A DNA stretch of 64,000 nt, taken from Xiphias gladius (taxonomy: Eukaryota; Chordata; Actinopteri; Istiophoriformes; Xiphiidae). Location of the stretch: NCBI RefSeq assembly GCF_016859285.1, contig NC_053421.1, positions 831,971 to 895,970 of the forward strand, in the 5' to 3' direction. Made by a program: the position numbers and the translations under genes. The notes beneath the pieces are model-generated. The model was not told the origin of the DNA. It ran no database searches and was given only the letters and a program-made list of their open reading frames with translations. Numbering within the stretch: the stretch's first letter is position 1; every line of letters starts with the position of its first letter. Below are positions 1 to 64,000 of this stretch, piece after piece.

Positions 1-1731
1 GATCATAAAGAATACTAAGGTCAAATTGTCCCAAAGCACCAAAAATAGTAAATTAGAAAAAAAAAAATCAAAATTTTTCATATTTTATTTGTTCAGTTTA
101 TTATTCTTTTAAGTTTTCTGTGTTTCTTTTCCCAACATGAAGGCCTAAATGCTGTTTCAAAGCCTTTTCCATGTTGCCAGGAACACAATTCTGGAGGGAA
201 ACACTGAACAGTTTATCTATTTCTTGGCTTAAAAGAAGTCCAATTTAAATATGTTTAAGTTTGATAAATTGTAGAATGGACATTCCTGAAGCTGTGGTTG
301 TTCTATCAGAGGTGGGGATTGGGGGGCTCTGCCTGCAGGACCAATCCTGGACCCCCCAAAAATGCAGTGGTAAAGTGAACTTTTTTAAATGACGTGGCCA
401 TATAATTTTTCATTCACTTTCCTAAAATGTGTGAAACACCACCCCTCTGTTTTATAACCATTGTTAAATGTCAGTCAATGTGTGTGGTCAAAACGATATT
501 AGCTACATAGTGGTGATGGAGTTCTGTATACAGACAAACAGCGGGGACAGAGCCTGCGTAAACTAGGATTTGTGCAGTGTTTCATTGATTGATTGTTCAC
601 CTGTGTAGAAGGTCTGCTAGTTGCTTTTGAGAGTTACTTCATCCTTGTTTCATTTGTTGGCTGAGCTGTACTAAAAGTAAGTAGGTTGCAGAAACTATAA
701 TATTTTAGGGTCTTGTAAGCTATTTTGTATGCTACGCATAAAGAGATGAGTGTGAAAATCATGAATTTGATGCAAGCATTGATATTTTTGATGTGAATAT
801 AAATGTTTAGATGTGTGATTATTTTTAGTGTGCAATCTTGCAGTATTCAATAGCCTACTGACCTGTACCTTTATGAGAGTATAAGCTTTGTAGCACTGTA
901 CTTTATATATTTCTGCCATATGTTAAGAAAATACATTGGAAATGTGTCATGTATCTAAAGTCACTTATCTATGATATGTTTCTTTTTGATGTGAACATAA
1001 ATCTGTCTTAAAGTATACTGATTTAATATTGTGTGGTTTGTCGTACATCACAATAGAATGATAGTATAAATTTGTCTTTGTTAACTTTGCTGGTAAAATG
1101 ACATATTATCGTACTTTACACTTTATTTATTTAGGTGACCTGTCTGACTTGGCATCGGAATCACTCCACTGCTAAAATCAGCGATTAGTTTCATAGTTGA
1201 TTTAACTGGCCCCTATGAAACAAAAGCTGGACCCAGACTGGCCTCACTGTGGTGGGCTAGAACCGTCACTGTCCTCAAGGTTACTACAACTGCCAAATTC
1301 TCAGAAATAGTAACAAGGACATGACCTCAGATCCCCAGTCGTAGGTATGGCCCTGATTGCAACTTCTTAAAGTTACTTAACTTAACTTTGTTAAGTTACT
1401 TGCAAATCCACAGTAAGACACAATTTCAAGTGCCATGTTGGTAGTAGAAGTATACAGTGTACAGGGAGAATTGTTGTGTATAAAATAGTAGTTATGCCCT
1501 TCATTGTTTCATGTGCTTATTAGCGGTTGTATCACAGCAGTTTGGTAACAGTCACATTCTTTGGAGAAACATACTCCAGCCTAACACAGCTATTCCTCAG
1601 TCAAACTTGCACATATAGTATCCCATGCTAACAGTGATGAGTATCTAGCAGTCTCCCCACTGTTTTCCTGTGCCCTCAATTTCCTTATCTTATTCACCAA
1701 TAAAATGAAAAGCAGATCACATCCTCCTCCT
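1..1731. other. AT-rich flank without a recognised gene
   Basis: No open frame here looks like a conserved protein. The stretch lies downstream of the CALHM5-like exon 2, so its right part may include the old 3' UTR of that gene. I see no RNA gene and no clear transposon end. Confidence 0.5.
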
Positions 1732-2115
1732 CTAGCTCATCTCTTTTCCATACTCGAAGTCAATGACAGGTCTCTTCTCTGGTGTGCTGTCCCTGTCTGT
1801 CCTGTCCATGTACCACTGCAGGGTGCTGTAATACTGCTCGCTCCTGGAAAAGGTGTAGTGTGCAGAGATCTCCTCCCATGCCTTATGGTTGGGGAAAGGA
1901 AATGGATGAGGGTCCTTATTCTCAAAGGTGCTCTGCAGGTTTCTCTTGGCCAGCTTGGTTTCATAGTTCACAGCAAAGGTGTCAAAATGCTCCTTCTCCA
2001 CATAGCTTTCGAAAATGTGAGCTGCAGGTAGCTGACTTTGGGAGCAACAGTTTTTGTAGCAGGTACTCAGGAGGCCAACGATGGCAGAGATAATGATAAT
2101 ACAACAGCCCAGGAT
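1732..2115 (-). pseudogene. calhm5: CALHM5-like exon 2, open frame of a decayed gene
   Basis: This is the C-terminal half of a calcium homeostasis modulator (CALHM) channel. The exon opens after a good acceptor (TGTCTGCAG, cut before 2115) and runs 127 codons to a TAG at 1732-1734. It starts with 'ILGCC', the place where CALHM exon 2 normally resumes. A hydrophobic fourth transmembrane segment (about residues 1-20) follows, then a Cys-rich juxtamembrane stretch and the cytoplasmic helical domain with family motifs 'LAKRNLQSTFENKDPHPFP' and 'EQYYSTLQWYMDR'. Resemblance is closest to CALHM5. The frame is undamaged, unlike exon 1 about 8 kb upstream on this strand. The ERV lies between the two exons. 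CALHM proteins form large-pore oligomeric channels in the plasma membrane; whether this exon is still expressed cannot be told from sequence. Confidence 0.75.
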
Positions 2116-2769
2116 CTGCAGACATACAGGAACAATATAAACCGATGCTCACTAAACAAACACTATGGAATGACACTTGGCAATGCGTCTATTATATTTA
2201 AATAAATACAGATAATATATAATTCCATATTTAACATCCCCTACACTGATAAGGGTGTTTAAAGGCTGATGTTCATACTTTCACTGAAACTGCCCATAGG
2301 CGTTATTGTGCTATTGGTAATTATATTAAGACTTGACCATTTTTTAAATAGGTAATCCCAAAAACCACTAATCTTAAGTGTTTTTCCAGGACTGTTTTCT
2401 TTCTATGGTGTAGGGCAGTGGGATTTAAAAGATACATCCACAGACAATAATTTTACAAAATAATCTTAACTCAAGGTCCCCTCACTAGCATTTTGTCTGG
2501 AGCTTTTCACTATATCTGTGAGTTTGTAAAATCTGTGGGAAATCAACTCTCTGTATGCGGCAACTAGTGACTGAAAGGCAGCCCATTAAGACTACATGTT
2601 AACCAGCAGTCACTTCCAAATAATTTCCAAGCTGCTGATTTTATAACCATATGACATCGTCTGACAAAATTAGCATACACATAATTTAAAGACAACAGCT
2701 GTCCTTTGATTTCAGCTATATTTATTTGTAAAATTATCATTCAGAGGGAACGTTAAAAACTTATTCACG

Positions 2770-3012
2770 TCTCTGCCAGCCGCTGGGTGGTCAATTTAAT
2801 GAGACACATAGGGAGGTAAGCCTGCGGAGGGAAAGCCCAGCCTTGCACTCGCGGGAGAAAATACTTGCAACTATCTTATACAGAAAGTAGCTAACATTTG
2901 TCCAAAAAGTTACTAGATTGTCTCAAAGTGCTTTGGTAAAGAAAAGTCACTAAAAATATGTTAAAAGTTGTTAAATCTAGTGAAAAAGGCGTTAAGTTGG
3001 CAACACTGCCTG
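2770..3012 (-). repeat. Candidate non-autonomous DNA repeat ending in CAGTGTTGCCAAC
   Basis: On the minus strand a block begins 'CAGTGTTGCCAACTTAACGC' near 3008. It continues with the pyrimidine-rich pattern (TAGATTTAACAACTTTTA, TAGTGACTTTTC) that I associate with a dispersed animal repeat of this start sequence. The other end, near 2775, is uncertain and I could not confirm inverted termini. It abuts the truncated end of the ERV, which may explain the missing 3' LTR. Confidence 0.3.
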
Positions 3013-3156
3013 TAAACACCCCCCAGATAATGCAATAGAAACTGTTTGCACCAACTGATTTTGAAAGAGCCAATGCTGGAAACTCCAACACTTAGTCATG
3101 TGGATTTGTGGTGATAAAGCATACTTATTTCCGCCATATGGATGGACCGGATGCTG

Positions 3157-5557
3157 TTACATGGCAAGATTAAAGCTTCCATATGAAGTTTTGGCGGTCC
3201 AGAAGGGACAAGCACCTGATGTCACACCTATAGTCACATTTGCAGGCAAAGTTTGGTTCTTTACCATCAAAATTTTACTCTGTTTGCGGTGTGGTGTATG
3301 AAAGGTCACTGTATACAAACCATCAACAGTCTTGTGTTCACGCCCATCAAATTGTATCATATATTTATCACAGTCTGCTATTCCCGTAAACATACCAGGG
3401 CCATTAGTTGTTTCATTCGAACAAAAACAGTCTTCAGTCTTTACAGGTGTCGCTTCCTGTCCATCAGGAACTGCTGTTGTCACATCCTCATGTTTGTCGA
3501 GTAAATTTAAATATGGCAAGTTTCTCAACCAAGAGCAGTCAAATTTGGGTCTAAACAGATGTACTGATAAAGCCATAACTCTATCTTCTCTTGACATCTG
3601 CTGATACAACAGCCATGATAGTGCATAAGATTGACACTTAGGAAGCAGCGGTTCTTGTACTGTCTCCATAATTGCAGGCCATGTGCCTGGTGGTGAAATT
3701 ATCACCACACATGGGCAATTCATGTCCTTAACCGATCTTACGGAATGAATCAACTGTTGAAACCGCAAATTTCTACCTGCCCATGGGTCTGAAATTTGTA
3801 ACACAGAGGAGTCAAATCCATATGCTTTCCACGTAGTTTCTCTGTTCTGTAATGCTCGATAGGATTCAGTCATGTCGTCTGGTGTCCGGTCAAGGTCAGT
3901 CCTCTGAGTTGTTACAGACGAGTTTACATCAGTGTTGTCCACTATTGGTTCCCGAATTCCAGATCTCTTACTACTACTGTTCAAGCTAACCTCTATTCGC
4001 AACATAGGCTTTTGAGTCCCATTAACAAATTCCTCAGGTGCCAAAAGTGCCATAACAGGCGTCTGTGTCCTGTTTACGAGTTCAGTCAATGTTTTATTTG
4101 TGGCTGCCCCTGTCCCAACTTTACTTGTAGAATTTCCCAAAATAACAGACGTTTGAGTTGCCACCACTATTTATCCCCTTCTGAGTCGTAACTAAAGTAA
4201 CAACCAGAGTTTTCATCTTGAGACTCTTACTCACTTCTGGAACTAAAGTAGTATGTATCACCTGTTTGCTATATATCCCCTTTGTAGTTGGTGTGGTGAG
4301 TTGCTTCTGAACTTTTCTAACAAATGTGGATACTTGAACAGGAATAAAACTTATTAACACAAGTGTCACTTTGCGAGTTACATATCCCTCTATCCAATAG
4401 TTTCAAAATGATACAAATTTTAAGTGTGGTTCATAATAAGTACATGTATATTCCCCTTGATCTTCCCATATAGCATTTCTCAAGACAAGCAAGCAATCAC
4501 CCTCTATTTTCATCCACTTCATGTCATTGTACAATACATACTTCCTTCGATCATGAGGCACAATGTCGACATCAGGTCCTATTAACACTATGTCTTCATT
4601 GTGACTATTTTTCCACTTAGGAGGATTATTGCCTCCAACGTTCCATTTACCACATTGATATGGAAGATGAGTCACACTGCCTAAATTTACCCTAATCACA
4701 GAGTTCGAAGAAGTTGGTGTCGGTGAAGTCATCCGAAGTGCAACTGTTAAGAGCGATGCATTTGTACTTTCAGTAAACTTCAGAACTGGAGGGAGAGGTT
4801 TCTGTTCCTTTTTCCCAGTTTCCGGCCGGAACGTTGACATTGTAGTTGTTAATTCTCCTACCTCTTTAACAACTTGAAGTTGTGTGGTCTTACTTGCATT
4901 TATTACTACTAAAGTCACTATCCTAGTTCTAAACCCTGTCTCTGACCCCTCACTCTGAACTTGTGAATCATAATAAGAACACCTATAATCACCTTGATCC
5001 TCTCGCTGAAGCCCTCGTACATAAAGGCTACAGTCACCTTCAATCTTTATTCTCCTCTGATCATTAATTAACACATACTTCCCTACTGGTGATGCTCCCA
5101 ACAGATCAAGAACCTTGCCATGGTTATCTTCCCACTGAACTCTGAATTTCCCTTCGCCAGTAATCTCTCTTGTACAATGACATGGGAGCTGAACTGACTT
5201 TCCCAAAGGCACTTCAACCCTAGTTCTCGTAATGTCTTGGTATGACCCTTTTCCGAACTGGCCTTGGACTCCTTCGTCTGACTGAATCCCTGGATTCCCC
5301 TGAAGCGGTCTCACAGCCCTCTGGTGTCTTTGATGCATCATGCCCCACAGAAATGGGTTCTGCTGTTTCTGGGACATATTGGAAATCAATGTCATCAAAT
5401 TTTCTTTCCTGTTCATTGACTGCAAAGTCATCCCTGGCATCATCAGAAGTGTACTCAAGGTCATCACCATTGTCCCCAAAATGGACAATCTCCACCTCAG
5501 GCCCTTCAGCCTGGAGGTCTTCATGGACCTCTGCTCCTTCTGCATGTCGTTCCACAT
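3157..5557 (-). pseudogene. ERV env-position ORF with two Ig V-like domains, broken
   Basis: The frame opens at 5557, overlapping the end of pol in another frame. It has a hydrophobic, signal-like stretch near residues 24-45. Two related Ig V-like domains follow. The first (about 5222-4900) has a B-strand 'VQLPC', a core Trp, and the F-strand 'EDQGDYRCSYYD'. The second (about 4700-4360) has 'THLPYQC', a core Trp and 'EDQGEYTCTYYE'. Both carry 'KIEGDC' just before the F strand. A single stop at 4403-4405 falls before the G strand of domain 2, after which the same frame continues to 4121. A frameshift near 4170 then leads to 4167-3157, a region with about eight N-glycosylation sequons, several Cys and a TAA at 3155-3157. 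No transmembrane subunit with fusion peptide and heptad repeats is visible. Ig folds are not usual in retroviral surface proteins. A separate accessory gene fused by position is the alternative. Confidence 0.65.
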
Positions 5558-5843
5558 TTTCTTCCGGCTTTCTTAAGCCTTCAATATTTCTGCTTTGTTA
5601 GCACGGCGCCTCTTCTCTAGGCGCTTTGACACAATGCAATAAATTATACCACGTCGGAGATCCTTTAACCTGGACCGCAGTTCCAGTACTGTGAACAACT
5701 TCAAACGGTCCTTCATGTCGTTCGTTAAACCACTTCCTTCTAAACACCTTCACGAACACGTTGTCTCCAGGTTGTGTTCCTCTTTTGCTCATCAAGCCTC
5801 TCTTGCACTTCTTCCTAGGTTGCCTCGACCTCTTCCTCTCCAT
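5223..5843 (-). pseudogene. ERV pol remnant: integrase C-terminal domain and acidic tail
   Basis: The 5598-5843 frame carries the retroviral integrase C-terminal signature: 'GDNVFVKVFRRKW', a 'GPFEVV' turn, 'TAVQVKG' and a 'TWYNLLHCVKAP' end. A TAA at 5598-5600 interrupts it. The same frame then reopens (5555-5220) as a very acidic tail that finishes in a basic 'RRRSPRPVRKR' run, typical of the C-terminal ends of retroelement pol proteins. The env-position frame overlaps this tail by about 300 bases. Protease, RT, RNase H and the integrase catalytic core are missing, so no integration or replication function remains. Confidence 0.7.
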
Positions 5844-7678
5844 ATCTGTGGTTGACCAAATACAGGTTGTGGGCAGGAAGCAATGGGAGCAACAGATGAC
5901 GGCTGGGCTGGTTGAAACTGGATCTGATCCGGCGGCAGTTGTGGTGATGGTTGATTTAGTGGAGGTTGATTCTGAATAACCAAAGCCTGCTTCTTTTCTT
6001 TCTTCTTATTATCCACCAGCTGTATTTGATTAAGTTCTCTGAGAGTCTCCTGGTCCTGTTCTTTCTGGTCATGCTCCTTCTTCCGATATAGCTCCACTTG
6101 ATGTGCTATATGATCCGTGTAGACACCCTTTGCCATGCTTCCAACACCAACCACCTCTGCAATTTGCTCCTCACTGGTACGGGCAACCCCTTCTGTATTT
6201 TCACTCGCAAAATTGATTGCTCCATCTGATTCAAATCCAGGTCATTTCCTGTGACATTTCTCCATACTTGATGGGCCCTTGACACATAAGCCCTTGGATT
6301 CTCTTCCTGTCCGAGTGGTTCAATAAGGATATTATCAGGATGTACATTTGTTGGAAATGTATCTCTCAGTGCTCTCCAAATACGACCTCTATTTGCAGCA
6401 AACAACCTGGATCATTCACAGAAGTTCCCACATATCGATTTAGTCCTGCTTTCTGTAAAATCTCTTCCATACCTTGGACTCCAATGAGGTTAGCCAAAAG
6501 TCTCTTAATATCTCCTATGGCACACTTGTGTTCCCACCATAATCTCTTCTAACTTTTAAATCCAAGGATGCACTCCATCTTGAAGAGTAGGTAACTTCTC
6601 AAGTATGTCTGACATATCTGTATTCTGCCAGGGTTTATACTCCAGATTCTGTCCTCGAATAACCACTGGACACATCTTATCTGGTGACTTTCCCCTTCTT
6701 GGGCGTAATGAATATTTCATAGTGTCTGACTTTTTAAAGTCTTTCTTCCGTAATTCTTTCTTAGCTATCTGCAATTCCTGTAATTGATTCTCCAGTGCTT
6801 CCCGATTTTCTAGACTGGTAGAATTGTTTATGTCAATAAGACATTGATCGATATGTTCCTCAACCTCTCTTAAGGTCTGCCATCTGTCTTCTCCATATCT
6901 GGTACTGGATGCCCTTGGGAAAAACCCTGTTAAAAACGATGGACCCTTGCTCTCCGAGTCTCCATCACTGTTTCCATTCTCACTTTCATTGGAGCTGTCA
7001 TCTCCTCGGTCCTTTTTCCTCCGTGTTTTGACTCCTCTTCTCTCAGCTTTAGCAGGTATCCGTCTGACTGCTGGGTCATATCCACCCATATTTTCATCCA
7101 AATCACTCTGATCATCATTTCCAATTTCCATCATCTTGATCCTTATTCCCCCCTTAGTTTCCAAACGAGCCGTTTTCTTTTTACTTTTGGTGTTTGGATA
7201 CATCTTTATGGTTGTTTCCGCTCTTCCTGTTTCTATTATTCGCTCATTCTCATCTGTAATGTGATAGTTACCCTCCTGACTAATCACTGGAAGTTGGGGA
7301 TAAATCTCCTCAAACTTCACCTCCTTCTCATAAGGTGAGGGTTTCTTTATTGGGGCCGTATGTGAGAGTGGTGTATTAGTTTCTGCCATTCATTTTTCTA
7401 TTTCCTTTTCATTCTTCTCTATTTCTTCTGCGCCTTTCTCCCTCTTATCTTTTGTGGCTTCCAATAATTTCTGTCCCTCATTTTCAAATAACTGGAGAAT
7501 GCCAAGCTCTTGTTTGACTTTTTTCTTTGCGTTTTTATCCCTTCTTACCTTTCTTCTGATCCGCCTTATATGTGGATATAAGCACCTGCATTGTTTTAAT
7601 TACATCTGGGTTGAGTGTCCCTTCCACTTGCCAAGGTTGGTCGATTTCAAGCCAACGCTTATGCCACTTTTCTGACAT
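5792..7678 (-). pseudogene. ERV gag remnant (matrix and capsid regions), frameshifted
   Basis: A start at 7678 ('MSEKWHKRWLEIDQPW') opens a matrix-like segment with a frameshift near 7540. The longest open piece (7389-6556) is a polar linker leading to the capsid start ('CPVVIRGQNLEYKPW', then 'LPTLQDGVHPWI'). A shift after 6556 moves capsid to the next frame, seen again at 6405-6106 ('NPRAYVSRAHQVWRNVTG'). A second shift near 6150 leads to a Gln/Pro-rich tail ending in 'GRGRGNLGRSAREA' at 5792. A zinc-knuckle nucleocapsid is not present; the sequence jumps to the integrase tail instead. The pattern fits gamma-like retroviral Gag. Confidence 0.7.
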
Positions 7679-8122
7679 TTTTTCTACACCTTTAATAAGG
7701 GGATTACTCTTCCCTAGGCGCTAAATGAGTGATTGCTTTCGAAGTATTAGGGTCCTTTGTAATATGTGGGGGCATTGTAATAGCGTCCTTTATAGTCCCT
7801 TATTATAAATCAAATCAAATTTTTTAAAGTTTATTTAGGTTATTCCTCTCTTCAGTTTCCTATTTAAAGTAATTATAAACCACTATATTGCCACAATCAG
7901 TAACAAAAAGTGAAATAAATTTGCCAACTTCAGAGCATCAAAAGTCTTATTTTAATTTATTTCATTCTAATAATATCTTAAATCTCCAAGTTATTCTACT
8001 TTAAATAGACTCACATGTCTTTAAAGACTGTCCATTTACTCTAAGCTCCAGTTCGTCAGTTTTTTCTTTTTTTTCCCCCCAGTCTCTAACCAAGAGGGAA
8101 GGGAGGGTGCAGCGCTCTCCCA

Positions 8123-8164
<42 letters not shown>

Positions 8165-9620
8165 GAGAGACAAAGAGTAAAAACAGAGAAAAACTACACG
8201 CTCATCAATCAATTAATCGATCCCTCATCAAAACCAAAATACGTGTTTTAGTATTGGTAATTTTATCAGAAGGTTATCTTTCCCTTCCTATCTTATTTCT
8301 TGCACATTCTTGTGCACACAAAACATCCTCACTGTTCTCCCTACTTTTTTCACAATAAAAATGTTCTTCTCAAGGGCTCATATATGTAATTGTAACAATT
8401 TTAGTCCCCTTAAAGACTCATAGGTCATTAGTTTCAAACGTCCTTTCAAAGAGGCTCATGATTTTTATCAAAACTTCCCCCTGAAAGAGGCTTATATATA
8501 TTTAACATTAAAAAGCAAACATATCTTGCCTTATGAATCAATAAACCACTTATTCTCAACCACAACCTATGTGTGACTGTCGCACATGAACCTTCCACAA
8601 GAAGTCACACGCAGCTGAAACACCACTGACACACCACGCAGCAGACACACACACACACACAGATCAATCATTGAGCAAACAAAGACACAGAGCAGATTAC
8701 ACCAAACAGAAGCTCACAACGAACTCAATCATCATCCCAAATTTCTCAAAGTTAACTCATTCATACTTTTCCGTACTAAATGCGCATTTTTGCCGCTCAC
8801 GTTTCTCTTTTTTCCCAACTTTATGCTACCTTAATGAGATGCAGACATTTCAATGAGAGGCTGCTTCAGACATTGTTCGTCAACAAATGTTCGAGTGGGA
8901 GCTTACAATTGAGTTTTCTAATTCTGCACCTCCAGTTCTTAGAACTGACCTGAGACATCCCCTAGTGACATCCCAGGTTTTATGGCCCGTCTAACACCGC
9001 CTTCCTAAGGGGTTCATCCGAATCTGCGGCTTAACCTCTATATTTCCTCTTTTTTCCTTTACATTACCTCTTTTACCATGTTACTTTTACTTTATTTAAT
9101 TTCTCCTAATTCCTCCGGACCCGGAGTTATGTTTCTAATTTCCAGTAAAATTCCACTATTCTTTAAAAGCCAACTTTCACGCAGCGGATAGTACGCATGT
9201 CTTACCGTTAAGGAAGATAAGGGCCCTGTCTTCATTAATCTCGCATGGCGTTTATTTAGCACACTTTACCTCTACTAATTAGGCTATTCTACCGTTTCCT
9301 ACTTTAACTTCTTATTGTCTTTTTATGTCTTTCCTTCTTTAACTTCTTATTTTCTTTACGTCTCTACTACACTACTCCCCCCTTTTTCGTCACCCTAGCA
9401 GCGCAACAAAACGAAAATTAGAACGGAGCACCGAACCAAACATAAACACATCATGAGAGGCACACACAAACGATTCTTTGCAGTGTGACCAACCAGCAAA
9501 TACAACAGCCTCAACGAACAAAAACCAGCACCCAAGGAACGTGAGGAATGCTCACCTTAACTGCCAGCGTGGAGCGGGAGTCGGAGCGCTGATGCTAGTG
9601 AAGATGCTGCAGGCACAACA
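7679..9620. other. Presumed ERV leader, AT-rich, with short microsatellites
   Basis: Nearly 2 kb between the putative primer-binding site and gag shows no conserved frame. It has a (CT)n/(CA)n run at about 8129-8166 and a short (AC)n at about 8646-8660. This is long for a retroviral leader, so it may contain unrelated insertions or host intron sequence. Confidence 0.4.
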
Positions 9621-9647
9621 CGACCAAGTTCGTGACGCCAAAATTCT

Positions 9648-9985
9648 TGTAGTTTATTAGATGGTGTTGATGATGTGAAGAGGATGAAGGAGACTCCGCT
9701 GACACGCGTCTTGATTGCATATAAAGGTTTATTACAAAGAAGTACAGCGTCAAGTCAAGCATTTGCAGATCTTCTTGTGAGAGGGTGTGAAGGATGAACC
9801 ACTCTGAAAATCAGTCTTGACCGCCGACTCGTAAATAAGGCAGCTGTTTTCCTAAAAACTGTCACTAACGTATGGTTTCATTCACAAAACATAAACTTTC
9901 TTATCCAAACTGTGAGGCACCCTCTGAGGACATTTGACCTAGGGCCTCTATATAAACATAGCTCTGCATATATAAACATACACCC
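9648..9985 (-). repeat. Candidate 5' LTR of the ERV
   Basis: On the minus strand there is a TATA-like 'TTTATATAGAGG' (about 9943-9955), an AATAAA at about 9725-9735 and another close to 9655. A 'TTTGGCGTCACGAACTTGG' primer-binding-site-like sequence follows (9623-9641). This order (TATA, polyadenylation signal, PBS) is what a 5' LTR should show. No matching second LTR is seen, so the edges are guesses and the matching tRNA is not identified. Confidence 0.4.
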
Positions 9986-10231
9986 CACTAAATATAATAT
10001 TATTAATGAGAATGTAATAATTGAAGCAGTGCATATTGAGCAGGATCATGGGGCCAGTATGTGGTTTGCAGTTACAGATCAAGACTGCAGCACTAGGGGC
10101 AGAAATACCTGCAGAAAGCAAAAGGAGGAGGGAGGAGAGATGCGAGAAAGCACAAAACTAGGGGAGAGAGAAGTCAAGTTACTAACAAGCATTGATGGGA
10201 TATTAGTGTATATGGACTGGATACAGTTTGG
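9985..10231 (-). mobile_element. 3' end fragment of the LINE family seen at 14.6 and 47.5 kb
   Basis: On the minus strand this segment follows the 3' part of the LINE at about 17213-17465. Shared blocks include 'CATCAATGCTTGTTAGTAAC' versus the same with a few changes, 'CCTAGTTTTGTGCTTTCTC', 'CTGCAGGTATTTCTGCCCC' and the AT-rich tail 'AATTATTA...TTATATTTAGT'. It begins inside the CALHM5-like exon 1 and truncates it. It lacks the 27-base segment found in the 14.6-kb copy at 17263-17289. Confidence 0.75.
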
Positions 10232-10730
10232 ACCACTCACAGGGCACTCAGGCCAGCTCCTCCCGACACTTCAAGGTCTCGTTTTTACAGAACAGATCCA
10301 CCACCAGGTATCAATGAGACCACTGATGGCACAATAATAAAAGGTCCCATTGAGCAGGGCCACAGAGAGCCACATTATAGGAGCCACACAAGCACCAGTG
10401 AAGATGCTAATGAACACCCTGAGGCAGTCGAAGCAGTTCCCCCATGGGCAAAGCTTCATAGGATTGAGGCAGCAGCCAGTATAGAACTTCCACAAACGGG
10501 TGCTGAAGAACAGACCAAAAACCATTAGCACTGCAGCAAAGGAAGGAAAGTCAGCCCAGCAGGGGAAGTCAGCCCATATGCGAAGTTCTTGTTGTGGTTG
10601 CAGTGGGGCACTGAAAGGAGACCATGGAGAAGACTTGCTTCCCGCCTATAGTCAGGAGAGCCATGAAACTGTAGCCAATGGTGGCTTTCTGGTTCATGAC
10701 GAAATGCAGGACAGTCTGGAAGTCATCCAC
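10232..10730 (-). pseudogene. calhm5: CALHM5-like exon 1, broken by frameshifts, a stop and a LINE insertion
   Basis: Reading down from 10730, the translation matches the CALHM5 N-terminus ('DDFQTVLHFVMNQKATIGYS', then 'FMALLTIGGKQVFS'). The usual initiator Met is a GTG valine codon at 10728-10730. The frame shifts just after the conserved 'CP' of the C-P-C motif (about 10606). An 18-bp tandem duplication ('GGGCTGACTT...') sits at about 10545-10585. The third transmembrane region ('VAPIMWLSVALLNGTFYYC') is readable in the 10271-10531 frame. Another shift follows near 10310, then an in-frame TGA near 10236 just before the expected late Cys. Homology stops at about 10231, where a LINE 3' end begins, so the last 20-25 codons and the donor site are missing. 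Assembly error could explain one shift but hardly all of these lesions. Confidence 0.8.
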
Positions 10731-12199
10731 AGTGTCAGTGGGGACCTGCTCTACAAGAAATTAACCCCAAGTGAAAGACAACAACAAGGAGTGAAAAGTG
10801 AAAAAGCTGAGTGTCTTTAAAGCCTGCAGTCATTCCCTAGTCATTGTTTCACAGCTGTAGACAAAACACAACTGCCAAGCCTGCCTCAAACCCGCCCTTC
10901 GGCTGATTCTCTTCAGGCTCTTCCTTCAGACAGTAAGATGCTCCCTCGCACCCACTACCTCTTTATTCACCAAATGTACTCTTCTCCAAAGGAGAGTCCC
11001 TGCTGTGCTGCCACTAAAAGGAAAGGTAAAGCCCCAGTGGTAAAAAGTTACATCCTCATGCCCCTTCCCTTTTTTGTTCACATTTACATGCCTCTTTATA
11101 TGTTTGTCTTTCCTGCTCTGACAGTTTTGAGGTACTCATGAGGAAAAATACTGCTGGTCTGGTTTGATCACCAGTCTGTTGACAGTGATGTAATCTGGAA
11201 TGCAGTGTGAAACAGAAAACAATAAAACACCAAAGGAACTGAAATAGTGTCATCCTTCCTGTTTCTGTTCACTTTTATGAGAAGCAGTCGTTTCTTTACA
11301 TGAAATAAGTATGGCAACTTGATTTTTTTCTCTTGTCAGCAGCACTTGCATTCAACAATGATGAAATCTACTATTTTTAATGATGAAACGTGCAAAGAGG
11401 AAAGGCATACATACAATAAATCATGCAGAAAGAGAGCTTTCATTCATTCTATTGAAATGTTTCCATAGAGAACAGACCATTGTTGCAGAGACAGAGAGAG
11501 GCAGTCAGAGTGGAGTGGGGAGCTGATCACATCCTCTTGATGATTTTTCTGTTCTCCATTCCCACAAGAGTGACTACTCAGACTACAACACTCTGAGGGC
11601 ATTATACAGTAAGTCATGAAACATCCTCTGCACACAAGAAACATCATTATCTGTTGGCACTAACACAATCACTACAGTTACCAGTTTGCTTTTTTGAATG
11701 AACAATGAAAATGTACAGGGTGTCACATGTTTAAAAGAACTACATTCTTTTCATCACTGTTGCTCATATGCTGAATGTTTGCATGTATGTATGCAGTCGA
11801 CCAGCAGTGCACAGGAAGTGGTAAGCTCTTGCAACCAATGTATGAAGGTGACACATTTCCTGTTTAAGCCTACATAGACATGGTATTTGGTGTTCATTTG
11901 GTGTTCATTTGATAGTTCAGCCTGAACAATCAAGGAGCAATTGTACAGCTACGCTAGATTGTCTACTTAATAATTAGGCAAATACAATTTCCTATGAGAG
12001 AAATATATGAGGTGACTCTTTAGACAGTCTTCACCCATACAAAGCACAAGTCTTTCATCTCTCAATGCCCCTTGGCTCTTTTGATAGATTCCTGTGCCAA
12101 ACCTGCATTGTGTGCAATTCACTGATGATCTCAGTACAACTCATATATCAGCAGACTGGTCTAACCCTAACCCAATCCTTTGAAGCTGAAACAAAATCC
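10731..12199. other. Intergenic stretch between the two CALHM genes
   Basis: No conserved coding frame is seen. It should contain the promoter of the CALHM5-like gene (near 10731) and the 3' UTR of the CALHM6-like gene (below 12200). No clear polyadenylation signal or repeat was recognised. Confidence 0.45.
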
Positions 12200-14436
12200 T
12201 CACAGTGCCATTCTGCCATCATCTACAAAATTAAGAACAACAGGGTTGTGATCAGCCTCGCCTGTCTTGACCGAAGCCATCCTCATCATCCTGTTGCCGG
12301 ACTCCTGGTAGTTCTCCACATACCAGTGCAAGGTACTGTAGTACTGTTCTTTGGTGCTAAACTTGTAGAGGGAGGAAATCTTCTCCCAGTCCTTGTTGGA
12401 AGGGGTCGTGATGGTTTCAGGTGGTGTCTGGTTGAAGAAACTCTTAAGGTTCCTCTCAGCGAGCTCTTTGGCGTGTTTAGCGGTGTATGAATCAATCAGG
12501 TTACTCTCCTCCTGAGCATATGCCTTCCAGAACTTGAGCTGCAGGTAGCTGATGGGGGAGGTGCACCGAGCCAGACATATCAGCAGCAGGTTCGACAACA
12601 TGGTGGCGGCGATGAGCAGCCAACCCATAATCTGTGGTCACCATTAACACACAGTATCGGTTTATATTTCAGGTATAGGAGATGAAAAATAATTTTAAAG
12701 ACCTAGATATATTTGTCACAAATTAAAATGTGAGATGAGATGAAAATTAAATATATAGATAAAATAACAAGAGAACAAAGTTTTATGCTACTTTGCACAT
12801 TAATGGCTACAACTGAAAACAAACTGTCGGGATTTCAATACTGAAGGAGTGTAAGGATAAGTCAGCATGCTAATGCTAAGTGTCTCCCTGACTACAGTAA
12901 GTGTTTGAAACATAACTTTTATACACAAAAATAAAGGGGGCAGATTTTGAAGGTAAACATGTTCAACATTCAGAAAACGTTTAAAAAACACGAGAAACAT
13001 GTCAAATCAATAGAATGAATGAACCTGAAAACTGAAAGTTGCACACAGAAAAAAACCTTCACACACTAAATCCAAACTCACATTACAAAAGAACAGATAT
13101 GAAACTCTTCATATCTGCCATGCACATCATCATAATATTGTATTGGAGATGTTGTTTCTTTTTTTTCAACATAGATTTTTCTCTGATTGACCTTTGAAAG
13201 TTTTGGTGAGTGCAAATTTCAATTTTCACATTTGCAAGGTCTCGCATTTCTTATACAAGCTCTCAGTAGTTACATTCACATTCATGGCCTCTCAAAATGT
13301 CACATTATTTTGCTTAACATTTGCTTAATGCTGCTGGTTTAGTTGAGTGGAATCTGCCCCATCATATCACTATATTACTTATACTGCATAATAAAATGTT
13401 AAAAACTCACAAATTTTTCATGGATAGTACACAGATGATGCTGTCCACTCTTTACATAACTTTTGTAATTTTATATTTTATATACTGTGTAATTTTTCTC
13501 TCTCATCATTCACCCACTGGCACCTATAAAGCCAAGGAAGAAAGTTTTTGTGAGGCAAGTTTTTTCCTTTGATCCATGTAGGTAGGTAGGCTGGACTTCC
13601 ACCTCATGCTGGCCTTTGACTGTCTTGACTTTGAGGCTATAATAAATGGCTACACAACTGTCTGACAGATTATTATATATATTACAGTATAATATTCTCA
13701 TTATTATACCCACATCAAACCTTACAACTCTGCTAAGACATATTCATCAGAGGGCTGAAGCATTTTCAACCACTTAACTTTAATCACATTTAATTACATA
13801 AAATAAAATTGCCCTTGTTGGAAAAGTAGTATTTATGGAGAAGCGGCAGAGTAGCACAGTCACATCAATACTGACCTGAGACTGAGCTCTCAGGGTGAGC
13901 AGAACATCCTCTCTGTCAGCCTGTGGTACACTGCTGTCTCTCCCACAGGGGAACCTGAGCAGCTCCTTCACACACTGGGCCTGTGAGTCCTTATCTCCAC
14001 ACAGATGCTTGTTGTAAGCGCTCACATTGGTCCCGGTCATCAAACACTCGTAGTAGTTCCCGTTGAGCAAAGCTACAGCAATCCAGCTGGAAGGCGCCAC
14101 CAGCGCCATGGTGCTGATTTGGAAGAGGACCATCCCGTTGGCAGTCAGCCGTCTCCAGCGGCACAGCTTGGCCCTGTGCTGACACAGACCCGTCAACACC
14201 TTCCACGTCTTCATACTCAGGATGTAACCCAGCAGCAATAGAGCCAGAGCAGGTACCAACAGGAACACCATACCGTACAAGAAGTTCATCTCATTGCAGG
14301 GACACCTAAACATCGTTGAGGAGAAGATCTGTTCCCCTCCTGCTGTTAACAGGGCCACCAGCCCGAAACCAAGGTTGGTCTGTTTGTTGACAATGTTGAG
14401 AACCGTCTTAAACTTATCCATGTCTGACTGCTGCAT
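12200..14436 (-). CDS. calhm6: CALHM6-like channel protein, two exons, apparently intact
   Basis: Exon 1 is 14436-13876 (donor CAG/GTCAGT, phase 0); exon 2 is 12631-12200 (acceptor CCACAG before ATTATG). Together they give 330 residues, within the usual CALHM size. CALHM proteins assemble into large-pore, voltage- and calcium-sensitive plasma-membrane channels. Visible features are the family start 'DKFKTVLN', a first membrane segment about 22-40, 'RCPCN' with Cys45 and Cys47, a second segment about 52-73, and a third about 102-124. The extracellular Cys131, Cys146, Cys155 and Cys164 come next, with a sequon at Asn137 and the 'LRAQSQ' exon end. The fourth segment opens exon 2 ('IMGWLLIAATMLSNLLL'), followed by the cytoplasmic helices ('LAERNLKSFF', 'EQYYSTLHWYVEN'). 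A second Met at 14421 matches the usual family start better than 14436. The intron (12632-13875) shows no recognisable element. Assignment to CALHM6 rather than CALHM5 rests on the N-terminal and pore-region wording. Confidence 0.88.
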
Positions 14437-14611
14437 GACAGAGTGTTTATTTTCAAACGGTCACATTTTCACTTCCACTTCTTTCCATCTCTCGTCATCA
14501 CCACTCAGTTCCCCCTTTAAACCACCAACGGCACCCACAGGTGTCAGTCTGCTCACTATGGTCTATTTATGGGTGTAGAGCTACACCTGCTGCATAGCCC
14601 AAAGTCTCCCA

Positions 14612-17600
14612 TATATATATATATAGGTGGAGTTTTAGCCATTTTTAACTCAAGCCTAATAATTAACCCTAAACTTAAACTCAGTTATAACTTTGAATGC
14701 CTGGTTCTTAGTCTTACAAATCCATCATGGAAAACTTTAAAGCCTATTCTATTTGTTATAGTGTACCATGCTACTGGCCCATAGTCTGATTTTTTATCTG
14801 AATTTTCAGAGTTTTAACAAGTTAAGTCCTTAGTAGAGATAAAGTAGTTATGGTAGGTGATTTTGATATTCATGTGGATGTTGATGATAGCCTTAGCACT
14901 GCGTTTATCAGATTATTAGACTCAATTGGCTTTGCTCAGAGTGTAAATAAACCCACTCACTGTTTTAATCGCACCCTCAACCTCGTTCTGACTTATGGCA
15001 TCAAAATTGAACATTTAATAGTCTTACCACAGTATCCTCTTTTATTAGACCATTATTTAATAACTTTTGAATTCCTGTTACTCGACTACACACTCTTAGG
15101 CAAAAATTTATTTTCTAGATGTCTATCTGATAGTGCTGTAGCTAAATGTAAGGAACCGATTCCATCAGCATTTAATTCACTGCCATGTTTCAAATATAAC
15201 AGGACTCCTATGCTAACTTTAGTCCCTCCCAAATTGATCATTTTGTTGATAGTGCTGCAGACTCAATGAGAATGACACTTGACTCTATTGCCCCTCTAAA
15301 AAAGAAGATAATTAAACAAAGGAGGTTAGCTCCATGATTTAACTCCCAAACCCACATATTAAAGCAAACTACGCAAAAACTTGAAAGGATATGGTGTTCT
15401 ACCAAACTGGAAGAATCCCACTTACCCTGGCATGATTGTCTTAAAACATATAGGAAGGCCCTCTGTAATGCCAGAACAGCCTATTACTATTAGGTTTCTT
15501 TTCAGTTCTGTAGCCAGGCTGACAGAGAGTCATAGCTACATTGATCTATGTATTCCCATAGCTCCCAGTATTGACAATTTCATGAGCTTCTTCAATGATA
15601 AAATTCTAACTATTAGAGACAAAATTCACCACCTCCTGTCCTCAACCAGCCCTGATTTATCTTCAAACACAGGTACCTTAGAAACAGCTGTAAAATCTGA
15701 TATATACTTAGACAGTTTTTCTCCCATCGACTTTCGCCAACTGACTTCAACAATATCTTCATCTAAACCATCCACTTGCACCACTTTACAAGATATAATC
15801 AATATGTCTTTATTAAAAGGCTATGTACCGCAGTCCTTTAAAACAGCTGTAATTAAACTTCTTCTTAAAAAGCCTACTCTTGATCCATATGTCTTAGTCA
15901 ACTATACAGCCATATCTAACCTTCCCTTTCTCTCTAAGATCCTTGAGAAAGCTGTTGCCAACCAGTTGTGTGACTTTTAACATGATAACATGTAAAGGAT
16001 TTTCAGTCAGGATCTAGAGTGCATCATAGCACAAAGACAGCACTGGTGAAAGTTACAAATGTCTCTGTACTTGTCTTTTTAGATCTTAGTCCTGCATTTG
16101 ATACCATTGACCATCATATCCTATTACAGAGACTGGAACATTTAATTGGCTTTAAAGGAACAGCTCTAAGCTGGTTTAAATCCTATTTATCAAATTAACT
16201 TCAGTTTGTGCACATTAATGATGAATCCTCCATATACCCAAAAGAAACACTCCATAAACCTCCATTGCTATGCTGATGATACCCAATTGTATATGTCCAA
16301 TTAAGCCCAATTAAACCAATCAGTTAGCTAAACTTCAGTCATGCCTTAAGGACATAAAGCCGTGGATGACTGGCAATTTTTTGCTGTTAAACTCAGACAA
16401 AACTGAAGTTATTGTACTTGTCCCCCAACACCTCAGAAACACATTATCTGATGATAAAGTTACTCTGGATGGCTTTGCCCTGGCCTCCAGCACCACTGTT
16501 ACGAACTTGGAGTTCTCTTTGATCAGGATATGTCCTTTAACTCCCATATAAAACAAACTTGAAGGTCTGCCTTTTTTCACCTACATAACATTGCAAAAAT
16601 CAGGCACATCCTTTCTCAAAAAGATGCAGAATAACTAGTCCATGTTTTTGTTACCTCTAGGCTGGATTATTGTAATTCCTTATTATCAGGCTGTCCCAAC
16701 AAATCTTTAAATACTCTCCAGCTGAACCAGAATGCTGCAGTGCGTGTCCTGACAGGAATTAGGAAAAGAAATCACATTTCTCTTGTGTTAACTTCTCTGC
16801 ATTGGCTCCCTGTAAAATTCAGAATATAATTTAAAATTCTCCTCCTCACTTAAAAAGCCATTAATGGTGAGGCACCATCATATCTTGAGGCACTTATAGT
16901 ACCCTATTACCCCACTAGAACACTGCGCTCCCAGAATGCAGGCTTACTTGTGATTCCTAGAGTCTCCAAAGGTAGAATGGGAGGCAGAGCCTTCAATTAT
17001 CAGTGGAACCATCTTCCAATTTTGGGTCCGGGAGGCACACACCCTCTCCGCATTTAAGAGTAGGCTTAAAACCTTCCTTTTTGATAAAGCTTACAGCTAG
17101 CGCTGGCTCAGGCTTGTCTTTAACCATCCCCTAGTTATGCTATTATAGTCCTATACTGCCGGGGGACTTCCCATGATGCACTGAGCTCCTCTCTCCCCCT
17201 CTTCCTCTCCAACTGTACGCATTCGTATCGCATCAATGCTCGTTAATAACTTGACTTCTTCTCAATGCCCACACTGTCCAAATGCACCCTAGTTTTGTGC
17301 TTTCTCATCTCTCTCCTTTCTTCTCCAGTCGGTTTCTGCAGGTATTTCTGCCCCAGGTGCTAGAGCGTCTGTATCTGTGACTACCAGCCATCTACTCCCC
17401 CCATGATCCTGTTCAGCACCTGCTGTTTTAATTTTTTTGATTATCATTACAATTATTATATTTAGTTTTACTAGTATTATTATTCACCCTATTATTATAA
17501 TAATTAGTTTTATTATTAATCTCATTATTGTTATACATCTTTATGTTGTACCTGTACTGTGCTATGTTCTCTTTCCTCCCTCCTGTATAATAATATTTCT

Positions 17601-17640
17601 CATCTGGACTGTATTAGACTAGCAATGAAACTGTTTTTCA
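14612..17640 (+). mobile_element. 5'-truncated, degenerate LINE (jockey-group non-LTR retrotransposon)
   Basis: The endonuclease part is seen at 14850-15100 ('GDFDIHVDVDDSL', then 'SVNKPTHCFNRTLNLVLTYG'). Reverse transcriptase follows in broken frames at about 15700-16300 ('GYVPQSFKTAVIKLLLKKPT', and 'YADDTQLYMS' near 16270). The thumb and C-terminal domain lie at 16330-17100 ('LLLNSDKTEVIVL', 'STFKSRLKTFLFDKAYS'). A 3' UTR rich in ATT repeats reaches about 17640. Many stops and shifts make it inactive. Its 5' end corresponds to about 48915 in the second copy. Placement within the CR1/L2/Rex group is uncertain. Confidence 0.85.
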
Positions 17641-18572
17641 AAATTTCTGTACACAATTTATTTAAAGTAAAAAAAAAAAAGTGCTTTTTTCTGCATATTG
17701 ACATAATTGGTTATCAACAGTGAAAGGTTCAATTAATGATCTGATGGGGAAAAAATAATATTGCAAATAACCATTAGTTACAATTTTATGTCTCACGGAG
17801 GGGGGGGGGGCTGGACATTTTGAGCTTCAATCAGCTGCCTTACAAAGATTTGTGAGCAGAGCTCAATAGAAAAGAACACTACGCTTTAGTAAAGGACTGG
17901 AGGGGTAACGTGGATGTTAGGGAGAGGGTTGGGACTGATCATCCAAAAGACAACTAATAGGCTATATCGGAAAATTTTTAAAAACAAATTTATTTAGAAA
18001 AGCTAGATTTATGTTTTTTTAAATAGTTTAATCAATCAGTCATCATCTAACTATATTGAACTGACTCCCGTGCAATTTGTTTTCTCTTAGTTTGAGTGGG
18101 TTTACTTTGTGCTGTAGGCTTGGCTTTTTGAATGAAGCAAACCCATCTTAAAGTCATACTGCTTTAGGGAATATGATGGTAATATTATATGAGCTGACAG
18201 TAAAGACTGAATGATTAAATTATTTACATGACTGGAGCTATGCCTGTGTTGAAGAAGTAGATACTCACATTCTTTTCAAATCACTAATCAAACCTCGTCT
18301 TTTCCTACCCTGTCCATGAACGGAAAGGGGGCGGTATTGCGTTATAACGCGTTGGCTCCATACTGTTACCAACCACCAAAGAAAAATCTGCTCAGAGCGG
18401 ACTAGACGATAGAACCAGGCGGACTTCGGCTAGAACATCGTCTGTCTGAAACATTTGAATTAAATATTCATCTATAATTTTAACGTTTCCTCTGGCGGTC
18501 AACGGGATTTAAGCTAATCTAATTCTAACTACATATATAGGGTTTCTTACTGTCTTCGAAAAGGCCCCAGAA
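17641..18572 (+). promoter_or_regulatory. cnot10: CNOT10 upstream region and presumed 5' UTR
   Basis: The stretch changes from AT-rich to more CpG-containing near 18310-18450 (for example 'GCGGTATTGCGTTATAACGC'). This fits a TATA-less housekeeping promoter just ahead of the ATG at 18573. The transcription start cannot be placed from sequence alone. Confidence 0.4.
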
Positions 18573-21500
18573 ATGGCAGAAAATGCAGGTGAGTATGTCA
18601 GCTAACACTAGCTGGATAGCTAGCTATGGTCAGTTAGAGCTAGCTTTACCTCCGTGAACAGATGCGCTGTTCATTGCAGTTTGTCAGATGATTAAGTGGT
18701 AATGTACTTTGCAGAGAATCGGTGATGTAACAATCAGTTGGTCACTAGGTTCAGTTCAGTTCGATTTTATTTATATAGTGCCACATTATAACATACATCA
18801 TCTCAAGGAAGTTTACAGAGTAAGATCAAGACCGTACAATATTATAGAGAGAAACCTAACAGTTTCCACCATGAGCTTTCATGGCTAAGCTGTTCTCTAG
18901 CCTAACCACCCAGGTAACCCCTTTCACAACGCCTGTCCCAGTTAACGTTAGCTTAGCCGAGATGCGTGTTTGAACTTCGTTTAGAAACATCAAGTTGGAT
19001 TGTCTTCCCTACCAGCAGGACATAAACGACCCATAAATGTCCTAAGACCTCTAGCTTTAACGTCGTCTTTTGGTCAAATCACCAAGCAGTAATAATATTT
19101 AACGGTAACTCCACAGGCATCTCTCAACTTTGAGTAATGTACAGTTAGCGTTAGCAGGGTGAGCCCGCTGACATGGAAGCGTTAGTCAAATACATTTTAT
19201 TGAGTTAATTAAATGTAACCGGAGTTTAAGAGAAATGTAAAAGATTGTGTAAAGTTGATGTAATATCAGAATGAACGTTTTATGTACGAGGCTATAAAAT
19301 GTCACATTTTTGAACGAGGATCTCAGGTTATCAGTCAACTGTCACGTCATGTACACTCGGTGGCCACTTTATCACAGGTACACATGTACACCTATTCCTT
19401 AATGCGAGTATCTAATCGGCCTATGTGGCAGCAAGTCAAGACATTAAAACCTGCACACACGGTGAAGAGTTTCAGTTGTTAAGACTAAGCATCAGAATGG
19501 GGACAAAATGTGATCCGAGTGACTCTGAGTGTGGCATGATTGCTGGTGTCAAATGGTTAAGAGTATCTCACAAACTGCAGATCTGGGATATACACCACAA
19601 CAGTTTCTGAGTTTATCGAGAATGTTGTGAAAAACAAAAAACATCCAGTGAGTGGCAGTTCTGTGGGCAAAAACACCTTATCATTGAGGGAGGTTAGTGA
19701 AGAATGACCAGACTAGTTAAAGCTGAATGGAAGTGGACAATAACTCACATAACCAGTGGTGAGCAGAAAGGCATCTCTGATCACACAGCCAGTAAAACCT
19801 TAAAGCGGACCACAGCAGGTTCCTCTCCTGTTCGCTAAGAACAGGAAAACTGAAGCTGCAGTGGGCACAGGTTAATGAGAACTATACAGCTGACGACTGA
19901 AAAACAACATGAATCCATGGATCCATCCTGCCTTTTATCAACAGTTCAGGCTGCTGTTTGTCGTGTAATTGTGTGCGGAATACTATCTTGCACACATTAG
20001 GCCTCTTGATAAATACCAGCTGATTTAAAGCAATGCCCACACTGTCCAAATGCACCCAAATTTATTTAAACGAAACCTACCACAGTATGGCACCTGTGAC
20101 GAATGACACGGTTATAGTTAGGTACATAAGTGTTTGCGAATACATTTCTGTAATTTTACCTCTGTACTCCACCATGGAGCCATTAAGATGTTATTGAAGT
20201 GTAGACTATCAGCTTTAATTCCAGGGATTTAACAATAATATTGCAACTATAACTGTTTAGGAATTACAGCCATTTTTATCCATAGTTCCTCCATTTTAAG
20301 AGGTTCAAAAGTAATGCGACAAACTAACAAAATTATAAATATAAAAATAATTTTTAATACTTGGGTGAAAATCCTCCGCAGTCAATGACTGTTTGAAGTC
20401 TGGAAACCATGGACATCACCAAATGCTGAGATTCCTCCCTTGAGATGCTTTGCCAGGCCTTTACTGCAGCCACCTTAGGTTGCTGCTTATTTGTGGGTCA
20501 TTCAGTCCTCAGTTTTGTCTTCAGTAAACGAAAATCATACTCAGTTGGGTTGAAGTCAGGTGACTGACTTGGCCATTGAAGAATATTCCATTTCTTTGCC
20601 TTGAGAAGCTCTTGGGTTGGTCTCGCAGTATGTTTTGGGTCATAATCCATCTGTACTGTGAAGCAGCATTTTGCAGAATCTGACCAGATATTATAGCCCT
20701 ACAAACTTCAGAGTTCATCCTGCTATCAGCAGTCACATCATCAATAAACACCAGTGACCCTGTTCCATTGGCAGCCATACATGCCTATTCCATAACACTG
20801 CCTCCACCATGTTTGACAGATGATGCGGTATGTTTTGGATCACAAGCCATTCCTTTCCCTCTCTATTCTCTCCTCCTACCATCATTCTGGTACAAGTTAA
20901 TCTTGGTCTCATCTGTCCTTGCCTCTTTAGAGGTTTTGTGGCAAAATCTAATCTGGGCTTTTTGTTCTTGAGTGTTACCAATGCTGTGCACCTTGTGGTA
21001 AACCCTCTGTATTTACATTCATGAAGGCATCTCTTGATTGTACTTTGACAATGATATGCCTACCTCCTCGAGAGTGTTCTTGGCCTGGCTAGATGCTGTG
21101 AAGGGATTTTTCTTAACCAAGGTGGTGTTGCTGAACTCGCCAGTGCATTCCTTCTTTTTAAGAATGTACCACATTGTTTATTTGGCCATCTATCTGCTAT
21201 CTTTGTGATAGGCTTTTTTTTTTCAGTTTAACGATGGCCTCCTTCGTTTGCATCGACACCTCTTTGGATTACATATTCAGTGTTCCCATAAACAGCTACC
21301 AAATACAAAGTCAGCACTTTTAATCAAGTCCAGACCATTTTAGCTGTTTAATCTGTCATGAAATTTAAAAAAAATGGCTGTAATTCCTAAACAGTTAATG
21401 CAAAAAAATTTTAAAACTCGAATAAAAGCTTAAAGTCTACACTTCAATCAAATCTAGTTGCCTTCATTTCAAAATCCATTGTGGTGGTGTATAGAGGCAA

Positions 21501-24500
21501 ATTATGGAAATTGTGTCACTATCCAAATCCTTATTTACCTAAATGTATATCTTCTCACAGTATGTAGATTGTCATATCACCCATCGATCACTGGAATATG
21601 ATGTCTGAATGCCACAGTCTATCTGAGTATTGTTGCTGACCATGTGCATCCCTTTATGGCCAAAATTTACGATCTCCTAATGGCTTCTTCCAGCATGACA
21701 ATGCACCATTTCAGAAAGCAAAAGTCGTCTCAAACTGGTTTCAGGTGTTCATTGTACTTCAATGGCCTGCCCAGTCACCGGATCTGATTTACATTCAACA
21801 TATTTGGGATGTGGTAGAACGGGAGATTGGCAACATTAATGGCAGCTGTCATGTCAACATGGACTGAATCTCTAAGGAATGTTTCCAGCTGCTTGTTGAA
21901 TCCATTTCACGAGGAAATCATGCTGTTCTGGGGCCAAAGTTGGGTCTTATCCAGTATTAGAAACCTAATAAAGTGGCCACTGAGTATAATTGAGTTACCA
22001 CAGTCTGTTAACATTGATCCTCCCAATTGCACTATTGACGTTGTTTGGAGACCGATGTTATGTAAGTTTGACTTTTTTTCCCTTTTTTTCATTTTGATCA
22101 GAACAAAATGAGGTTAAGCATGACAGCTCATCATCCCCTGGAATGACAGACCAAGAGAAAGAAATGGCAGCCAGTGCATATGAAGCATTTTCGGTAAATC
22201 ATCTCCTTTCTTTCCTGACATGCTCAGTCCAAAAATAATTGCTGTTTTGTGCAGTAACACCTTGACACCCATCAAAACTGCTAGGCCTAGTATCTTAAAC
22301 TTAAGCTTGGCTGAGCTACTGTAGATGCAACACTTAGAGAGACAGCTGACTAATAATAATACATTAAGCTTTATAGAGAGAGGGTCACACCAGTGACTAT
22401 TTAAAAATTTTACACTTTTCACACTTTATGCAAATAGTATACAGCATGTAAATAAACTCACTGCTTTTCTGAATGATAAATTCAGCATAAAATTGTCAAT
22501 CAAAAATTTTGAATATGAGGACACATTGCTCTGTATAGCGATCTCTCCTTTGATCCAGCTAGTCTGCGCTTTTACTTTCCAGTCTTTTGTCATGCACATG
22601 TGCACTTGTAAAAAGCTGATTAGAAATCTGATATATATGGCAGCGAAATCGCCATCCTCACGGAGAAGTCTACCTGGGGAAATCAGTTTTTTCTAATCCC
22701 CTATCCCGATTAAACCAGGTTTCTGATTTACGTGACATTTAAAAAATTGGCTTACTGGAAAAAGCCGACTGTATCCCGGTTAATTAAGTGCATGTAAATG
22801 CAAATAACACAATTCTTTGAGTAACTTGATGACAGAACAAAAGTAAACTTATCTGTTGTCTGGTTAATGTACTATCAGCAGGCCAATGTTATGTTGAAAT
22901 CTGTTTCCCCGTACCTTAACCTAAACCTTATATCTAATGCCGTGCTCAGGCTACAGGAGTTTTAGGCTGATTTAATCCCAATTCACCCCTCCCAACAATC
23001 AGAGGAGAAATCTGGTCTTGGACCTGGGTCTGTACAGTTTGGCCCAGATCGTCTGGTAATGTGAGGGGTTTACAGATCCAGTCTTAAACCTCCTTAACGG
23101 CTCCCAGACTCATCGGGGTAGTCCTGATTAATATCATACATGTTTGATATTTAGGAGTTAAAATCTGGATGATTACAATTTCTATTACGTCAGTCTCGGA
23201 GCAACTGACGAAGTTGCCAGGAAAATGGTAAACATTATAGCTCTTGAGGCTAATGTTAGCTAGCATACTACTGTTGAACTGACTAAAATCTCAACTCCAT
23301 TTCTCGCTGAAGAATAGACATGTGTTGACCGATTCTCCCCAACCACTTGTTGACTTGTTTAGACTTCTGCTTTTTTTTTTAATTAGTAATAATAACGTGC
23401 TGCAACGTTAGTAATACTAACGTTGCTGCAACGTTAGTAATACTAACGTTGCAGCAAGTTGTTTCACCACACTCCATTTTATTCTGCTTCCCCCCATGAC
23501 ATCACGTGTGATGAAATCAGTTGAGGGGGTGCATTGCTCCCTAATTGCTCCCTCTGGCATGATAACTTTAATAATATCCTGTATTGTGTGATGCATCATT
23601 ATTTTCCAAATCTTTTAGTGTGTACATGTTTGAGATTACAGAGAGGTTAATCTATGAAGTTTCTCTTTATATGTTCAACCCGATCTAAAAATTGGTTAGG
23701 ATTTTAAAACTTGTGTAGTCAAAGCCCGGTTTAACCCTAACCAGTCTGCTACACCTAATCATGAATCGAGCCCCAACCCCAACCCCAACCGCAGAGTGAG
23801 GCCCTGCTGGAAACACTGTTCTAACAGGAGGGAAACGCTATCTGAAGGGAGAACAGATTTTGACACAGGACTGGTGTCTGTACTCAGTTAAAGTTCTTTT
23901 GTGTGAGAAGAACCTCCACTCTGTAACACTGTATTTGCAACAAATCCAACATAGTGATATGTCTTCTCTCTAGCGGAGGGTCATGTCAATCTTAGATGTC
24001 ACACTCTTCCGATTAACTTTACTTCATCTCATTCAGTAGTTAAAATGATCAACGTAATTGTTTTGGACTAGGACTTTCACTGTTTATATTAAATTGCTAG
24101 GGAAACATAAGGTATGTCAGATTTTGTAGTTACCGCTGTTATCAACAATGCAAATCTTCTGTTGCTATGTCAGAAGATATCGGATCAGACTTGTAGTGGC
24201 AGAGACCAAATATTAAAGGACTTGGATCTGGATCAGACCCAAAAATTTTACAAGAGTAAATGCTTAATTTTTGCATGTGGTGCTTCCGGTTGTTTCTGTA
24301 GTGTATTAGTGGATAGGAGTTTTGAAATATGAATCAAATCCTCTTCTACAGTATATGTAGATTTGTATTGTAATAATATATATATTATATCAATTTTCTG
24401 GAAAGCCAATTGAAAGAATCAGATCAGTATCAGAAAAACTTAAATGATCCCCGTAGGGAAATTGTTTTGTTACACTCAACACTCCGTTAGGAAAAAGGAG

Positions 24501-27500
24501 TAAATAAGTAAAAAAGTAAAAACTATTATAATACTACAATAAAATATTGATAATAAATACACAGTAAGTAAATAGAAAACTGTGCAAAAAGTAACAAGTA
24601 ATGTGCAAGGTTGAATCACAGTATGAACATAAGTGTGAAGTAGATTAACAGTAATTAAACAGTAAATTAACCATAGTGTGCAAAAGTAAACGAAATCAGA
24701 AGTGTAATGTGGGTCAACAGTAAATTAATACTAGTTTAACAGCAGAGTACTGAAGGAGATGTGCAGAAAGGGGAGAAATTATATAACTGGATGGCCACAG
24801 GAAGGAAGGACCTCCTGTGGCATTCAATGGAGCACCTAGTAATTCAGTCTCTGGTTAAACGCGCTCTTCTGGCTAACCAGAACACTGTGTAGACGGTGGG
24901 AGACGTCTATAGATGGAGAGGAGTTTTGACAACAGCATTCTCTCCACGACTACATGCACAGGGTCCAGCTTCACCCCTAGGACTGGGCCAACTTTCTGAA
25001 TCAGTATGTTGAGTCTCTTGGTGTCGACCACCCTCAGGCCACTGCCCCAGCAGACCACAGTGTTGAAAATGGTGCTGGCCACCACAGACATCCACAGAAT
25101 GGTGCCGCAGATGTTAAAGGACCAGAGCCTCGACAGGAAAAAGAGCGGACTCTGGCCTCTTCTGTAGAGAGCGACAGAGTTCCTGCTCCAGTCCAGTTTA
25201 CTGTCCATGTGGATACCCGGTTATTTGAACTCCTTTACCAACTCCACCACCTCTCGCCTAATTGAAAGAGGAGTATCAAGAGTCCTGGATCTCCTGAAAT
25301 CAACCACCAGCTCTTTTGTTTTGCTTATGTTGAGCTGCAGGTGGTTTAGCTCACACCAGCCCACAATACTGTCCACCACCCTCTGGTACTCTGACACATT
25401 TTTCCCTCTGATGCATCCAACAACTGCAGAGTCATCAGAGAACTTCAGTAGGTGGCAAGTCTCCGTGTCGTACCTGAAGTCGGAAGTGTACAGGATAAAG
25501 AGGAAAGGGGACAGGACGGTCCCCTGTGGAGCTTTAGTACTGCTCACCACTGACACACAGTTCTGAAGCCGCACATACTGAGGGCATCCACTAAGGTAGT
25601 CCATGACCCAGGACAGGAGGGTGAGGCATTGTGGAGCAGGTATATGATGGCAGCGTCCACTCCGACATCCAGTTGGGGGCACAGGCCTTGAGCGCCCTTG
25701 GGCTGATGACATCGGGACCAGCAGCCTTTGCTGAGTTTGCTCAGCAGAGATGGACATTGGGTTTGAGGTGTCGTTGCTGCAAGGTTTTTGGTCAAAGTGG
25801 TCAATGTGAGGCTGCATTTCGAATCTATTGAAGAAACAGTTCAGCTCATTGGCTCTGTTGATGTTCCGAACTACCGTCTGACTGCTGGGCTTGTAATCGG
25901 TGAGGGTCCTTATACCTCTCCAGACCTCCCTGGTGTCGTTCTGCTACAGCCTCTGCTCCAGCTTCCTCCTGTAGCTGTTTCTGGACCCTTTTTCCTACCT
26001 CCCCGTCCCCTGACCTCAATGCCCTCTTTTTGTTCAGGAGTGCTTTAATCTCTTAAGTACCCACAGGGCTTTTTTTTCTTCTCGAAAAACAGTGGACATT
26101 TTTGACTGGAAAAGAGGTATTCACACAGAAATTGATGTGCTCGGTCAAACAGTCTGTCAGTCCGTCTAAGTCCTCACCATTTGGCATGTGAAAATATCCC
26201 AGTTGGTGCAATGTCGTATATCTTCTCAGTCCACCACCTCACAGTAATGATGGGGGTGGGTTAATGTATGACCAATGGTCTGTACTTGGGCTGAAGGTTG
26301 GCCAAGTTGTAGTCGTAAGTAGGGCAGTCCACAAACTGAGTGAAAGTAAGGAGAATCTGAAGGTTTGGAGATCCTGAAAAAACACTGGGGTGCAGTGTGT
26401 GGGGTCTCGCAGTAACAGAATGGATGATGTCACTCATGGTTGCTTGGTTACCGGAGGGAGGAATGTAAACAACAGCGAAGATGGCGTGTGAGAATTCCCT
26501 TGGTATGTAGTATGAACGTAGCCCCACAGCTAACAGTTCAAAGTCTGGGCTGCGGAAACATTCCTTTACGGTAATGTTGGCCAGGGTGGCACAATCTGTT
26601 AATTAAAAAAAGCGGCAAGCCTGACACCTCCTTTATTTCAAACTCAGATTTATTATAATTATTCATTCTATTATTCTTTATTCATTATTTATAAAAGCTT
26701 TTTATGGATTAAATAACCAGATCAGAATTCCTGTTTTTGGCTGATGCAGCAAGTTAAATACCTGATGAATCGATGTACTTGCAAAGTCCAACTTATTAAT
26801 TGACATCATTACCCACACTGGCCTAATACACCCAGAGGTATTGAAGCAAGAGCTACGACAACGTAACAGTATAGCAAAATCTGTTACTGTGAGAAGATGT
26901 AAGTAGGTCAACTGTAAGGCAATCGTCAAATCACCCATCTCTGTCAGTGGAATATGATTGTAGTAGAAGTAGGGTGAACTAAATTAGGTATGAGATTTTT
27001 TTTTTTTTTTTTCTGGCTCAGATGATGGTGGTACTACAACTGTGACATACTGCTGACTTTTCCATAGTTTTCTTCTTGTCAACAGATCCCATGGTATGTC
27101 TTATTCCTCTGTGCCATAGAGCTCCATTGTTGTCCAGACCAGTGTGAGCCACACTTTTGCACTGGTTATTGTGTTCCTTCATCACCATGAACACACACAC
27201 TGTAGTTTATTTTAACTCAGTCACCCACACACACCTTCCTGCTGCTGTAATACTTAAGAGAGCACCAAATGTTGATTAATCCATCACAGAAAATAGCCAC
27301 TAACAAATGCACTATTTCCTCCTGTTTGAGTAACCTTTGATTTATGTCCTCCGTAGAAACCAAACCCAAACATGTTAGACACCCCTCTCCACTATCATCA
27401 TCAAAACACCAAATGAGGGAATATCTTTTGGATGAATGGTGTTGGTTTTACCTTTTTAATTTGTGCTGAGAGCTGAGAGCCAACGGCAGAGTAGGGAAGT

Positions 27501-30500
27501 CAGAAAGTTTAGAGAGACTGACTAACACATTGTTTTGGACTTTTCATGGGCTTTGCTGACAGTAAGAAACATAGAATCGTACTAGACTAATCCTTTAAAA
27601 ATGATTTAGAGAAGATATGCTGTTGCATTGGCTGACATATTCCATCACTGCAGTCAACGTGTGTGTGTGTGTGTGTGTGTTTGTTTGTGTGTTTGTTTGT
27701 TTGTTTGTTTGTTTGTTTGTTTGTTTGTTTGTGAGAGACTCACTCACCCACTCTCTTGACTGTTTCTCTCATCTTCTCAGACTAAGATTATTATTGTGTG
27801 TGAGGCGAGCATGATATTGGACAGACACGGAGCTACTCGTAGAGTTGTTTCAAAGGAAGCAGGCTAAACCTGGGCAGTAGTTTCCAGTGACATCTGCATA
27901 AACACCCAGAACACATGAACATTTAAAGCTGCTATATTCACTGACTTGGGGCCAGTTTCATAAGTGATTTGCAAGCACTGCAATGTAGCTTGCTAGTGGT
28001 TATAGTGTCATGATTCAGTAATGATTTTCAACCACAAATTGGGTAAAGATTTGCTAGTACTGCAGAAGCGCTCGCATGCTTGGAAATTGCAAATTTGGTG
28101 AAAAAGGCCCATGTGTTCTTCACAGGCTGGGAAGTATGATGAGTCTCTCAAACACCTCGAAGCCCTGCAGGAGCTCAACAAAGAGGACTACAAGATCGCC
28201 ATGAATAAAGCTGTCATAGAGTTTTATAAAAGTGGTCAGACTACCACAGGGACTCTGAAACAGACCCTAATGGCAATGAAGAACCAGGTAACTGCTGAAA
28301 TGTGGGTCATGTTTTTCTCATGCTTTCTGTTCATGTTGAATTTATTTTCAGTGAAAGTTATAGACAAACACAATGATTATGATGTTGGATTTTTTTCAAA
28401 CATCCTCTCTTCATCTTTCAGGTTCACACATCAGAGGATGTTGATGGTTTGGACGATGTTGAAAACAGTTTGCTGTACTATAATCAAGCCATCATCCACT
28501 ATCACATGCGACAGTACTCTGAAGCCATCTCCATTGGAGAGAAGCTGTACCAGTTTCTGGAACCATTTGGTATGTCGTGGTACTTTACATGGTTTTATGA
28601 ATGTCTACTGGTGTGATTGATTAGATAATAATTTAGTTGATCGACAGATCACCTAATTAATCAACTAATGGTTGATTCATGGAAGTTTTGTTTGGCATTT
28701 TAAATAATATATCAAGGACAAAAATACTAAATATTTAGTGATCACAGACTCTTGAATATAATTTGCTGCTTTTAAAAAATATCTTACCATTGTAAGTGAA
28801 AACCTTTTAGGTTTTTGTAGCCTTGCTCAGACAGAATTAGCATTTTGAACAAGTGACTTTGGTTCCTGATAGCATATGATGGGCATTGTGGTTACTTTTG
28901 ACATTTCATGGGATAAATGATTGATCAATTTATCAGTAACAAATTGTATGGGTTAATTGATGATGAAAACAGTCAGGGTTTCTGCTCTTTTCATGAAACA
29001 CCCCTTGTGTGATCAGAACATGGTTAATAATGAATACATTTATTATGTAGTTAAGAAATGTTTTAATGCCACATATGAGTTGTTGTACATCTGAAGCTCC
29101 AAAACTGAGATCATGCAACGTGACTTGTAGTCACTGTGTAGTTGTGCTGTGTGTAGTTTTGCCTTTTCAATTTTTTGCCATACTGGTTTGAATAATGGAT
29201 ATGGTAACATGGATGTGCAAGCCAAAGTTTTCATTACTTAATAAATCCAGATATCAAGTCTTGGCTCAAAAAATTAAGTGAGAGGGTTTCTGGGAAATGT
29301 GGTCATGATTTTTTGAAATGCTAGCTTAACATTACCACGGGATAGATCTAGCCTATCAGTTGTTTTGACCACAATCCTGTTTGTTTTACAAGGTCAGACC
29401 ACAGTATTCAAGTTAATCTTGATATTTGATAAAGGTCCATGTGTTAGTCCTGGCATGTAGTCATTGTGTTATTTGTCCTAGAAGAGAAGTTTGCTCAGGC
29501 TGTGTGCTTCCTGCTGGTGGATTTGTACCTGCTCACCTTCCAACCAGAGAAGGCCCTCCATTTGCTAGCTGTGCTGGATAAACTCTCTGTACAAGGAAGC
29601 AACAAGAACGGCAAAGGAGAGGTACCCAAATGCACTACATTGTCATGAAAAGAAAATTACAGTTTTACACAATCTGCTCTTATTTTAAAATGTTTTACGG
29701 TACATTTTACATTTCATTCAATTCTGTTTCATTTATATAGCGCCAAATCATAACAGAAGTTATCTCAAGGCATTTTTCATATAGAGCAGGTTTAGACCGA
29801 ACGTTTTAGTTATATTTAAAGAGACCCAATATTCCCACATGAGCAAGCACTTGGTGACAGTGGCACAGAAAAACTCCCTTTAACAGGTAGAAACCTTTAA
29901 CAAAACCCGGCTCATGGTTCTACATAACAGTCTTGTTGCAAAGATCTGTGGTTGCAGTAAATCACTAATGAAGTCCAAATGAAAGACAAACAGAAGTAAT
30001 CATGGGATAACGGAGTATGTACACACATCATCAGTTTAACCCAATTATCTAACCTATTTGTTGAAGATGTGTGCCTCTAAGATTTCTGCCCCCACCCAAT
30101 ATAATGGGGGTGAATGGAATTTAGTTTGTGGTGGTCAGAGCAATAGAAGATTAAATTTTAAAAAAGCAACTAAAAAGCAGTGTCTAGTTACACTGGATAA
30201 TCCACAGAAATTCTTTGTGTGAAAACGGTTGTCATTAGATCACACACAGAATTATTCTCAGGGTAAACTTTTTATTTCATTATCTAACTGAACAAACTAA
30301 ATATCTTAGCTGTGCCACTTGAATGGCTAGAATTAGGAAGAATTTTATGAAGTTTTGAGCTTGTCTGAAGCCACTAACTGAAGACGTTTCTATCAAGAAG
30401 TAAGTTGAATCAAGCGGATTTAAAAGCATACAGTTTGCTGTTTATTGAGTGCTTTGCTTGATTGCAGAACAACAGTTCAAACAAAGATGGAGCAAACCAG

Positions 30501-33500
30501 AAAGCAGAGTTCACAGCCATGATTGAGGCAGCCAAATCAAAGATGCATCAGGCAAGAGCTGTGTTCATAGATTTTAACAGCCACTGTTTTTGTGTTTCAG
30601 TCTCCATCCTGTTGACTGTGACTGACTGTCGTTTCTTTTACAGTACAAAGTTAGAGCCTACATTCAGATGAAATCCTCCAAGGCCTGTAAAAGGGAGATC
30701 AAATCAGTGATGAACACAGCAGGGAACGTGAGTCATCACGTAGTTCAAACAGGTTACATCAAATGAATGTGATGTTATTGTGTTTGGTAATCATCTTGGC
30801 GAGAACAGTGCATACCCTCTCCTGGTTCTTTGTCTGACTTATGTTTCCTGGCCCCTCCATTAGTCTGCACCGTCACTCTTCCTCAAGAGTAATTTTGAGT
30901 ACCTGAGAGGAAACTACCGGAAAGCAGTGAAGCTGTTGAACAGCTCCAACATTGCAGAGCATCCTGGACCCATCAAGACAGGTGAAAAACTACTGTACCT
31001 CTAAGGATTTATGGCTTCCTTTGATAAGCTTGCTATCAAAAAGCCTTAAAGCTAGTTTTGGTTTTACTTTGCCCCGGTTCTGACTGTAAATGTATCATTA
31101 TTGGCTTTGTGCTGCTTCCAAACAATGTCTTCATTGGAGATGAAACTAGCTTTAGCTGTGTCATTTGATAGATTTTTGTATGTGCTAGTTGATGGATTGT
31201 GCACGTGTCCTGACTTGTCTCATTCAGGTGAATGTGTTCGATGTATGTTCTGGAACAATCTGGGCTGCATTCACTTTGCAATGGGGAAACATAACCTAGG
31301 CATTTTCTACTTCAAGAAGGCGCTGCAAGAGAACGACAACACCTGTGCACAGTTGGGAGATGGCAACAATGGGCAAGGTGGGTCACAGAAGTGCTGTCTC
31401 TTGACTGAATCTGCTGTCAAGTGGTAATCCATCTAATTCATGTTATCGAATACTCATCTCCTGTAGGCTTGAAAACTGGATTTAAAAGGTTTGTAGCTTG
31501 CTCCTTCACAGAGGACAGCAGCTCTATATATATTAGATTAACAGTGGTTACAATGGATTCCAGCTGGACCACGCTTCACATCAAAGCATCTCAAGAAGCA
31601 CCTCATAGAACCACCGTAGCATATAACCCTCATAATTCTCTGCTATCTTGTAAACAGTTGTCGTTTCGCCAGAATGTTTTGGATATGTTCATAAAAATTT
31701 CTAAAAAATTTACATTGTTCACTGTTATATCTGGTCACCATGTAATCCATTGAAATCATTGAATCCAAACTGGCTGACTCTCATTGCAGAAAAATGTTCT
31801 ACTTTGTCCAGCAATGTTTAAAATACACACAAAAACAGTTTTTTGCAGTTCTCTAGCTTCTCTCTCTCCATGCTGATAGTTTTGATTTTACAGTATTTGT
31901 CCATGTTTTTAAATATCTTGTCTCTCAGAGGAATTAAGTTTGTGACATTTAAAAGATTAAACAGCACTATGTCTTTAACAGACATGTGTCTGTTACTCAT
32001 TGTCAGAATTTTCGCTGGAAATTCTTTCTACCAAAGAAATAGTGATCAAACCAATAATCCACAGAGAGGACTGGATTATCCAGAGTAACAGGTACACTCT
32101 TTCTGGGAAACATGTTGCAGTTGTTTTTAAATATATATACAACCATAAACAAAGAAATATAAATGCATTTATTTGTTATTGGTGTGTTTTGATCAACTAT
32201 ATATCTACTATATCATCTTAAATATTTGTAAATTTTCCACAACCATGCTGTCTTATTGTGTAAAGCGTATGCCTCAGTTTGAACTAGGCCAATTAGGACA
32301 ATTTATTGCTAACATGTGGGTCCCCAAAGGTAACGTCCCTTTCTTCTTTTGTTACTTTTATTCTCCAGCTAAGAAGTTCACAGGTATCCCCATGTGTGCT
32401 CTACTAGCCAACAAGCGCTATGAGCTGCTTTATAACTGTGGTATTCAACTGCTGCACATCGGCAGGCCTCTGGCAGCATTTGAGTGTTTGATGGAGGCGG
32501 TGCAGGTTTACCATTCCAACCCTCGACTGTGGTTGCGGCTCGCAGAGTGCTGCATCTCTGCCAATAAAGGGGTATGACTTAACTGACGTTGATCCTGAGC
32601 CTGAAGTTTAACTTTGTTTCATAGTTGAGTATTCTTCTAGCATTTTGCCTTACTGGATTTTCCTTTTATCTTATTTTAAATATAACTTGCCTTTTTGCAT
32701 ATTTTTTATATTTTGTTTAAACTTTGTTTAAGACAACCTTATACTCTAATTAGATGTATAAAAACTGTTTTGTTTTTTTTCCTGGATAAAGGATCACTAA
32801 AAATATGTTTTGTTGTTCTCACTTGAATTGGAATATCATCCAATAATGATAATGGTTTTGCTTCAGGAATTATTCACAAGCTACCATGGGCAACTTATTT
32901 TTCTTCAGCGATTTCAATATCCGATGAACCAACTGGAATGTCAGGTTGAACATGTATTTACAAATGACCTTTTTAATAAATAATAAGGTAATTTGTAAAC
33001 ACCTTCCAGTACAGTTAGTGATGGTTTAAAGGTGAACAGAAAATCACAGTAAGTTACTCCATGTTTATGTTTCCAGGGCTCGGAGCAGGAGAGCAAAGGT
33101 TTACCTTGTAAAAAAGGTATTGTTCAATCTATTGTCGGACAGGGCTACCATCGCAAGATCGTTCTGGCATCCCAGTCTACCCAGAATACTATCTACAGGT
33201 CAGTGTCAACTCCAACAAGTCCATCCTCCAGCCCTGAATCCCCAGAGTCAAACTACTGAAAGATGTTGACCTTTACTTTTCAGCAGTTGACAGCAGTGCT
33301 GCATGTGCTGTTAATCTTGGTTGTCTCCTTTTAAAGGCATAGTTCAGTGTTTACCAAGAGTGAGAGCAATATCAATCTCATGTCTGTGCATTAACTCTGA
33401 AGCTGGCACTGGGGGTAAATTAGCCTAGTTTAGCATGAAGACTGTAAGTTGGGGGCTAGCCTGGCACTTTAACTATAAACTCGTTGAGCACTTTATTAGG

Positions 33501-36239
33501 AACACCTGTACACCTGCTTATTCATGCAATTATTAAATCAGCCAATCATGTGGCAGCAGTGCAGTGCATAAAATAACGCTAACACAGGTCAGAAGCTTCA
33601 GTTAATATTCACATCAAACATTCGGATGAAGAAAAAATATGATGAAAAATGAAAATATGAAATATGACTTTTACTGTGCCATGATTGTTGGTACCAGACG
33701 GGCTGGTTTGAATATTTCTGAAACTGCTGATCTCCTAGGATTTTCTCACACAAGTAGTTTCATGTATAGATGGGACACCTGCAAAAAATTTCTACTTGTT
33801 GCACATCCGATGGTGCCATAGGGCCAGCTATCTGCTAGAAGCCACCTGTCAATGATGTTTCGTCCCATTAGTTCCAGAACATCTTCAGGTAGTGGGGCAC
33901 TGACAGGGACATCTCCCTACAACCCCGTTACTTGCCCTAGGATTCTTTCTTCCCCTATGTGTTGTCTCTCCCTCTCAACCAGAACCAGAAGCTTCCTTCC
34001 TTCGCCTCTCCTGCCAGCTCCTTTAGTGCCATATTTAGTTAGACCCCTGACACTCCTATAGCCCTCAACAAATGGTAGTCCAATGTTCCCAGGTAGCCGC
34101 AGCACCCTACTTCCACAGGGAATACGGAAGCCCTCCAACCTGCCCCTAAGCATTCCGCCTTCAGGTCTGCATACTTTCCTCTCTTCCTTTCGTAGGCCTC
34201 CACTCCTTCCTCCTATGGCACAATTAGCTCCACCAGGATGGTAGTCATTGTCTCTGCAGACCACAGTACAATGTCTGGCTTGAGAAACATGGTGATCTCA
34301 GGGGAGAACTGGAGCTCTCTCTCCGATTCCTTCCCTGGTTGTTGACTCCGTTGTACTGCCTTCACTTTATAGAGTTCTTAATCCATTCTGGCTACCTCAG
34401 AGGTGACCATCTCTTTCCTTCCCTTTCTCGTGGCTGCAGAACACGACACAGGAGCCTCCCTCCACCCAAGACTAGTTCTCCCTGTTTGTGTCCTGGCAAC
34501 CACTTCTCAGTGTTTCAGCCTGCTAGTGGCTTGGTCAACAATAAGCCCTACCTTCCATTTGCGACCTTTCTCAACATGGGCTTTTGCATTGCATACTGCC
34601 ATGTCTGACGACTCACTCAATTTCATGACCAGCCTTGCTTTTGTCCAGTTTGTAACCCAAAATGATAGACTTCAGCAGAAGCTGGAGGATGTCTTCTCTA
34701 CACAGGCCCACACTGGAGATGCACCAGGATAGGCGTAAGTTCACATAATTTGACATAATTTGAGGGGCCACATCGGCCTCTGGTAAAGGGTGAACTGGTA
34801 GCACCGTGTCTTGTACTGCCCTTTAAACTGTCTCTTATCTCTTCTCCACGCCTCCAGAGTGTTGATGTGACTCTGTGGTCGCCATGTGCTTGTCTGAGAG
34901 CTCCGCTGTATACAGCTGTCCCAGGCTTAGAGCGGTTGCTCCACAAACAATGGGATTCTCTCTTTGTCCACATAGAAAAAGATTGGGTCATTCCTGGATT
35001 CTTGCCCTCTCTAGAGATTACTCAGAATCGTGCCAAAAACAAAAACATCCAGTGAGCGGAAGTCCTGCGAACGGAAATGCCTTGTTGATGAGAGAGGTCG
35101 GAGGAGAATGGTTGACATCGATGTCAGCCAAGAACAGAAATCTGACACTGCAGTTGGCACAGGCTCACCAAAACTGGGCAGCTGAAGAATGAAAAAACAT
35201 AGCCTTGTCTGATGAATCTGGATTTCTACTGAGGCATGCAGATGGCCAGAATTTGGTGTCAGCAGCAGGAATCCATGGACCCAACTTGCCTTGTGTCAGC
35301 AGTCCAGGCTGTTGGTGGTGGTGGAATGGTGTGGGGAATGTTTTCTTGGCTACTTTGGGCCCCTTAATACCAATCCATCAAGGTTCGAATTCCACAGCCT
35401 ATCTGAATATTGTTACTGACCAAGTGTGTCCCTTTATGGCCACAGTTGACCCATCTTCTAATGGCTACTACCAGCATGGTAATGCACCATGTCTAAGAGC
35501 AAAAGTCGTCTCAAACTGGTTTCACGAACATAGTGATGAGTTCCCAAATGTTCATCCCGCATTTGGGATGTGCTAGAACAGGAGATTGGCAGCATGAATG
35601 TGCAGCTGACACATCATTTCTGCCATGTGCAGAAATAATGTGATGCAATCATGTGAACATGGACTGGAATCTAAGCGGAGTGTTTTCAACATTTTGTGGA
35701 ATCCACGCCACCTAGAACTGAGGCTGTTTTGAAAACATAGGAAGGCCCTGCCCAGTATTAGTATGGTGGTGTTAATAAAGTGCTTGCTGAGTGTATGATG
35801 TCCATGCTCACTGTATTGTAAAACAATGGAAGTCTGAAATGATAGAAAACTAAAAATCTAAAGCTGCACTGAATGTGTTTAAAAATGATTAACAGACATA
35901 TAAAGGATATGTCTGTCAATCAAGGACATATAAATGTAGTGCAATTTGTAGTTAGGGAAAAAAAAAACTGGTATTGTCCTCTCGATTTCTTTTAAAATTA
36001 GAAAACAATTTTCTGTCCATTGAAGCTATAAGATGTTTCCACTGAGTAAAATATTCAAACATAAGATATATATTTTTTCAAATGTCTGCACTATTTTATC
36101 ATGCAGATATTTTACTTATTTTCCATCATTTTATACACATTTCCCCAGTCTAAGAATTATAACTGACTGACATTAGTAGTTCATTGTTTTTATATTTGCC
36201 TGATGCTCTTTTCGATAACAATCTGCCCAAGCTCGCTCT

Positions 36240-36287
<48 letters not shown>

Positions 36288-39200
36288 GTGCGTGTGTGCG
36301 TGTGCGCGTGTGTGCGTGCGCGCAGTGAGGGCCAGTCAGCTGCTATACCAGTAGCCAGTATGGAGTTTGCAGCCATCTGCCTGAGGAATGCTCTGTTGCT
36401 GCTACCTGAACACCAGCAGCAGGACACCAAGACAGAAAATGGCTCCAAAAGCTTCAGTCAATCAGGAAGCACAGAGAGCGGAAGCGAAAACAGTGATGCA
36501 TGCAGGTCAGAACCCTTCCCCACAAAAACATACACAGACACAACACATGCTCCTGTGTTTCCACTCAGCTGTTGACTTGATGCAGGAATGAAGAATCGTG
36601 TGATATAGCACCTCACATACTGTACATACTATCAGAACAGCTCAGAACTCAACAGCTGTTCACTATTCAATTCAAAATTAAAGATTCAAAAACTTTTAAT
36701 GTCCCAGAGGTGCAATTTGTGTGATGTTTGCCTCCAGAATTTGCTGGTATTTAATTAAATCTATTCATCCCTCTACCAGTGAAATGTTCTCTGTGCCACT
36801 GGCTCCAACAGAATTCATTTCAATTATTTATAGTGTCAAATCTTAACAGAAAATATTTCAGGGGACTTTTCATATAGAGCAGGTCTAGACTGTTCTCTTT
36901 ATAGTTGTATTTACGGAGACCCAACATTTCCCCATGAGAAAGCATTTGGCTACAGTGGCAAGAAACAACATACCTTTGCTCATTTTGGCCAAAAGTCCTA
37001 TTTCGATATGTTCCTTTTCAAACTAATGACACTGAATTTTGTGTTGAGGGTGCATCACAAAATTCTGATGACTCTTCCATGAAGTTCATATTTGTGCAAG
37101 TTTCGCTTCACAGTAGAACTGTGCACCACCACTCCAGAGTCTGCTAAATCTTCCTGATCAAAGGGGGGGCTTGATTTGCCTTTCTAGCAACCCTACAAGA
37201 AGTTCTCTCGGAAAGTTTTCTTGGTCTGCCATTTCTTAATTACACTACTAATGGAGGAAACACCTACCTGAAAATGCTTTGCTATCTTTTTATAGCCCTC
37301 TTCTGCTTTGTGAACATCAATTATTTTAATTTTCAGAGTGCTAGGCACGTGTTTAGAGGAGCCCATGGCTGCTGATTGTTGGGGCAAGGTTTTAGGAGTC
37401 TGAGCATTTATAAAGCTTTGAAATTTGCATCACTTGGCCTTTCCTAACGATGATTGTGAACCAGCCATAGTCCTAACAAGCTAATGAAGGTCTGAGATCT
37501 TGGAAAAAGTTATCTGAGAACTCTAATCTCTTGGGTTGCCAAAACTTTTGTATGGTGCTCCTTTCCTTTTATTCTCTCTGAACTTCTACAAAACAAAGAT
37601 AAGACATTAATCTTGCATAAAAGCAAACAGATAAAGGGCTGAAACCAGATGACACTAGGCAAATTGACCTAGTCTTGTTTCTACCACGTGGTACCTTTTG
37701 ATAGACATCTTTTATCTCTGGCAGCTAGCATGACATACATCATGTTTCCAGGACTCTCACACTACAGGTGTCACATGGAGAAACTGTAACAATTCAGTTA
37801 TTGTGTGGGTCTGTGTGTGTCTGTGGTTGTTGGTGTTGGGGTGTGTGTGTGTATGTGTTGGTTTATCTGGGTGGCGTGCTGCTGCATACAATTGCCCTTA
37901 CATGGATAACTTGAATTGAATATTCCACTGAGAAACACCAACTAGTAGCAGTGGCAGTGCTAACGTAGACCTGACAACCAACAGCACGGGTTAAAACCAC
38001 AGGGACATCCCTGCACACATGAAATGTTATCGTGTATAATAATCCACAGAGAGGACTGGATTATCCAGAGTAACAGGTACACTCTTTCTGGGAAACATGT
38101 TGCAGTTGTTTTTAAATATATATACAACCATAAACAAAGAAATATAAATGCATTTATTATTATCATTTATTATATTTATTTGTTATTGGTGTGTTTTGAT
38201 CAACTATATATCTACTATCTACTATATATCTTGAAGTAGAATGTTATCGTGTATAAAAGACAGACGGGATCACCTGTTTGATTTTTATTTTTCTCTGAAC
38301 AATTATAATATATATATTACATAACAACGTGATACATTTTCCAAAGCCATAAGTGTGCTCTGAGTTCCACACTCTAAAAACTCTAAACACACGTCAAATT
38401 GATCAGCAAGGTATTGATCACAGAGCCTGACAAATGTTGGCAGTCTTCATGGAACAGTTTTCAACACACAGCAACAGTGTGAGTTGTCTGACCATAAAAC
38501 CAGTGATTATTTCTGCAGTTTCAGAGTAAAACCATCCAACACCTTCATAAAATCCAACAGCTAACAGGGTGGTTTCCTTTTTGGAATTATGAACATTGTC
38601 CTTTTATTATTTTCCCATTCATTTTGTGTTTGTGCAGTTTAAGATACAAAAACAACTCCACATTGATCGTCTCATAAACTTGCAGGCATTCCTGTTTGTT
38701 TGTTGCTGTGGCTCAGTAGAGTAGAACATGTGTTCTGATGAACGATGAATTGGTGTGTTTTGCAGTGGGAAAGGTCAGGAGGCTGATAAGTTTTTGTCTG
38801 CAGCTCCATCGTCTCCTCTCAGAAAACAGGAGGTAGAAAATCTAAGGTAATGAGGCTTCATATTTCTTCTCATTTTCTCTTCTCATCACAGTTTAACTGA
38901 CACATGATTCATTATTTAGGAATATTAAATAACCTGTTAAACCCAGAGGGCTGCACAGTAATTCGTAATGTCAACTGTTTAATATGTAGGTGCTCCATCC
39001 TGGCCTGTAGTGCCTATGTGGCATTAGGACTGGGAGACAACCTAATGGCTCTAAACCACGCTGAGAAACTGCTTCATCAAACCAAGGTGTCTGGATCCCT
39101 CAAGTAAGTGCTGAGCCTGTTTCTCAAGCCCAGCTGTTGGTTCACCTGGTCTGTTTCTCTACTGCAGCCACTAATGACCTAATCCTTTAAAGAGTTGAAC

Positions 39201-42200
39201 AGCAGTGTCTTCCCCTACACTGAATCAGTAAGCGGTCTGATTTGTCTTCCTCCTCCTCTGCTGTGTGTTCAGGTTCCTGGGTCACCTCTATGCTGCTGAA
39301 GCCCTCATCTCATTGGACAGGATCTCTGATGCTATCACTCATCTCAACCCAGAGAATGTTAGTGATGTGTCAATGGGAGTGTTGAGCAGCGAACAAGACC
39401 AAGGTCTGTGGGTTTCACACATTCTCAACAAAACATATGATGTAGTTTTGTTTCCCTAATGTTTGGTTTGGTTTTGTGAACAGGGTCTGACAAAGGAGAT
39501 GAGCCCGTCGAATCCTGTGAGTCTACTTTGTTAAAACCTTAATGCATGATTTTTACTTGAAACAATCCAAAGTCTAATCTATAGGATATTTAAACAGGAA
39601 TAATGGACATTAGAAGTACAAAATTAATTTGAATCAAAACAAAACAAAAATACAATAGTAAGAATGAAATTGTGATTCATTGTACAACGGTTTCATAAAT
39701 GATATCAGCAGCAAACCTAGACTAAAGAAATAAGTAAAAGAATTACAGATATTACTATAATAGTTCCCTTCATGTATGCCCTGTGTGCAGCGGGAAAGCA
39801 GACTCCCCTTTGTTACCCCAGCAGTGTGACATCAGCTCGAGCGATGATGCTCTTCAACCTGGGCAGTGCCTACTGCTTGAGGAGCGAGTATGACAAGGCC
39901 CGCAAGTGTCTGCATCAGGTAACCATAGCAACAGCGGCATGACTTCAGCAGGTCCTAGAAATGTCTGAAGTTGTATATTTTCCTTAGATATAGCATTTTT
40001 TGAGGTTGTGTTCAGATCGAATGGGAGTCATAAATGCAGCCCACAATAACTGTCTCAACTTTTGCTGCAGCCCAGTACAGTGTCATCTGGCAGCTCCCTG
40101 TGTTGTACAGTCAAAATATAGTCAAGCTCACATTGCAGGTAGATGACCTTATAGCAGAGGTTTTCAAACTGTGGGAGAAATGAAGGGGGTGTGGAAGGAA
40201 AGACATAAGACAAGAATACGGTGTGAGGTGAAAGGGAGTTAATTATTGCAGTTTGGCCTGTTGATTTGGCCGCTTATCAAAACAGTCAGCAGCGGCTGCA
40301 CACAGCCCATGAAAGCAATTAAGGGACTTAAGCTAATTTTTCTTGGAGTCAAAACCCAGTCCAATCTGAATACACTGACATGAAGCACATATTTTTAGAT
40401 TCAGTATGACTTATACTTTCTGGGATCATTATCTTTAATGTCTGTCACAAACAAAAGTCCAAAATTCAGCCTAGAAATTATTGAAAAAAAGCTGCTCCTT
40501 GTAATTCCAGAACTTGGCTGAGAATCATCAAAGGGTCAGACCTGGAGGAGCCCTGCCTTATATCATATACTGTGTAGCAGTGGGTTATTCTGCTGTTTAC
40601 TTAACAAGCTTCAAAGCAGAGTAGAAAATTCTTTGCGGCCAAACATCACTTTCCAGTGATGTCTGCAGACACAGAGTTGCATTTATATCAAGGAAAAACA
40701 AGGCTTCTCTCAAGCATGAAAGTTAATCCTTGAGCTTGGAAAAAAGTAGTTTGACGTAACAATTTCTCTTTTTCAAATCATTACATGACAGTGAAGTAAT
40801 AATTTAGAGCTCATCCAGTTGTGATTTGTGTTGTCTTCATTAGGCTGCATCTATGCTGAACACCAGGGAAATTCCACCTGAAGCTATCCTGCTGGGAGTC
40901 TACTTAGAGCTACAGAATGGTCAGATCTCCATCAGACACTCACTGACACACTCTGTCCATATAACCTCTTTGAGCCAATTTGAAGTTGTTGAGATTCTTC
41001 ATATATATTGTTCTCAGTTGTGTGGGGTAGCAGATATAAAAAAAGAAAAAAAAGAAAAAAAATTTTTTCCAGCCACAATCATCAAACCAGTAAGCCTCCC
41101 TGTTGTGCTAACAGCATGGATGAATGCTGTTGCTATTGGAGCAGCATGCATGCATGCTGTCTAAATGCTATTTTAGAGACTGTAGAGATTACACTCTCCC
41201 AAGAGGAAAACATTGGAGGACAAAACGAATTCCTTGAATGTCTTGGCTTGACTATTTTCAAAGTTAATAATGTTGTGTAATGAAGCACAAAATGGCTGTC
41301 AGCAGCTGTAATAATAATAATAATAATAATTAAAAAAAAAAAAAAAAGGCATCTGCATATGGAACAGCAATGCTTTGACTTGGCTGAGTCTGGAGTGCTG
41401 TCATGAATAGAAAGTTGGCCAAACTTAGTCTTACTTATTCTTTAAATCTGATAACTTTTTATTTAAACCCTCATTTTGTTCATTTCATACTGAGTTTTGT
41501 TCTTGACAAAGCTCTTGAACAGCATTTTGTCTTAAGTCAACATTGAAGACACATTGGTACATGTGAGGAACTTGGCTTGAAATGTTTAAAGAAGGAAAAA
41601 ACCTTTTTGTAGACTAGTTAAGTATCATTTTGATATCCATACTGACATTAGGTATTAGAGATATCCCGAGCTGGTTGATTTTAATCAGTGAGCTCTAATG
41701 GTAATGAATGTTCTCTCTCCTCAGCAAAAGTGTAGTAGTGCACCAAATATTCAGGCAGAAGCTTATCATTTTAGTTGGTGCTAACCATCACTTTAACCAG
41801 TTAAAATAACAAATGTCACCAGCAGCGGGTCATGTCAGCTGTCATTAATTAATGTTAACTCTGTGAATAACCTGATAACAGGACAAAATAACACTTGTCT
41901 TCTGTTGAGTTTGTGGGCTCGCTGCAGCCGCCTTCTGTATTTGACCAAAGATTGTTCATGAGTTAAAAGAAGCTCCACTCTGTAACACCACTGGTACGCC
42001 TGTGATCGGACTGAGTGTTCCTGTGGTTCCACCAAATCCAACAGAGTGATGCGTCTTCTCTCTAGCAGATCACGTCACGTCAGTTTCAGGAGTCACATTC
42101 TCCTAGTTAAACTGTCCTTAGAATTATATCAATAATTTTAAATTATTAACTTTATAGTTTTGAATCAGGACCTTCAGTACTGGGTCAGGTAGTTCATGAA

Positions 42201-42673
42201 AAATAAGGTATGCCAAATTTAGAAGGCTACACATCTCACTTCAATCTATACAGTTGTGTGCAGAAGTTTTTCCCATGTAGACCTGGTTTGTGCATCAACA
42301 TTGCACAGTGGTATGGTGGACCACCACCCCTGTGTCAGCTAAATCTTCATGCAGGTCCTTTGCAGACATATGGGGGTTTGTCTTTCCCTTTCTGCCCACC
42401 AGATCTGTAGTTTTATTTGAAAGTTTTCTTGGTCCTCCAGATCTTGTCTTAACTTCCATTGTTCCCCTTAACTGCTATTTCTTAATGACATTTCGGACTG
42501 TGGAAATTTTAGCCTGGAAGCACTTTAATATCTTTTTATATCTTTCTGTGGCTCAGGAGGTAGAGTGGATCGTCAGCTAAATGGAAGGTCGGTGGTTTGA
42601 TCCCCGGCTCCCCCAGTCCGTATGTCAAAGTGTCCTTGGGCAAGATACTGAACCCCAAATTGCCCCAATATAT

Positions 42674-42764
<91 letters not shown>

Positions 42765-43601
42765 TGTAGAATGCACTGTACGTATAGAAAAAAAGTGCCG
42801 TACGAATGTATGGGTGAATGTGGCATGTAGTGTAAAGCGCTTTGAGTGGTTGACAAGACTAGAAAAGTGCTATTTAAGTGCAGTCCATTTATCATATACC
42901 ATAGCCTTCCCCTGCTTTTTAGCATTAGTTAGATCCTTGGTCGGTTGCATAGAGGAGCCCATGGTTGTTGAGTGTTACCACAAGGTTTAAAGAGTCAGAG
43001 AATTTATCATCAGCTGATAATTCCAAATGACAAGGCTTCACCTGCCCTACAAGTCCTAACAAGTCAATTAAGGCCTAATGAGTTGAAAACATGAATGCAT
43101 GTTTTACAAGTAGAACTCTGCATGCAACTGTATTTAATTAACATTTTGGTAAATACAGTGTAAGTATAGGATGGTGCTGGTATCTGCAGATACTCAGTAG
43201 GACTTGCATCAGAATTTGGGGCCAAAAAGCCAGATTGGGACATCCCTCATCAGGTATCACTGGTTTCAAAGATGTCAAAATGCTCTGGCTTATTAGCTCT
43301 CTAAACACTTAGAGCAGTCATCTTTGTCTGTTTTTTCAGCTTCTGAATGAGTCCAGCTGATCTGAATGAGGGTTGTGGTTTTAACCTTTTTCTTTTAGTT
43401 TGTGATTGAAAGGCTAAAAGCAGTATATAATCCCCCAATCTGTGTTGTGTGTCCTCAGGAAACACCCAACTGGCCCTGCAGATCATAAAACGAAACCAGC
43501 TCCTGCCCACATCAGTCCAGAGGGTCTCGCCAGACTCCCGCAAGAAACCGGTCCAGCCCTTCCAGCTGCCCCCATCCTTTACACAAGTTCAGCGCAAATG
43601 A
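18573..43601 (+). CDS. cnot10: CNOT10, CCR4-NOT transcription complex subunit 10, 19 coding exons
   Basis: Exons: 18573-18588, 22102-22193, 28126-28287, 28422-28569, 29482-29621, 30468-30551, 30644-30727, 30864-30981, 31228-31377, 32369-32571, 33077-33198, 36326-36505, 38766-38846, 38990-39103, 39273-39403, 39484-39516, 39791-39918, 40844-40919, 43459-43601. All phases join, giving 734 residues, close to vertebrate CNOT10 (about 744). CNOT10 is a TPR-helical scaffold subunit that pairs with CNOT11 and binds the N-terminal part of CNOT1 in the mRNA deadenylase complex. TPR-like helices are visible: '[20 protein letters not shown]' (exon 5), '[20 protein letters not shown]' (exon 9), '[20 protein letters not shown]' (exon 10), '[20 protein letters not shown]' (exon 17). 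The start codon opens 'MAENA', then '[15 protein letters not shown]'. Intron 6 uses a GC donor (30552) and intron 11 ends in a GT repeat; other sites are GT-AG. No lesion was seen, so the gene looks functional. Confidence 0.95.
18745..18882 (+). repeat. Dispersed repeat, 'TTTATATAGYGCCA' family, copy 1
   Basis: It begins 'TTCAGTTCGATTTTATTTATATAGTGCCA' in outline and is followed by 'ATCTCAAGGAA' and 'GACCGTACAATATTATAG'. The same word order appears at 29710-29900 and 36815-36965, all in CNOT10 introns and in the same orientation. This is a common teleost interspersed repeat; this copy is diverged. Confidence 0.6.
19351..21988 (+). mobile_element. Tc1-like transposon (type A), copy 1, split by another transposon
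   Basis: The left terminus 'ACACTCGGTGGCCACTTTAT' (from 19353) and right terminus 'ATAAAGTGGCCACTGAGTAT' (to about 21987) are inverted. The left part (19351-20030) has decayed transposase N-terminal sequence. The right part (21560-21988) has the C-terminal part, including 'ATTTGGGATGTGGTAGAACG', which encodes the conserved IWDVVER-like stretch. The middle is filled by a second Tc1-like element. Frames are broken. Confidence 0.8.
20125..21535 (-). mobile_element. Tc1-like transposon (type B) with long inverted repeats, nested in type A
   Basis: Long terminal inverted repeats are readable. The left 'ATTGAAGTGTAGACTATCAG' (about 20195) pairs with the right 'AAGTCTACACTTCAAT' (about 21432). The left 'AGGAATTACAGCCATTTTTA' pairs with the right 'AAAATGGCTGTAATTCCTAA'. 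The outer blocks also pair ('TAATTTTACCTCTGTACTCCACCA' in outline). On the minus strand, 20521-20778 encodes the Tc1 transposase core ('[20 protein letters not shown]', then the 'MTQN' catalytic region with shifts). Repeats of about 200 bp on each side are unusually long for Tc1 elements but known in some fish families. Confidence 0.8.
23401..23452. repeat. Exact tandem pair of a 26-bp palindromic unit
   Basis: Two identical 26-base units (23401-23426 and 23427-23452) are each built from 11-base inverted arms (GCAACGTTAGT / ACTAACGTTGC) around AAT. It lies in CNOT10 intron 2. Confidence 0.9.
23880..24110 (+). repeat. Dispersed repeat shared with 41940-42215
   Basis: The two stretches share, in order, 'CTCCACTCTGTAACAC', 'CAAATCCAACA.AGTGAT', 'GTCTTCTCTCTAGC', a TCACA/TCTTCC-like block and a final 'AAGGTATG'. 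Both lie in CNOT10 introns in the same orientation. The family is not identified. Confidence 0.55.
24437..26530 (-). mobile_element. Rex-like LINE, degenerate, in CNOT10 intron 2
   Basis: On the minus strand the order is an endonuclease piece (26527-26261, '[19 protein letters not shown]'), reverse transcriptase (25817-25221, '[20 protein letters not shown]', '[14 protein letters not shown]', '[18 protein letters not shown]') and the C-terminal domain (25208-24873, '[20 protein letters not shown]'). The 3' end carries 'AATTTCCCTACGGGGATCAT', a typical tail of Rex-type fish LINEs, at about 24440-24465. Frameshifts are frequent. Confidence 0.85.
27659..27733. repeat. (GT)n/(GTTT)n compound microsatellite
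   Basis: An alternating GT run passes into about ten GTTT units in CNOT10 intron 2. Confidence 0.95.
28622..28945. repeat. Possible dispersed AT-rich repeat in CNOT10 intron 4
   Basis: It is bounded by 'TTAGTTGATCGACAGATCACC...AATTAATCAACTAATGG' and 'AAATGATTGATCAATTTATC', words I associate with a widespread teleost intronic repeat. There is no second copy in the window to confirm it. Confidence 0.3.
29710..29902 (+). repeat. Dispersed repeat, 'TTTATATAGYGCCA' family, copy 2
   Basis: This is the best-preserved copy: 'TTTATATAGCGCCAAATCAT', 'TATCTCAAGGCATTTTTCAT', 'GAGCAGGTTTAGACC', 'CACATGAGCAAGCACTTGG', 'AAAAACTCCCTTTAACAGG'. It lies in CNOT10 intron 5. Confidence 0.7.
32053..32218 (+). 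repeat. Intron 9 copy of a ~165-bp sequence repeated at 38040-38239
   Basis: It reads 'AATAATCCACAGAGAGGACT' onward, through 'ACAGGTACACTCTTTCTGGG', to 'TGATCAACTATATATCTACT'. It is almost identical to the intron 12 copy, except for a short extra AT-rich block there. It ends 150 bases before CNOT10 exon 10. Confidence 0.85.
33330..33480 (+). repeat. Common teleost interspersed repeat, truncated by a Tc1-like element
   Basis: It starts 'AAGGCATAGTTCAGTGTTTA', passes 'ATGTCTGTGCATTAACTCTG' and 'AGCCTAGTTTAGCATGAAGA', and ends 'GGGGCTAGCCTGGCAC' at the Tc1-like terminus. I know these words from repeats seen in many fish genomes; no second copy is in this window. Confidence 0.5.
33481..35797 (+). 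mobile_element. Tc1-like transposon (type A), copy 2, interrupted
   Basis: The left terminus is 'TGAGCACTTTATTAGGAACA' and the right one 'AATAAAGTGCTTGCTGAGTG'. The left piece (33481-33766) encodes the HTH part ('[17 protein letters not shown]'-like words in 33639-33821). The right piece (35012-35797) encodes '[15 protein letters not shown]' and, near 35485-35530, '[20 protein letters not shown]'. It is broken by frameshifts and by a 1.25-kb insertion. Confidence 0.8.
33767..35012 (-). mobile_element. Fragment of a LINE with an endonuclease-like C-terminal domain, nested in Tc1-like copy 2
   Basis: On the minus strand, broken frames give '[13 protein letters not shown]' and 'ILVELIVPW' (about 34290-34200), then 'LRKEERK' and, further down, a [10 protein letters not shown]-type stretch (34264-33917). 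This D...VELxVPW layout is common at the C-terminus of fish non-LTR elements with a restriction-like endonuclease. Flanking Tc1-like sequence resumes at about 35012, so this is a later insertion. Exact family is not assigned. Confidence 0.5.
36243..36324. repeat. (GT)n/(GC)-rich microsatellite ending at a CNOT10 splice acceptor
   Basis: About 80 bases of GT with late GC interruptions run up to 'GCGCGCAG', the acceptor of exon 12 (first base 36326). Only a short CT run (about 36233-36242) precedes it. Confidence 0.95.
36815..36970 (+). repeat. Dispersed repeat, 'TTTATATAGYGCCA' family, copy 3
   Basis: It has the same word order as 29710-29902 ('CAAATCTTAACAGAAAATAT', 'GAGCAGGTCTAGACTG', 'CCCCATGAGAAAGCATTTGG'). 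It lies in CNOT10 intron 12, directly ahead of a Tc1-like fragment. Confidence 0.65.
36975..37565 (-). mobile_element. Tc1-like transposon (type C) fragment
   Basis: On the minus strand, 37387-37193 encodes the transposase N-terminal helix-turn-helix ('[20 protein letters not shown]', then '[11 protein letters not shown]'). The flank shares wording with 42240-43140 (for example 'AGGAGCCCATGG', 'AATATCTTTTTATA'-like, 'AAAGTTTTCTTGGTC') and with 56505-56629. The catalytic part is absent. Confidence 0.75.
38040..38239 (+). repeat. 200-bp insertion flanked by a 17-bp direct repeat
   Basis: The insert repeats the intron 9 segment. It is bracketed by identical AATGTTATCGTGTATAA copies at 38023-38039 and 38240-38256. 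Such a long target-site duplication fits LINE-type (TPRT) retroposition rather than a cut-and-paste transposon. No A-tail or RNA polymerase III boxes are obvious. Confidence 0.8.
41940..42215 (+). repeat. Dispersed repeat, second copy of the 23880-24110 family
   Basis: It has the same ordered blocks as the intron 2 copy, with extra sequence between the 'CTCCACTCTGTAACAC' and 'CAAATCCAACAGAGTGATG' blocks. It is immediately followed by a Tc1-like fragment. Confidence 0.55.
42546..42895 (+). mobile_element. tRNA-derived SINE with an internal (TG)n expansion
   Basis: The A box 'TGGCTCAGGAGGTAGAG' (about 42549) and B box 'GGTTTGATCCCC' (about 42593) lie at tRNA-like spacing. A core 'AAGTGTCCTTGGGCAAGATA' follows. 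The tail has 'TAGTGTAAAGCGCTTTGAGT' and 'AAGTGCTATTTAAGTGCAGT', typical of a widespread teleost SINE. An 86-base (TG)n run sits between core and tail. Confidence 0.85.
42676..42761. repeat. (TG)n microsatellite, about 43 units
   Basis: An uninterrupted TG run lies inside the SINE in CNOT10 intron 18. Confidence 0.95.
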
Positions 43602-43637
43602 GCCTCCACAGCCAACCTCTGATCCCTGTATTCCACA

Positions 43638-43712
43638 CACAGACAGACACACACACAGACAGACACACACAAACAGACAGACAGACAGACACACACACAC
43701 ACACACACACAA
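43638..43712. repeat. (CA)/(CAGA) compound microsatellite in the CNOT10 3' UTR
   Basis: Mixed ACAC and GACA units begin about 40 bases after the stop codon, so they are likely transcribed in the mature mRNA. Confidence 0.9.
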
Positions 43713-43899
43713 AAACACCTGTGGAGCCTTGATATTTATAAAGCTGCTTCCCCTCGGCATCAGGAGCCATATGAAATGCCGGTGTGGCTGCTGACTGATG
43801 ATGATTGAAGAACTTCAGCTGCAGCAGTGTCAATGAACTGAGACCAGCTGAGTTTTTATTTCCATTAGACTGAGGAATTTGTGTTATCTGAACAATGAA

Positions 43900-43905
43900 A
43901 ATAAA
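43900..43905 (+). terminator. cnot10: CNOT10 polyadenylation signal AATAAA
   Basis: A canonical hexamer lies about 300 bases after the TGA (43599-43601). It is the first AATAAA downstream and implies a short 3' UTR ending near 43920. Confidence 0.7.
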
Positions 43906-45358
43906 TTTTATTTACTGTATGAGGTGTGACTCTTGAATACCTATATTTTTGCCAGGGGGGATGTGGAGGCCACAGTGGGCACAGTGACAATTGATATAAT
44001 AGGGACATTTTACAGTGATCAATAGAAATAATACTTAAATGATGCACAGGTAGTAAGTCCTGACCCTCTCTTCTATGACAAACCTCAGCTGAATAGTATA
44101 TAATGAGCTGAATGCAGATCATCTATGTGTAATAAGAGTTTAACAAGTGATATCTATCTGGATAATACCAACATATTGCCAAGATGTGCTTGGAAATATG
44201 TGTGCCTCCAGAAGGACTCTAGGTAGAAGAAATCACACTTTGCCATGTTTTGTTCAGGGGATCAGTTCCAAACAGTGTTGCACTTCCATAACACGGTCTC
44301 CCAACCACAGTTGCCCGTCCCTGTGCACAAATGCAGTTTTGTTGTCTCAGGTTGTAGCCCCCAGTTTGCGTGTGTTAAATATTTCTCAGATGAAATGTTC
44401 CCAGTGCCCCAATAAAGGTCAGTGAATTTTGTGAATATTGTGGTTGTTCACATGTTGAATTCTATAACTGGTGCATTTTGTGCTCAGAAGGTTGCAGGTC
44501 AAATAAACAAAGTAACATGCACCCCATGTTCACTTCCGTGAGTGTTGTGCATGCACAGTCTGTTGCCATGGGTTGCCGGCTACAATTCCAAGTGAGACCA
44601 ACACATTTCATGTCTTTTATCAACACAGTTGTTTAAGACAAAATACAGCAGTTCTCTGAAGAAATAAACACTAATGAGCAAGGGAGCAATATGGGTTGCC
44701 CCCCCTATATTTCATTTTCCCAAAACGTGGGCAGCCTGCATCTTATATTTGACCTGCAAGTGTTAAACAAGAATTCAAGAGCTTACATGTAGAATGCTTA
44801 CACTCAATCATTTTCACAGTGATTCATCTGGACCACAGAAACTTTCTAAGGTTTGCATTTGAGGACACAGCCCAGGAAATACATCACACATCGAAGCTCC
44901 GAGCTTTTCAGTGAATGCAAAGAAAAGATCCCTGACTCTGAGTGTACAGTTCTTGTTTCTTCAACTTGAAATATGTTCCATTACCAGTCATGCACGTCCG
45001 TCAGAGCACAGAGTGGCCACATTTTCACTTTTTGCACGGACTCGTTTCCAAACATTTTTACAGCCATTGGGCATGGTGGTGCCACTTGTGCTGTTAGGGA
45101 TGCAAGTAGTCTTGCAGGTTGGCTGTTCTAACTTTGAAAGAACCTGGCTTGCTAAATAAGGGTTCTACCACAGGCAGTATTCGTTTTGCAAGTTGGTATC
45201 AACAGATGCCTCCCTCAGCGGGTGGGGGGGCTCTGTGGGGCAGTGAGGGAAGTCTGGGTGCTGGAGCAGTACAAGCTTCAAATCAACCATCTGGAGCTGC
45301 TGACCGTTTTTAGCCCTTTCAGGGCTAAAAATCAGGAGAGGCAAAATCAGGCCCACTG

Positions 45359-45426
45359 GAAGAAATGCATTCAGCAGTGTCTTGGGTCATGGGCATGCTA
45401 GCACATCCATTCCAAGAGGTACATTG
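45359..45426 (+). repeat. 68-bp inverted copy of 45733-45800, first arm
   Basis: By eye this is the reverse complement of 45733-45800 with two mismatches. It is flanked on both sides by the palindrome-like word TTTTAGYCCTTTCAGGGCT (about 45307-45331 and 45427-45450). Confidence 0.9.
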
Positions 45427-45732
45427 TTTTTAGTCCTTTCAGGGCTAAAAACTGAGCACTTTATGGGACTTGCCTGCTTCTCCTGTCAAAACTGTCTAAT
45501 TCTCCGTTGCTGTGGTGCAGTGCTCATTTTATGTCACCAAGAGCTGCCCATATTCCAGGGCATCTGAACCTAGGGGCAGATCTTACCTCTAGGGGGGCCC
45601 TCTTGTGCGAGAGTGGAGGTTACACCAGTTAGCGGTTGCTCAGATATTTGAGCGCTTCCGCAGGGCAGCGGTGGATGTCTTTTCTTTCAGAGAGAATGCC
45701 CACTGCCCCCTACCCATCTCAGTAACAGACCA

Positions 45733-45800
45733 CAACGTACCTCTTGGAATGGATGTGCTAGCATGCCCATGGCCCAAGACACTGCTGAATGCATTTCTTC
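45733..45800 (-). repeat. 68-bp inverted copy, second arm, in the DIRS reading frame
   Basis: This arm belongs to the DIRS coding sequence ('VPLGMDVLACPWPKTLLNAF' region), so it is probably the source and 45359-45426 the inverted duplicate. Confidence 0.9.
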
Positions 45801-46436
45801 AAAGCACTCAGGCCTCGTTCACCAGAGGTTTGTATGCTTATAAGTGGCAGGGTTTTGAGTAGTGGTTGCAGGAACCATCACTTTCAATGCGCTATGGTGG
45901 AAGTTTCATCTTTCCTGCAGGAACTGTTGCAAAGGTACTCCCCTTTTCCACAGTTAAAGTATACTTAGATCACCTAGTCATGTTGGTTTTGAGGGGGTGT
46001 TGCCAGGTGCTCATCCAGGTTTCTTAATGAGAATCTACTGGCTAAGGTCTATGGTTAAATCCTGTGTTCTCTCATGTGATTTGCAGTTAGTGCTTGTAAC
46101 CCTTTGTGATCCTCCATTTGAGTCCACTGAGTCTGTTGATATGAAGTTCCTTTCATAGAAGACCTGATGTTGGCGTTTGCTAAGCGAGTGGGTGATCTCC
46201 ATGTTTTGTTTGTGCATCCTACCTGTACCCAGTTTGCTGTTGATGGTTTGAAGGCTACACAACAGCCGAACACGGCGTATGTAGCTAAGGTAATCTCCAC
46301 AGTGTATAGGTCTATGGTCTTTGAGCTCCAGCCCCCCCCCACACACATCTGAGGAGCAAGGGATGTTGAATACGTGCCCGGTGTGTGTTTTACTTGCATA
46401 CATAGACTGAACTCAAAGTGTGCCTTTATGTGAACA

Positions 46437-47549
46437 GTTCAACTCACTGAGCACTTTATCAGAAACACAATACTAATACTGGGTAGGGCCTCCCTTTGCT
46501 CTCAAAAAAGCCTTAGTTCTTTGTGGCATGGATCCCACAAAATGCTGGAAACTTTCTTTGAAATTCTGGTCCATTTTCACACGATTGCATCACATCATTT
46601 CTGCATTTCATTGTCTGGGGAGGCCACTGAAGTACACTGAACTCATCACTATGTTCATGAAACCAGTTTGAGACGACTTTTGCTCTTAGACATGGTGCAT
46701 TACCATGCTGGAAGTAGCCATTAGAAAATGGGTCAACTGTGGCCATAAAGGGAAGCACTTGGTCAGTAACAATACTCAGATAGGCTGTGGAATTCAAACC
46801 TTGATTAACTGGTACTAAGGGGCCCAAAGTGTGCCAAGAAAACACTCCCCAACCATTACACAACTAGCTGCAGCCTGGACTGTTGACACAAGCAGGTTGG
46901 GTTCATGTATTCATGCTGCTGAATTCTGACCCTACCATCTGCATGCCTCAGCAGAAATCCAGATTCATTGGATCAGGCTACATTTTTCCAGTCTTCAACT
47001 GTCCAGTTTTGGTGAGTCTCTGTCGACTGATTTTGTTCTTGGCTGAAAAGAGCAGAACCGGATATGGTCTTCTTCTGTTATAGCCCATCCACCTCAAGGT
47101 TGGACATGTTGTGCACTCTGAGATGCTTTTCTGCTCACAACAATTTTAAAAAGTGGTTTTCTGAGTTACCATAGCCTTAGTCTGGCCCTTCCCCCCTGAC
47201 CTCTCTCATCGACAAGGTGTTTCCGACTGCAGATCTGGCACTCACTGGATGTTTTTTATTTTTGGTACCACTCTGAGTAAACTCTATAGACTATTGTGCA
47301 TGGAAATCCCAGGAGATAAGCAGTTTCAGAAATACTCAAACCTGCCCATCTGGCATCAACAATCATGCCACGGTCAAAGTCACTGAGATCACATTTTTCC
47401 CCCATTCTGATGTTTGATGTGAACATTAACTGAAGCTTCTGACCTGTGTTAGCATGATTTTATGCATTACACTACTGCCACATGGCTAATTGGATAATTG
47501 CATGTATATTCAGGTGTACAGGTGATAACAAAGTGCTTGGTAAGTGTAC
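46437..47549 (-). mobile_element. Tc1-like transposon (type A), copy 3, full length but broken
   Basis: Termini 'CACTGAGCACTTTATCAGAA' and 'TAACAAAGTGCTTGGTAAGT' are inverted. The minus-strand frame 46863-46513 encodes the middle and end of the transposase ('TLGPLVPVNQGLNSTAYLSI', '[20 protein letters not shown]'). Lesions are present upstream. It is the only type A copy here without an internal insertion, and it lies directly between the DIRS-like fragment and the second LINE. Confidence 0.85.
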
Positions 47550-50500
47550 TTGTCATTTCCTGTTGCTAGCTTCTGTGTGACTGGTAGCGAGTTTTCCTGC
47601 TCTTCCTCTACCTAGCTAATTTTGCTATTTTATTTAATTACAGTGGCTAATTACTCGCTGTACATTTAAATGTACATTAGTTCTGCTTAAGCACTCTTAG
47701 CTCTCTCTTTCTGTTAGCGTTTTCTCGCTACTTCAGTTGTTTACACGCTTCTACATCCACTAGTTACTTTAGCTTAGCATATAGCGATGGCCTCTCTCCC
47801 TCCTGCTCTCTTACTCGGTGTGTCTCATGTTTAGTTATTATCTGCTTCCTTAAGCGAAAATGTTACATGTAATAAATGTAGTTTATTTGCAGTAATGGAG
47901 GCGAGGCTCAGTTAATTAGAAGCACGGCTCCGCACCATGGAAACCAAATGGTTAGCCGTGGTAGTTAGCCAGCCCCCAGTAGCCGGTGCGAGCCGACCCA
48001 CTCTCTCTCACGCCCTTAAGCCAGGGCAGCTGGGTGACTGTCCGTTACAATAAGCGTAGCCCTAAGCAGAAGCCCATCGTTAACCACCAACCAGTTCACG
48101 TTTCAAACAGATGCTCCCCACTCAGCGACACACCCACTGAGAAACCAACTCTGGTTATTGGCAGATCTATCTTTAGAAACGTGAAGCTAGCGACATCAGC
48201 GACCATAGTCAAATGCATTCCTGGGGCCCGAGCTGGCGATGTTTTATCCTATTTAAAACTGGTGGCTAAGGATAAACGTAATTATAGTAAGATTGTTATT
48301 CACGTCGGCGGTAACGACACCCGATTACGCCAATCAGAGATTACAAAAATTGATGTTGAATCGGTTGTCGGTGTGTACGATTGCCAAGACAATTTCGGGC
48401 TCTGTAGTTTTCTCTGGGCCCCTGCCTTATCTGACCAGCGATGACATGGATAGCCGCATGTCATTATTCAACCACTGGCTGTCGAGGTGCTGTCCAACGA
48501 CGTGGGCTTTGTAGATAATTTGCGGACTTTCTGGGGAGGACCTGGTCTGATTAGACGAGATGGCATGCATCCCGTTTTGGATTGACCAGCTGTCATACCT
48601 AGAAATCTGACTGAGTATATTAGTAAACCAAAACAATGACAACCCAGAGTTGAGACCAGGAGGTAGAGTTGCTATTTTACACAGAAATCTAATAAAAAAT
48701 TAAGACTACCACTGCAGAAGTACGACAAAATAGGAGAATTAAATGTGGACTCAAATATTAGATCGCTCCAATCCAGAACTGTATTAGTAAATGATCAGAT
48801 ATTGATATATTTAATCTCACTGAAACCTGGATGTGTAATGATGAATATGTTAGCCTATATGAATCCACTCGCCCAAGTCATATTAATACTCACATTCTTC
48901 GAGGCACCGGCCAAGGAGGTAGAGTTGCAGCCATTTTCAACTCAAGCCTAATAATCACCCCTAAACTCAATTATAACTCATTTGAAAGCCTGGTTCTCAG
49001 TCTTACAAATCCATCATGGAAAACTTTTAGATGTCTATTTTGTTCCTTTTAGTGTATCGCACTCCTGGCCCATATTCTGAATTTTAATATGAATTCTCAG
49101 AGTTTTTATCAAGTTAAGTCCTTAGTACAGATAAAGTAGTTATGGTAGGTGATTTCGATATTCATGTGGATGTTGATGATAGCCTTAGAATTGCGTTTAT
49201 CTCAATGTTAGACTCAATTGGCTTTGCTCAGGGTGTAAATAAACCCACTCACTGTTTTAACCACACCCTGGACCTCGCTCTTACTTATGGCATCGAAATT
49301 GAACATTTAATAGTCTTACCATCGAATCCTATTACTATTTATTATTATTATTATTACTATTATTATTACTATTACTAATCCTATACTACTATTTAATAAC
49401 TTTTGAATTCCTGTTACTGGACTACACACTATTAGCCAGAAATGTCTTTTTCTAGATGTCTGTCTGATAGTGCTGTAACTAAATTTAAGGAACTAATTCC
49501 ATCAACACTTAATTCACCACCATGTTACAATATAACAGGAGGACTCCTATTCTAACTTTATTCCCTCCCAAATTGATCATCTTGTTGATAGTGCTGCAGG
49601 CTCAATGAGAATGACACTCGACTCTATTGCCCCTCTAAAAAAAAAACAAAGGAGGTTAGCTCCATGGTTTAACTCCCAAACACGCATATAAAAGCAAACT
49701 ACGCAAAAACGTGAAAGAATATGGCGTTATACCAAAATGGAAGAATGCTGTTTAGCCTGGCATGATAGTCTTAAACATACTGAAAGGCCTTTTGTAATGC
49801 CAGAGCAGCCTATTACTCATCTCTAATCGAGGTAAATAAAAACAACCCTCGGTTTCTTTTCAGCACCGTAGCCAGTAAGAGGTCCACCGATCCATGTATT
49901 CCCATAGCTCCTAGTAATGACGATTTCATTAGCTTCTTTAATGATAAATTCTAACTATTACAGAGAAAATTCACCACCTCCTGCCCTCAACCGGAACCGA
50001 CTTATCTTCAAACACAAGAGTCTTAGAAACAGCTGTACAACCTGATGTATACTTAGACAGTTTCTCTCCCATCGACCTTCGCCAGCTAACTTCAATAATT
50101 TCTTCATCTAAACCATCAACTTGTCTCTTAGACCCCATCCCACTAGGCTACTTAATGAAGTTTTACCCTTAGTTAGCACCTCTTTACTAGATATAATCAA
50201 TATGTCTTTTTTAACAGGCTATGTACCACAGTCCTTTAAAACAGCTTTAATAAAAATAAAACAGCTAGAATTAAAGTAAAAAGCCTACTCTTGATCCATA
50301 TGTCTTAGTCAAATATAGACCCATATCTAACCTTCCCTTTCTCTCTAAGATCCTTGAGAAAGCTGTCACCAACCAGTTGTGTGACTTTTTACATAATAAT
50401 AGCTTATTTGAGGATTTTCAGTCAGGATCTAGAGTGCATCATAGAAGAGAGACAGCACTGGTGAAAGTTACAAATGACCGTCTTACTGCATTGGATGAAG

Positions 50501-51925
50501 GACTTGTCTCTGTACTTGTCTTGTTAGACCTTCGGGCTGCATTTGATACCCATTGACCATCATATCCTATTACGGAGACTGGAACATGAATTGGCTTTAA
50601 AGGAACCGCTCTAAGCTGGTTTAGGTCCTATTTATCAGATCGATTTCAGTTTGTGTACGTTAATGATAAATCCTCCATATACTCAAAAGTTAGTCACAGA
50701 GTTCCACAAGGTTGTGTGCCAATTGTATTTATCAATTAAACCTGGTGAAACCAATCAGTAAGCTAAACTTCAAGCTTGCCTTATGGACATAAAGACCTGG
50801 ATGACCAGCAACTTTCTGCTGTTAAACTCAGACAAAACTGAAGTTATTCTGCTTGTCCCCCAACACCTCAGAAACACCTTATCTAATGATAAAGTTTCTC
50901 TATATGGCTTTGCCCTGGCCTGCAGCACCACTGTTAGGAATCTCTGAGTTCTCTTTGATTAGGATATGTCCTTTAACATCCACATAAAACAAACTTCAAG
51001 GACTGCCTTTTTTCACTTACGTAACATTGCAAAAATCAGGCACATCCTTTCTCAAAAAGATGCAGAAAAACTAGTTCATGCTTTTGTTACCTCTCGGCTA
51101 GATTATTGTAATTCCTTATCATCAGGCTGTCCCAACAAATCTTTAAATACTCTCCAGCTGATCCAGAATGCTGCAGCACCAGTACTGACAGGAACTAGGA
51201 AAAGAGATCACATTTCTCCTGTGTTAGCTTCTCTTCATTGGCTCCCTGTAAAATCCAGAATAGAATTAAATATCCTCCTCCTCACCTACAAAGCCCTTAA
51301 TGGTCAGGCACCAATCGTATCTGAAAGAGCTCATAGTAGCCTATTACACTGTGTTCCCAGAATGCAGGCTTGCTTGTGGTTCCTAGAGTCTCCAAAAGTA
51401 CAATAGGAGGCACAGCCTTCAGTTATCAGGCTCCTCTACTGTGGAACCATCTTCCAGTTTTGGTCCAGGAAGCAGACACACTCTCCACATTTAAGAGTAG
51501 GCTTAAAACCTTCCTTTTTGATAAAGCTTATAGTTAGGGCTGACTCAGGCTTGTCTTGAACCATCCCTTAGTTATGCTGCAATAGGCCTAGACTGCTGGG
51601 TGACTTCTCATTATGCACGGAGCTCCTCTCTCCTCCTCTTCCTCTCCATCTGCACATATTCATATGGCATATGGTGCTGCGGAGTCTGGATCTGTGACTG
51701 CAAACCACCTACTGCCTCCATGATCCTGCTCAACACCCACTGCTTCAAATATTATGATTATCATCTATTATTATATTTAATTTTATTAGTACTATTATTC
51801 ACCCTATTATTATTAGTTTTATTATTAGTCTCATTTTTGTTACACATCTTTATGTTATACGTCTACTGTGCTATGCCCCCCACCCTCTCTTTTTTCCTCT
51901 CTCTCTCTCTCTCTCTCTCATATAT
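47550..51925 (+). mobile_element. Longer copy of the jockey-group LINE, with ORF1 remnant
   Basis: It begins with a 5' UTR (about 47550-47890). An ORF1 remnant follows at 47986-48640; its '[14 protein letters not shown]', '[14 protein letters not shown]' and '[14 protein letters not shown]' wording fits an SGNH/esterase-like ORF1 domain. Next come the endonuclease (49142-49330, 'GDFDIHVDVDDSL', 'NKPTHCFNHTLDLALTYG'), RT (about 50000-50750) and the C-terminal domain (50966-51540, '[18 protein letters not shown]', '[20 protein letters not shown]'). The ATT-rich 3' UTR ends near 51925. An ATT/ACT microsatellite at 49333-49392 interrupts the endonuclease. It is inactive. Confidence 0.85.
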
Positions 51926-53776
51926 GTCACCACAGTCTGTGGACAGTCCTGTTGTCCTATACAGTATGTGTTGTACCTCGTCCCTCTACTTCAGGGATCA
52001 TAAGTTATTGTCCTAACATTTCATTTTGGTTTTGCGTGAAATAACTTAAAAACTGTTGCACAGATGGCCATAGAAATTCAATACAGAGGTTCAAAATCTA
52101 ACACTATGACAATTAAAGTTACTCCTAATTTGAATAAACATGGGTAATCATAAACATACCACCACTATGTAACCACAATATATAAATTTAAAATTGTCCC
52201 ACAACAGCAAATTGAGACAAAACAGTTAAAAAAACTGAGCTGATTGTTCTTACTGTTGCATGCTGGGACATCTTGAGAAGGGGCAACCGAGTACTCATCA
52301 TTTACAATAAATCACCCAAGTCAAGATGTTTTGGACATGAAATTGTTACTTTTTTACTCTCTTACTCTTTTCACAATGTAGCTTTTTCTGATACCATATC
52401 CTACTACATTCTGTACTACTCCACTGGATGTTTGACAAAAAAATATTTTTATATCTATTGAAATGGTAAGATACATTAATCTTATCCTTGTGTCCACGCT
52501 CATCTGCAACACAAAGTATAATCTTTTATTCTTAAAGTATATGCTTCAGTATATGTTTCAGCCTCACTCTGTGTAAGATAGCTTATACTCATAAGCTGTA
52601 CATGTACATGCTGTAGATATTAATTTTGATTTTTGGTTTGTTGAATGCTGGCTTTTGGATTTTGTGCTGTAGGAGTGTCGTCCCATTAGGAGTGATTTCT
52701 TTTCTTCTCCTTATCTCCGCCTTATCTTTTGCAGATCACAAAATACACATGGGTCACTTTTTGTAACTCATGTCACTGATATGGCAGAAAACAGCACCCC
52801 CTAATGTGCCTGATCAGTGCTCAATCATTGACCTGCCGCTGGTCCAAAAATAATCCCAAACCCCTCTCTCCATACATTCATTGGCTAAACTAGGTTTGCC
52901 AATATGTTATGTTTTTGACTTTGGCCTTTTTCTGAGGTGGATTTTTGGAGGGTTTTCTCTCTAATTTAAGTACATAAAACACTTCTAAAACATGTTAAGG
53001 AGTGATCTGCAATCATTTTATGTGGTTTGCATGGCAACTCTATACATTACAAATACATGGGGCACAGTTGGAATGTGGATCATGAAGACATTGATTTGAG
53101 GGTTAGGATGGAAAAAAAATACACACATTAGACCTTAAAGCATTAAATTTTAATTTATTACAATATATGGCATTATTTTTGTTTTAAAAAAAGGTTGCAC
53201 GAAAGTCAAAATGTAATAACTTGTTAAATCAAAAAAGTTACATTATTCTGTCACTATTATTACATTATAGACAAATTATTACTGTACATTTTTGTTACAT
53301 TGAGTTTCTACAAGGTGTTACTGAGAGTTGTATCAGAGTCAAGGAGCATATTTGATTAACTATCAATTCACAGTCCAGTCTGTTTTTTCATTAATAGATA
53401 TAAAAATAAACATTCCAGTCTGAAATGACAATCTTTATTTGGGAAGAATCAGGTGTTTCACAACTACTGTACCCTTACAAAGTTCAAATCTAGGTCTGTG
53501 TCCAAAAGCACTCCCTATTCACGATATATTGCATTCCATTTAATTTGAGTGTGTAATTGTACCCACTAACTTGTGCCCTCAAAAATTCCATGACGGAATG
53601 AAAAAATTAGTGTCCATGCCATGGACACAGTGCAAGGTGCCGCATTTTATAGATGCAAAAAATACAGTTGTGTGACTCTACAGCTGTCATTAATGATGCA
53701 AAATGATGATAAGGGTTCAAAATGACAATTTGCTGCTCATCACTCAGTGTCTATTATATAGGGAGTAGTTAAGTGT
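51926..53776. other. Intergenic, AT-rich, nothing recognised
   Basis: No conserved frame, RNA gene or transposon end was recognised. Confidence 0.45.
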
Positions 53777-53890
53777 AATGGGAGGGCTGGAGCCAATCTC
53801 GCCCAGTGTGAGCTTGGATTGGCTTCAGCCCCCTGTGACCCTCATATGATAAGCAGTATAGCTAATGGATGGATGGATGGATGGATGAGT
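53777..53890 (+). repeat. Dispersed repeat ending in a (GGAT)n run
   Basis: 'GGAGGGCTGGAGCCAATCTC' and 'GGATTGGCTTCAGCCCCCTG' lead into 'GATAAGCAGTATAGCTAATG' and GGAT units (about 53866-53888). This tail is common in fish interspersed elements. It contains an imperfect inverted pair (GGCTGGAGCCAATC / GATTGGCTTCAGCC). Confidence 0.6.
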
Positions 53891-55244
53891 GAGTGAATGA
53901 GTGAATGATGGATTGATTTCAGACACAGCCATGACCACTGGAGTGCTCAACCTCCACATGTGTGTAACAGTAAGTGCTTCAAAAGACCAAGCTATAGTAT
54001 GAGAATGGGTCCATAACCAAAGCCCCATCAACTCTGGACTCAGACTGTACACCAGCACCTGAAATGGCCAATAAGTGCAAAAAAGCTCCATCCAGTGAAG
54101 CAACCCATCATCACACATCTTAGTCTACATGCTGGGTCACACATTCATGTTTAGTCCCTTCTTCTCTAAACAAAAATGCAACATAGTAAAGGTTTCAGGT
54201 GCTAGGTGTCTAGTGAAGTGCTATGTCTTCACAGAGTCAGTTTCCGATCACATAAATTACAGTTATATTCACATGTATAACTAATAGTCTGAATTCTAGA
54301 TGAAAAATCTGAATTTGATATTGCTATAGTAGCAATACTGACAACTTACAGACACCAGTATGCTTCAAATTAAGTGCTGCTTGGATCAACTGCTAAATAG
54401 CAGGGTCTGAACCCCCCCCCCCCAACACCATTCCAATTTCAGAACTCGGGGTTGAAACTGTCGTCATGTCCAACAGACCATCTGACAATCATTCCCACTT
54501 TATGCAGTGACTGGTGAGATGTGTGAAGCTGGGGTTTGAACTTCTCTCACAAGTTCTAGTCTTTCATACAACTAGTTCTGTCACTGATGCAGCAACAATA
54601 AATACTGACTTTGTCAAGCCATGCATATGACAAGGTTTCAACCCTTACCTGTAAAAGCTTCAATCATAATGCATCTCTTTCACTGGTTCCCTACCTTTTT
54701 GGCTTGTTGTTATTACAAGCCAAACACTACCTACCCCAATCCCTTATCACAAATTCATCCAAAGAACATCTGGTTCTCAGACTTTTGTTTTTGATTCCTG
54801 GAGAGAACGAATTCTGTAGTGTTTTAGAAGAAAAGCAAACATTTGAGAAAAGTAAAAAAAAAAAAAAAAATAGACACGATTTCATGTAGAAGAAATATTT
54901 TTCCTCTTCTTCCCTTTCTTTTGAATTAGTTTGCAACCCCTAGTTGGGTCCTTACCTCCAGGTTGGGAACCAGTGACGACTGGTGACCATCCAATTCTTC
55001 TATTTAGCTTTTCCAGCAAGAGATAAAGTGCTTCTTATTGGATGAGCACACACTGGTCAGCTTGAATGAACCACTTAACAAATGTTTTCCTTGAGAACTA
55101 ACAGATATGACATCTGTTGTGACCTCTTGAAATCTAACAAACAATATCGTTAAGATATGTATTTGCTGCCTGAACAACATTAAACTGCTAAAACACTTCT
55201 TTTCAACATTGGACAGAGTGAAGCTGGGAAGGTGTCGCTCTAGC
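53891..55244. other. Intergenic, nothing recognised
   Basis: It lies downstream of the small minus-strand gene. No conserved frame is seen; there are homopolymer runs at about 54412-54423 (C) and 54854-54871 (A). Confidence 0.4.
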
Positions 55245-58200
55245 TCAGCTCTTCCAGTCCCAGGGGAGACACAGGTCCCCGTCCTGCATGACTGAGTAGA
55301 AGTGAGAGACGCAGATGTGGAGGCCCTGCATGAGGGGGGAGCGTTGCTCCACCAGCCTTTTACAGCACAGGATCATTTGAGTGGAGCTGACACTGGGCTC
55401 CTTGGATAGACTCCTCAGAGACAGACTCTGGACACAATGCTTCACCACAGCCTCCTCCTCCACCTGTAGCCTGAACACACAAAGAAGTCAGAGTCAATAA
55501 CAAAGCTAATGAACCAATATGAGGTGTGGTGTATTACAGAACAAACTTGACAGGCAAACAAGGACAATCTGTGATGACAGGCAGTGATCACCAGATGTGT
55601 ATCCTAGTAAGGATAACAAACCCAGTAACCCACTTGACATGTGGTGGGATAAACTGAATAAAGAACAGCCTCAAGCACTGTGTAACATTTTCCTTCTGAC
55701 CTTCCCAAAAGTCAAACAAGCATGTCCTGTGCTTTCATTTGAGAAGGATATTGCGCTTTTAAAGATGCTTAGAGTAAACATCAGGAGTACATATCATTCA
55801 CGAGAAGGGGGAGCACGCATCATGCAGAGCATCGCATAGACAATCAGTTCAGATCTGAGTAAAAAACTGAAGGAAGCAGAATTTTGGGGTTTTTTCTTTG
55901 ACAGATCAGAGGACACAAAAAACATGGAGCAGGAAATTGTGAAAATTGTGTCTGTGTAAAACAATAGGGAGTCCTTGGATTAATCAATTCTGGTTTGAAT
56001 CAAATGGCGCAGGACATAGTTGATGGGCTAATACAACTTTTCCATGCTTGTGGCTTAGGGGATGGATGAAAAACAAAGTTGGTCCTTGTGTGCACAGATG
56101 GAGCTCAAGTCAACATTGGAGTTTACAACGAGGTTGTCTCCAAATTACATCAGATGGTGGTGATCCGGGATTCCCTTGTGCATATTCTGTGTACTGCCCA
56201 CACCCAAGTAGTGCAACACATCAGCTGATCGCATGGTTCCATAATGCTAGCCATTTAAATCGCTCAGAATATGGAGGCTTTTACCCACCATTCAAATTCA
56301 ATTGGCTACATGTGATGATGGTGACCTAAAACATGCAGTGATAAGCACCAAAATTAACAACCACTGAATAGTTAAGTGAGTAGAAGATGAACTAATCACC
56401 AAAAGACATAAAGTTGAAGGTGAAACATTCTTTTCAACATTTTAAGTAAGATTAGTGTATTATTTCCGTTTCGTATAATTTTAGTGTGGGAAAAGGAAAG
56501 GAGCAAGTTTGGGCACCCCAAGAGATGTTAGCTCTCAGATAACTTTTGCCATGGTCTCAGACCTTAATTAGCTTATTTAGGGCTATGGCTTGTTGACAGT
56601 CATCATTAGGAAAGGCCAGGTGATGCAAANNNNNNNNNNNNNNNNNNNNNNNNNNNNNNNNNNNNNNNNNNNNNNNNNNNNNNNNNNNNNNNNNNNNNNN
56701 NNNNNNNNNNNNNNNNNNNNNNNNNNNNNNNNNNNNNNNNNNNNNNNNNNNNNNNNNNNNNNNNNNNNNNNNNNNNNNNNNNNNNNNNNNNNNNNNNNNN
56801 NNNNNNNNNNNNNNNNNNNNNNNNNNNNNNNNNNNNNNNNNNNNNNNNNNNNNNNNNNNNNNNNNNNNNNNNNNNNNNNNNNNNNNNNNNNNNNNNNNNN
56901 NNNNNNNNNNNNNNNNNNNNNNNNNNNNNNNNNNNNNNNNNNNNNNNNNNNNNNNNNNNNNNNNNNNNNNNNNNNNNNNNNNNNNNNNNNNNNNNNNNNN
57001 NNNNNNNNNNNNNNNNNNNNNNNNNNNNNNNNNNNNNNNNNNNNNNNNNNNNNNNNNNNNNNNNNNNNNNNNNNNNNNNNNNNNNNNNNNNNNNNNNNNN
57101 NNNNNNNNNNNNNNNNNNNNNNNNNNNNNTCTGCCTTGTTCCTCTATGGGTTAATGCTGATATATCCCTCCATTTGTGAAGATGCTTCACATCGATCGCC
57201 AAAAAAATATCTCTCTGTTGCTACCTCAGTAAATTTTGTTATTCACTTCCATTTGATCTCTCCGTATTAAACTATAGTCAGGGGTTTGGAGTTTAGTGTC
57301 ACACTTAGTGTCTAAGTAGCACTCCAATGATTATTTAGATTATTAATCAATTTTATTCCTAGTTTTTTGAGCAACTGTTTACTCTATGAAACCTGGAAAT
57401 GCTTATTTAAAATTGTGAGCCAAATGTGTGATTGTCCACCTGCCTTTCATCTGAACAACAGTTTAAAACCTGAGAGGTTTCAGTTTAATATAGTTAGAGT
57501 GCAAAAAGCTGAAAATCATCACACTGGAGAGACTGTAAACTAGAAATGATGGCATTTTTATTTGATAAATTACTGCAAATATAGAATACACTATTAAAAT
57601 TGTGTTAAGTTTCTTTTCTATCAATTAACTATTTATTTAAGCTCTTATGTTTAATACATGAATTCCTTTAATGTAAAATCAATCAACCATATTTTATTAT
57701 TAGAGTGATGCTAGAAGAACTGACTCCCAGCTCAATGCAAAGTGGAAAAAGTGGTTGTTCAGTCATAAAAATACCAGTGTGTTCACCTCAGCAGCAAACA
57801 GGACTGGACTGACAACACAGATGGCCTGTACAAAAGTTTACTTTAGCTGAGGAGACTGAGGTCCTTTGGAGTCTACATGTTTAGAGGAGTCTCTGTGCAT
57901 CAGCTGAAGCTCAAACTGATGCCTCAACAGACAGGACAACTGAGGCAGAACTTTGAAAGATGAGATCTGGAGCATCTGGAGAAAGAGATTTTAATAAGAT
58001 AAAAGTTCTTACTATTACCATGTGCTCCAGATGTCATTTTTACAGATCTGTGCTTTGAAATGTATTTTGCTGATACAACAACTATATTTCATGTTGCTTT
58101 CTGCAGGAATACCCTTCACCCAATCCCATTCCCTCAAGTTCTTATAAAAGCATTTAATTTTCTACTGCAACTTCATTGTCTCCTCACTTTATCGCTGCAT

Positions 58201-58661
58201 CTAGTGTTTCAATACACTTTATGGTTACTATTTATGCACTTTGTACACAGTATTTTATTTTCAATCTTTATATTATATATTGTAACGGTCATGATGTGTA
58301 TAGTATTGTCGTTTTTTAAGGTTACTCATCTTTGTTGTGTACATATTATATACGTCATGACATTGTCATTGAGTCATCTGATTGGTTATTTAATCAAAGA
58401 ATGGATAATGGGTATCAGTTAGTATATCTGTAAAACACTGTACCACAAATACGGGATAGATCCCATGACATTTGGTACAAACACTGATAAATCCTAATGA
58501 CTTGACTTTTCATTTAGCATTATCATGTCAGCCTTAGCTGTTCTTGAGCTTCACGCTGAAGCTGACACAGCTACAGATATTACAATGCACACAATTCTAT
58601 CACATAACATCTCAAAGCAATGTTACCTGATGGTGCATCGCAGGAGGGAGTAGACAGACAT
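55245..58661 (-). CDS. Small two-exon protein of unknown function (86 aa)
   Basis: Proposed coding exons are 58661-58627 (35 nt, ATG to donor CAG/GTAACA) and 55470-55245 (226 nt, acceptor GTGTTCAG, TAG stop). The 261 bases join in frame. The product starts 'MSVYSLLRCTIR' and continues 'LQVEEEAVVKHCVQSLSLRS', ending 'DGDLCLPWDWKS'. It has no signal peptide or clear membrane segment and is rich in Cys, Ser and Val. The exon 2 frame is conserved-looking (helical, few low-complexity runs), and it is the only non-transposon coding candidate in this third of the window. A 5' untranslated part of exon 1 may begin at 58722 after an acceptor-like TACCAG. The intron holds a hAT-like relic, a LINE fragment and an assembly gap, so further exons could be hidden in the gap. 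I do not recognise the family. Confidence 0.45.
55590..56340 (+). mobile_element. hAT/ZBED-like transposase relic
   Basis: Broken plus-strand frames give an 'EAEFWGFFFDRSEDTKNMEQ' stretch (about 55872-55930). About 56080-56220 reads 'LVCTDGAQVNIGVYNEVVSK' and then a 'HILCTAHTQVVQ' reading. This D-R/S-x-D...TDGAxxN...H.xAH order is typical of hAT-derived ZBED/SCAND3-type proteins. It contains many stops. Confidence 0.5.
56505..56629 (+). mobile_element. Tc1-like (type C) terminal fragment at the gap edge
   Basis: 'GGGCACCCCAAGAGATGTTA', 'ACTTTTGCCATGGTCTCAGA' and 'ATCATTAGGAAAGGCCAGGT' correspond, in reverse, to the end of the 36975-37565 copy (GGCCTTTCCTAACGATGATT). The rest is lost in the gap. 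Confidence 0.6.
56630..57129. other. Assembly gap, 500 N
   Basis: Exactly 500 N; such a round size usually marks a gap of unknown length. Reading frames that run through it are meaningless. Confidence 0.98.
57720..58300 (+). mobile_element. LINE C-terminal and 3' UTR fragment (same broad type as 24437-26530)
   Basis: About 57800-57890 reads 'GLDWT'-like wording ('ACTGGACTGACAACACAGAT'), then 'LRRLRSFGV' ('CTGAGGAGACTGAGGTCCTT'), as in fish Rex-like LINE C-termini. A pyrimidine-rich 3' UTR with 'TATTTATGCACTTTGTACAC' follows. Confidence 0.5.
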
Positions 58662-58719
58662 CGCTGGTAATGCTTGTCAACAGTCGAGCATTAAGTCCTC
58701 TGCAGCCAGTACATCGGCA

Positions 58720-59450
58720 GTCCTGGTATCAAAAGAAGTTACGTGATTTCACCAAAGTGTCACCCAGCGTCTGTACAGCTTTCAGCCCCATTATTAATTC
58801 ATGCTAACGTCACACAACCATGAGTAAACTTTGTACCACAAAGACAAATAAGTCCATGGTCTTTAATGTTACCAAGGTGATAAATACACCTTGAAAGCGA
58901 AACATCCATGGATTAAGCCGCTTATGCTTTTTTTTTAGCTGCCGCGTTAGCTAGCAATACATATTGCATTTAGCCCTTTCGATGACACACCATCAGTTAA
59001 TCTAAAAAAAATAACCACACGTAGTTTACTAACCAAACAAAGATAATAGGAAATATCCCTAGAGAGGTAGGTGTGGCTGCACTTGTAACCTCGGGTTAGT
59101 GTTTTAGCGTTGTTTGCTATGTGACTTCTACTCAACGACAGCACCAAAACAATAGCTACTCTAGCTAGCATATAAGGTATCAGCAGTGTGGGTGTTTTGG
59201 CTGTCAGCTGTTACTGTCTACAGCTGTTCACCCAACAGCTCCGCATTAGTTACAAGTGAGGGTGGTTGTTTTATTGCCGATGTCACTTTCCGCCCTCAAC
59301 GTGGGGCCGCTAGGTTAGCTGATTCACCGCTAACCTGCCTTCTTGTTGTGTTTCCTCTTCCGACGAACCAGCCGTACGTTCCCACCCCAGTTAGAGACTG
59401 CAGAACGAGCAGTGACAGTGTTTACACTCACATGGAGATTTAAGGAAATT
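58720..59450 (-). promoter_or_regulatory. Likely promoter and 5' region of the small minus-strand gene
   Basis: A local rise in CpG (59270-59400) contains ETS-like GGAAG words on the minus strand ('CGGAAGAGGAAAC' and 'GGCGGAAAGTGAC'), fitting a TATA-less promoter. An untranslated first exon with a donor in 'GCAG/GTTAGC' (about 59335) is possible but unproven. Confidence 0.35.
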
Positions 59451-62400
59451 TGAGGGCCAATTAGTTTAACGATATGATTTTAAGATATCAGAATTACCAG
59501 TTAAGTTATACCAGTTAAGTTTCCAGAATTCCAATATTCCAATCTTGTTGCACAGGAAGGTGATATACCCATAACCTTAGCCATATCGATCTACCTAGTG
59601 GGGAATATAAAATTAAAGAAAAAATAAAGGTAGAAATTTGGATGAGAGAATTTCGTATTAGATTAAACGATTTTATTGATCTTATAGATCAATATTGACC
59701 ATGGCTGTTTTGTGAAGTTGTGATTTGTATAAAATTATCTTACAGGGAATTTATTTGAATCTGAAAAGCAACACCACTTCCAGAAAAAATGGTTCAGAAG
59801 CTCATCTGTGACAAGACATGTTTTCAAAAAATGTTTTTTTAATGATATTATACGAGGCAAAAGATTATAAAGTGTGACAAAAATTTAAAAATATTTCAGA
59901 CTGTTGCTGTGTTTTGGAGGTTTTTTTTTTTTTTTTTTTGGTCCAGCATCTTTTTCATTCATCTTCAGCCACATCACAGTTTTGATGCATCTGCTTAAAT
60001 TATTAATTCTTAAAATTAATAATATTCCCTCCTTTTACTTACTCCAAAGTTCTTACTCCACCTCTCTGACATGGTAAACATTATCAACTTAATGTGTAAA
60101 TATCAATCAGTCATTCATATTAATGCAAGAAGCAGAAAACAGTCTTTATGGTTTCTACTTTATTGATGTTATATGCTCATACACACCAGGCAGCATGTAA
60201 ATAATTGATGGCACAATGACTGATTTGATATGTCTGCTTTAGTTTTAAATGGTACTAATTAACCCATTGAATGTAAGCTTATTTATGTATAATGTTTTTC
60301 TCTGTTGTTGCTGGCTTTTTTAATCATACGAATACACTGTGAAATGTATCGATCAAATATGGTTTACAAATTACTTTTATGCCTTTTTAAATTTTCTGCA
60401 AGTGGAACACCCAACACATTTCACATACTGTAAGCTTCATCATGCTTGCTTTTTTGGCAAGCCTGTTACTCATTTTTGATTTGTGCCTTTGTTCCTGCTA
60501 GGAAGTGATTACATGCATAAACCCCCATCTTCTGTCATTTTAGCTAGTCAGTCTTTCTCTCTGTCTCTCTGTTGTATCTTTGTCATATTTTATCATGTTT
60601 TTCATGTCATTATGATAACTTATATTTGTTTCCTTACTACGTAAACAAATTATTTTATTTAAAAAGAAACTTTTCTTGTTCTATCAATGTATCTTACTTA
60701 TCATAAAACTTTTCCAATATCACACAAAATCAACATATCTCATCAGATGTTTCTCGTTATAACAATTAATAGACTTATCTCATTAAAAGAAAACCTTTCT
60801 TGTCATATAACATGATAAGCTGGAATGTTATTACAACATCCAGATGTCGGTAAAATGAGAAAAAAATCCAGTCACTGTCTAAGAGAGTTAACAGTGTCAT
60901 ACACTGAATAGAAAGACTGACAATCTCTGGTTTACATAGTTTGTTACATGTCAAGTTTTATTTAATATTTGAAACGAAACACGATGAATCGATGAATGTA
61001 TCATTGTCCGTCCCCCCATCCTTTATCTGTACTGAATTAACCCTTTATGCAGCTGGAGCCTTTCCCTGCTCAAATTTAGTAACAGACAAGGCAGTCTCTC
61101 ACAGTGCTAACAGATAGACAGTCATACTCACATTCAAATGTAAGGGCAATTTTTAGATTAGGTATGTAGTAATAACATGAAAAATATGTTATAACACGAA
61201 AAGGAACTTGTTTAAACAAGAACATTTTTATCATTATAATGAGAAACTAATCAATTTTTTTTGTCATTATGGCCGCAATAATATGCCATACTGAGACAAT
61301 TTTCATCAGTTAAACTGTTTGAAATGTCCCACACTAACCTGAGTTGATCTTTTGGATACTTGACAGATATTTATCATGTATTAACTTTTTGATAAAGGTA
61401 TCCAGTCCCATAACTGAAGGAACATTTCCAACCACTTCAGCTGTCTGGAGGACCTGATAAGGCTCTACCCAAGAGCAAGGGTTGCTCAAGAGGACATGCA
61501 GGCATTTGAACCCTCCTCAAATGGATACTGTATTGCATTCTGAAAGGAGAATCAAACCCAGTCAAACTCTGAGGGACCATTTCATCACAATGAAGGACCA
61601 AGCTTACAACATTGACACCAAGCGCTTTGTTACCACAGACCAAGTTTGAATGACGTTGAAGCATCACTTTCTGAAGCATCATGGACTGATGGCTCAAATA
61701 ATGTGCTACTCTTGATTTATATGACAGAAAAATCCCCATGGCTGTCTTTTTTTTTAAAGCTTCAGCTGCACCTGGCCCAGATGACAAAGGATCAGCTGGC
61801 GCTTACTCCAGTAACTGATCATTGTCATATGATGGAGGAATCCCCACAGACAGCTTGAATGGTGGCGCTGAAGTGATGGAGTATCATGGATAGAGTGCCA
61901 TCCCCAAGACTAGCAAGTCCAAGTACAGTTTCAAGTCTTACAGATGCGACTTGCAAATCAAAAAGCAGGTTTTTCAGGTCTATCAGTGCTTTTTATGAAA
62001 AATACAATAGCACAATGTAGAAAATCACACCGCATACTTTTGTAATGGAAACAAGGCATATAATGTTACAAGAAATGGATCAAGCATATGTTGTGTCTCA
62101 AATAATTAAATGAGAAAAATGAAGATGGAACTGTGCAAAAAGCCCCATGTTGAGTTTCTGTCTGTTTGGAGCATTTTAGTGGTTCTCTACATCACTGCTC
62201 CTGGTTTTGGTTTGGTCACATTAGAGCAAGGGTCAGTGCTGATCCTGAATCAGACTAACAATTAATGAAAAAATAATTATGCAGCATAGTATATGACGGA
62301 TCAGACTTGAAGCTGCTTTACTACTTAAAAAAATAAGCATTACTGGAAGTCAAGCTTAAAATAGCAGCTCTTGCAGGTATAACTCAACAAATGTTTACTG

Positions 62401-64000
62401 AACTTTTTTTCTTTTTGGTAGCACAGTTGACTTGACAGATTTGACCAACTATTCAGTAGTGATTTAGCTGACTTTCAGTCACTCATATATTTATGTTAAC
62501 AACTTTTTTATTTTTATTTATTTTCTTACAGTGTGTTCATCTTTTTACAGTGTAGTGTCACGTAATGTCCACGATGATAGAGATACTGAATGCACACAAC
62601 TAAACCACTGACCCAAATGTATGACTTTCATTTTAAATGTTAGCAGGATGCAGATTGATTGAAGGAAATAAAGCAACATCAGTCTCTGGTATTAGTAATT
62701 TGTTATTAACATTATAAAGATTAGTTCTGATCGATGGGCACACGTAAAGTGTGATGGGATCAAAAAGTTTAAGAAAATCCAAAGCCCTGACAGGCAAATA
62801 GTAATTAGCTGAATGCACATCCAGACATATTGTGCTGTATTTAACTACCATGACTCAACTTCAGTCTGAGGATGATATGAAAGTGCAGTGTCCTGCTGGT
62901 TTTATGTTGTATGCACTGGTGACAGGTAGGTTACGGTAACTTGAATGTTGTTTCAACAGTTAGGGTCATGTATAATTAAGATGCTGGAGCATTTACACAA
63001 AAATACTTTATTAGATGTTTTTTAAATCACAAATCCCTTGTTACCGTAGATGGACACACCCTTTGTCTTCTTGTTTAAAACAGCCCAGGCAACATTAAAA
63101 TTGGGTTATAATAATTCATACAATTGACAAATTAAAATATATTAATTATAATTTTAAATATTTAAAAAAAATGAAAAGGAACTCTAAATAACTAAAAGCA
63201 GTAAATAGTAAATAAATGATTTGTGAGTCAGATTCATTTTCACAGCTGAAGGGTGGAGAATAGGTGATATGCTGGAGAAAGGAGAAAGAACTTAGCTACT
63301 CAGTTATGTGTATAGACTAATTTAAAAAAAAATTTATTGGCAAAGCAAGACCAACACATAAGTGATTTAACGTAGATAGACATTACATGAAATCAAGTAC
63401 ATACAGTACATACATACATACATACATACATACAATACGATCAGCCAGTGGGACTTTTTGTAACTCGAGTTTGACTTGAGTCCACATCAAGTCTCCAGCT
63501 CTGGATTCAACCACCTCTGGCTCAGCATCAACTGCTTCTGTTCCTGCAGATCAATACTGGCCCTGCTGAAGGAGCCTCAAGTTTCAGGAAACGTCAAACT
63601 GCTGACTGGAAAATTTTAGTAAACATATAACTGTCTTGGTCTTGATCAAGCTCAGTATTGGTTTCACGCACATTTGTTTGATAGAACACTAACCAAGCGG
63701 GTACTATGAGGTTCTGTGCTGGGTCTGCATGAACAATATTAGTACCACAACACACTCATAATATCCATTTTACACAGTTGATACAATCTTGTATGTGAAT
63801 GGCTAATCTCCAACTCAAGCCATGTCTAGAATAGTCTACCTTTAATGTTCTTCAGACATCTCTGCAGAAACTCAAACTTGTACTAAAAACTTTTAAGACA
63901 AAATGAACCCACAATTTTATCTTGTCTTCATGCCATCCATACACATAATTGTACTGATAAATATCTCCTGTAATGAAGAAGTAGAAACAACGAGAACTGT
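59451..64000. other. AT-rich intergenic region, no gene recognised
   Basis: No frame with conserved wording was recognised. At 61390-61860 the plus strand has a decayed-looking coding-type patch (broken frames rich in charged residues), probably an old repeat or pseudogene of unknown origin. Confidence 0.45.
63408..63435. repeat. (CATA)n microsatellite
   Basis: About seven tandem CATA units. Confidence 0.9.

What the first reader, a model, noticed from the sequence alone, without database searches (positions are those of the whole stretch)
3157..5557. Retroviral env-position frame with two Ig V-like domains
Between the pol tail and a sequon-rich surface-like region, the same frame encodes two tandem Ig V-like domains. 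Each has a B-strand Cys, a core Trp, a shared KIEGDC word and an E-D-Q-G-x-Y-x-C F-strand, preceded by a hydrophobic signal-like stretch. Established knowledge: retroviral surface subunits are not normally built from Ig folds, whereas large DNA viruses often capture host Ig genes. The similarity of the two domains suggests capture followed by duplication, or an unusual env lineage in fish retroviruses. I infer a surface or decoy role; nothing here proves one.
Basis: partly seen in the sequence, partly recalled or inferred. Interest (0 to 1): 0.8.

Follow-up and report, generated by a model that had tools for sequence, protein, structure and literature searches.

The report
Fish retrovirus envelope with antibody-like domains
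A decayed fish retrovirus carries two antibody-like (Ig V) domains built into the front of its envelope protein, and related copies in this and other fish genomes share the design, which is not how retroviral envelopes are normally built.

Summary
ORF 5557-4403 (-) carries two V-set domains (Pfam 56.2 bits, cut-off 26) between the integrase tail and the envelope surface core. They are not a stray host exon. In the window's own 691-Mb genome, 84 clusters of matches include 52 with both the Ig ORF and envelope SU/TM on one strand, 25 of them spaced 705-719 bp. Public fish proteins read leader, Ig, Ser/Thr stalk, SU, RxKR, TM in one frame (Scomber 819 aa, Nibea 832 aa). Labelled relatives without Ig split off by one change on the TM tree, and the two Ig types split by one change. 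dN/dS is 0.46 (Ig1) and 0.56 (Ig2) against 1.19 in the linker. One copy's LTRs are 99.2% identical. The window copy is broken: most of pol is gone, env has a stop, a frameshift and an inverted end, and no TM is present. No host donor was found. Best reading: an Env lineage whose outermost, leader-like segment is a double IgV-plus-stalk module, most likely for attachment. The function is inferred.

The parts
9645..9949 (-). Partial 5' LTR of the element
   Evidence: About 87% identical to the LTR of the C14 copy
5795..7389 (-). gag region, broken into several frames (ORFs 7389-6556, 6411-6106, 6241-5792)
   Evidence: ORFs; no Pfam family; the 7389-6559 piece recurs upstream of several other copies
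5625..5774 (-). Integrase C-terminal domain, all that is recognised of pol
   Evidence: MLVIN_C 29.3 bits, cut-off 29.2
5220..5597 (-). Acidic open frame in register with the integrase tail, overlapping the start of env
   Evidence: no Pfam family
4403..5557 (-). Env-position ORF: leader, Ig1, linker, Ig2, ending at TGA
5432..5488 (-). Hydrophobic leader stretch (Kyte-Doolittle mean 1.54 over 19 residues)
4937..5224 (-). Ig V-set domain 1
   Evidence: Pfam V-set residues 112-207
4406..4732 (-). Ig V-set domain 2 (cut short by the stop; canonical B-strand Cys is Tyr)
   Evidence: Second V-set stretch; tree; boundary set by eye
3841..4402 (-). Stalk region, holding a frameshift between about 4170 and 4124
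3226..3840 (-). SU core, starting at the E-T-T-W-K-A-Y-G-F-D motif
   Evidence: Relatives 53-67% identical in the best-scoring rows
3101..3250 (+). Inverted end of SU
   Evidence: tblastn frame +2, 60-80% identity in the six rows printed

Best explanation
The window holds a broken copy of a fish endogenous retrovirus whose envelope gene encodes, in one polyprotein, a hydrophobic leader, one or two IgV domains (two here), a Ser/Thr-rich stalk, a surface (SU) core and a fusion (TM) subunit. The Ig module sits N-terminal of a conserved dibasic site, in the place where relatives without Ig have only a short leader. Most likely it is displayed as the outermost part of the spike and binds a host surface molecule, giving attachment or receptor choice, while the SU core and TM keep the fusion job. 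Shown: the domains, their place in env in many copies and several fish species, the split of the two domain types, and constraint on them. Inferred: display on the virion, cleavage at the dibasic site, the binding function (about 0.5 given the rest), and origin by capture of a host gene followed by duplication.
Against: No expression, display or binding data. The window copy is broken. The AlphaFold model of window Ig1 failed (pLDDT 47, no match at E <= 0.001). The bootstrap interval of Ig2 dN/dS touches 1.00 and that of the leader passes 1; copies are related, so intervals are too narrow. No sequence of 41 has a strict R-x-[KR]-R directly before SU. 16 SU/TM clusters of this genome have no Ig match nearby; of four of these looked at upstream, none gave an Ig hit (L064, L066, L067, L068), which may be deletion, decay or real absence. 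No donor gene was found.
Confidence: 0.7

Rival explanations
1. The Ig module belongs to Env but acts on immunity. Set free at the dibasic site or by signal peptidase, or shown on infected cells, it works as a decoy or checkpoint mimic for host V-set receptors.
For: Nearest folds include TIM-3, SIRP-alpha and PD-L1; large DNA viruses of fish and other hosts carry Ig proteins that match the model. Dibasic site before SU.
Against: The module is fused to SU/TM in the long public proteins. Fold similarity names no ligand. No Ig-only gene was sought in transcripts.
Confidence: 0.25
2. The Ig domains are ancestral to this Env family and were lost in the Ig-less relatives, instead of being gained once.
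For: A divergent lineage in this genome (P0077, about 27% identical to the window ORF) also has an integrase tail followed by a V-set domain, so the Ig is old. The TM tree is only midpoint-rooted.
Against: With the outermost clade (P0062, P0064, P0067; P0062 and P0067 without Ig, P0064 cut short) as outgroup, a gain needs fewer steps; support for the split is moderate (82/91).
Confidence: 0.2
3. The Ig stretch comes from a nearby host exon or an accidental insertion into one copy.
For: The window copy is rearranged.
Against: 52 clusters elsewhere share the arrangement; the two flanking gene exons found are CALHM, not Ig; other fish have it.
Confidence: 0.01

Closest known systems
Gamma-type retroviral Env (review PMC9967133, passages seen)
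   Same: SU and TM parted by a basic site, an ISD-like stretch (L-L-K-H-D-M-A-L-D-Y), TM profile matching class I fusion proteins
   Different: TM has C-x9-C instead of CX6CC; N-terminal Ig domains and stalk; the passages seen mention no Ig domain in Env
Foamy virus Env with leader peptide (review PMC7828637, passages seen)
   Same: Layout of N-terminal basic stretch, hydrophobic segment, outer part, basic site, SU, basic site, TM
   Different: The outer part is about 350 residues with Ig domains instead of about 40; TM and pol are MLV-like; cleavage not shown
CrocERV31 with captured nectin3 (PMC4299795, passages seen)
   Same: An ERV whose env position encodes Ig domains (three there)
   Different: There the host gene replaces env and is still about 76% identical to its donor; here Ig is fused in front of SU/TM and no donor was found
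XtERV-S of frogs (PMC8278194, passages seen)
   Same: Class I-like TM under an SU of unknown kinship
   Different: No mention of Ig in the text (0 occurrences of immunoglobulin or Ig-like); CWIC and CX6CC present there
Ig proteins of large DNA viruses (poxvirus hemagglutinin, iridovirus, herpesvirus)
   Same: Viral surface proteins with V-like domains by structure match
   Different: Separate membrane proteins of DNA viruses, not part of a fusion protein; match is by fold only

Membership tests
Ig V-set domain | Profile score over the curated cut-off | tested here: met
   56.2 bits against 26, two stretches
Ig V-set domain | Canonical B-F cysteine pair and core Trp | tested here: inconclusive
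   Met in window Ig1 and in 11 of 11 relatives' domains; window Ig2 has Tyr for the first B-strand Cys
Ig V-set domain | IgV fold | tested here: inconclusive
   Met for the relative P0019; model of window Ig1 failed; Ig2 of the window not modelled
Retroviral Env | Fused to SU and TM between pol and the 3' LTR | tested here: met
   In relatives and other copies; in the window TM and 3' LTR are absent
Gamma-type Env | CX6CC motif in TM | tested here: not met
   C-x9-C in the rows; the pattern with two adjacent Cys matched 5 of 76 (P0032, P0062, P0063, P0064, P0067)
Gamma-type Env | Immunosuppressive-domain-like stretch | tested here: met
   Pattern found in 43 of 76 rows, many of the rest cut short
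Gamma-type Env | TLV_coat profile over cut-off | tested here: not met
   14.0 and 14.2 bits against 22.5 in P0009 and P0010; not listed for the Ig-bearing proteins; over the cut-off only in Ig-less P0062 and P0064
Gamma-type Env | CXXC in SU | not tested
   A CPC is seen by eye in several rows; no count made
Foamy-type Env with leader peptide | N-terminal hydrophobic anchor segment | tested here: inconclusive
   Kyte-Doolittle maxima 1.17-2.25 in 8 Ig-bearing rows, 1.89-2.41 in 5 of 6 Ig-less rows, 0.96 in P0056 whose start may be missing
Foamy-type Env with leader peptide | Furin site between leader and SU | tested here: inconclusive
   Dibasic directly before SU in 35 of 41; strict R-x-[KR]-R in 0 of 41 at that place; four Ig-less rows have KR or KKR a few residues earlier
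Foamy-type Env with leader peptide | Leader present on virions | not testable with these tools
   Needs experiment
Host-gene capture (as in CrocERV31) | Recognisable donor gene | tested here: inconclusive
   With P0077, 85 matches at E <= 1; the first outside known env loci is at E 0.06; best PDB profile match is JAML, E 8e-13, a fold-family likeness only

The most novel reading that the evidence does not exclude
The Ig1-Ig2-stalk segment is a third Env subunit: a membrane-anchored, leader-derived IgV module, cut from SU at the dibasic site, that stands on the virion beside the SU/TM trimer and binds a host Ig-superfamily partner. It would be a retroviral spike with a separate, host-like adhesion arm.
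Probability: 0.3. Interest if true: 0.88.

Novelty: new variant of a known kind. Interest (0 to 1): 0.72.

Why it matters
Retroviral surface subunits are not normally built from V-set domains. A widespread fish lineage with a copy only about 0.3 million years old by one LTR pair, and with IgV domains built into Env, would show that retroviruses can add host-like recognition modules without losing the fusion machinery. It offers a natural series (no Ig, one Ig, two Ig) in which the effect of such a module on host use and immunity can be studied.

Tried and rejected
Viral contig collection: three scans (Ig ORF, SU/TM alignment, gag piece) gave no relative. Rfam at gathering threshold and tRNA scans of the window: 0 matches. 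NCBIfam: 0 families for 9 proteins. Repeats of 40 bp or more in window 1-12000: none.

G-to-A hypermutation as the source of the 11 TGA in copy L023: rejected; against L012, L011 and L020 there is no G-to-A excess over other changes, and one search shows its hits in several frames.

Host exon origin: rejected. AlphaFold of window Ig1 failed and is not used as support. 592 of 819 residues of the P0019 model are under pLDDT 50, so nothing is claimed about SU or TM folds from it. None of the 50 viral-library rows shown is named as retroviral, but a good part of them carry no name; this is no evidence of absence. Two of the Pfam partial hits to unrelated families were ignored as noise.

Literature: ten searches (open-licence PMC only) listed no title or abstract on Ig domains inside a fish retroviral Env; passages of eight papers were seen. 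Papers outside that library were not searched.

Full report
What is in the window. A retroviral element lies on the minus strand from about 9949 to 3101. It has a partial 5' LTR (about 87% identical to the LTR of another copy), a broken gag, only the C-terminal end of integrase (MLVIN_C, 29.3 bits, just over the cut-off of 29.2), and an env-position ORF of 384 aa at 5557-4403. After the ORF's TGA the same frame runs on to about 4124. The SU core follows in another frame (4170-3226), and the end of SU (3101-3250) is inverted. No TM subunit was found anywhere in the window, and window 1-3100 gave no match to the LTR pieces of the C14 copy. The element lies between two stretches matching the CALHM profile on the same strand (profile positions 1-182 at 14436-13783, and 181-251 at 2148-1735), so probably in the intron of one CALHM-type gene, in sense.

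The Ig domains are real. Pfam V-set matches the ORF at E 4.6e-15 with two stretches. The two domains are 36% identical. In this copy Ig2 has lost the canonical B-strand Cys (Tyr instead). All 11 relatives' domains aligned keep C-x-C in strand B, D-C before strand E and a Cys in strand F, a four-cysteine signature.

They belong to env. Three protein searches gave 76 distinct relatives. The species names shown are fish; I looked up seven, all teleosts, from Pleuronectiformes, Characiformes, Salmoniformes, Scombriformes, Sciaenidae, Perciformes and Syngnathiformes; an Ig match exists in each of the seven (weak, E 0.018, in Syngnathus). Of 48 relatives scanned with Pfam, 25 have V-set at E <= 0.1 and 9 pass the cut-off; some of the others are cut at the N-terminus, and the ten more distant ones have none. 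Scomber P0019 (819 aa) and Nibea P0027 (832 aa) hold leader, one Ig domain, stalk, SU, RxKR and TM in one protein. Candidates longer than about 915 residues could not appear in these searches, so a full-length two-Ig Env could not show up there.

The same genome. The window's assembly has 690.8 Mb; that it is a fish is my inference. The Ig ORF has 114 matches and the SU/TM of a relative (P0010) has 117 (lower bounds, and some small contigs look like duplicates of each other). Clustered at 2.5 kb they make 84 clusters: 52 with both, 16 with Ig only, 16 with SU/TM only; 25 of the 52 are spaced 705-719 bp (the window copy is one of the 52). Fifteen matches cover the whole ORF, so two tandem Ig domains are the usual form here; five of the fifteen have no stop inside.

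Retroviral kin. One other copy (C8) keeps stretches matching reverse transcriptase, RNase H and integrase core. Its RT ranks MLV-type enzymes first among solved structures (E 2.4e-49), a library with few retroviruses. The SU/TM alignment matches class I GP2 ectodomains (best E 3.1e-6).

Constraint and age. Over 14 copies, dN/dS is 0.46 in Ig1 (codon bootstrap 0.28-0.81), 0.56 in Ig2 (0.33-1.00), 0.58 in the leader (0.32-1.15) and 1.19 in the linker (0.73-2.05); over 12 copies the SU core gives 0.49 (0.31-0.82), or 0.48 without L023. The earlier run with averaging by pairs gave 0.46, 0.54, 0.70 (shorter leader) and 1.16. L023 was left out of the 14 for its frame slips. Copies share ancestry, so the intervals are too narrow; neutral decay after insertion pulls values towards 1. 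In the overlap, env frame 0.64 and pol frame 0.89; the third frame has 10-17 stops in each of the 14 copies, env none in 9 and pol none in 3, so both frames seem to have been read, env the more constrained. The C14 copy has LTRs with 3 differences in 365 bp; at the fish rate of 1.46e-8 quoted in PMC8672886 (passage) that is about 0.28 million years, from one copy. That copy lacks most of gag and pol, so it was presumably moved in trans.

Order of events. In a tree of 50 of the 76 TM regions, 15 Ig-labelled and 7 Ig-less rows are split by one change (91% of 200 bootstrap trees, branch support 82/91). Labels: P0030 was called Ig by eye although Pfam found none; P0021 and P0024 begin inside the Ig; P0053 and P0055 are identical in TM and P0053 lacks its N-terminus; 28 rows carry no label. 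In a tree of 22 Ig domains the two types are split by one change (100% of 200, support 91/91); I had assigned the types by eye beforehand, and P0046, a very long branch, was left out of both groups. Three of eight single-Ig rows (P0019, P0014, P0072) look like fusions: the first strands are nearest to Ig1 (0.78-0.83 against 0.50-0.61) and the rest to Ig2 (0.64-0.72 against 0.32-0.34). One is a tie and four are nearer to Ig2 throughout. The first part is short. A divergent lineage in this genome (P0077, V-set 36.4 bits) also has an integrase tail followed by one V-set domain and a stalk. Together this suggests an old gain, a duplication and later collapses to one domain.

Where the module sits. 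The motif that opens the SU core was found in 41 of 78 sequences; in 35 of these a dibasic pair stands directly before it, and the window has Q-N-R there. Four Ig-less rows (P0056, P0059, P0066, P0070) have a KR-containing basic site a few residues before the same W-K-P-W motif, and five of six Ig-less rows tested have a hydrophobic segment near the N-terminus. This resembles the leader peptide of foamy virus Env, which is membrane-anchored, cut by furin-like proteases and present on particles (PMC7828637, passages). Here the outer part of that leader is taken by Ig domains and stalk. Strict furin motifs were not met, so cleavage is a proposal.

How it may work. The module would stand outermost, raised by the stalk (Ser/Thr 20-32% in 11 relatives, boundaries by a simple rule), and bind a host surface protein; the SU core and TM would fuse membranes. 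The V-set folds nearest to the P0019 model are TIM-3, CAR, nectin-1 and SIRP-alpha by Foldseek and NEGR1, antibodies and PD-L1 by VIA-align, tied within about one Z unit; by profile JAML is first. Fold likeness does not name a ligand. A decoy or checkpoint-mimic role is the main rival.

Filing. It is a retroviral Env with V-set domains. It is gamma-like in its basic SU/TM site, its ISD-like stretch and its TM profile, but two tested gamma features were not met (CX6CC and the TLV_coat cut-off), so I do not file it as gamma-type Env.

Noticed in passing
window 1735-2148 (-) and 13783-14436 (-): Two stretches matching complementary parts of the calcium homeostasis modulator (CALHM) profile, with the ERV between them on the same strand: the element probably sits in sense in the intron of a CALHM-type gene.
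   Followed up: partly
L011, L012, L017, L019, L027, L037: In six copies the window's gag-ORF-like piece ends within a few tens of bases of the integrase tail, so they seem to share one deletion of most of gag and pol while keeping env: a possible non-autonomous, env-keeping subfamily. L034 and L038 show another joint, gag to Ig1.
   Followed up: partly
L059 659-1702 (-): Divergent env lineage (P0077) with an integrase tail 63% identical and a V-set domain of its own; a second copy in pieces at C3:5294200-5295162.
   Followed up: partly
window 5220-5557 (-): Two overlapping open frames, acidic pol tail and Met-rich env leader; the third frame has 10-17 stops in 14 copies. Possible long dual-coding overlap.
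   Followed up: partly
L066 and L068: SU/TM pieces only about 50-60% identical in TM to the family, with no Ig hit in the stretches fetched: possibly further env lineages of this genome.
   Followed up: no
window 3101-3250 (+): The end of SU is inverted in place and marks the end of the element in this window.
   Followed up: no
G000 contigs C24, C15, C357, C358, C360, C361 and others: Dense clusters of host V-set exons in this genome, 150 scored matches; not sorted into families.
   Followed up: no
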